35,004 bases of DNA from a bacterium (lineage in GTDB: Bacteria > ARS69), in contig JALGZR010000048.1 of the NCBI GenBank assembly GCA_025774805.1, positions 1 to 35,004 on the forward strand, in the 5' to 3' direction. This document shows positions 1-35,004 of the stretch, piece after piece. The notes beneath the pieces are model-generated. The model worked only from the letters and a program-made list of their open reading frames with translations, did no database searches and was not told where the DNA came from. How positions within the stretch are numbered: the first letter of the stretch is position 1; the number at the start of each line of letters is the position of its first letter. The translations under genes were made by a program, and so were the position numbers.

Positions 1-113
1 CGATGGAGGTGAGCCTGGTCCAGCCGATCGCGATGGAGAAGGAGCTCCGGTTCGCGATTCGGGAGGGCGGCCGCACCGTCGGAGCCGGTGTCGTCACCGA
101 CATCGTGGAGTAG
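1..113 (+). CDS. tuf: Elongation factor Tu, C-terminal end (partial)
   Basis: Only the last ~36 codons are present; the reading frame enters from the left edge (first full codon at 3) and stops at TAG 111-113. The encoded tail contains [20 protein letters not shown] and ends [10 protein letters not shown], the highly conserved end of EF-Tu domain 3, the GTPase that delivers aminoacyl-tRNA to the ribosome. It lies 11 bases upstream of rpsJ, the usual tuf-rpsJ junction of the str/S10 segment, so the two are probably co-transcribed. Confidence 0.95.
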
Positions 114-124
114 GCAGGTCGAGA

Positions 125-439
125 ATGGCGCCGATGACCCAGAAGATAAGGATCCGGTTGAAGGCTTACGATCACGTCGTCTTGGACCGGTCCGCCGCCG
201 AGATCGTCCGGACGGCCGAGAGGACCGGCGCGAGGATCAGTGGGCCGGTGCCGCTGCCGACCAAGAAGACGATCTACACCGTGAATCGCTCCCCGCACAT
301 CGACAAGAAGTCGCGCGAGCAGTTCGAGCGGCGGATTCACAAGCGCCTGATCGACATACACAACTCGACGCCCCAGACGGTGGACGCACTCCAGCGCCTC
401 GACCTTCCGGCCGGCGTCGACATCGAGATCAAGGTCTGA
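125..439 (+). CDS. rpsJ: 30S ribosomal protein S10
   Basis: A 104-residue protein of normal S10 length. It has the family pattern [11 protein letters not shown] near the N-terminus, then GPVPLPTKK and the [11 protein letters not shown] segment, and ends DIEIKV. S10 sits in the 30S head and, as NusE, also serves in transcription antitermination (family knowledge). The ATG at 125 follows a weak AGGTCGAG; an alternative ATG at 134 would give MTQKIRIRL and cannot be excluded. It is first of the S10 operon, directly after tuf. An 85-base gap without a recognisable site separates it from rplC. Confidence 0.96.
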
Positions 440-524
440 GAGCGGAAGACCCGCTTCGGATCGAACGGGAGACGCCCCGGCCACGGCCGCGACCGCGCCC
501 GGGAGAGGGACCTCGAGGAGTAAG

Positions 525-1187
525 ATGGGCAAGGTGAACGGGATCCTCGGTCGGAAGAGAGGCATGACCCAGGTCTTCCGGGAGGACGGAAGGGTCGTGC
601 CCGTGACCGTGATCGAGACGCCTCCGTGTCGGGTCGTCCAGCTGAAGACGGAGGAGACCGACGGCTACGTCGCCGTGCAGGTGGGGTCCGAGGCGACGAC
701 GGAGAAGCGGATCGGAAAGCCGCGGACCGGACACCTGAAAAAGGCGGGCTTGGACCCGATGCGGCGTCTCATGGAGTTCAAGGTCGACACCGTCGAGGGG
801 CTCGAGCCGGGGCAGGAGTTGAAGGTCGAGGAGATCTTCTCCGAGGGAGACCGGCTCGACGTCCGGGGCACCTCGAAGGGGCGGGGCTTCGCCGGCACCA
901 TCAAGCGGCACAAGTTCCACCGGGGGGACATGACCCACGGCGGGATGGCGCGCCGCCGTCCCGGCTCGATCGGGCAGTGCGCCGATCCGGCCCGTGTCTT
1001 CAAGGGGAAGAGGATGGCCGGGCACATGGGGAACCGCCGGGTGACTGCCCGGAACCTCGAGCTCGTGCGCATCGACGCGGAGAACCGCTTCCTCCTGGTC
1101 CGGGGCGCGGTTCCGGGACCGATGAACGGTGAGCTCGTGGTCCTCAAAACGAAGAAAGGCGTTCGCGTCCGGCCTTCCGGCCACTGA
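525..1187 (+). CDS. rplC: 50S ribosomal protein L3
   Basis: A 220-residue protein starting MGKVNGILGRKRGMTQVF, the standard L3 opening. The central loop KGRGFAGTIKRHKFHRGDMTHGG reaches toward the peptidyl-transferase centre in known structures, followed by RRPGSIGQCADPARVFKGKRMAGHMG. The length is typical of the bacterial family (about 205-220). A CGAGGAG Shine-Dalgarno (513-519) lies just upstream of ATG 525. It is followed after 29 bases by rplD in the S10 operon. Confidence 0.97.
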   Translation: MGKVNGILGRKRGMTQVFREDGRVVPVTVIETPPCRVVQLKTEETDGYVAVQVGSEATTEKRIGKPRTGHLKKAGLDPMRRLMEFKVDTVEGLEPGQELKVEEIFSEGDRLDVRGTSKGRGFAGTIKRHKFHRGDMTHGGMARRRPGSIGQCADPARVFKGKRMAGHMGNRRVTARNLELVRIDAENRFLLVRGAVPGPMNGELVVLKTKKGVRVRPSGH

Positions 1188-1216
1188 CGGCGGAGCGAGG
1201 CGAGGAAGAGATCGAG

Positions 1217-1843
1217 ATGGCGACAGCGACTTCCTACAGTGCGGACGGTGAGCAGACGGGAACCGTCGAGCTTCCGGACCGCCTGTTCGGGATCGAGCCG
1301 AATTCGCACGTCGTCTGGGAGGCGGTCGTGAACTTCCAGGCGAATCAGCGGCAGGGAACGGTCAAGGTCAAGACGCGGGGACGGGTGAATCGTTCCAACT
1401 CGAAGCCCTGGCGCCAGAAGGGCACGGGGCGTGCCCGGGCGGGAACGGCGCGGAGCCCCCTGTGGGTCGGGGGTGGCGTCACTCACGGTCCCCTGCCGCG
1501 CGACCACCGCTACCGGATCCCGAAGCGGGTCCGGCGTCTCGCTCTCCGTTCGGTCCTGTCCGATCGCGCCGCGGCCGGCCGGGTCAAGGTCATCGACTCC
1601 ATCGATCTGCCCGAGATCAAGACGAAGCGGATCCAGACACTCCTGGACAAGCTGGGATTGTCCAAGGAAAAGGTCTTGATCATGACCCGGGAGCTCGACG
1701 ACCACCTCGCGTTGAGCACGCGGAACATCCCGAACGCGATCGCGATGCCCGCCCGGGACGTCAACACCTACACGGTCGTCGCCGCCGACTGGGTCCTGAT
1801 CACGAAAGAGGGGCTCTCGGTCCTCGAGGAGGTCTTCGCCTGA
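1217..1843 (+). CDS. rplD: 50S ribosomal protein L4
   Basis: A 208-residue protein with the L4 core: NQRQGTVKVKTRGRVNRS and PWRQKGTGRARAG, the extended loop that lines the exit tunnel, then GPLPRDHRYRIPKRVRRLALRSVLS. In gammaproteobacteria L4 represses its own operon; no S10-type leader can be judged here because the operon start lies outside the window. The start ATG follows GAGGAAGAG. The stop TGA (1841-1843) shares its last base with the rplW start codon, so translation is probably coupled. Confidence 0.97.
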   Translation: MATATSYSADGEQTGTVELPDRLFGIEPNSHVVWEAVVNFQANQRQGTVKVKTRGRVNRSNSKPWRQKGTGRARAGTARSPLWVGGGVTHGPLPRDHRYRIPKRVRRLALRSVLSDRAAAGRVKVIDSIDLPEIKTKRIQTLLDKLGLSKEKVLIMTRELDDHLALSTRNIPNAIAMPARDVNTYTVVAADWVLITKEGLSVLEEVFA

Positions 1844-2130
1844 TGGATGCCCGCAAGGTGCTGCGCCGGCCCCTTCTCACGGAAAAGGCGACGATCGCCC
1901 GCGAGACCGCCAACGAGTACGCGTTCGAGGTGGATCCGGCCGCGAACAAGATCCAGATCAAGAGTGCGGTGGAGGCCCGCTTCGACGTCAAGGTGAAGAG
2001 TGTCCGCACGATCAGCGTGCGGGGAAAGATGAAGACTCTGGGCCGGCATCGCGGGAAGCGCCCCGATGAGAAGAAGGCCCTGGTGACTCTGATGGAGGGA
2101 CAGTCGATCGATCTGTACGACCAGATGTAG
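1843..2130 (+). CDS. rplW: 50S ribosomal protein L23
   Basis: A 95-residue protein beginning MDARKVLRRPLLTEKAT, the L23 signature, with FEVDPAANKIQIKSAVE and KMKTLGRHRGKRPDEKKA. L23 lies at the tunnel exit and is the docking site for trigger factor and SRP (family knowledge). The start is the ATG overlapping the rplD stop (TGATG); the GAGGAGG within the rplD 3' end serves as ribosome-binding site. The same frame is open upstream inside rplD, but that extension is an antisense-free shadow and has no homology. A gap of 182 bases follows before rplB. Confidence 0.96.
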   Translation: MDARKVLRRPLLTEKATIARETANEYAFEVDPAANKIQIKSAVEARFDVKVKSVRTISVRGKMKTLGRHRGKRPDEKKALVTLMEGQSIDLYDQM

Positions 2131-2312
2131 GTCGTACGATCCGGACGAGCTCGCCGCGCCCGTGGCGGTGTCCGCGCCGAAGAAGGGTATCACCCCCGAC
2201 CCGGGGGGAGTGACCCGGAACGGTTCCGATTCGCTTGGCATCTGACAAGCCGTGAACCTCCGATTTGGCCGATGGGCGCGTGCGAACAGGAGCGGACACG
2301 AGGAAGGATGAC
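2131..2312 (+). promoter_or_regulatory. Unusually long rplW-rplB spacer with two hairpins
   Basis: This 182-base spacer breaks an otherwise tightly packed operon. It holds a hairpin at 2190-2213 (TCAC-CCCCG / CGGGG-GTGA, loop ACC, a three-base bulge on the 3' side) and a second at 2233-2250 (GCTTG / CAAGC, 8-base loop). Neither is followed by a T-run, so they do not look like intrinsic terminators. The spacer could be an autoregulatory leader, an RNA-processing site or an internal promoter. No convincing -35/-10 pair was seen. Function is inferred only. Confidence 0.35.
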
Positions 2313-3137
2313 ATGGCGCTCAAGAAGTACAAGCCGTACACGCCCACGCGGCGTTTCCACACTTCGTCCGACTTCAGCGACATCACGTCGACGAAGCCCG
2401 AGAAGTCCCTGCTGGAGCCTCTCAAGAAGACCGGGGGGAGGAATCACCACGGCCGCGTGACCGCACGGCACCGAGGCGGCGGCCACAAGCGCGCGTGGCG
2501 GCGAATCGATTTCAAACGGGACAAGCACGGCATTCCGGCGCGCGTGGCGACGATCGAATACGACCCGAACCGCAACGCGCGGATCGCCAAGCTCGTCTAC
2601 GCCGACGGCGAGAAGCGTTACATCATCGCTCCGCTGGGTCTCGAGGTCGGTGACACCGTCGTCGCGGGTCCCGACGCCGAGATCCGCACCGGAAACGCGC
2701 TGCCGCTCTCCCGGATTCAGCTCGGTACCGTGGTTCACGCCATCGAGATGCGTCCCGGACAGGGAGCGAAGATCGCGCGCGGCGCGGGGACGTTCGCCCA
2801 GTTGATGGCGCGGGAGGGCAAGGAGGTCCTGCTGCGCCTGCCTTCGGGCGAAGTGCGCAAGATCCTCGCCTCCTGCTACGCGACCATCGGGCAGGTCGGG
2901 AACGAGGACGCTCAGAACATCGTTCTCGGCAAGGCCGGTCGTTCCCGCTGGCTCGGGCGCCGCCCGCGGGTCCGGGGCGTCGCGATGAATCCCATCGACC
3001 ACCCGATGGGAGGCGGCGAGGGCCGCTCCTCCGGAGGACGCCATCCCTGCACACCCTGGGGCAAGCCGACCAAGGGCTACAAGACGCGGAAGGCGAAGAA
3101 GTCCTCGAACAAGATGATCGTGAAGAGGAGGAAGTAG
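2313..3137 (+). CDS. rplB: 50S ribosomal protein L2
   Basis: A 274-residue protein starting [17 protein letters not shown]. It contains [19 protein letters not shown], the OB-fold stretch [27 protein letters not shown], and the C-terminal [18 protein letters not shown]. Many bacteria have HPHGGGEGR here; the Met variant with SSGGRHP is, as I recall, typical of Bacteroidetes/FCB relatives and is a lineage hint. L2 contacts the peptidyl-transferase centre and is needed for subunit association. ATG 2313 is preceded by AGGAAGG (2301-2307); an in-frame ATG at 2265 has no ribosome-binding site. It is followed after one base by rpsS. Confidence 0.97.
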
Positions 3138-3138
3138 G

Positions 3139-3426
3139 ATGGCTCGATCTCTGAAGAAGGGGCCTTACGTCGTCGAGAGCCTCATGCGGAAGATCGAGGC
3201 CATGAACCGCTCGGGCGACAAGCGCGTGGTAAAGACCTGGGCCCGGCGTTCCACGATCACCCCCGAGTTCGTCGGCCACACGCTGGCCGTGCACAACGGG
3301 AACAAGTTCATTCCGATTTACGTGACCGAGAACATGGTCGGTCACAAGCTCGGCGAATTCGCCCCGACCCGGACGTTTCGCGGTCACGCCGGCCGCGCGG
3401 ACAAGTCCGGCCGGGCCAAGAAGTAG
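3139..3426 (+). CDS. rpsS: 30S ribosomal protein S19
   Basis: A 95-residue protein, [18 protein letters not shown], with the diagnostic [26 protein letters not shown] and [17 protein letters not shown]. This is normal length for S19, which sits in the 30S head beside S13. It begins one base after the rplB stop and uses GAGGAGG in the rplB tail as ribosome-binding site. rplV follows after 14 bases. Confidence 0.97.
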
Positions 3427-3440
3427 GAACGGGGGTAGCC

Positions 3441-3815
3441 ATGGAATCGAGCGCCCGCGCCCGGTACACGCGAATCAGCCCCCGCAAGATGCGCCTCGTG
3501 GTGGATCTCATCCGGGGCCGTTCGGTGGAGGACGCGCTGGTCATCCTCCAGGCCACGAGAAAGAAGGCCTCTCCGATGGTGGAGAAGACCCTTCGATCCG
3601 CGGTGGCCAACGCGCTCTTCACCGGCGAAGAAGACGAAATCGGATCCCGGCACAGCGTGGATGACCTGGAGGTCAAGCGGGCCTGGGTGGACGGCGGCCC
3701 GATCATGAAGCGGTTTCGGCCCCGCTCGATGGGTCGAGCGAACCGCATCCGCAAACGAAGCTGCCATCTGACCATCGTGGTCGGACCGAAGATCGAGCGC
3801 TCGGGCGTATCCTGA
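3441..3815 (+). CDS. rplV: 50S ribosomal protein L22
   Basis: A 124-residue protein with the L22 core: [22 protein letters not shown] at the N-terminus, a middle helix, and the hairpin-tip region [25 protein letters not shown], which in the family lines the exit tunnel and is a site of macrolide-resistance mutations. The region around residues 55-75 ([21 protein letters not shown]) is slightly expanded relative to common 110-residue homologues. ATG 3441 follows AACGGGGGT. rpsC follows after 22 bases. Confidence 0.95.
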
Positions 3816-3837
3816 GCGGAGACACGAGGAGGATTTC

Positions 3838-4530
3838 GTGGGACAGAAGACCCATCCGGTCGGGCTCCGTCTCGGGATCGTGAAGACTTGGGACTCCCGG
3901 TGGTTCGCCGGACGAGACTATCCGGATCTTCTCGAGGAAGACCTGATGATCCGGAGGTACCTCGACAAGCGCCTGTCGGCGGCGGGGATTTCGAAGGTCG
4001 TGATCGAGCGCAAGGCCAAGAAGGTCACGATCGTGATTCACACCGCGCGCCCGGGCATCGTAATCGGACGCAAGGGGGCCCAGGTCGACCAGATTCGCGA
4101 CGAGCTGCAGACGGTCACCGGACGGGACGTCTACATCGAGATCCAAGAGGTCGACAAGCCCGAGGTCGACGCGCGGCTCGTGGCCGAGCACATCTCGCGC
4201 CAGCTCGCGCAACGGGTCGGCTTCCGCCGGGCCATGAAGAAGGCGCTCTCGTCGGCCATGCGCCGCGGCGCCCTCGGCATCCGGGTGGAGTGCAGCGGGC
4301 GGCTCGGCGGTGCGGAGATGGCGCGACGCGAGTCCTATCGTGAGGGGCGGGTTCCGCTTCACACGCTCCGGGCGGACATCGACTACTCGCAGGTCACCTG
4401 CCGGACGACGTACGGCACGATCGGCGTGAAGGTGTGGATCTTCAAGGGTGAAATCTTCACCAAGATCGGCACCGAGAAGGACCACGCGATGGCGGGAGGC
4501 GCCAGCATCGGTCGGGGAGGAGCGAGCTAG
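3838..4530 (+). CDS. rpsC: 30S ribosomal protein S3
   Basis: A 230-residue protein starting at GTG 3838 with [18 protein letters not shown], preceded by GAGGAGG. A KH domain lies at about 38-110 with the GXXG motif in [12 protein letters not shown]. The C-terminal domain has [35 protein letters not shown], the conserved S3 signature forming part of the mRNA entry pore and helicase centre. Length is typical. Two bases separate it from rplP. Confidence 0.97.
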
Positions 4531-4532
4531 CC

Positions 4533-4958
4533 ATGCTGATGCCGAAGCGGTCCAAGTACCGCAAGTCCCAGAAAGGTCGCATGAGGGGGATCGCCTACCG
4601 GGGCTCGTCCATCGACTTCGGAGAGTTCGCGTTGCAGGCTCTCGAGCCGGGAAGGATCACGAGTCGGCAGATCGAGGCGGCCCGGGTGGCCCTCACCCGT
4701 CGGGTCAAGCGAGGGGGAAAGATCTGGATTCGCCTCTTTCCCCACAAGCCGGTCACGAAGAAGCCCGCGGAGACGCGGATGGGTAAAGGAAAGGGATCGC
4801 CCGAGTACTGGGTGGCGGTGGTGAAGCCGGGGCGCGTTCTCTTCGAACTCGAGGGGGTGGCTCCCGATCTCGCGCGAAGCGCCATGGAGCTCGCTCGCCA
4901 CAAGCTTCCGATCAAGACCCGCTTCATCCAGCGGAGTGATCGCCACGTGGAGCACTGA
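4533..4958 (+). CDS. rplP: 50S ribosomal protein L16
   Basis: A 141-residue protein, [21 protein letters not shown], with [25 protein letters not shown] and [22 protein letters not shown]-type sequence (here IRLFPHKP). L16 organises the A-site side of the central protuberance. Its start lies two bases beyond the rpsC stop, and its ribosome-binding site (GGGGAGGAG) is in the rpsC tail. rpmC follows after four bases. Confidence 0.97.
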
Positions 4959-4962
4959 GATC

Positions 4963-5172
4963 ATGAAGATCGCCGACATGCGTCAGATGACGCTCGACGA
5001 GCTGCGGATCAAGCTCGATGACCTGATGGAAGAGCAGTTCAATCTGAAGTTCCGGCTGACGACGCAGCCGCTCGACGATCCGCTCCGGATTCGGACCGTG
5101 CGCCGGGACATCGCTCGCGTGAAGACCCTGATCCGCGAGAAAGAGGCGGCGGCCGCCGCCTCCGTCTCGTAG
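4963..5172 (+). CDS. rpmC: 50S ribosomal protein L29
   Basis: A 69-residue, mostly helical protein: MKIADMRQMTLDELRIKLDDLMEEQFNLKFRL... with LDDPLRIRTVRRDIARVKTLIREKE, the L29 two-helix pattern. It ends in a short Ala-rich tail. ATG 4963 follows GTGGAGC at 4947-4953. An in-frame ATT nine codons upstream is inside rplP and is not needed. L29 lies near the tunnel exit beside L23. It is followed by rpsQ in the usual order. Confidence 0.95.
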   Translation: MKIADMRQMTLDELRIKLDDLMEEQFNLKFRLTTQPLDDPLRIRTVRRDIARVKTLIREKEAAAAASVS

Positions 5173-5193
5173 CGCGGAACGGAGGAACCGACG

Positions 5194-5454
5194 ATGGAAG
5201 AGGCCAGAGGCCATCGCAAGACCCGGACCGGCGAGGTTGTCAGCACGGGAGCCGACAAGACGGTGGTCGTCGCGATCCGGCGTCGTGTGACACATCCGCT
5301 CTACGGGAAGATCATCAATCGAACGTCGAAGATCATGGTGCACGACGCGAAGAACGAGTGCTCGGTCGGTGACGTCGTGCGGGTGATGGAGACGAGGCCC
5401 GTTTCCAAGCGGAAGCGATGGCGCTACGTCGAGACCGTCCGCAAGGTCCGCTAG
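5194..5454 (+). CDS. rpsQ: 30S ribosomal protein S17
   Basis: An 86-residue OB-fold protein with [33 protein letters not shown] and the C-terminal signature [25 protein letters not shown]17 binds 16S rRNA early in 30S assembly. ATG 5194 follows GGAGGAACC. rplN begins 17 bases downstream. Confidence 0.97.
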
Positions 5455-5471
5455 GAGCGGGAGGCGTCGTC

Positions 5472-5846
5472 ATGGTCCAGCAGGAGAGCATCGTCGAGAT
5501 CGCCGACAACTCCGGCGCCAAGAGCGGCCTGGTCATCCGCGTGCTGGGAGGCACGCGACGCCGCTACGCCAGCGTGGGAGACATGGTGGTCCTGACCGTG
5601 AAGAGCGCGATCCCCGGCAGCGCCGTCAAGGTCAAGAAGGGTGACGTCGTCAAGGGGGTCATTGTCCGCACCCGGAAGGAGATCCGGCGGGCGGACGGAT
5701 CCTACATCCGGTTCGACGAGAACGCGGCGGTCATCGTGAACGACCAGAAGGAGCCGCTGGGCAGCCGTATCTTCGGGCCCGTGGCGCGCGAGCTCCGGGA
5801 GAAGCGGTTCATGAAGATCATCTCTCTCGCGCCGGAGGTCGTCTAG
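5472..5846 (+). CDS. rplN: 50S ribosomal protein L14
   Basis: A 124-residue protein beginning [27 protein letters not shown], with [32 protein letters not shown] and [25 protein letters not shown], the standard L14 sequence. The start chosen is ATG 5472 (ribosome-binding site GGGAGG at 5459-5464). The in-frame ATG at 5418 lies inside rpsQ and would add 18 unrelated residues. L14 forms part of the intersubunit bridge. rplX follows after nine bases. Confidence 0.97.
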
Positions 5847-5855
5847 GAGAGCCCG

Positions 5856-6176
5856 ATGAAGATTCGACGATTCGATCAGGTCAAGGTGATCTCCGGCGAG
5901 GACAAAGGCAAGAAGGGGAAGGTCCTCAAGGTTTTCCCGGGCAGCCGCCGGGTTATCGTCGAGGGCGTGAACTTCATCAAGCGTCACACGCGGGCGCGGC
6001 CGGGCCAGCAGGCCGGTATCATCGAACGCGAAGCACCGATCCACGTCTCGAACGTGATGCTGATCGATCCCGGAACCGGGGAGCAGACCCGGATCGGGCA
6101 CCACGTTCTGGCCGACGGGAAACGCCAGCGCGTCTCGCGGAAGTCCGGGGAGGCCATCCCCGAGAGCGAGGGTTAG
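5856..6176 (+). CDS. rplX: 50S ribosomal protein L24
   Basis: A 106-residue KOW-domain protein: [41 protein letters not shown], followed by [47 protein letters not shown]. Both halves match L24, an assembly initiator near the tunnel exit. The start ATG is preceded by AGGAGAG. Three bases separate it from rplE. Confidence 0.97.
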
Positions 6177-6179
6177 CGA

Positions 6180-6725
6180 ATGACCCCGAGAATCATCGAG
6201 GAGTACCGCCGGGACGTCGTGCCGGCTCTGATCAAGAATTTCGGTTACCGCAACGTCATGATGGTACCGAGCATCGCGAAGATCTCGGTCAACGTGGGCG
6301 TGGGCGAGGCGAATCAGAGTCCGAACCTTTTGGAGGACGCGGTCAAGACCTTGCGCCAGATCACGGGGCAACAGCCGTCGATCCGGCGGGCCAAGAAGTC
6401 GATCGCGAACTTCAAGCTGCGCGAGGGCATGCCGGTGGGCGCGATGTGCACGCTGAGGAAGTCCCGGATGTGGGAGTTCTACGATCGCCTGATCAACACC
6501 GCGATCCCGCAGGTTCGCGACTTCCGCGGAATGTCCATGAACGGCTTTGACGGCCACGGCAACTACACGATGGGAATCCGGGAGCAGATCGTGTTTCCGG
6601 AGATCAACATCGACAAGGTGGCGAAGATCCGGGGGATGAACATCACTCTGGTCACGACGGCCGCCACCGACGAGGAGGGCATGGAGCTCCTCCGACTTCT
6701 GAAGTTCCCCTTCCGGAGGAACTAG
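6180..6725 (+). CDS. rplE: 50S ribosomal protein L5
   Basis: A 181-residue protein with [26 protein letters not shown], the diagnostic [40 protein letters not shown], and [29 protein letters not shown]5 binds 5S rRNA and forms bridges to the 30S head. Length is standard. It is followed by the zinc-type S14 gene after 35 bases. Confidence 0.97.
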
Positions 6726-6760
6726 GTCCGGAGGGAAATCCTGACTCGAGGAAAGGATCT

Positions 6761-6946
6761 TTGGCGAAGAAGGCTCTGATCGAGAAGGCGAAGCGGAAGC
6801 CGAAGTTCAAGGTTCGCAAGTACAACCGCTGTCGGCGCTGTGGGCGTCCGCGGGCGTACATGCGCGACTTCGGCCTCTGTCGCATCTGTTTCCGGGAATT
6901 GGCTCTGCTCGGGCAGATTCCCGGCATCGTCAAGGCGAGCTGGTAG
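6761..6946 (+). CDS. rpsN: 30S ribosomal protein S14, zinc-binding (type Z)
   Basis: A 61-residue protein that starts with TTG at 6761, preceded by GAGGAAAGG (6747-6755). The compact sequence carries two CxxC pairs, [20 protein letters not shown], the zinc-ribbon of short S14 (rpsZ type) as opposed to the ~100-residue zinc-free form. This is its normal spc-operon position between L5 and S8. S14 helps assemble the 30S head. A 130-base spacer with a strong hairpin follows. Confidence 0.95.
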
Positions 6947-6981
6947 ACGACCGGTATCCCGCCCCGGCGGGCGGGAGCGGC

Positions 6982-7002
6982 GGCGGGGCTTTCGGCCCCG
7001 CC
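6982..7002 (+). promoter_or_regulatory. GC-rich hairpin in the rpsN-rpsH spacer
   Basis: A perfect 8-bp stem, GGCGGGGC / GCCCCGCC, with loop TTTCG. No T-run follows, so it is not a standard intrinsic terminator. It sits in the only sizeable spacer of the spc cluster (6947-7076), upstream of rpsH. It could be a processing or autoregulatory structure (S8 is the spc repressor in E. coli), but the S8-binding features were not identified here. Function is unproven. Confidence 0.4.
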
Positions 7003-7076
7003 CAGACAAACGGTCGAGTCACGAGTCGGCGAGTCGCTCTTCACGCGAGACCGCCGGCCGGAAGGAGTTTGAAGAG

Positions 7077-7478
7077 ATGTCGATGTCCGATCCGATCGCG
7101 GACATGCTGACGCGGATTCGAAACGGCGGGATGGCCCGCCACAAGCGCGTGGACGTCCCCGCATCCAAGATGAAGCTGGAGATCGCCCGGATTCTCCAGA
7201 AGGAGAAGTTCATCGCGAGCTACACGTTCATCGACGACGGAGGTCCGCAGGGCTCGATCCGCCTGTATCTCAAGTACACGCCCGATGAGGAGCCGGTCAT
7301 CAACGGACTCGAGCGGGTCTCGAAGCCGGGGCTGAGGAAGTACTGCGGATCGAAGAACGTCCCTCGGGTCTTCGGGGGTATGGGCGTATCCATCCTCTCC
7401 ACCTCGCGCGGGATCATGACGGGTCGTGAAGCCCGGAATGTCGGCGTCGGCGGAGAGGTACTCTGCAACGTCTGGTAG
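7077..7478 (+). CDS. rpsH: 30S ribosomal protein S8
   Basis: A 133-residue protein, [40 protein letters not shown], ending with the signature [32 protein letters not shown]8 binds the central domain of 16S rRNA. ATG 7077 is favoured because AAGGAG (7062-7067) lies nine bases upstream; ATG 7083 is further from it. The frame is open upstream through the spacer but without homology. rplF starts 16 bases after the stop. Confidence 0.96.
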
Positions 7479-7494
7479 GAACGGGAGAGAAGCC

Positions 7495-8034
7495 ATGTCG
7501 CGAATCGGGAAGATGCCCGTTCCCGTTCCCAGCGGGGTGACCGTGTCCCTGAGCGACGGGGTCTTCGCCGCGAAGGGCCCGCTCGGAGACCTCGAGGTAG
7601 ACGTTCCGGAGGGAATGACGCTCGACATCGGTGATGCCGAGATCGTGGTGAGTCGGCCGTCCGACAGCAAGCCGCACCGGTCGCTGCACGGTCTGACGCG
7701 GAGTCTCGTGAACTCCGCGGTGCTCGGGGTCTCGCAGGGGTTTTCGAAGACGCTCGAGATCACCGGCGTGGGATACCGGGCGGAGATCAAGGGCAAGAGT
7801 CTGGTGCTGCACCTCGGGTACTCCCATCCGATCCAGATGGATCCGCCGCCGAACGTCGAGTTCCTGACGCCGGACGCGACTCACGTGGTGGTGAAGGGAA
7901 TCGACAAGCAGGTCGTCGGGCAGCTGGCCGCGGACATTCGCGGGTGTCGTCCCCCCGAGCCGTACAAGGGCAAGGGGATCAGGTATCAGGGAGAGGTCGT
8001 CCGCCGGAAGGCCGGAAAGACGGCGGCCGGGTAG
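7495..8034 (+). CDS. rplF: 50S ribosomal protein L6
   Basis: A 179-residue protein starting [18 protein letters not shown], with the two repeated L6 domains. The second domain contains [27 protein letters not shown] and the C-terminal [44 protein letters not shown]6 sits near the sarcin-ricin loop. ATG 7495 follows GGGAGAGAAG; the longer in-frame start inside rpsH is rejected. rplR is 12 bases downstream. Confidence 0.97.
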
Positions 8035-8046
8035 GAGACTTCGAAC

Positions 8047-8421
8047 ATGAAGGACAGGAACAAGATCAAGCGAGCGGGTCTGAAGCGACGGCATCGCCGG
8101 GTCCGCAAGAAGGTCAACGGCACTCCGGAGCGACCCCGTCTCGCCGTGCACCGGAGCCTGAAGCACGTCCGAGCCGTCATCGTCGACGATCTGTCGGGGA
8201 CGACCCTCGTGCAGGTGTCCAGCACGTCGAAGTCGCTCGGATCCGTCGAGAGCGAGGACTCGCAGAAAATGACTCGATCCGCGGCCGTCGGGACCGAGGT
8301 GGCCCGGCAGGCTCTCGAGAAGGGGATTCAGCGGGTCTCCTTCGATCGGGGGGGGCGCCTTTACCACGGACGAGTGAAGGCGGTCGCCGATGCGGCCCGG
8401 AAAGGAGGCCTGGAGCTGTGA
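8047..8421 (+). CDS. rplR: 50S ribosomal protein L18
   Basis: A 124-residue protein with [36 protein letters not shown] and the terminal block [26 protein letters not shown], the 5S-rRNA-binding L18 signature. ATG 8047 lacks an obvious strong Shine-Dalgarno (AGGAGAC is 12 bases upstream). Its stop TGA 8419-8421 overlaps the GTG start of rpsE by four bases (GTGA), so the two are probably translationally coupled. Confidence 0.96.
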
Positions 8422-9134
8422 GCACGAGCACGAACGTCGGCCCCAACCCGGGAGACGCTTCGGGCGGCCCCGGTGGTTCGGGCGGTCCGGGCGGCCCCGG
8501 CGGTCCGGGTGGTCGCGGCGGTGGCGGTCCGGGTGGTCGCGGCGGCCGGGGCGGACGCGGCGGGCGCGGCGGGCGAGGGCCCGGGCGCGGTCGCGGACGC
8601 GGACCCCGCTCGCGGGACCGTCACGAGGAGAAGAAGGAGTTCGCCGAGAAGGTCATCCAAATCAATCGCGTCGCCAAGGTCGTGAAGGGCGGCCGCCGAT
8701 TCAGCTTCAATGCGCTGGTGGCCGTGGGCGATGAGAAGGGACGCGTCGGGGTGGGCCTCGGCAAGGCAAACGAGGTCTCCGAGGCGGTGCGCAAGGGCAC
8801 GGAGAACGCGAAGAAGGCCATGTTCACCGTGGCGATGGTCGGGGGCACGCTCCCGCACAAGATCCTGGGACGGGCGGGGGCGGGCCGGGTTCTGCTGCTG
8901 CCGGCGAGCCCCGGGACGGGGGTGATCGCGGGCGGTCCGGTTCGACCGATTCTCGAGGTGGCCGGGTTCAAGGACGTTCTGACGAAATGCCTCGGAACGA
9001 ACAATCCTCACAACGTCGTCAAGGCCACGGTCCAGGGCCTGAAGGGTCTCCAGACGCTTCGCGACGTGGCGCAACGCCGGAACGTGAGCGTGGCGCATCT
9101 GATCGGACGGGACGAGGACGAGAGCGAGTCATGA
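8418..9134 (+). CDS. rpsE: 30S ribosomal protein S5 with Gly/Arg-rich N-terminal extension
   Basis: A 238-residue S5 starting at GTG 8418. The start is fixed by AAAGGAGG (8401-8408), nine bases upstream, and the GTGA overlap with rplR. Residues ~75-230 are ordinary S5: [20 protein letters not shown] (double-stranded RNA-binding domain), then [17 protein letters not shown] and [17 protein letters not shown]. Residues ~14-66 are an extra low-complexity segment made of Gly-Pro and Gly-Arg repeats (GGPGG..., then RGG repeats and GRGRGRG), followed by a charged linker. Compared with E. coli S5 the core begins ~64 residues later. The extension is in frame and codon use is as GC-rich as the core. 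S5 acts in the 30S body and in decoding accuracy; the role of the extension is unknown. Confidence 0.93.
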
Positions 9135-9319
9135 GCAAGCGTTTGAGAATCACGCAGATCCGGAGCGCGATCAGCCGGAAGAGGAATCAGAAGGAGACGA
9201 TCCGCTCCCTCGGTATTCGCCGGCTGAACCACACCGTGGAGCAGGACGACACCCCGGCCATCCGCGGCATGATCGCCACGGTGCGGCATCTCGTGCGCGT
9301 CGAGGAATTGGAGAGCTAG
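9131..9319 (+). CDS. rpmD: 50S ribosomal protein L30
   Basis: A 62-residue protein, [55 protein letters not shown], matching the short bacterial L30. The start ATG overlaps the rpsE stop (ATGA, 9131-9134). A gap of 37 bases leads to rplO. L30 binds 23S rRNA domain II and is absent from some lineages, so its presence here is a small taxonomic character. Confidence 0.95.
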
Positions 9320-9356
9320 GTTCCATTCCGCCCGGACGTCGGGCAGGAGACGATCG

Positions 9357-9847
9357 ATGTTTCAGCTGAACAACCTCAAGCCGGCATCGGGAGCCCGCAA
9401 GAATCGGAAGCGGGTGGGACGCGGTCCCGGCTCGGGGCGAGGGAAGACGGCCACCCGCGGAACGAAGGGGGCCGGATCCCGCTCCGGGGGGGGCGTGGCG
9501 AAGTGGTTCGAGGGCGGACAGATGCCGCTCTACCGGCGGGTCCCGAAGAGGGGGTTCCGCCCTCGCAATCGTGTCGAGAACGAGGTCGTGAATCTGGCCG
9601 ATTTCGAACGGTTCGACTCCTCCCGCGAGATCGACGTCGCCTATCTGAAGGAGCTCGGCGCGGTCTCCGGACCCGACGCCAAGGTCAAGATCCTCGGTCA
9701 TGGCGAGGTGAGCGGCGCATTCCGGGTCCGCGTGCACGGAGTCAGCGCCTCCGCTCGGCGCAAGATCGAGGAGAAGGGTGGGACCGTCGAGCTGGTTCCC
9801 TACGGCAAGCCGGCCTCGCGCCCGAGTCCCGAGGCAGGGGTCGACCG

Positions 9848-9851
<4 letters not shown>
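9357..9851 (+). CDS. rplO: 50S ribosomal protein L15
   Basis: A 164-residue protein with the Gly-rich N-terminal arm ([31 protein letters not shown]) that threads into 23S rRNA, then [17 protein letters not shown] and the C-terminal [28 protein letters not shown]. It is slightly longer than usual because of a ~12-residue tail. Its TGA (9849-9851) overlaps the secY start (ATGA). Confidence 0.96.
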
Positions 9852-11170
<1,319 letters not shown>

Positions 11171-11175
11171 AGGGG

Positions 11176-11769
11176 ATGGACGTCTGGGTCTTCCTCGGTC
11201 CCCCGGGAGGGGGGAAGGGGACGCAAGCGGAACTCCTCTCGAAGGAACGGGATCTGGCCCACATCTCGACGGGCGACCTCCTGCGGACCGCGATGGAGGA
11301 GGGGACCGAGCTGGGAAAGAAGGCGAAGGCCTTCGTCCAGGCGGGAGATCTCGTGCCCGACGACTTGATCCTGGACATGGTCCGGGAGGCGCTCGAGGGC
11401 TCGGCGGATCGGGGGTGCATTCTCGACGGCTACCCGCGGAACACCACCCAGGCCGAGGCTCTGGAGCGCGTGCTCGACGAGGCGGGGTGGAAGATCTCGG
11501 GAGTGGTCGAGCTTCAGGTGGCCGAAAAGGTGCTGACCGATCGGATCGCCGGACGCGCGGCCGCCGAGAATCGGGCCGACGACACGGAGGCGACGGTTCG
11601 CAATCGCCTGAAGGTCTACCGAGACAAGACCGCGCCGCTGACCGACTTCTATCGGAAGCGCGGGCTTCTCATCGGAATCGACGGAGAGGGGACCATCGAG
11701 GAGATCCAGGACCGCATCCGGGAGGCGACCGGGGGGGCGGGCGCGGCCCCCGGCCGGGAGAGGGCATGA
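11176..11769 (+). CDS. adk: Adenylate kinase (short LID form)
   Basis: A 197-residue enzyme interconverting ATP + AMP and 2 ADP. The P-loop GPPGGGKGTQ is at residues 8-17, the AMP-binding stretch is HISTGDLLRTAM, and the DGYPRNTTQAEAL signature is at ~80-92. The LID region (GRAAAENRADDTEATVRNRL) is the short type without a zinc-binding four-Cys cluster, and carries the catalytic Arg/Asp residues. Its C-terminal Gly/Ala tail (GGAGAAPGRERA) is probably disordered. It overlaps map by four bases (ATGA). The secY-adk-map-infA order is common in bacteria. Confidence 0.96.
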   Translation: MDVWVFLGPPGGGKGTQAELLSKERDLAHISTGDLLRTAMEEGTELGKKAKAFVQAGDLVPDDLILDMVREALEGSADRGCILDGYPRNTTQAEALERVLDEAGWKISGVVELQVAEKVLTDRIAGRAAAENRADDTEATVRNRLKVYRDKTAPLTDFYRKRGLLIGIDGEGTIEEIQDRIREATGGAGAAPGRERA

Positions 11770-12527
11770 TCCTGCTGAAGTCGCCCCGAGAGGTGCAGCA
11801 GATGCTTCACCCCGGCGAGATCGTGGCCGGAGCGCACCACCGGGTCCGGGAGATCCTCCGGCCGGGGATCACGACGGGAGAGATCGACCGGGAGGTGGAG
11901 CGGTACATCCGCGAGAAGGGCGGGCGACCCGCCTTCAAGGGATATCGCGGCTTCCCTGCGGCGGTGTGCATCTCGGTCGACTTCGAGGTGGTCCACGGGA
12001 TCCCGGGGCGTCGGGTCCTCGGGGACGGAGAGATCGTAGGGGTGGACATCGGAGTCAAGGCTGGGGGATTCTATGGGGATGCTGCCCAGACCCTTCCCGT
12101 GGGGAAGGCCTCGGCCGAGGCCGAGGGGCTGCTCCGGGTCACCCGGGAGGCCCTCTATCTCGGCATCGAGAGCGCGCGGGCCGGCAACCGGGTCGGGGAC
12201 ATCTCCCACGCGATCCAGACTCACGTGGAGGATGCGGGCTTCTCGGTGGTGCGGGATCTCGTGGGACACGGGATCGGCCGGTCGATGCACGAGGATCCCC
12301 GGGTTCCGAACTTCGGAATGCCGGGGGAGGGTCCGGAGCTCAAAGCGGGCATGGTGCTCGCCATCGAGCCCATGGTGAATGCCGGAGCCCACGAGATCGA
12401 GATGCTCGACGACGGGTGGACGGTGGTGACCCGGGATCGGTCGCCGTCCGCCCATTTCGAGCACAGCGTCGCGGTTACCGAGGACGGTCCCGTGATTCTC
12501 ACCGAGGGAGCCGTCCCGGCAGCGTAG
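11766..12527 (+). CDS. map: Methionine aminopeptidase, type I
   Basis: A 253-residue pita-bread-fold metallopeptidase that removes initiator Met. All five metal ligands are in the expected order: D94 (VDIGV), D105 (YGDAAQT), H168 (VGHGIG), E201 (AIEPMV) and E232 (FEHSVAV). The substrate His is H78 (VVHGIP). Length equals the minimal bacterial type Ia enzyme. The start overlaps adk (ATGA). Its last codons run into a short tandem repeat (see 12520-12561). Confidence 0.97.
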   Translation: MILLKSPREVQQMLHPGEIVAGAHHRVREILRPGITTGEIDREVERYIREKGGRPAFKGYRGFPAAVCISVDFEVVHGIPGRRVLGDGEIVGVDIGVKAGGFYGDAAQTLPVGKASAEAEGLLRVTREALYLGIESARAGNRVGDISHAIQTHVEDAGFSVVRDLVGHGIGRSMHEDPRVPNFGMPGEGPELKAGMVLAIEPMVNAGAHEIEMLDDGWTVVTRDRSPSAHFEHSVAVTEDGPVILTEGAVPAA

Positions 12528-12561
12528 CCGGGACAGCGTAGCCGGGGAAGCGTAGCCCGGG
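12520..12561 (+). repeat. Short tandem repeat at the map 3' end
   Basis: Three imperfect copies of AGCGTAGCCGGG start at 12521, 12535 and 12549 (spacing 14). The first copy supplies the TAG stop of map. The last copy has an extra C (AGCGTAGCCCGGG) and is followed by GTAACCCGGG, a further degraded unit. They fill most of the map-infA spacer (12528-12598). A slippage-derived duplication of the stop-codon region is the simplest reading. Confidence 0.6.
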
Positions 12562-12598
12562 TAACCCGGGTAGGCCGGGAGAGGAGCCGGACGTCGCG

Positions 12599-12817
12599 AT
12601 GGCGAAGGAACAGGGTATCCAGGTCGAGGGGACCGTAGTCGAGCCTCTACCGAACGCGAGCTTTCGCGTGGAGCTCGAGAACGGCCACCGGGTGCTCGCT
12701 CACATCTCCGGGAAGATGAGGATGAACTTCATCAAGATCCTCCCCGGAGACAAGGTGACCGTGGAGCTCTCGCCCTATGACCTGTCCCGGGGACGGATCG
12801 TCTATCGCTACAAGTAG
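12599..12817 (+). CDS. infA: Translation initiation factor IF-1
   Basis: A 72-residue S1/OB-fold protein: [72 protein letters not shown], the standard IF-1 in full. It binds the 30S A site during initiation. GAGAGGAG lies 11-18 bases upstream of ATG 12599. It is followed by rpmJ in the usual alpha-cluster order. Confidence 0.97.
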
Positions 12818-12874
12818 ACCGCCGCCTCCGCGGTGCCGCGAGCGCGCGCGGGGGCGAAGGACATGGAGAGTTCG

Positions 12875-13000
12875 ATGAAGTCGAGGACCTCAGTGAAGAA
12901 GATCTGCAATCAGTGCAAGATCGTGAAGCGTCACGGAGTCGTGCGGGTGATCTGCAAGGCGAACCCGCGGCACAAGCAGCGCCAGCTCGTGCGCCACTAG
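12875..13000 (+). CDS. rpmJ: 50S ribosomal protein L36 (zinc-binding)
   Basis: A 41-residue protein, [20 protein letters not shown] followed by [17 protein letters not shown] and LVRH. The zinc ligands C11, C14, C27 and H33 are all present, so this is the C+ form. ATG 12875 is chosen because GGAG (12865-12868) lies six bases upstream; the in-frame ATG at 12863 would add four residues. It has a four-residue C-terminal extension beyond the usual end (KQRQG). It lies between infA and rpsM as expected. Confidence 0.93.
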
Positions 13001-13014
13001 AGAAGGAGTAGGGG

Positions 13015-13386
13015 ATGCCGCGCATTGCCGGAATCGATCTGCCGCCGAACAAGCGGATGGACGTGGCGCTGACCTATATCTACGGGATCGGGTGGACGAG
13101 CTCGAGGAAGATCCTCACGAAGACCGGAGTCGACCCGTCCATCCACGCCAAGGATCTGCCCGAATCCGACACGGTGAAGATCCGGGCGGAGATCGAGAAC
13201 AACTACAAGGTGGAAGGATCGCTGCGAAGCGAGGTCTCGATGAACATCAAGCGCATGATGGACATCGGCTGCTACCGGGGTCTCCGCCATCGCCGCGGAA
13301 TGCCGGTACGGGGGCAGCGGACCTCCACCAACGCGAGGACGCGGAAGGGGCCCAAGAAGGGCTCCGGCGTCCGCAAGAAGAAGTAG
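13015..13386 (+). CDS. rpsM: 30S ribosomal protein S13
   Basis: A 123-residue protein, [26 protein letters not shown], with the helix-two-turn-helix region and the basic tail [28 protein letters not shown] that contacts 16S rRNA and the P-site tRNA. ATG 13015 is preceded by AAGGAG. It is followed after 12 bases by rpsK. Confidence 0.97.
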
Positions 13387-13398
13387 GAGGGATACGTT

Positions 13399-13800
13399 TT
13401 GGCCGAGGTGAAACGGAAGGGCAAACGGACTCGCAAGAAGAAGGACCGCAAGGTCGAGGCGGTCGGCTTCGCTCACGTTCAGAGCACCTTCAACAACACG
13501 ATCATCACCCTGACCGATTCGCGGGGCGAGGTGATCTCCTGGGCCTCCGCCGGCAAGGTCGGCTTCAAGGGGTCCCGGAAGAGCACTCCGTTCGCGGCCC
13601 AGCTCGCGGCGGAGAAGGCGGCGAAGGAGGCTCTGGAGCTCGGGCTGAAGCGGGTCGAGGTGCGGGTGCGGGGGCCGGGAGCGGGTCGAGAGGCCGCCAT
13701 CCGCTCGCTCACGATCGCGGGCCTGGATATCTCCGCCATCCGAGACGTGACGCCCATTCCGCACAACGGCTGTCGTCCGAAGAAGCGGCGCCGAAACTAG
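13399..13800 (+). CDS. rpsK: 30S ribosomal protein S11
   Basis: A 133-residue protein starting at TTG 13399 with AGGAGG (13385-13390) eight bases upstream. Contains [43 protein letters not shown] and the C-terminal [26 protein letters not shown], the canonical S11 end. S11 lines the platform near the E site. A basic N-terminal tract ([14 protein letters not shown]) precedes the core. rpsD follows after 15 bases. Confidence 0.97.
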
Positions 13801-13815
13801 TCGAGGAACCGAGAG

Positions 13816-14445
13816 ATGGCGAGAAACACCGATCCGAAGTGCAAGCAGTGCCGGCGGGAAGGCGTGAAGCTCTTTCTCAAGGGAGATCGCTGCCTCACTC
13901 TGAAGTGCGCGATCGAGCGCCGCAACTACGCCCCCGGCGTGCACGGTCAGAACTTCCGCCGCAAGGTGACCGACTACGGGCTTCAGCTCCGCGAGAAGCA
14001 GAAGGCGCGGCGGACGTACGGCATCCTGGAGCGGCAGTTCCGAGGGTACTACAAGCGGGCGACCCGCCAGAAGGGTCTGACCGGTGAGAACATGCTGAGG
14101 CTTCTCGAGCTGCGACTCGACAACCTCGTCTACCGCATGGGAATGGCCTCGTCCCGGTCGCAAGCGAGGCAGCTCGTCCGACATCGCCATTTCGCGGTGA
14201 ACGGCCGAACGGTCACGATCCCGTCGTACCAGTGCAAGCCGAACGACAAGATCGAGGTTCGGGAGAAGAGTCGTGACCTCGGCGTGATCAAGGGTGCCAT
14301 CGAGGCGCGGGACCCCGGGTCCATCGTGAGCTGGCTGTCGGTCGACAAGGAGAAGCTGCACGGGTCGGTCCTGTCGAGCCCGTCCCGGGCCGACATTCCG
14401 GTGCCCCTGAACGAGCAGCTCATCGTCGAGCTGTACTCGAAGTAG
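13816..14445 (+). CDS. rpsD: 30S ribosomal protein S4 (zinc-binding form)
   Basis: A 209-residue protein. The N-terminal region has CKQC at ~11-14 and two further Cys ([14 protein letters not shown]), the zinc-binding (C+) S4 pattern. The S4 domain [39 protein letters not shown] follows at ~95-135, and the end is [16 protein letters not shown]4 nucleates 30S assembly and in E. coli represses the alpha operon. It is separated from rpoA by 110 bases. Confidence 0.97.
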
Positions 14446-14460
14446 GTCCAGCGATCAGGT

Positions 14461-14481
14461 GACGCGCCAGAGGGGCGCGTC
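14461..14481 (+). promoter_or_regulatory. Hairpin in the rpsD-rpoA spacer
   Basis: A perfect 8-bp stem GACGCGCC / GGCGCGTC with loop AGAGG, 16 bases after the rpsD stop and 75 bases before rpoA. There is no T-run, so complete termination is unlikely. It may tune RpoA relative to ribosomal proteins, or mark an RNA processing site. This is inferred from position only. Confidence 0.4.
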
Positions 14482-14555
14482 CGGAGGATGGGGAAGAAGA
14501 CCGCGTCGAGGGTCGAAGAGCCCCGTCCTTCACATTCACGGAAAGGAGAATCTCC

Positions 14556-15569
14556 ATGAAGTGGAGACCTCTGACCATGCCGAAGGGGGTGGACTTCGAC
14601 GAGTCGACCCTGACCGAGACTTACGGAAAGCTCTCCGTCCAGCCACTCGAGAAGGGATACGGGACGACGCTGGGCAACTCGCTGCGGCGGGTTCTTCTGT
14701 CGAGCCTCCAGGGCTCGGCCGTCGTGTTCACCCGCATCGAGGGTGTCGAGCACGAGTTCTCGACCGTCTCCGGAGTCCGCGAGGACGTGACCGAGATCGT
14801 CCTCAACCTGAAGGAGCTGCGATTCCGCTACGACGGCGAGGAGATCCGAAAGGGCCGACTCGAGGCGGAGGGGGAGAAGCAGGTCACCGCCGGCGACTTC
14901 GTTTTGGAGCCGGACCTCGAGCTCCTGAACCCGGACCAGCACATCGCGACCGTCAACAAGGGAGCGAAGCTGTCCATGGAGATCGGGGTTCTGTGTGGGC
15001 GCGGCTACGTGCAGGCCGAGGCCCACAAGATGGACGAGCAGCCGATCGGCACCATCACGGTCGATTCCGTCTTCAGCCCGGTGACCAAGGTCCGGTACGA
15101 CGTCGAGGCGACGCGCGTCGGACAGCGCACCGACTACGACAAGCTGAACATGGAGATCTGGACCGACGGTTCGATCGCACCCGACGACGCGATGGCCCAC
15201 GCGTCCAAGATCCTCAAGGATCACCTGATGATCTTCATCAACTTCGATGAGGAGCCGGAGATCGTCGAGGAAGAGGAGTACGACGAGGAGTATGAGCGCA
15301 TGCGGGAGCTGCTGGGACGCTCCGTCGACGAGCTGGAGCTGAGCGTTCGGTCCAGCAACTGCCTCACCTCGGCGAACATCCGGACCATCGGGGAGCTCGT
15401 CCAAAAGACCGAGGCCGAAATGCTCAAGCAGCGGAACTTCGGCCGCAAGTCCCTGAAGGAGATCCAGGAGATCCTTCAGGGAATGAACCTGCAGTTCGGC
15501 ATGGACGTCAGCAAGTGGGTCGGCGCGGCCGAAGTCGAGTTGGCCGAGGAGCCGGCGGCGACCCCGTAG
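14556..15569 (+). CDS. rpoA: DNA-directed RNA polymerase subunit alpha
   Basis: A 337-residue subunit. The N-terminal dimerisation domain has [26 protein letters not shown] at ~30-55 and the assembly motif [23 protein letters not shown]. The flexible acidic linker ([18 protein letters not shown], ~230-250) leads to the C-terminal UP-element-binding domain: [45 protein letters not shown] 14556 follows AAAGGAG (14542-14548). A small hairpin (15577-15591, CCCGC/GCGGG) lies just after its stop, before rplQ. Confidence 0.97.
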
Positions 15570-15642
15570 ACCGAAGCCCGCTTCCCGCGGGGGCGCCCTT
15601 GGAGGGCCGGCCGCCGACGACGCCGCACGTGGAGTGACCGAG

Positions 15643-16101
15643 ATGAGACACAGGAGAACCGTTCCCAAGCTCGGCCGAACGGCGGCCCACCGCCGGGCCA
15701 TGTTCCGAAACATGGTCACCTCCCTCTTTCGGGAGGGGCGCGTGGAGACCACCGTGGCCAAGGCCAAGGAGGCTCGCCGGGTCGCGGAGCGCATGATCAC
15801 GTATGCCAAGCGGGGAGACTTGCACGCGCGCCGTCAGGCGGCGCGTGTCGTGCGGGACCCGCAGACTCTACAGAAGCTCTTCGATTCGATCGGGCCACGG
15901 TTCTCGGAGCGTCCGGGCGGCTATACGAGGATCCTGAAGACCGGGTATCGCAGCGGGGACAACGCCCCGATGTCGATCCTGGAGATCCTCCCGGACGAGG
16001 CGGAGGAGAAGGCCGCCGCCGAGAAGGAAAAGAAGGACAAGAAGAAAGGCAAGAAGGGCGACAAGAAGGCCCGGAAGAAGGACGAGAAGAAGGTCAAATA
16101 G
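15643..16101 (+). CDS. rplQ: 50S ribosomal protein L17 with Lys-rich tail
   Basis: A 152-residue protein starting [56 protein letters not shown], the L17 signature. The core ends with [24 protein letters not shown] at ~115. The last ~35 residues are an extra Lys/Glu/Ala-rich tail ([19 protein letters not shown]...), probably disordered and rRNA-binding; similar tails exist on L17 in several phyla. ATG 15643 with GGAG (15631-15634) is preferred over GTG 15634. It is the last gene of the ribosomal cluster, ahead of the terminator at 16177. Confidence 0.96.
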
Positions 16102-16176
16102 CGCGGGCCGGGGCGGCGCGTCGGAGAGCGTGATCCGACCGCGCCCGCCGTCCCGAGCCGTGAAGCGGGACGTGGC

Positions 16177-16220
16177 GAGGGCCTCCGGGGACACCCCGGG
16201 GCCCTCTTGGTTTTTTCTTT
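16177..16220 (+). terminator. Intrinsic terminator of the ribosomal cluster
   Basis: GAGGGCC(T)CCGGGG pairs with CCCCGGGGCCCTC (13 bp with one bulged T) around the loop ACA, followed immediately by TTGGTTTTTTCTTT. It lies 75 bases after rplQ. This is the clearest rho-independent terminator in the window and separates the ribosomal cluster from the accessory half. Confidence 0.93.
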
Positions 16221-16293
16221 GCCGAGTTTGGCCTGCATTGCTCTCCGTCCTTGCGTCAAGACGGGGGAACAGCGCAGGCCCGACCGGGGGCCG

Positions 16294-16313
16294 CGGGACC
16301 GGGGGTGGTCCCG
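16294..16313 (+). other. Hairpin upstream of the sensor-kinase gene
   Basis: CGGGACC / GGTCCCG (7 bp) with loop GGGGGT, inside the 16221-16399 spacer. The rest of the spacer shows no convincing promoter or gene; the reading frame of the kinase is closed by TGA 16388-16390. The hairpin may be part of the kinase mRNA leader. Meaning is uncertain. Confidence 0.3.
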
Positions 16314-16399
16314 GATGTGCGCCTGCACGACCGACTTCGGGCCGCCGAACCCGCACCGACGGTTCATCTTGGGGGCGTCGCTGCCGATGACAGGGAGGA

Positions 16400-18688
16400 G
16401 TGCCTCGGCGTCCGTCCGGACCCGGTGGATGCGAACCCGTGCGCGGAGACTCGGTCGGTTTGCTGCGTCGTAACTCGTCGAAGTCACATTTCTCGTCCTC
16501 CCCCGACGAAACTCTGCTGAAGGCCCTCTACGGACAGTCGGATCTCATCGTGATCCGGCTCGATTCCGAGGGAAACGTGCTCGAGTGGCCGGACGGCGCG
16601 CGCCAGCTTCTCGGGTGGCACGAGGATCGGATCCGGGGGAACCCGGCGAAGATCTGCCTCGCCGAGGAGGATCGCGAGACCCTGGGTCAGCGTGTGCACG
16701 AGACCTCTCGGTGCGACGGGGAGGGGGCGGCGACTCTTCTCACGGGCGAAGGGGAGTTCCTTCCGGGGGGCGGGCGGCTTCTCCCCTACCGGGGCGGCAA
16801 AGAGATCCTGATGATCGTGAACGACCGGCGCACCGCGGCCGCGTCGGAGAGATGGCTGAGATGGTCGCGCAGCCTCATCTCCGTCCTGGGCGGCTCCACG
16901 CTCGTCCTCGACCCGGGGGGCTGGATCCGCGAGATCGGCGCCGGGTGGCTTCCGGAGGGTCCCCACCGGCGCCCCGAGTGGCTCGGGCGCCACGCCGGTG
17001 ACCTCTTCGGCGGGGACCGACGGGAGGTGATCGCGGCGCTGCGGAGCGTGGCTCGTGATGGGGAGTGGAGCGGCCGGCTCTCGATGGGGGGGGACCCGAT
17101 TCCGGTGCGCTTCCGCACGGTCCGGGACGACTCCGGGGGCCTCGAGGCCATCGTCGGAGCGAGGCTGCCCGGCGACCCCGGGGAGACCCGAGAGCTCTTC
17201 CGCAACATCCCGGTGGCCATGCTCCTGGTCGATCGGGAGTTCCGGATCTCGGAGATCAACGCCGAGCTGGAGGCGATGGTCGGACCGGACATCCTTCCGG
17301 AGAAGGTCCTCGGGTTGGACATCCGCTCCTTGGGCATCTTTCAGACCCGGCCGATCCAAGCCGCTCTCGACAACCTTCTGGAGAGCGGCGTCTCCGGCCC
17401 GCAGGAGGTACACCTCAAGGGGACGCCGGAGACCACTCCTCTCGTGCAGCTGCGCGGGCAGAAGCTCACCGGCGAGGGGGGAATCATCACCGGCTATGTG
17501 ATCATGCTCCTGACCCACACGGAGAAGAGCCGGGTCGAGCGGCAGCTCCTCTGCGCCCAGAAGATGGAATCGATCGGGAACTTCGCGAGCGGGTTGGCCC
17601 ACGACTTCGGGAACTTCGTGTCGGTGATTCTCGGGAAGGCCGGCGTTCTCCGGGTGAAACTCCCGGACGATCCCCACATCACCGGGGACCTCGACGACAT
17701 CGAGACCACCGCCAAACGCGCCCAACATCTCGCCCAGGAACTGATGAAGTTCGCTCGGGGAGGACGGTCGCGCGTCGCTAGTCTCGACATCAATGCGCTG
17801 ATCGAAGAGGTCGGCTCCCTGATCCGGACGAGTGTCGGCAAGCGGATCGAGGTCAATCTCCGGCTGGGCGAGGGGATCCTGCCCGTGAACGGAGACACGG
17901 TCGAGCTCCAGCAGATGGTGCTCAACCTCTGCCTCAACGCGCGCGACGCGATGCCGGACGGGGGTCGACTCACGATTCAGACGAAGGCGCTCACCGAGGC
18001 CGAGCTCAGCCGCCTGCCCGATTCGTCCGACCTGCGAGGGGGTGTCCGCCTCATCGTGGAGGACTCCGGGATGGGGATGGCGACCGACGTGGCGGAGCGG
18101 GTGTTCGAGCCGTTCTTCACGACGAAGGAGGACGCGAAGGGAACGGGACTCGGTCTCGCCATGGTCTACTCCATCGTTCGGCGGCACGGCGGCACGGTGG
18201 ACGTTCGAAGTCAGCCCGAGGTCGGCACGACCTTCGAGATCGCGCTGCCCGCCGCCGCGGCGTCCATCCAACCGGCCGACCGTCCCCGGATTCTGGTCGT
18301 CGACGACGAGCCGGCCTTCCGCGAGATGATCCGCCTCATCATCGAGGAGGACGGCCACCAGGTGCTCCTGGCCGCCAGCGGCATCGAGGCCCTGCGGACC
18401 CTGCGCTCCGAGTACGACACCCTTTCGCTCGTCATTCTCGACCTGAGGATGCCGGGCGTCGACGGCCTCGCCGTCCTCGAGGAGCTGAGGGGTCTCGCGC
18501 CGGGCCTTCCCGTGTTGGTCACCACCGGCTACGCGAGCGACGAGGAGAAGACCTCCGCTCTCAGCCGCGGGGCTCAAATGGTGCTGGAGAAGCCCTATCG
18601 GGTCACGGAACTACGGGCCGCTCTCGCCGAGCTCCTGCAGGCGGGGCAGGAGGCGAAGTCGGAGGAGAGCGGCTTCCGACTCCCTTGA
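16400..18688 (+). CDS. Hybrid PAS-histidine kinase with C-terminal receiver domain
   Basis: A protein of up to 762 residues without transmembrane segments, so probably cytoplasmic. Residues ~37-145 (SDLIVIRLDSEGNVLEWPDGARQLLGW) are a PAS domain, ~150-255 look like a degenerate second PAS, and ~263-375 (FRNIPVAMLLVDREFRISEINAELEAMVG) a third. The H box is KMESIGNFASGLAHDFGNF with phosphoacceptor H401. The ATPase domain has the N box NLCLNARDAMPDGG (~509) and GTGLGLAMVYSIVRRHGG (~580-597). The receiver ILVVDDEPAF... has acidic D635/D636, phosphorylation site D681 (LDLRMPGVDG) and K731 (LEKPY). This layout fits NtrB-like hybrid kinases that pass phosphate internally; the signal and partner are unknown. 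The first in-frame start is GTG 16400, too close to GGAGGA; GTG 16439 is an equally good start, and either keeps all domains. Confidence 0.92.
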   Translation: MPRRPSGPGGCEPVRGDSVGLLRRNSSKSHFSSSPDETLLKALYGQSDLIVIRLDSEGNVLEWPDGARQLLGWHEDRIRGNPAKICLAEEDRETLGQRVHETSRCDGEGAATLLTGEGEFLPGGGRLLPYRGGKEILMIVNDRRTAAASERWLRWSRSLISVLGGSTLVLDPGGWIREIGAGWLPEGPHRRPEWLGRHAGDLFGGDRREVIAALRSVARDGEWSGRLSMGGDPIPVRFRTVRDDSGGLEAIVGARLPGDPGETRELFRNIPVAMLLVDREFRISEINAELEAMVGPDILPEKVLGLDIRSLGIFQTRPIQAALDNLLESGVSGPQEVHLKGTPETTPLVQLRGQKLTGEGGIITGYVIMLLTHTEKSRVERQLLCAQKMESIGNFASGLAHDFGNFVSVILGKAGVLRVKLPDDPHITGDLDDIETTAKRAQHLAQELMKFARGGRSRVASLDINALIEEVGSLIRTSVGKRIEVNLRLGEGILPVNGDTVELQQMVLNLCLNARDAMPDGGRLTIQTKALTEAELSRLPDSSDLRGGVRLIVEDSGMGMATDVAERVFEPFFTTKEDAKGTGLGLAMVYSIVRRHGGTVDVRSQPEVGTTFEIALPAAAASIQPADRPRILVVDDEPAFREMIRLIIEEDGHQVLLAASGIEALRTLRSEYDTLSLVILDLRMPGVDGLAVLEELRGLAPGLPVLVTTGYASDEEKTSALSRGAQMVLEKPYRVTELRAALAELLQAGQEAKSEESGFRLP

Positions 18689-18773
18689 CCCGGCGGCCGG
18701 GCTGGGCTACCGTACTCCGGCTCGAATTCGAAGTTCGAGAGGGCTCCCCTCGAAGGGGCCCCTACCGCCTCGC

Positions 18774-18848
18774 TCCTCGGTAGCTCAATGGTAGAGCATG
18801 CGGCTGTTAACCGCAGGGTTGTAGGTTCGAGTCCTACCCGGGGAGCCA
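18774..18848 (+). tRNA. tRNA-Asn (anticodon GTT), CCA encoded
   Basis: A 75-base gene folding as a full cloverleaf: acceptor TCCTCGG / CCGGGGA (with two T-G wobbles), D stem GCTC/GAGC, anticodon stem TGCGG/CCGCA with loop CTGTTAA (anticodon GTT), T stem GTAGG/CCTAC with loop TTCGAGT, discriminator G and genomic CCA. The sequence TTAACCGCAGGGTTGTAGGTT... is typical of bacterial tRNA-Asn. It stands alone, 85 bases after the sensor kinase. A bulged hairpin (GGGC(T)CCCCT / AGGGGCCC, 18742-18761) without a T-run precedes it. Confidence 0.96.
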
Positions 18849-18919
18849 GCTTCCCAAGAGAGTGCCCTGCTACGGGGTACCGTCCCGCCTCGAGGGGAAC
18901 CCCCGCGACGAAGAGGACG

Positions 18920-18940
18920 GGCGCGGCTTTGCCGCTACCG
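18920..18940 (+). repeat. Copy of a 21-base hairpin motif also at 31154-31174
   Basis: GGCGCGGCTTTGCCGCTACC-G here, and on the minus strand at 31174-31154 the same with two changes (TTC for TTT, GCC for ACC). Each contains GCGGC/GCCGC with a three-base loop. This copy is in the 178-base spacer between the tRNA and the convergent propeller frame, in which nothing else was recognised. Confidence 0.45.
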
Positions 18941-19026
18941 CCGCAGAGACCGGCCCAGTATCCGGGCTGGAAACGTCCAGAAACGTGAGGAGCCGCGGTC
19001 GGCTTTCGATCGGCCCGGCCTCCGCC

Positions 19027-20022
19027 TCAGCGCCGGATCGCGGAGACCATTCCGTCCTGGTTGCCCACGTAGAGCACGTCGTCCGCGAGGCGAATGCCGC
19101 GAATGACACCCTCGAGCCGAGTGGATCGCATGAGCCGTCCATCCGCCATCCCGTGCTCGAAAATCTCCCCCCGGTTGTTCCCGAGGAAGATCCGATCCCC
19201 GTAGACGTAAGGTCGAGGCGTGCTCCAGGAGGTACCCTCCGGAGACTTCAGCGTCCAGGCAATGTGGGACAGGGAGGAGTCCACGCACATGAGCTCCGAG
19301 CTTCGGTAGATCCAGTCGGTGCCCACGAGCAGTCTGCCATCCACCTCGACGATCGCCGCCGAGGGCTCTTTGCCCAGGTTCAGCTGACTCCGGACCGAGC
19401 CGTCCTCCGCATCGAGCAGGTGGAGGAGGCCGTTCACGGTGCCCATCACGATGCCGCTCTCGAGAGCGCATACCGAGGTGCGAATCGGCGCACCCAGAGG
19501 GGTCTTCCACAGCGGCGCGCCGTCCTCCGCCTTCCAGGCGTAGGCGGTGCCATCCAATCCACCGAAGAAGACGACTCCGTGCGCGATCGCGGGAGTTCCG
19601 TTGAGAGTCCACCGCTCCCCTTGATAGCCGCTCTGCCGGCTCCAGATCAGGCTCCCGTCGTCGACGCGGATGCACAGGAGCTCATCCGCAAGGGTGGTCG
19701 CGTACACCCGCCCCTCCGACAACTGGATGTCCGTGGCGACGCCGAGAGCCCCGACGGGTCGGGACGGTGCCGGCGCGGTCCAGCGCAAGGCGCCCGACGC
19801 CCACTCGAAGGCATAGATGCCATCCTCGTTCGGACCATCGGTTCCGATCAGAAACAGCTCGCCCGTGACGAGGGGGTCGCCGTGGAAGCTCGCGGGAAGG
19901 CTGTCGCCGGTGGTCGTGCGCTCCCAGACGACGTGTCCGGTCTCTCGGTCCAGGGCTCGAATCCGGCTGTTGCAGGATCCGATGAGAAGCAGGTCTCCCG
20001 CGACCGCGGGGGTCGAGAAGAC
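19027..20022 (-). CDS. PQQ-like beta-propeller, continuing the ACR3 frame after an in-frame TGA
   Basis: Read in the same frame as the ACR3 gene and directly after its TGA (20023-20025), this stretch encodes ~331 residues with no further stop until TGA 19027-19029. It opens VFSTPAVAGDLLLIGS and has about seven repeats of the type 'v-y-l-G-t-x-d-G-x-l-x-A-l-D-x-x-t-G-x-x-x-W': RIRALDRETGHVVWE, GGLDGTAYAWKAEDGAPLWK, GTVNGLLHLLDAEDGSV, GNNRGEIFEHGMADG, and last VLYVGNQDGMVSAIRR. The final blade lacks its closing W-strand; [10 protein letters not shown], encoded just before the TGA, would supply it. No ribosome-binding site with a start codon is seen after the TGA, and the first alternative start (TTG 19788) is in the middle of a blade. 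So this is either the second half of a readthrough/recoded fusion or a remnant made by a nonsense mutation. Such propellers often act in the periplasm; a ligand cannot be named. Confidence 0.8.
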   Translation of the reverse strand, partial: VFSTPAVAGDLLLIGSCNSRIRALDRETGHVVWERTTTGDSLPASFHGDPLVTGELFLIGTDGPNEDGIYAFEWASGALRWTAPAPSRPVGALGVATDIQLSEGRVYATTLADELLCIRVDDGSLIWSRQSGYQGERWTLNGTPAIAHGVVFFGGLDGTAYAWKAEDGAPLWKTPLGAPIRTSVCALESGIVMGTVNGLLHLLDAEDGSVRSQLNLGKEPSAAIVEVDGRLLVGTDWIYRSSELMCVDSSLSHIAWTLKSPEGTSWSTPRPYVYGDRIFLGNNRGEIFEHGMADGRLMRSTRLEGVIRGIRLADDVLYVGNQDGMVSAIRR

Positions 20023-20025
20023 TCA
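19993..20025 (-). other. In-frame TGA with SECIS-like hairpin
   Basis: On the minus strand TGA (20025-20023) is followed, after 12 bases, by CCCGC / GCGGG (20010-20006 and 20001-19997) with apical loop GGTC; the loop begins after 17 bases. Outer GTCT (directly after the TGA) can pair with AGAC (19996-19993). Bacterial SECIS elements have a short stem with G-G-U in the apical loop 16-37 bases after UGA; E. coli fdhF has GGUCU at 18 bases. The match is suggestive only, because GC-rich coding DNA forms many small hairpins. Confidence 0.35.
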
Positions 20026-21318
20026 CCCCTCCGTGTCGAACTGCCAGAGGATGTCGGGTTCGACCGGGGGTTCGGCGTCGGCCGCGGATGCGCTCGCGGA
20101 GAATCCGACCGCCAGAGTCGCGGCACACGACAGGGCCGCCGGGAAACCCCGGCGCGTTCGCAGGCAGACGCGAACGAGCATCAGCATCACCGGCACTTCG
20201 ATGAGCACGCCCACCACGGTGGCGAGGGCCGCTCCGGATGAGAGCCCGAAGAGCATGACGGCGGTGGCGATCGCGACCTCGAAATGGTTCGAGGCGCCGA
20301 TCAGGGCGGACGGAGCGGCGTCCCGGTACGAGAGACGAAGCCATCGGGCGAGTCCGTAGGCGAGGGAGAAGATCAGCACCGTCTGGAGAAAGAGGGGCAC
20401 CGCGATCCAGAGGATGGTCATCGGGTTCGAGAGGATGACCTCGCCCTTGAAGGAGAAGAGAAGGATCAAGGTGAGGAGGAGCGCACCGATGGTCACGGGC
20501 GTGAGGAGATGGAGGAACTTCTCCCGAAACCACGTCTCTCCTCGGGCGGCGACGATCCATCGGCGGGACAGGTAACCCGCGACGAGTGGAAGGGCGACGT
20601 AGATCGAGATGGACATCAGAAGCGCCTGCCAGGGAACGGGGAGGCGGCCGACTCCGAGGAGAAACCCGCCCAGCGGTCCGTAGAGGACGAGCATGGTGAG
20701 CGAGTTGATGGCGACCATGACCAGCGTGTGGCCGTCGTTCCCCCGGGCGAGGTAGCCCCAGACCAAGACCATGGCGGTGCAGGGGGCGATCCCGAGCAGG
20801 ATGCAACCGGCGAGGTAGCTTCGCCAGAGCGGAACCTCGAGCATCTTGATGCTGTCACGGAGGACCACCGTTCCGGATCCGTAGGCGGCTCCCACCGGGA
20901 GGTCGAGTCCGAGCGGCATCTTGACGTGGTCGACCGCCTCCGGGCCGATGAACCTCAGGAAGAAGAAGCCCAGAAACAGGAGGCTGATGGCGTACATCGT
21001 GAACGGCTTGACGCCCCAGTTCACGAAGAGGGTGAGCCCCACCGGCCGGATACTCCGACCCGCTCGAAGAACCTCGGCGAAGTCGATCTTCACCATGATG
21101 GGGTACATCATGAAGAAGAGACAGATCGCGATCGGAAGGGACACCACCGGTGCGCCGTCGACGGTCAGCGCCATGCCGTCGAGCGTCCGGGCGATCTCCG
21201 GCGCGATCTTTCCCAGGAGGATTCCGCCCGCGATGCAGAGAAGGACCCAGACGGTCAGAAAGCGCTCAAAGAAGCCGAGCCCTCGGGGCTGGCGCGTGAC
21301 GTGGGCTTCACTCGCCAT
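20023..21318 (-). CDS. acr3: ACR3-family arsenite efflux transporter, with extra C-terminal segment
   Basis: A protein of 431 residues up to the TGA. Ten transmembrane segments span ~18-385. The family motifs are present: [24 protein letters not shown] (conserved Cys C180) and [22 protein letters not shown] (conserved Glu E347), then [17 protein letters not shown], where ordinary ACR3 proteins end. Here the frame continues through [26 protein letters not shown], which resembles a signal peptide or an 11th membrane helix, and [10 protein letters not shown], a propeller strand, before TGA. The loop before the Cys helix ([20 protein letters not shown]..., ~130-165) is longer than I recall for typical ACR3. 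ACR3 exports As(III) using the proton gradient. ATG 21318 lies three bases after the arsC stop, so the two form an operon. Confidence 0.93.
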
Positions 21319-21321
21319 GGC

Positions 21322-21786
21322 CTAGGTCTCCGCATCCCGAAGAGAGCAGGGGAGGGTCTCGACGAACGCTCGGATCTCGTCCCGAACTCGGCGGTAGGGG
21401 GCCAGAGCCTCCTCTTCGGTGGAGGCCCCTCGGGCCAGGAGGGGTGGGTCATCGAAGCTCCGATGGACCGTCCGGGCTGCTCCCGGGAAGACCGGGCAGG
21501 ACTCGCGGGCACGGTCACAGACGGTCACGACGTAGTCGAAGCACACGTGCCGGAGGTCGTCGACGTGCTTGGAGCGCTGCTCGGAGATGTCCACTCCGGC
21601 CTCCGCCATGACCTTCACGGCGCGACGATTCAGTCCGTGGGTCTCGACCCCCGCGGAAGAGGGCTCGATTCCATCGCTCTTGAGGGTCCGGGCCCAGCCC
21701 TCCGCCATCTGGCTTCGGCAGGAGTTCCCGGTGCAGAGAAAGAGCACCCGCAGCTTCGGCTCACGATCGCGCATAGCTCCTCTCAT
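21322..21786 (-). CDS. arsC: Arsenate reductase, thioredoxin-coupled (LMW-PTP fold)
   Basis: A 154-residue protein reducing As(V) to As(III) for export. The phosphatase-like loop CTGNSCRSQMAEGW holds nucleophile C18 with S25. The redox pair is C90 and C97 (VTVCDRARESCPVFPG), spaced seven apart as in the Staphylococcus type, and a late FDDPP motif gives the general acid Asp. The reduction cycle would use thioredoxin. The start is ATG 21786 or, with GAGGAG directly upstream, ATG 21774. It is the first gene of the arsC-acr3 operon. The 117 bases to the divergent kinase gene must hold both promoters; no ArsR gene is in the window. Confidence 0.95.
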   Translation of the reverse strand: MRGAMRDREPKLRVLFLCTGNSCRSQMAEGWARTLKSDGIEPSSAGVETHGLNRRAVKVMAEAGVDISEQRSKHVDDLRHVCFDYVVTVCDRARESCPVFPGAARTVHRSFDDPPLLARGASTEEEALAPYRRVRDEIRAFVETLPCSLRDAET

Positions 21787-21888
21787 AGGAGGCCGGGAGC
21801 TCAGGTGTCAAGAGCCGTTGCGACTCCCCTCCCCCACGACCCGGCCCGCCGGCGCCCCGTGCCGTCGAGCGGCCCCTTCCGCACGGTG

Positions 21889-21897
21889 TGCTATCTT
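21889..21897 (+). promoter_or_regulatory. Extended -10 promoter for the kinase gene (leaderless)
   Basis: TGCTATCTT matches an extended -10 (TGnTATNNT). Its expected start point, seven bases after the hexamer, falls on the A of ATG 21904. No Shine-Dalgarno precedes that ATG, so a leaderless mRNA fits. No good -35 is seen, as is usual for extended -10 promoters. Confidence 0.5.
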
Positions 21898-21903
21898 GTG
21901 CGG

Positions 21904-24900
21904 ATGACCGGCGAAGTGAATGAGACCCGCCCTCTGAGCTCCGGCGAGATTACCGCCCGAGTGCTGTCTCCCGGCGCCGTGCTGAGGAACCGCTACCGCC
22001 TCGAAGCCGAGCTCGGCCGTGGCGGCATGGGCATCGTCTACCGTGCCACGGATCTCGAGCTGAAGCGAGAGGTGGCGGTCAAGGTGCTGTCGGCCGCGTT
22101 CGCCGACGACTCCGCCCGCCTGCGCCTGCAACGGGAGGCCCGGGCCGCCGCGGCGCTCAACCACCCCCACATCGTGACCGTATACGACGTCGGCGAGGAC
22201 GAGGGGCTTCCCTTCTTCATCATGGAGCTCGTGCACGGACCCCGATTGAGCGAATCGCCGCCGCGGGATCTCGAGGAGGCGGTGAACGTCGCCCTCCAGA
22301 TCTGCGACGCGCTCGAGCACGCGCACGCGACGGGCATCGTGCATCGCGACCTGAAGCCGGAGAACGTCCTGTTTGCCGTCGAGGATGACTCGCGCAGCGT
22401 CAAGCTCGCCGACCTCGGCCTCGCCACGCCGGCCCGCGACGCCCGCATCACGGCCGCCGGATCGATCGTGGGCACGGCCGCCTACATGGCGCCCGAGCAG
22501 GCCCTCGGCCAGGCCCTCGACGGACGAGCGGACCTCTACGCCCTCGGCGTGCTCCTCTATGAGCTGTGCACCGGCCGCCTGCCGTTCATGGGAGACAACC
22601 CGCTGGCCATCATCTCTCAGCACGTTCACGCACCGCCCGTCCCCCCTCGCATCCTGCGCGCGGAAATCTCTCCGGCGCTGGAGGCGACGATCCTGCGCCT
22701 CCTCGAAAAAGACCCGGGGCGCCGATACGCGAGCGCCGCGGAGACGGCGAGAGCGCTGATGACGGCTCGGGCCGATCCGACGGCGGGTGCGGACGCCGAG
22801 GCCGGAGGGACGATTGCCCTCCTCGACGCGCTCTCCCGCGGCCGGCTCGTGGGGCGGGCGGAGGAGTTCCGGCAGACGCGAAGCCTCTGGCGCCGGGCGC
22901 TCGACGGCCAGGGCTGCTTCCTTCTCCTCAGCGGGGATCCCGGGGTGGGCAAGACGCGACTCGCCCGTGAGATCCTCATCCAGGCCGCTCTCGACGGGGC
23001 GGTGATGCTGACCGGTGCGTGCTACGAGTACGAGGCGACCACTCCCTATCTACCGTTCGTGGAGGCGTTCCGCGATTGGACCCGCACGCGGGAGGACGAC
23101 GCCGCCCTTCGCGAGGCACTGGGCGACACGGCTCCGGAGATCGCCAAGCTCGTGCCGGAGCTGTCCGCGCGCCTCGGGCCCTTTCCCGGGCGCGCGAAGC
23201 TGTCCCCTCACGAGGAGCGGCTCTATTTCTTCGACGCCATGGCCCGCGTGCTCCGCGCCCTCGCCGCCGGACGGGGACTCATCTACTACATCGATGACCT
23301 ACACTGGGCCGACAGCAGCACACTTTGGCTCCTCGGCCACCTCGTTCGCAGTCTCCGCGACGAGCCCGTTCTCTTCGTCAGTTCGTACCGGGAGATCGAG
23401 CTCGATCGGGCGCACCCCCTCTCCAAGGCCCTCGTCGAGTGGAACCGGGAGCGGCTGACGACGCGCCTCGTTCTCCGGCCCTTCGGGTTGGAGGAGACGC
23501 GGGCCCAGATGGCGGCCCTGCTCGGCGAGAGCATCTCGACCGAGCTCGCGGCGGCCGTCTACCGCGAGACGGAGGGGAACCCCTTCTTCGTGGAAGAGGT
23601 GGTGAAGGCCCTCATCGAGGAGGGCGCCTTCCACCGGGAACAGGGGCACTGGGAGCGGTGGGAGATCCCCGACCTGGTCATTCCTCAGAGTGTCAAGGCG
23701 GCCATCGGCAACCGTCTGGACCGCGTCAGCGAGGAGTGCAACGGAGTCCTGCGCGCCGCGGCCGTGCTCGGCAAGAACTTCGAGTTCGCCGAGCTGTCGC
23801 TCACCGCGGGGAGTCCCGGCGAGGATGCCCTGCTCGACGTCCTCGACGAGGCCGTCGCCGCGCAGCTTCTCACCGCGGACCGCGATGAGCGCTTCGCCTT
23901 CACTCACGACAAGATCCGGGAGGTCCTCTACGAGGAGCTCAATCCGATCCGGCGCCGGCGCCTGCACAAGCGCGCGGCCGAAGGGCTGCAGGCGTCGGAG
24001 GCCGTGGCGGTGGAGATCCTGGCCCATCACTTCATCGAGGCGGGGGACCACGAGCAGGGATTGCGCTACGCGAAGGAGGCGGCACGGGAGGCCGAGCGCG
24101 TGTTCGCCTACACGGAGGCCCTCGACGCCTACGGCCGTGCCGTCGAGTGCGCGGAGGCGCTGGAGCTCCGGGGAGAGCAGGCGGCGTTGGAGGAGGCGAT
24201 GGGTGACGCCTGCTTCGGCGGCGGGGAAATGATCGCCGCCCGCACCCACTACGAGCGGGCACTCGGTCTGGTCGACCACCCCGAAGCGAGGACCCGGCTC
24301 CTCTGCCGAGCGGGGAGTGCCTGCGTGCCCACCGGGGATCCCGTCGGGCTCGACTACGTCCGGGAGGCCCTCGCCACTCTCGATGCCGAGACCCATCCGG
24401 CGGACACGGCCTTGGCGCTGGCCATCGAGGCCCGGTTCCACCACCTCGCCGGCCAACATCGGCGGGCCATCGACATGCTGGAGCGGGCCGCGGAGCTGCT
24501 CGAACCGGAGGTCGACGCCGCGCCCGGCGTCACGGACGTCCACAGCATGCTCACGGAAGTCTACGCCTACCTCTCCGGCGCGCACCAGCATCTCGGCCGG
24601 TACGAGGATGCCAACCGCTGGGCGCGAAAACTCCTCGCGTTCGGGGAGGAATACGACGCGCTGATGGCCCAGGCCATCGCCTACGAGTTCCTCGGAGAGA
24701 ACTGCACCGGAACCGGCGAGTGGGAGAGGGGGCTCGAGCACGCGGCCAAGGAACGGGAGATCGCCGAGCGCATGCGCTCTCGGGAGCGATTGAGCTGGGC
24801 CTGCTTCGTCGAGTCCATGTGCGCCGCCGGCCACGGGGATCTCGATCGCGGGGAGCGGGCCACGGAGGAAGCCATTCGGCTCTCGGAGGCGATCGGGGAG

Positions 24901-25317
24901 AAGCGGCTCCACGCTCTTTTGACCGGCCGGAGACCCTGGTTTCTCGTTCAACGGGGCCGGAACGAGGACGCGCTCGCCGCGAGCGCGTCCGCCATCGAGG
25001 AGGCCGATGCGCTCGGCCTCTACTTCATGCGGTCCGAGGCCCGCCGAATCGCCGCCGACGTGCACTTCCGGCGCGGAGATTACGATCGAGCACTGGAGTT
25101 CGTCGGGGAGGTGCTCGCCCTCAGCGAGGGGAAGGAGTCGCGGTCCGGCCGACTCCTGATCGGGCCCCTCCACGTGGAGACTCTCCTGGCCGCGGGCCGC
25201 GCGGCCGAGGCCCGCGAACAGGTCGAGATCTTCGCGGACCTCGTCGCCGAATGCCAGTCCCCCTTGTACGACAGGGAAGTCGCGCGGCTTCGGGCCCTCG
25301 CGGCCGAGGCCGAGTAG
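21904..25317 (+). CDS. Serine/threonine protein kinase - AAA/ATPase - TPR regulator
   Basis: A 1137-residue protein. The kinase domain at ~31-300 has GRGGMG (38-43), K60 (VAVKVL), HRDLKPEN with catalytic D149, DLG in place of DFG (D170), and GTAAYMAPEQ. Residues ~318-600 are an AAA-type ATPase of the adenylyl-cyclase/MalT kind (AAA_16): VGRAEEF, Walker A GDPGVGKT (K350) and Walker B LIYYIDDLHWAD (D464/D465). The rest, ~690-1137, is helical repeat sequence with TPR-like units (ALDAYGRAVECAEAL, AIDMLERAAELLEP, ALEFVGEVLALSEG). No transmembrane helix is seen, so it is probably a cytosolic hub. Such architectures occur in signalling-rich phyla; the substrate is unknown. ATG 21904 is chosen from the promoter; the same frame is open leftwards to 20284 but only antisense to arsC-acr3. 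It is transcribed divergently from arsC. Confidence 0.92.
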   Translation: MTGEVNETRPLSSGEITARVLSPGAVLRNRYRLEAELGRGGMGIVYRATDLELKREVAVKVLSAAFADDSARLRLQREARAAAALNHPHIVTVYDVGEDEGLPFFIMELVHGPRLSESPPRDLEEAVNVALQICDALEHAHATGIVHRDLKPENVLFAVEDDSRSVKLADLGLATPARDARITAAGSIVGTAAYMAPEQALGQALDGRADLYALGVLLYELCTGRLPFMGDNPLAIISQHVHAPPVPPRILRAEISPALEATILRLLEKDPGRRYASAAETARALMTARADPTAGADAEAGGTIALLDALSRGRLVGRAEEFRQTRSLWRRALDGQGCFLLLSGDPGVGKTRLAREILIQAALDGAVMLTGACYEYEATTPYLPFVEAFRDWTRTREDDAALREALGDTAPEIAKLVPELSARLGPFPGRAKLSPHEERLYFFDAMARVLRALAAGRGLIYYIDDLHWADSSTLWLLGHLVRSLRDEPVLFVSSYREIELDRAHPLSKALVEWNRERLTTRLVLRPFGLEETRAQMAALLGESISTELAAAVYRETEGNPFFVEEVVKALIEEGAFHREQGHWERWEIPDLVIPQSVKAAIGNRLDRVSEECNGVLRAAAVLGKNFEFAELSLTAGSPGEDALLDVLDEAVAAQLLTADRDERFAFTHDKIREVLYEELNPIRRRRLHKRAAEGLQASEAVAVEILAHHFIEAGDHEQGLRYAKEAAREAERVFAYTEALDAYGRAVECAEALELRGEQAALEEAMGDACFGGGEMIAARTHYERALGLVDHPEARTRLLCRAGSACVPTGDPVGLDYVREALATLDAETHPADTALALAIEARFHHLAGQHRRAIDMLERAAELLEPEVDAAPGVTDVHSMLTEVYAYLSGAHQHLGRYEDANRWARKLLAFGEEYDALMAQAIAYEFLGENCTGTGEWERGLEHAAKEREIAERMRSRERLSWACFVESMCAAGHGDLDRGERATEEAIRLSEAIGEKRLHALLTGRRPWFLVQRGRNEDALAASASAIEEADALGLYFMRSEARRIAADVHFRRGDYDRALEFVGEVLALSEGKESRSGRLLIGPLHVETLLAAGRAAEAREQVEIFADLVAECQSPLYDREVARLRALAAEAE

Positions 25318-25336
25318 GACTCCCCTCCTGCGGGCA

Positions 25337-25366
25337 TTGACCGTGCCGGAGCACCGACAGTAGTCT
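25337..25366 (+). promoter_or_regulatory. Possible upstream promoter of the cold-shock gene
   Basis: TTGACC (25337-25342), an 18-base spacer, and TAGTCT (25361-25366). The same -10 variant and spacing occur in front of the beta-helix gene (27712-27741, minus strand), which lends some weight. It would give a 5' leader of about 310 bases. Confidence 0.35.
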
Positions 25367-25428
25367 CCCACCCGGCCGGCGCCTGACCCGGTCCTTGTCC
25401 GCGGGTGGCGGACGGCGGCCGGGGGTCC

Positions 25429-25457
25429 TTGACGCCCCGGCCCTGCTGATGTAGGTA
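25429..25457 (+). promoter_or_regulatory. Possible proximal promoter of the cold-shock gene
   Basis: TTGACG (25429-25434), a 17-base spacer and TAGGTA (25452-25457). The -35 is near perfect and the -10 is weak. Start would be near 25464, giving a leader of about 220 bases that begins with the inverted repeat at 25476. Long structured leaders are usual for cold-shock genes. Confidence 0.4.
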
Positions 25458-25475
25458 AGAGGGGCTCATTTCGCT

Positions 25476-25513
25476 CTGCGTGCGCCCTCGCATCGACGGG
25501 AGGGCGCACGCAG
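25476..25513 (+). repeat. Perfect 14-bp inverted repeat in the 367-base kinase-csp spacer
   Basis: CTGCGTGCGCCCTC and its exact complement GAGGGCGCACGCAG, separated by 10 bases. No T-run follows in either direction. The spacer 25318-25684 holds otherwise only the two candidate promoters and the GAGGAG ribosome-binding site (25671-25676). The repeat is either a T-less terminator for the kinase gene, a structured 5' leader of the cold-shock mRNA, or a protein-binding dyad. Confidence 0.75.
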
Positions 25514-25684
25514 CGTGTTGCCCCGGAACGCGGGGGCGGAGCGCCACGTTTCGGCGCGCCCGATGGCTGGGAGCGCCACCGACGCGGGCGGTTTCCCGCG
25601 AACACGAGTAGTCGTAGTGCGGCAGTACCGGTAAGTACGGCATGTCCGGACGCGACCATTCGAAAACCCTGAGGAGCACCGGGC

Positions 25685-25852
25685 ATGCGAACGACCGGTA
25701 GCGTGAAATGGTTCAACGACGATAAGGGCTTCGGCTTCATCTCCCGTGAGGATGGCGAGAAGGACGTCTTCGTCCACCACTCGGCGATGTTCGACGTCGT
25801 GCAGGGCACGAAGGGGCCGGCGGCGGAGAACGTGGTCAAGGTCGAGGCGTAA
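25685..25852 (+). CDS. CspA-family cold-shock protein, internally shortened
   Basis: A 55-residue protein: [20 protein letters not shown], then [14 protein letters not shown], then [21 protein letters not shown]. Both RNA-binding motifs (KGFGFI and [11 protein letters not shown]1/RNP2) are intact and the end matches CspA proteins. A normal family member is 65-70 residues; the segment after HHSA, usually IQGxGFxxLxEGQxVE, is missing, so ~16 residues (the loop after beta-3 and the start of beta-4) are absent in frame. GAGGAG (25671-25676) lies eight bases before the ATG. It may be a functional mini-CSD, or a decayed or misassembled copy. Cold-shock proteins bind single-stranded RNA/DNA as chaperones. 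Confidence 0.85.
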
Positions 25853-25920
25853 CGCCGAGGCCGGACTTCGGCGCCGTGACCGGTGGGGAACGGCCCGGTC
25901 GCGGAGGGTGACCCTAATAA

Positions 25921-25940
25921 CGGACCGCCCCCGCGGTCCG
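25921..25940 (+). terminator. Possible terminator hairpin after the cold-shock gene
   Basis: CGGACCGC / GCGGTCCG (8 bp, loop CCCC) 68 bases after the stop. No T-run follows, so efficiency as an intrinsic terminator is doubtful. Nothing else was recognised between 25853 and 26038. Confidence 0.4.
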
Positions 25941-26036
25941 CTGGCAGGTCCGGCGACCCGGGACCGACGGCCGTACCGAGCCCGAATCGACGGGAAACAG
26001 GCCGGAGACGAAGGCCTCAAAGAAAGCGCCTGCAAG

Positions 26037-26070
26037 AAAGGGGGGTCGCTCCGATCGGGGCGACCCCCCT
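26037..26070 (-). terminator. Intrinsic terminator of the beta-helix gene
   Basis: An 11-bp perfect stem (AGGGGGGTCGC / GCGACCCCCCT, loop of 10 bases) 36 bases after the minus-strand stop codon. In the minus orientation it is followed by TTTCTT, as expected for a rho-independent terminator. It may also block transcription from the convergent cold-shock gene. Confidence 0.7.
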
Positions 26071-26106
26071 CCCGATTCCGACCTGTCCCTTCCGCCCTCC
26101 TCCCTC

Positions 26107-27663
26107 CTAGCGGCGGTACCGGGCCTTGACCTTCCCCCAGCTCGAGGGTTCGACGGAGCTCCCCGCGGACAGCCCCGGGCCGCAACCGGATCCGTGGGCC
26201 CCCATGAGCAGTCCGCAGGCGTTGTACTGGGGAAGGCAGGGGGAGTTGGTGCGGACGAAATAGTTGTCATTCCCCGGATCGCAGAACATAGGATCCGCCT
26301 CGATGTTCTCGTTGCTCACGAGTTGGTCGGTCAGGCAGCCGACCCAATTCCCCCCCGCGTTCCCGTAGATGTCGCTGCAGCTCACCGTGACGTTGTCCGA
26401 AGCGGTACAGGCCACCCCCTCCCCGAGAGCGCTGAACGCGACGATCGTCTGTTTGATGATCAGGGGTCCCGAGAGCTCGGTGGAGATCCCGCCCCCCAGG
26501 ACGGAGGCCGAGTTCCCGGTGAGGGTGGACGTGGCGACATCGACCTGCGTGGCATCGAAGCTGCGGATTGCGCCGCCGCTCCTTCCCGCCGTGTTTCCGA
26601 TGAACCGGCAGTCCCGAATCGTCGCCAGGCACGTGCTGTTGCAGATCATCGCGCCCCCGTCGAGACCGGCCGAGTTCTCCAAGAACGTGGAGCCCAGTAT
26701 GTAGGGCGAGGACTGCCAGCACGCGATGGCCCCTCCTGAGTAAGGCTCGGCCTTGTTGCCCGTGAAGAGGCAGTCGCTGATCCCGGGAGAGGACCACAGA
26801 GCGATGAAGAGGGCGCCGCCGGTGGACGCGGAGTCGCTGTCAAAGACACAGTCGTTGAGCTGGGCATAGGAAGTCTCGAAGTACATTCCACCGCCGCCCT
26901 CCGACCGGTTCCCCGAGAAGGTGCACCCGGTCAGGATCGAGTTGTCGAAGGAGTAGGAATAGAAGCCTCCTCCGCCCGCCCCGGACGCGTTGCCCTGAAA
27001 GGAGCAGTCGATCGCCTCGAGATCCGAGTTCTCCGAGAAGATGCCTCCGCCGTCCCCCGGGAGCACCAGGCCGAAGGCCGTGTTGGAGACGAAATCGCAG
27101 TTCTGAAGCACCGGATCCGACTCCCGACAGAACATCCCGCCTCCCGCGGCCCAGGATATGCCCGTGGCCTGGTTCGCTTCGATGCGACACTTCTCCAGGA
27201 CGAGGGAGGACTCGTAGCAGCCGACTCCCCCTCCGAACTCCGAGGTGTTTCCGGTGACGACGCAGTGCGAGACGTGCAGCGGAGACTGGGTGCAGTGAAT
27301 CCCGCCGCCGCCGTACCCGGTGCCCGGCAGCCCCTGGCCGCCGGTGATCGTGAATCCCGCGAGCCGGGTGGTATCGGCCAGGCCCGTGCTGACGAAGACG
27401 CGGCCGAGGCCCTGCGCATCGACGGTCGCGCAGCTCGCAGCCTCGTCCGCGCTGCGGACGACGATTCCCGCCTTCAGCACGATATCGTGTTCGTAGTAGC
27501 TCCCGCAGCCCACGAGAACCGTATCCCCCACCGCGGCGGAGTCGATCCCGGCCTGGATCGTGGGGCAGTCGCCGGAGCCGTCGGGGAGGATCTGCCAGGT
27601 ACGAGCGGTCAGGGGGCCGGCCAGGACCGGAATCAAGAGGACGGAAATCGCGGAAGCTCTCAG
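26107..27663 (-). CDS. Secreted right-handed parallel beta-helix protein
   Basis: A protein of 518 residues from the preferred start. It opens with a short signal peptide (RASAISVLLIPVLAGPLTA), then WQILPDGSGDCPTIQAGIDSAAVGDTVLVGCGSYYE, the usual lead-in of pectate-lyase-like repeat proteins. Residues ~85-430 are PbH1-type coils such as GGGIHCTQSPLHVSHCVVTGN, each ~22-25 residues, with stacked Gly-Gly-Gly and Asn-T/S. It ends with ADPMFCDPGNDNYFV...SPCLPQYNACG, a Cys-rich cap often seen in Eisenbacteria-like secreted proteins (recalled). The only start with a ribosome-binding site is CTG 27663, six bases after GGGAGG; TTG 27636 would cut the signal peptide. Role could be adhesion or polysaccharide binding; no catalytic site is evident. 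Confidence 0.88.
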   Translation of the reverse strand: MRASAISVLLIPVLAGPLTARTWQILPDGSGDCPTIQAGIDSAAVGDTVLVGCGSYYEHDIVLKAGIVVRSADEAASCATVDAQGLGRVFVSTGLADTTRLAGFTITGGQGLPGTGYGGGGIHCTQSPLHVSHCVVTGNTSEFGGGVGCYESSLVLEKCRIEANQATGISWAAGGGMFCRESDPVLQNCDFVSNTAFGLVLPGDGGGIFSENSDLEAIDCSFQGNASGAGGGGFYSYSFDNSILTGCTFSGNRSEGGGGMYFETSYAQLNDCVFDSDSASTGGALFIALWSSPGISDCLFTGNKAEPYSGGAIACWQSSPYILGSTFLENSAGLDGGAMICNSTCLATIRDCRFIGNTAGRSGGAIRSFDATQVDVATSTLTGNSASVLGGGISTELSGPLIIKQTIVAFSALGEGVACTASDNVTVSCSDIYGNAGGNWVGCLTDQLVSNENIEADPMFCDPGNDNYFVRTNSPCLPQYNACGLLMGAHGSGCGPGLSAGSSVEPSSWGKVKARYRR

Positions 27664-27711
27664 AGGTCACCTCCCGGACGACGGCACGCCGCCAACCCCC
27701 TGTTTCCAACG

Positions 27712-27741
27712 AGACTAGCGAATCGGGTCCCCGAGTTTCAA
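27712..27741 (-). promoter_or_regulatory. Promoter of the beta-helix gene
   Basis: On the minus strand TTGAAA (27741-27736), an 18-base spacer and TAGTCT (27717-27712). Transcription would start near 27705, about 42 bases before the CTG start codon. It lies in the 296-base divergent region 27664-27959, where no clear + strand promoter was found. Confidence 0.45.
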
Positions 27742-27959
27742 GGGGGGGAGGTGCGGCCGCTCCCGGAGGCCGGAGAGCATCGCCCTAAGTCCCTATGCCA
27801 TAAGGATTTGTCGGTCTTGTGTCGATCGGAGGGGTGTGCCAGACTGCGAACTGGCCGAGACCGCAGGACGGCCGGCACGGGGGGTCGGGTGCGGCTTCGA
27901 ACGGACGAGAGCGAACCGGCCCACCGTACGTGGGAGAGGCGCCGGGGAGGAGATTTGCC

Positions 27960-30338
27960 ATGAGTTCGATCGAGCGTCGGGGCGTGATCACGGCCCTCTG
28001 CGTGCTACTGGGATCGGTGGTTGCGCTGGAGGCCGCGACGAGCTTGCGGCTGTACGGAGTGAGCGGAAGAGGGCAGCTCCCGGAGGCCGTTCTCGGCACT
28101 CTCGATCCGGAGACGGGGGCGGTGATCGACTCCATCGGCGTGATCTCGGACGCGGGCGGGGTGCCGTTCACCAGAATCGGAGCGATGGCGTTTCATCCCC
28201 TCACGGGGGAGCTGTTCGCGGTCGCGAACTCGGATACCGGCAACGACGGTCGCGTGCTGCGTATCAACCCGGAAACCGCGCGGGCGACGGCAATCGGAAG
28301 CACGCACGACCACCACATTCCCGATGCGACGTTCTCGGCGGACGGCACGTTTTACGGTTGGAGCGAAGCCGGCTGGCCCGGGGGAGGATTCGACGATCTC
28401 TGGACCATCGATACCGAAACCGGTCAGTTCAGTCCCGTGGGCCTGGGCGTGAAGTTTTCTCGCGCCACCGGACTCGCGTTCACGCACGAAGACAGCCTGT
28501 TCGTAAAGACCAATGATACTCCCATCTACTTCGTTGCTCTTCCCAACGGTCCGGTGACGTACCGTTTCGACCTGGACACGGGGGCCGACAACGCTCTGGA
28601 ATTCGACGAGGAGGGAACTGGGTACACGATCGTCCCGGACGGCCCGGACTGGAACCTCGCGACGATCGATTGGTCGACGGGCCAGGTCACCCCCCGGGGA
28701 GCGTCCGGGGTACCGCTCTCCGCGATCAGCTTCCGTCCCGAGCCGGTCCTGCCCGTGACGTCGGCGACCGCGAACGCTGCCGTCTTGATCACGGCCAACC
28801 TCCGCGGCAAGCCGAATCCCGTGACGCTCTTCTACCGGGAGGGCGGGGGCACGAGCTGGCTGAGCGCCCCCATGACCGAGACCCCGGCCGGCTCGCGGCA
28901 GTGGCAGGCCACGATTCCCGCGGGGTCGGTCACGCGCCGGGGCATCCAGTACTACGTGGAGGCGGACTTCGCCGGAAACGTCGTGACCGTTCCCCGCGGA
29001 GCTCCGACCACGGCGGTCCAGAGCGTCTCCGTCAACCTGGCGAACGAGCTCGTGGTCTCTCTCTCCCCGTCGGTCTACCAAATGGCGGGGATTCCCTTCC
29101 GGGCTTCCAACTCGAGCCCCACCTCCGTGTTCGACGAGCTGGGCGACTACGTCACCAGCGTGTGGCGCTACGGCACCTGGAACGCCGCGGCCAACGCCTA
29201 CGACGAGCCGCCCAGCGCGGGCTCCGCCTCGCCGGGTCAGGGGTTCTGGATCATCGCGAAGGACGCGGCCAACATCCTGACAAACGGTCGCTCCACGGAC
29301 CTCGCCGAGAACTTCCGGCTCACACTGCAGGAGGGCTTCAACCAGATCGCGAATCCGTTCGCCTTCCCGGTGGCCGTGAGCGATCTCGTGATTCCCGCGG
29401 GAGTGGAGCAGAACTTCATCAGCTACGGCAGCACGGGGTACATCGCGGGGAACACGAGTCTGTCTCCCGGAACCGGCTACTGGGTGATGAACAACGGCCC
29501 CGGCATCAAGGTGATCCAGGTCCCGCCGCGGTCGTCGCCCACTCCCTCTCCGAGCCCCCGCGCGCCGGGACGGCCGGCCGAAGGGGAGGCCGGCTGGTGC
29601 ATCCACGCGCTCGCCTCGGTCGGTTCTCTGGTGGACTCCGACAACCGCTTCGGGTTCCGGTCCGGCGCGACGGCGGTGAGGGACCCGTTCGATTTCTCCG
29701 ATCCGCCGCTTCCCCCCGGGGGCTATGCGACGCTCTCCTTCGTCGATGGGAACGGGGAGCGTCTCCTCACCGACTACCGCGCCGCCACCGCCTCGGGGAC
29801 GAGGTGGGAGATGGTCTTCGAGTCCGATCAGCGGAATCGGGCCTTCCGGATCGACTTCGAGGCGGAGCGGGAGCCTCCCGCCGGGTGGCGCGTGGTGGCC
29901 TTCGAGGGCAAGGGCTCGGTGCGCGTCGACCTCCTGGAGACCGGTGGGCTCACGGGAACCGTGACCCGGGATCGCTTCGAGCGGACGTGGACGATCGCGG
30001 CCGGACCGCCGGAATACCTCGCCGCGGTGAGGGAGGAGCTCCAGTCGAGCGTGACCGCGTTCTCGCTGGGAGCACCGTTCCCGAATCCGGCTTCGTCCCG
30101 GGATCGGATGACGGTCGAGCTCGAGGTGCCGGGCCGGACCGACGTGCTCGTCCAGGTGTACGACATCGGAGGGCGACTCGTGCGCACACTGGTCGACGAG
30201 ACGCGGGAGCGAGGCGCTCACCGGATCGAGTGGGACGGCGCGGACCGCGACGGGCGGCGCGTCGGGGCCGGCGTCTATTTCGTGCAGGTTCGGGCCGGGG
30301 ACTTCGAGACGACCCGCAAGGTGGTTCGTCTGCGCTGA
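27960..30338 (+). CDS. Secreted multi-domain protein with C-terminal FlgD-type Ig domain
   Basis: A 792-residue protein. Signal peptide residues 1-25 (RRGVITALCVLLGSVVALEA). Residues ~30-260 have WD/NHL-like repeats (LGTLDPETGAVIDSIG, AMAFHPLTGELFAV, LWTIDTETGQFSPVG), likely a beta-propeller. Residues ~265-350 resemble an Fn3-like sandwich. The C-terminal ~95 residues, FPNPASS..., VYDIGGRLVRTLVDETRERGAHRIEWDGADRDGRRVGAGVYFVQV...TRKVVRLR, are the FlgD-Ig/type A-like cassette that in FCB-type bacteria marks proteins for export or surface anchoring. ATG 27960 follows GGGGAGGAG. No secretion-machinery genes are in the window. A GC-rich imperfect stem follows the stop (30349-30379). Confidence 0.88.
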   Translation: MSSIERRGVITALCVLLGSVVALEAATSLRLYGVSGRGQLPEAVLGTLDPETGAVIDSIGVISDAGGVPFTRIGAMAFHPLTGELFAVANSDTGNDGRVLRINPETARATAIGSTHDHHIPDATFSADGTFYGWSEAGWPGGGFDDLWTIDTETGQFSPVGLGVKFSRATGLAFTHEDSLFVKTNDTPIYFVALPNGPVTYRFDLDTGADNALEFDEEGTGYTIVPDGPDWNLATIDWSTGQVTPRGASGVPLSAISFRPEPVLPVTSATANAAVLITANLRGKPNPVTLFYREGGGTSWLSAPMTETPAGSRQWQATIPAGSVTRRGIQYYVEADFAGNVVTVPRGAPTTAVQSVSVNLANELVVSLSPSVYQMAGIPFRASNSSPTSVFDELGDYVTSVWRYGTWNAAANAYDEPPSAGSASPGQGFWIIAKDAANILTNGRSTDLAENFRLTLQEGFNQIANPFAFPVAVSDLVIPAGVEQNFISYGSTGYIAGNTSLSPGTGYWVMNNGPGIKVIQVPPRSSPTPSPSPRAPGRPAEGEAGWCIHALASVGSLVDSDNRFGFRSGATAVRDPFDFSDPPLPPGGYATLSFVDGNGERLLTDYRAATASGTRWEMVFESDQRNRAFRIDFEAEREPPAGWRVVAFEGKGSVRVDLLETGGLTGTVTRDRFERTWTIAAGPPEYLAAVREELQSSVTAFSLGAPFPNPASSRDRMTVELEVPGRTDVLVQVYDIGGRLVRTLVDETRERGAHRIEWDGADRDGRRVGAGVYFVQVRAGDFETTRKVVRLR

Positions 30339-30404
30339 AGGAGCACGGCGCCGGCGGGCCGGATCCGGCGGCCCCGGCGGGTGTTCTTTCCCGCTCGCGA
30401 CCCG

Positions 30405-30410
30405 TATACT
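30405..30410 (+). promoter_or_regulatory. -10 element upstream of the DUF4920 gene
   Basis: TATACT (five of six consensus bases) 121 bases before ATG 30531. No good -35 at 16-18 bases. A second weaker TATCTT lies at 30437-30442. Between the two and the start codon no further structure was recognised. Confidence 0.3.
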
Positions 30411-30530
30411 CGGTGGTCCCCCCGCAGCGGGCGCCGTATCTTGCTCCGGACATCGACGGGCCGCCGCGGCGGATGCCGCGGGTCGCCCCGGCGCCGAGGT
30501 TTCAGAACATCCCGACAGGAGAAGCTCTCC

Positions 30531-31127
30531 ATGACATTCCGAAGCACCGGCTCTCTGATCTTGTTGTCGATCGGTCTCCTGGGAGCGGGCGCGCCCGAGG
30601 CCGAAGAGCGCGTCTACGGCAAGGGGGTCTCCGATCCGGAGGATCTCACTCTCATCAGCGAGCTTTTGGAGGCACCGGACAAGTACCTCGGCGAGACCGT
30701 GCGCGTCGAAGGGGCCGTCGTCGGCGTGTGCAAGAAGCGCGGATGCTGGATGGAGCTCGCCTCCGACAAGGAGTTCCAGACGATCCAGATCAAGGTCGAA
30801 GACGGCGAGATCGTGTTTCCCATGGAGATCATGGGCGACGCGGCAATCGCCGAGGGCGTCTTCACCGCGCTGCCTCTCACGCTCGAGCAGAGTCGCAGGT
30901 ACATGAAGCACGAGGCCGAGTGCCAGGGAGGGACCTTCGACCCGGAGACGGTACAGGAGGCGATGACGCTCTACCGGATCCAGGGCACGGGAGCTCTCGT
31001 TCGCGAGCTCGAGACCGAGGCCGCCCCGGAGCCGGTGGCTGCCCCCCCGGAGCCGGCGACCGCGCCGGACGCGCCGGAACCGACCCCGGCCCCGGAACCG
31101 GTCGAGGCGGAAACGCCCGAAACCTAG
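30531..31127 (+). CDS. DUF4920-family exported protein with Pro/Ala/Glu tail
   Basis: A 198-residue protein. Residues 1-20 (FRSTGSLILLSIGLLGAGAP) look like a signal peptide. Residues ~28-155 match DUF4920: YGKGVSDPEDLTLISELLEAPDKYLGETVRVEGAVVGVCKKRGCWMELAS, the conserved Cys pair C-x3-GC being typical. This is an OB-like fold of unknown function. Residues ~162-198 are a low-complexity tail rich in Pro, Ala and Glu (EPVAAPPEPATAPDAPEP...), perhaps a wall-spanning spacer. ATG 30531 has AGGAG (30517-30521) nine bases upstream. Confidence 0.85.
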   Translation: MTFRSTGSLILLSIGLLGAGAPEAEERVYGKGVSDPEDLTLISELLEAPDKYLGETVRVEGAVVGVCKKRGCWMELASDKEFQTIQIKVEDGEIVFPMEIMGDAAIAEGVFTALPLTLEQSRRYMKHEAECQGGTFDPETVQEAMTLYRIQGTGALVRELETEAAPEPVAAPPEPATAPDAPEPTPAPEPVEAETPET

Positions 31128-31462
31128 CCTGCGTTTCTCACCAGCCTCTGCTACGGCAGCGGCGAAGCCGCGCCTGGCTTCGTCGTTGGGACGCTTCCGC
31201 CCTGCGACGGGGCTACGGCCCCGCCTCGTCCCGTAATGCACGGCCCGGAAGAACTTCCAATGGTAGGTCGGATCTTCCCGAAAGCGGTCCACTCACGCAG
31301 CTCCTCGATTCTCTCCATGTGGGCTCGCTCCGCTCGGGGCCATGGCATCATCCCCCGGTTCGTCGGGACGAACGACGCCGTTCGATTCCGGGGTGGAGGA
31401 AGTGATCGGAAGACAGTACCCTCACGCTCTCGGAATCGTCCTCGAATCACGGGGGTTGCCGT
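31128..31462 (+). other. 335-base spacer with REP-like hairpins
   Basis: No gene was recognised. Directly after the stop of the DUF4920 gene stands CCTGCGTTTCTCACCAGCC (31128-31146), also found after the stop at 34748. Then come two mutually exclusive hairpins: GCGGC-GAA-GCCGC (31159-31171) and CGAAGCC / GGCTTCG (31163-31182). A third is CGGGGC-TACG-GCCCCG (31208-31223), whose UACG loop with a C-G closing pair is a UNCG-type extra-stable tetraloop. Part of it (31154-31174) is a near copy, inverted, of 18920-18940. The rest, 31231-31462, shows nothing clear. Confidence 0.5.
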
Positions 31463-31969
31463 ATGCGAAAACCGATTTGGGTCGGGTGGATCGCGGCCGG
31501 TCTCGGGCTGACGGCGTTCACTTCGGGGCTCTCCGGATGCATGGATTCCCCCCCCAAGCGCCTACCGACTCTGCAACAGAGTTCGGAAGAGGATCGGTCC
31601 GCCGTCCTGCATGCCCACAAATCGCTCCTGAGCGCGCTGCGAGCGGCGGACGTCGAAGCCCTGGTGTCCGTCTTGGACTCCTCCCCCGACCTGCGAATCT
31701 TCCACCCGAACCTGGGACTCCGGATCACCGGGATCGACCAGGCGAGGGGTGGGTTCGGGAAGATGTTCGATCGCCTGGGATCGGCCGAGTGGACGGAGGT
31801 GCATACCGAGTTGATCTCCCGGGGCGATGTCGCCTGGCACACGTCGCGCCTCGTCGTGGAGTCTCCGAATTCGCCGAGCCCGTTTCTCGGCCAGGGTATC
31901 GAGATCTGGATTCGCCGGGGCAGCGACTGGAAGCTGATCCACGGCCAATGGTCGGGAGGTGAGGAATGA
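31463..31969 (+). CDS. SnoaL/NTF2-like lipoprotein
   Basis: A 168-residue protein. The signal peptide ends in the lipobox LSGC (C26), so it should be lipidated and membrane-anchored outside the cytoplasm. Residues ~42-165 fit the NTF2/SnoaL_3-DUF4440 type: HKSLLSALRAADVEALVSVLDSSPDLRIFHP, then GIDQARGGFGKMFDRLG and the end IEIWIRRGSDWKLIHGQWS. No catalytic residue can be assigned. ATG 31463 has only a weak GGGGG upstream. It overlaps the next gene by four bases (ATGA), so the two are probably co-translated. Confidence 0.8.
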   Translation: MRKPIWVGWIAAGLGLTAFTSGLSGCMDSPPKRLPTLQQSSEEDRSAVLHAHKSLLSALRAADVEALVSVLDSSPDLRIFHPNLGLRITGIDQARGGFGKMFDRLGSAEWTEVHTELISRGDVAWHTSRLVVESPNSPSPFLGQGIEIWIRRGSDWKLIHGQWSGGEE

Positions 31970-32505
31970 GCGGGATCGGGAGCCGAATCGTCCGCGCGGC
32001 CAAACTCGATACCGGCCTCTACGAAGAGGTCGAGGCCGACACCGGGGCCCTGGGACAGGCGATGCTCGTGGTCGTGCTGTCCAGCATCGCAGGGGGGATC
32101 GGGTCCATGGGGGCCGGGTACACCGGACTCTTGGGCGGCGTCCTCTGGGCCCTGATCGGATGGTTTCTCTGGGCGTTCTTGACGTACGTCATCGGGACCA
32201 AGCTCCTGGCCACGGCGAAGACGGAGGCGGACCTCGGTCAGCTTTTGCGCACGATCGGCTTCTCGAGCTCGCCCGGTCTGATCCGCGTGGTCGGCATCGT
32301 TCCCCCTCTCGCGCCGATCGTCGCGATCATCGGAGGCGTCTGGATGCTGATCGCCATGGTCGTCGCGGTTCGCCAGGCACTGGACTACGAGAGCATCGGC
32401 CGGGCGGTGGGAGTCTGCGTCATCGCCTGGCTCATTCAAGCCGTCGTCCTGGCGGTGATCATCGGACTCACGGGGGGATTCGATGGCGCCCCGTCGCCGG
32501 GCTGA
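31966..32505 (+). CDS. Yip1-family integral membrane protein
   Basis: A 179-residue protein with about five hydrophobic segments (~30-50, 55-80, 100-120, 112-135, 150-172), with the Yip1-type opening RAAKLDTGLYEEVEADTGALGQAMLVVVLSSIAGGIG. Bacterial Yip1 proteins have no settled role. Its start overlaps the stop of the lipoprotein gene (ATGA), and the next gene starts six bases after its stop. This suggests a three-gene operon, whose functional link is unknown. Confidence 0.82.
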   Translation: MSGIGSRIVRAAKLDTGLYEEVEADTGALGQAMLVVVLSSIAGGIGSMGAGYTGLLGGVLWALIGWFLWAFLTYVIGTKLLATAKTEADLGQLLRTIGFSSSPGLIRVVGIVPPLAPIVAIIGGVWMLIAMVVAVRQALDYESIGRAVGVCVIAWLIQAVVLAVIIGLTGGFDGAPSPG

Positions 32506-32511
32506 TCGACG

Positions 32512-33678
32512 ATGAAGGAGAGAGGACCGAAGCCGGCCTATCACATCGTGACCCTTCCCGGGGACGGGGTGGGCCCCGAAGTCCTGGAGCAGGCGGTCCT
32601 CGTCCTGTCGACGGCGGCGGAGCGGTTCGGCCGCTCCTTCGAGTTCGAAGAGATCGAGTGCGGCGGTCACTACTACGCCGAGCACGATACGGAATGGCCC
32701 GAGGGCTCGTTCGAGCGATGTCGGGACGCCGACGCGATCCTGCTCGGCGCCGTCGGACACACGGTGGACGGCAAGGACGTGTTTACGAAGCCGGGGAAGC
32801 CGTACGACAGCCCGCAGCTCGCCGGATACGCCCAGGTCATCGGAAACCGCCGCCGACTCCGACTCTACGCGAACGTGCGTCCCGTCAAACTCTTCCCCGG
32901 CATTCGCGCGAGCATCCACGGCGTGCTCAAGGACGTCTGGGAACCGGGCAAGGTCGACTACGTGGTGATCCGGGAGAACACCGAGGACGCCTACACCGGA
33001 ATCACGAAGACGCTTCACGACGACGAGGGGCACGAGATCGGGCGGGAGACCCCCATCCGGATCACGCAGGAGGCGACGGAGCGCGTCGTCCGCTACGCCT
33101 TCCGTCTCGCGCGACGGCGCCGCCCGGACGATCCGATCGTCCACTGCGTCGAGAAGTCGAACATCGTGGGGGCGCACCGGTACTTCCGGGAGATCTTCAA
33201 CGGGATCGGCGAACGGGAGTTCCCGGACGTGAAGCGTGACTACGCCTACTTCGACGCGTTCTGCCAGTGGCAGACGAAGAGCCCCGAGTGGTTCGACGTA
33301 GTGGTCGCCCCCAACCTCGTCGGAGACGTGATCAGCGACAACGGCGCCATGATGGCCGGCGGATTGGGTTTCGCCGCGGGCGGCAACATCGGAGACGACC
33401 ACGGGATGTTCGAGCCCATTCACGGATCGGCTCCGAAGTACACGGGTCAGGACAAGGTCAATCCGTGCGCGGCGATCCTCAGCGCCGCCATGATGGCCGA
33501 CTGGCTGGGAGACCGGTTCGACGACGACGGCTTGCGCGGGGTCGGACGGGCCATCGATGCCGCCGTGGCCCGAGTGCTCCAAGAGGGGGCGGTGAGGACC
33601 TACGATCTCGGCGGCTCGGACCGCTGCTCCGAAATGGGCGCCGCCATCGCCCGGACGATCGATCGGATGATCGAGTAG
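32512..33678 (+). CDS. Isocitrate/isopropylmalate dehydrogenase family enzyme
   Basis: A 388-residue oxidative decarboxylase of 3-hydroxy acids. The family landmarks are LPGDGVGPEV (15-24), NVRPVKLFPG (121-130), the substrate motif RENTEDAYTG (154-163, with R154 and Y161), K215 (EKSNIV), metal-binding D272 and D276 (NLVGDVISDNGAMMAGGLG), and HGSAPKYTGQDKVNP (304-318) in the NAD(P) region. The RENTE form resembles isocitrate/homoisocitrate enzymes more than LeuB (usually REL/TGG), while the length is LeuB-like. Substrate is therefore left open; no leucine or TCA genes are adjacent. It may be co-transcribed with the lipoprotein-Yip1 pair. Confidence 0.9.
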   Translation: MKERGPKPAYHIVTLPGDGVGPEVLEQAVLVLSTAAERFGRSFEFEEIECGGHYYAEHDTEWPEGSFERCRDADAILLGAVGHTVDGKDVFTKPGKPYDSPQLAGYAQVIGNRRRLRLYANVRPVKLFPGIRASIHGVLKDVWEPGKVDYVVIRENTEDAYTGITKTLHDDEGHEIGRETPIRITQEATERVVRYAFRLARRRRPDDPIVHCVEKSNIVGAHRYFREIFNGIGEREFPDVKRDYAYFDAFCQWQTKSPEWFDVVVAPNLVGDVISDNGAMMAGGLGFAAGGNIGDDHGMFEPIHGSAPKYTGQDKVNPCAAILSAAMMADWLGDRFDDDGLRGVGRAIDAAVARVLQEGAVRTYDLGGSDRCSEMGAAIARTIDRMIE

Positions 33679-33706
33679 TTCCGCCGGAGGGGGCTCGACG
33701 CGTCGT

Positions 33707-34141
33707 TCACGGGAGGAACCGCTCCCTCTCGTGCTCGGCGGGAACGCGGCAGGAGTCCCGACGGCCGAACCACCGGTAGCGGTTCCTCGCGAGGACGCCG
33801 TAGGCTCCGTCGCGGATGGGCCGGGGCACGATCCGCATCAAAGACGCGATCGACCAGACGCCCCCGAGCCGGCGACACACCTCCAGAACCGCGTCCGACC
33901 GATCCCGCACCCCCGCTTCGTCGAGGTAGATCACCGACTGCATCCCCCGCTCGCGCCGGGAGGGGGAGAGGAGCTCGCGGGCCGTCGTCCCCTGGAGCGG
34001 GGCGAAACGGAATCGGCGACGCCGGTCCGCGCGGAGAAGGAAGTCGACGAGCCGGTTGCAGAGGCCACAGACCCCGTCGAAGAAGAGAATCGGGGTTCCC
34101 GACCCCGCCCGGGGGGCGGCCCCCTCTGCGGGAGCCCTCAT
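33707..34141 (-). CDS. DCC-family thiol-disulfide oxidoreductase (DUF393)
   Basis: A 144-residue protein with the namesake motif FFDGVCGLCNRLVDFLLRADRRRRFRFAPLQG: D-G-x-C-x-x-C near residue 25. It continues with SVIYLDEAGVRDRSDAVLEVCRRLGGVW and the end RDGAYGVLARNRYRWFGRRDSCRVP, which adds another Cys. The CxxC suggests redox activity; the physiological partner is not known for the family. ATG 34141 has AGGAG eight bases upstream on the minus strand; an in-frame start at 34348 would add 69 Gly/Pro/Arg-rich residues without homology. It stands convergent to the dehydrogenase gene and divergent from the XRE regulator. Confidence 0.85.
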   Translation of the reverse strand: MRAPAEGAAPRAGSGTPILFFDGVCGLCNRLVDFLLRADRRRRFRFAPLQGTTARELLSPSRRERGMQSVIYLDEAGVRDRSDAVLEVCRRLGGVWSIASLMRIVPRPIRDGAYGVLARNRYRWFGRRDSCRVPAEHERERFLP

Positions 34142-34275
34142 GCCTCTCGCTCCTCTCGTCCGTCTCGGTCCGGGGCCGTCGGCCCGACCCCGGGCCCCGC
34201 GGCCCGTCGGATTCCACCCGCCCCCCTGGACACCCCCCTCCTCGGGTGGCGGTTCGCCCGGCATGTCCGTTCTTC

Positions 34276-34304
34276 TTGACAGAATGTTCGGTATAGCGTA
34301 CATT
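34276..34304 (+). promoter_or_regulatory. Promoter and palindromic operator of the XRE operon
   Basis: A perfect -35 TTGACA (34276-34281), a 17-base spacer and -10 TACATT (34299-34304). Start point would be ~34311, at the ATG (34312), so the mRNA is probably leaderless. A 22-bp dyad, half-sites AATGTtCGgTA and TAgCGtACATT (34283-34304, 18 of 22 positions symmetric), covers the spacer and the -10. That is the ideal place for repression by the encoded XRE protein. Confidence 0.75.
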
Positions 34305-34311
34305 TCGACGC

Positions 34312-34530
34312 ATGGGTCTGCGGAATCACATCCGGCAGCATCGGGCACGGCTCGAGTGGACCCAGGAGGACCTCGCCCGGCGGGTGGGGGTGCGCCGGCA
34401 GACGGTGCTCGCGATCGAGAAGGGACACTACGTCCCCTCGGCCCTGCTGGCGTTCAAGATCGCCCGGGAGCTGGGAGTGCCGGTCGAAGGTCTGTTCGAG
34501 CTGCGCCCCGAGGAGGAAGGGGTGCCATGA
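34312..34530 (+). CDS. XRE-family (Cro/CI-like) transcriptional regulator
   Basis: A 72-residue single-domain DNA-binding protein: RNHIRQHRARLEWTQEDLARRVGVRRQTVLAIEKGHYVPSALLAFKIARELGVPVEGLFEL. The HTH is at ~16-37 (TQEDLARRVGVRRQTVLAIE), the pattern of small YgzD/YozG-type regulators that are often paired with a membrane-protein gene. It likely binds the palindrome in its own promoter (autoregulation, inferred). Its stop overlaps the next start (ATGA). Confidence 0.93.
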   Translation: MGLRNHIRQHRARLEWTQEDLARRVGVRRQTVLAIEKGHYVPSALLAFKIARELGVPVEGLFELRPEEEGVP

Positions 34531-34748
34531 GATCGGAGATCGACGTGCTGAAGATGGACGAGCGCCAGCGGGACGCCTGGTTGCGCGCCAACCGTCTGAC
34601 CTTGATGGCCGTGGGCGTCACGTGGATCGGGATGATCCTCTGGGAGCTGGCTCACGATCGCGTTCCCGTCTTCCTGATTCTCATGGTTCCGGTGTTCGCG
34701 GGTCTGCGATTCGGGCTCTATCGGCACTTCCAGTCCGCGTCGAGCTAA
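34527..34748 (+). CDS. Small two-helix membrane protein
   Basis: A 73-residue protein with two hydrophobic segments, TLMAVGVTWIGMILWELA (~25-42) and VPVFLILMVPVFAGLRFGLY (~46-65), and a charged N-terminus (RSEIDVLKMDERQRDAW). The family is not recognised. It overlaps the XRE gene by four bases, and GAGGAGGAAGG in the XRE tail serves as ribosome-binding site. Possibly controlled by the XRE protein, as in similar two-gene operons. The stop is followed by CCGCACTTCTCACCGGCC. Confidence 0.8.
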   Translation: MRSEIDVLKMDERQRDAWLRANRLTLMAVGVTWIGMILWELAHDRVPVFLILMVPVFAGLRFGLYRHFQSASS

Positions 34749-34749
34749 A

Positions 34750-34767
34750 CCGCACTTCTCACCGGCC
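34750..34767 (+). repeat. Short motif shared by two gene ends
   Basis: CCGCACTTCTCACCGGCC begins one base after the stop of the small membrane-protein gene. CCTGCGTTTCTCACCAGCC (31128-31146) begins immediately after the stop of the DUF4920 gene. With one gap and three mismatches they match in 15 positions, in the same orientation and position relative to the stop codons. A dispersed genomic element is likely. Confidence 0.5.
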
Positions 34768-34799
34768 CCGGCCGCGGCCCGCCGCGCCGCGGATCCCGT

Positions 34800-35004
34800 T
34801 CAATTCCGTGCGCGGGCGCCGCGCGACTCCTTCCCCTGCGCCTCGAGCGCCCGACCGAGAACAGTCCGTACCTCCACGTCGTCGGGGAAGTAGCGAAGGT
34901 AGAGGCGGGCGAGTCCCTCCGCGATCTCCCACGCGCGCGCCCGCTCGGCGGCGACCGCACGGCCCCTCAACGCGGCGCGAGTCTCCTCCGGAATCAGGAG
35001 CCCT
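34800..35004 (-). CDS. C-terminal end of a helical (TPR-like) protein, partial
   Basis: Reading leftwards from the right edge, the frame is open for 67 codons to TGA 34802-34800. It encodes ETRAALRGRAVAAERARAWE, EIAEGLARLYLRYFPDDVEV and RTVLGRALEAQGKE, helix-rich with TPR-like spacing (LYLRYFPDDVEVRTVLGRALEAQG). Codon third positions are GC-rich as in the neighbours. Most of the gene lies outside the window, so the product cannot be named. Confidence 0.55.
   Translation of the reverse strand, partial: GLLIPEETRAALRGRAVAAERARAWEIAEGLARLYLRYFPDDVEVRTVLGRALEAQGKESRGARARN

Follow-up and report, generated by a model that had tools for sequence, protein, structure and literature searches.

A predicted selenocysteine-containing beta-propeller family, with one member fused to an ACR3 arsenite transporter

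The window analyzed here, a 35,004-nucleotide stretch of DNA from a bacterium of the GTDB lineage ARS69, carries on its minus strand a frame whose internal TGA (20023-20025) is very probably decoded as selenocysteine (Sec432) and very probably marks a new selenoprotein family. Our computations establish that the UGA is conserved, that it is followed by a covarying SECIS stem-loop, that the host genome encodes selenocysteine machinery, that the codons past the UGA are under purifying selection and that they belong to a propeller fold. According to the proposed mechanism, SelB and tRNA-Sec would insert Sec at position 432 upon the SECIS stem-loop located ~11-12 nt downstream, and the product would be a protein of 763 residues composed of an ACR3 domain, a hydrophobic segment and a Sec-containing BamB/PQQ-like propeller.

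Translation of window positions 19027-21318 (minus strand) yields 431 codons, the TGA at 20023-20025, 331 more sense codons and a second TGA at 19027-19029, which bears out the preliminary description of this DNA as an interrupted propeller frame. The half of the frame that follows the internal TGA matches PQQ_2 and other propeller profiles in a Pfam profile search. The strand that precedes the TGA, previously assigned to the same fold, is indeed included in the predicted structural model (model residues 7-13). The statement that no start site exists after the TGA proved incorrect: in-frame starts are present, the first being a TTG at 19788, 78 codons past the TGA. Since this TTG lies inside the propeller, only a truncated fold could result from its use. 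General reassignment of UGA was considered and rejected, since TGA also terminates genes here, including the gene under study (19027-19029), and only the TGA at 20023-20025 bears the stem-loop. The role of TGA as an ordinary stop elsewhere in this DNA had been held against selenocysteine; the observation is true, but such usage is expected in Sec-decoding bacteria and is no argument against Sec insertion.

As had been suggested, homologues were aligned at the TGA column. The window propeller and 11 homologous propellers (L025, L130, L131, L142, L143, L145, L146, L147, L164, L166 and L167) have TGA at the identical column (12/12). The genomes that encode them are public assemblies, mostly metagenomic, and are spread over four phylum-level groups; they include Krumholzibacteriota, Gemmatimonadetes and an unclassified bacterium, while the fourth group was reached via an Eisenbacteria genome. 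Most members are 27-36% identical to the window propeller, and one (L143) is ~60% identical over aligned parts. The unfused homologue L025 comes from another genus of the same family as the window organism (36% identity), and its segment LLWHHDLGGuIYCPPEVSGDVLFVGSCSG, where u stands for TGA, aligns to 29 residues of the window protein. A second Sec propeller, L160/L143 (G019:C45:28986-29827), also unfused, is found in the genome that has L142; the reading frame of L143 is shifted mid-gene, which may reflect either misassembly or gene decay.

Sec members form one clade with branch support of 100/100 relative to non-Sec propellers. In related non-Sec propellers, the Sec column is occupied by E, D, Q, A, R, G or other residues, never by Cys. 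Among the genomes searched, no Cys homologue was found, and every family-level match spanning the column had TGA; such absence of a Cys homologue is uncommon among selenoproteins. In 392 genomes of a planctomycete's phylum, scanned with five candidates scored per genome, there were no matches at E 1e-50. Two further residues stand out: Cys449 (Sec+17; 19972-19974, minus strand), a proposed resolving or co-ligand thiol that is present in all 12 members, and His479 (19882-19884, minus strand), which lies in the [FV]HG motif of the following blade; in alignment A3, Phe-His-Gly is invariant in all nine sequences. From these alignments, the putative family motif may be written as D-x-G-G-U-[IVL]-x-x-x-P-[EA]-V-x-G-x(6)-S-C, with the first positions variable. 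It had been objected that, by alignment of the internal repeats, the position of the TGA corresponds to Thr rather than to a redox Cys. The objection is factually fair, as non-Sec propellers have no Cys at this column, but it does not refute Sec, since the Sec column is conserved along with the partner Cys and the SECIS.

Substitution patterns past the TGA were examined as well. The dN/dS ratios calculated from computed dN and dS values were ~0.18 for the L131/L164 pair, ~0.16 for L166/L167 and ~0.19-0.25 for the window and L143 (two aligned parts), i.e., downstream codons are under purifying selection (dN/dS ~0.16-0.25). These data bear on the alternative that an ordinary ACR3-propeller gene is interrupted here, either by a nonsense mutation of recent origin or through an error of sequencing. 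TGA is one base away from several sense codons, and the assembly that includes the contig is fragmented, with 284 contigs in all. However, the identical TGA is found in twelve genes of many genomes with a covarying stem-loop alongside, and the downstream dN/dS is far below 1; we regard this explanation as extremely improbable.

The predicted SECIS stem-loop of the window occupies positions 19995-20012 (minus strand), as supported by the covariance model described below and by pair counts, and its apical loop, GGTC, is at 20002-20005. Five GC-rich pairs surround the loop; the stem begins ~11-12 nt after the TGA and the loop after 17 nt, exactly where a stem with a GGTC loop had been reported (12 and 17 nt, respectively). 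The two strands of the window contain 782 TGA trinucleotides, of which only that at 20023-20025 precedes five perfect pairs with an xGUx loop at this distance. In the pooled loci, 34,040 TGA occurrences yielded 27 distinct TGAs of this kind, and 12 of these belonged to family members. The position of the stem-loop and its loop sequence at the TGA are therefore more than chance would produce.

All 12 members have a stem-loop at the same spacing past the TGA, with the loop being either GGUC or AGUU, and the twelve post-TGA segments align without gaps. Pair 15/30 occurs as G-C, U-A, C-G and A-U and is broken only in the window (C.A); it is formed by two synonymously free third codon positions, one in the codon preceding Pro and the other in a Gly GGN codon. 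Pair 20/25 is A-U or C-G, with amino acids changing to match. In the alignment as a whole, 97.6% of cells are paired, and the covariation value is 0.398 compared to 0.152 for shuffled alignments (0/500 as high) and at most 0.106 when the structure is slid. Selection acts on the stem-loop at the RNA level. A covariance model trained on the eleven other members, i.e., with the window excluded, matches window positions 19972-20025 at E 1.1e-12, with the next best match at E 1.8; the model scores sequence and structure jointly.

The hairpin energies range from -9.1 to -14.4 kcal/mol across members. When the window RNA is folded alone, a different hairpin is preferred (-15.8 versus -9.1 kcal/mol for the SECIS fold); in the other eleven members, the SECIS fold has a probability of at least 0.90. 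The competing hairpin of the window draws on the first 12 bases past the TGA, a stretch expected to lie within a ribosome paused at that codon. Sec could be inserted less efficiently in the window copy than in related members. ViennaRNA analysis of the window alone was unconvincing (z -1.25); the case rests on comparative evidence.

The genome from which the window is derived (5.1 Mb, 284 contigs) was searched for selA, selB and tRNA-Sec, as had been proposed earlier. It contains selB (382.9 bits, confirmed by a further analysis), selA (535.7 bits) and a tRNA-Sec with a TCA anticodon (72.3 bits). The machinery was looked at in two hosts; the other one, G066, is a single 4.13-Mb contig from a different phylum-level group and contains full-length selB (E 2e-142) and selA (E 4e-86).

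Since a stem-loop placed after a stop codon can stimulate readthrough, one might attribute decoding of the UGA to ordinary readthrough or to a different suppressor tRNA, the stem-loop merely stalling the ribosome. Yet the loop sequence, the spacing and the stem fit bacterial SECIS rules, selA, selB and tRNA-Sec are present in the window genome, and the partner Cys is invariant, which makes readthrough of this kind very improbable. The published rules call for a loop of 3-9 nt, a G in the first two loop positions and a spacing of 16-37 nt (PMC13188914), and the element conforms to them in loop, G position, spacing and energy. Four readings of the TGA had been offered in the preliminary description, i.e., selenocysteine insertion, tRNA readthrough, recent nonsense mutation and sequencing error. 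The first of them is supported by the occurrence of this TGA at one column in twelve genes, by the covarying stem-loop and by the Sec-decoding genome; mutation, error and simple readthrough fail as explanations of this combination.

The Sec432-containing domain (19030-20073, minus strand) is predicted to be a PQQ/BamB-like beta-propeller of about eight blades, based on Pfam PQQ_2 matches, AlphaFold2 modeling and comparison with BamB structures. The AlphaFold2 model of the propeller is of high quality (pLDDT 92, pTM 0.89), while that of the entire fusion is poor (pLDDT 58). The closest known fold is that of BamB, the outer membrane assembly lipoprotein (TIGR03300), whose PQQ-like propeller aligns with a VIA-align Z of ~38-40 over ~330 residues. 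The sequence identity is ~20%, however, and the propeller scores 98.5 bits, far below the TIGR03300 cut-off of 285.2. To our knowledge, BamB is not a selenoprotein. Tetrathionate hydrolase, a member of the same propeller superfamily, comes next after BamB (Z ~35). PQQ-dependent dehydrogenases also belong to this superfamily and are catalytic propellers, but the window propeller reaches 50.3 bits, far below the TIGR03075 cut-off of 480.05. In contrast to these dehydrogenases and to tetrathionate hydrolase, the Sec propeller is a single short propeller in which Sec and Cys would replace a quinone-type center. With bacterial SelB-dependent selenoproteins, it shares an in-frame UGA, a SECIS within the coding region, a genome with SelA, SelB and tRNA-Sec, a conserved Sec column and a nearby Cys. 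In place of a UxxC-type motif, the Sec propeller has Sec and Cys spaced by 17 residues.

The N-terminal part of the window frame (residues 1-392; 20143-21318, minus strand) is an ACR3 arsenite efflux transporter domain: it scores 369.8 bits against the TIGR00832 cut-off of 282.8, and residues 14-385 match the entire family model. It differs from other ACR3 proteins by its C-terminal fusion to the Sec propeller. ACR3 genes that are 74-83% identical in other genomes end near the domain boundary, soon after residue 400. In the window fusion, the ACR3 stop is missing, and the last ACR3 helix runs on into a hydrophobic, signal-peptide-like stretch (residues 393-412; 20083-20142, minus strand) that joins ACR3 to the propeller. 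This stretch aligns with signal peptides of unfused relatives, e.g., that of L143, and is probably either a signal peptide that was retained or an eleventh transmembrane helix. The other members are unfused and have signal-peptide-like N-termini, as judged by eye, which makes the periplasm or the cell envelope the probable site of action of the propeller domain. The C-terminus of ACR3 is cytoplasmic, and so the added hydrophobic stretch would take the propeller to the periplasm.

The Sec propeller could be real and the fusion an artefact of assembly or sequencing, or the propeller could start at an internal ATG near residue 378. Every other member is unfused and has its own signal-peptide-like start, and initiation at M378 or M380 would give such a start, albeit without a clear ribosome-binding site. 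On the other hand, the frame runs continuously from ACR3 into the propeller without a stop, and common start codons are absent past residue 380 (no in-frame ATG, GTG or TTG occurs between residues 381 and 431). We consider an artefactual fusion or internal start unlikely, though worth bearing in mind.

Three bases upstream of the ACR3 start lies a gene for an ArsC-type arsenate reductase of the low-molecular-weight phosphatase fold (21322-21786, minus strand; PF01451; 146.9 bits with TIGR02691, whose cut-off is 174.3). An ars operon as a family trait was rejected, since neighbors differ among the genomes examined; at the loci inspected, no resistance genes were seen beside other members and no neighbors were shared. 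As neighborhoods are not conserved, they imply no pathway. Elsewhere in the window, an open frame of 1677 aa (20284-25317, plus strand) overlaps ACR3 and arsC in antisense; its true gene, which starts several hundred codons into the frame, encodes a serine/threonine kinase whose C-terminal part is of the TOMM type. A hybrid sensor histidine kinase with a receiver domain (16400-18688, plus strand), whose CckA-like scores are below family cut-offs, adjoins a tRNA-Asn (18774-18848), and a predicted right-handed beta-helix protein with polymorphic-membrane-protein-like repeats is encoded at 26107-27636 (minus strand).

In the propeller, Sec432 and Cys449 flank one beta-hairpin and are roughly opposite each other, counting from the turn. 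Together with the nearby invariant His, this placement suggests a redox center or a soft-metal site. At the face of the propeller, and close to the invariant His of the following blade, Sec432 and Cys449 may constitute a redox pair (selenol/thiol to selenenylsulfide); both the Sec-Cys bond and the export of the propeller are inferred, and we lean slightly towards a redox role. Alternatively, Sec could serve with Cys449 and His479 as a ligand of a metal or metalloid (arsenic, mercury, copper), making the protein a buffer, sensor or chaperone and not a redox catalyst. The fusion to ACR3 and the adjacent arsC in the window would fit such a role, as would the ties of many recently listed selenoproteins to metal or metalloid resistance (PMC13188914). 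Resistance genes do not adjoin other members, however, and the Sec/Cys arrangement is equally compatible with a redox pair, so that we hold the ligand role to be a plausible but less favored possibility.

As for a redox center, the fusion would place it at the outer side of the arsenite pump, where it could oxidize or relay the extruded thiophilic metalloid. Given the ArsC-type gene three bases upstream, the module of the window organism may act on arsenite as it exits the pump. The arsenic link is based on the window copy alone, and we consider an arsenic role in this organism possible but rather doubtful; as an ancestral role, arsenic is unlikely, since the other members examined lack such neighbors. 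The chances seem to us about even that the family is a class of exported propeller selenoenzymes with a Sec-Cys(-His) redox center and no Cys ancestor, which in one lineage became a metalloid-processing module at the outer face of an arsenite pump.

A 2026 inventory lists 119 prokaryotic selenoprotein families and subfamilies, none of which is a propeller (PMC13188914), and there is no propeller selenoprotein in the deep-Sep study (PMC12013277). A literature search for selenoproteins with propeller, PQQ, BamB or ACR3, in which subscription journals were incompletely covered, found no such family. The selenium-containing beta-propellers thus appear to be a previously unlisted family, which would add a fold absent from the published prokaryotic list, where most characterized members are thioredoxin-like. 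The family may have been overlooked because Cys/Sec-pair methods need Cys homologues; a selenoprotein family without a visible Cys counterpart belongs to a class that such searches miss by design. If the family is the selenoenzyme class considered above, Sec would have arisen in it without a Cys-containing ancestor. Standard annotation would truncate or split all twelve genes at the UGA. The predicted family provides a testable Sec site on the propeller surface, and, in one genome, a physical link of selenium chemistry to arsenite export.
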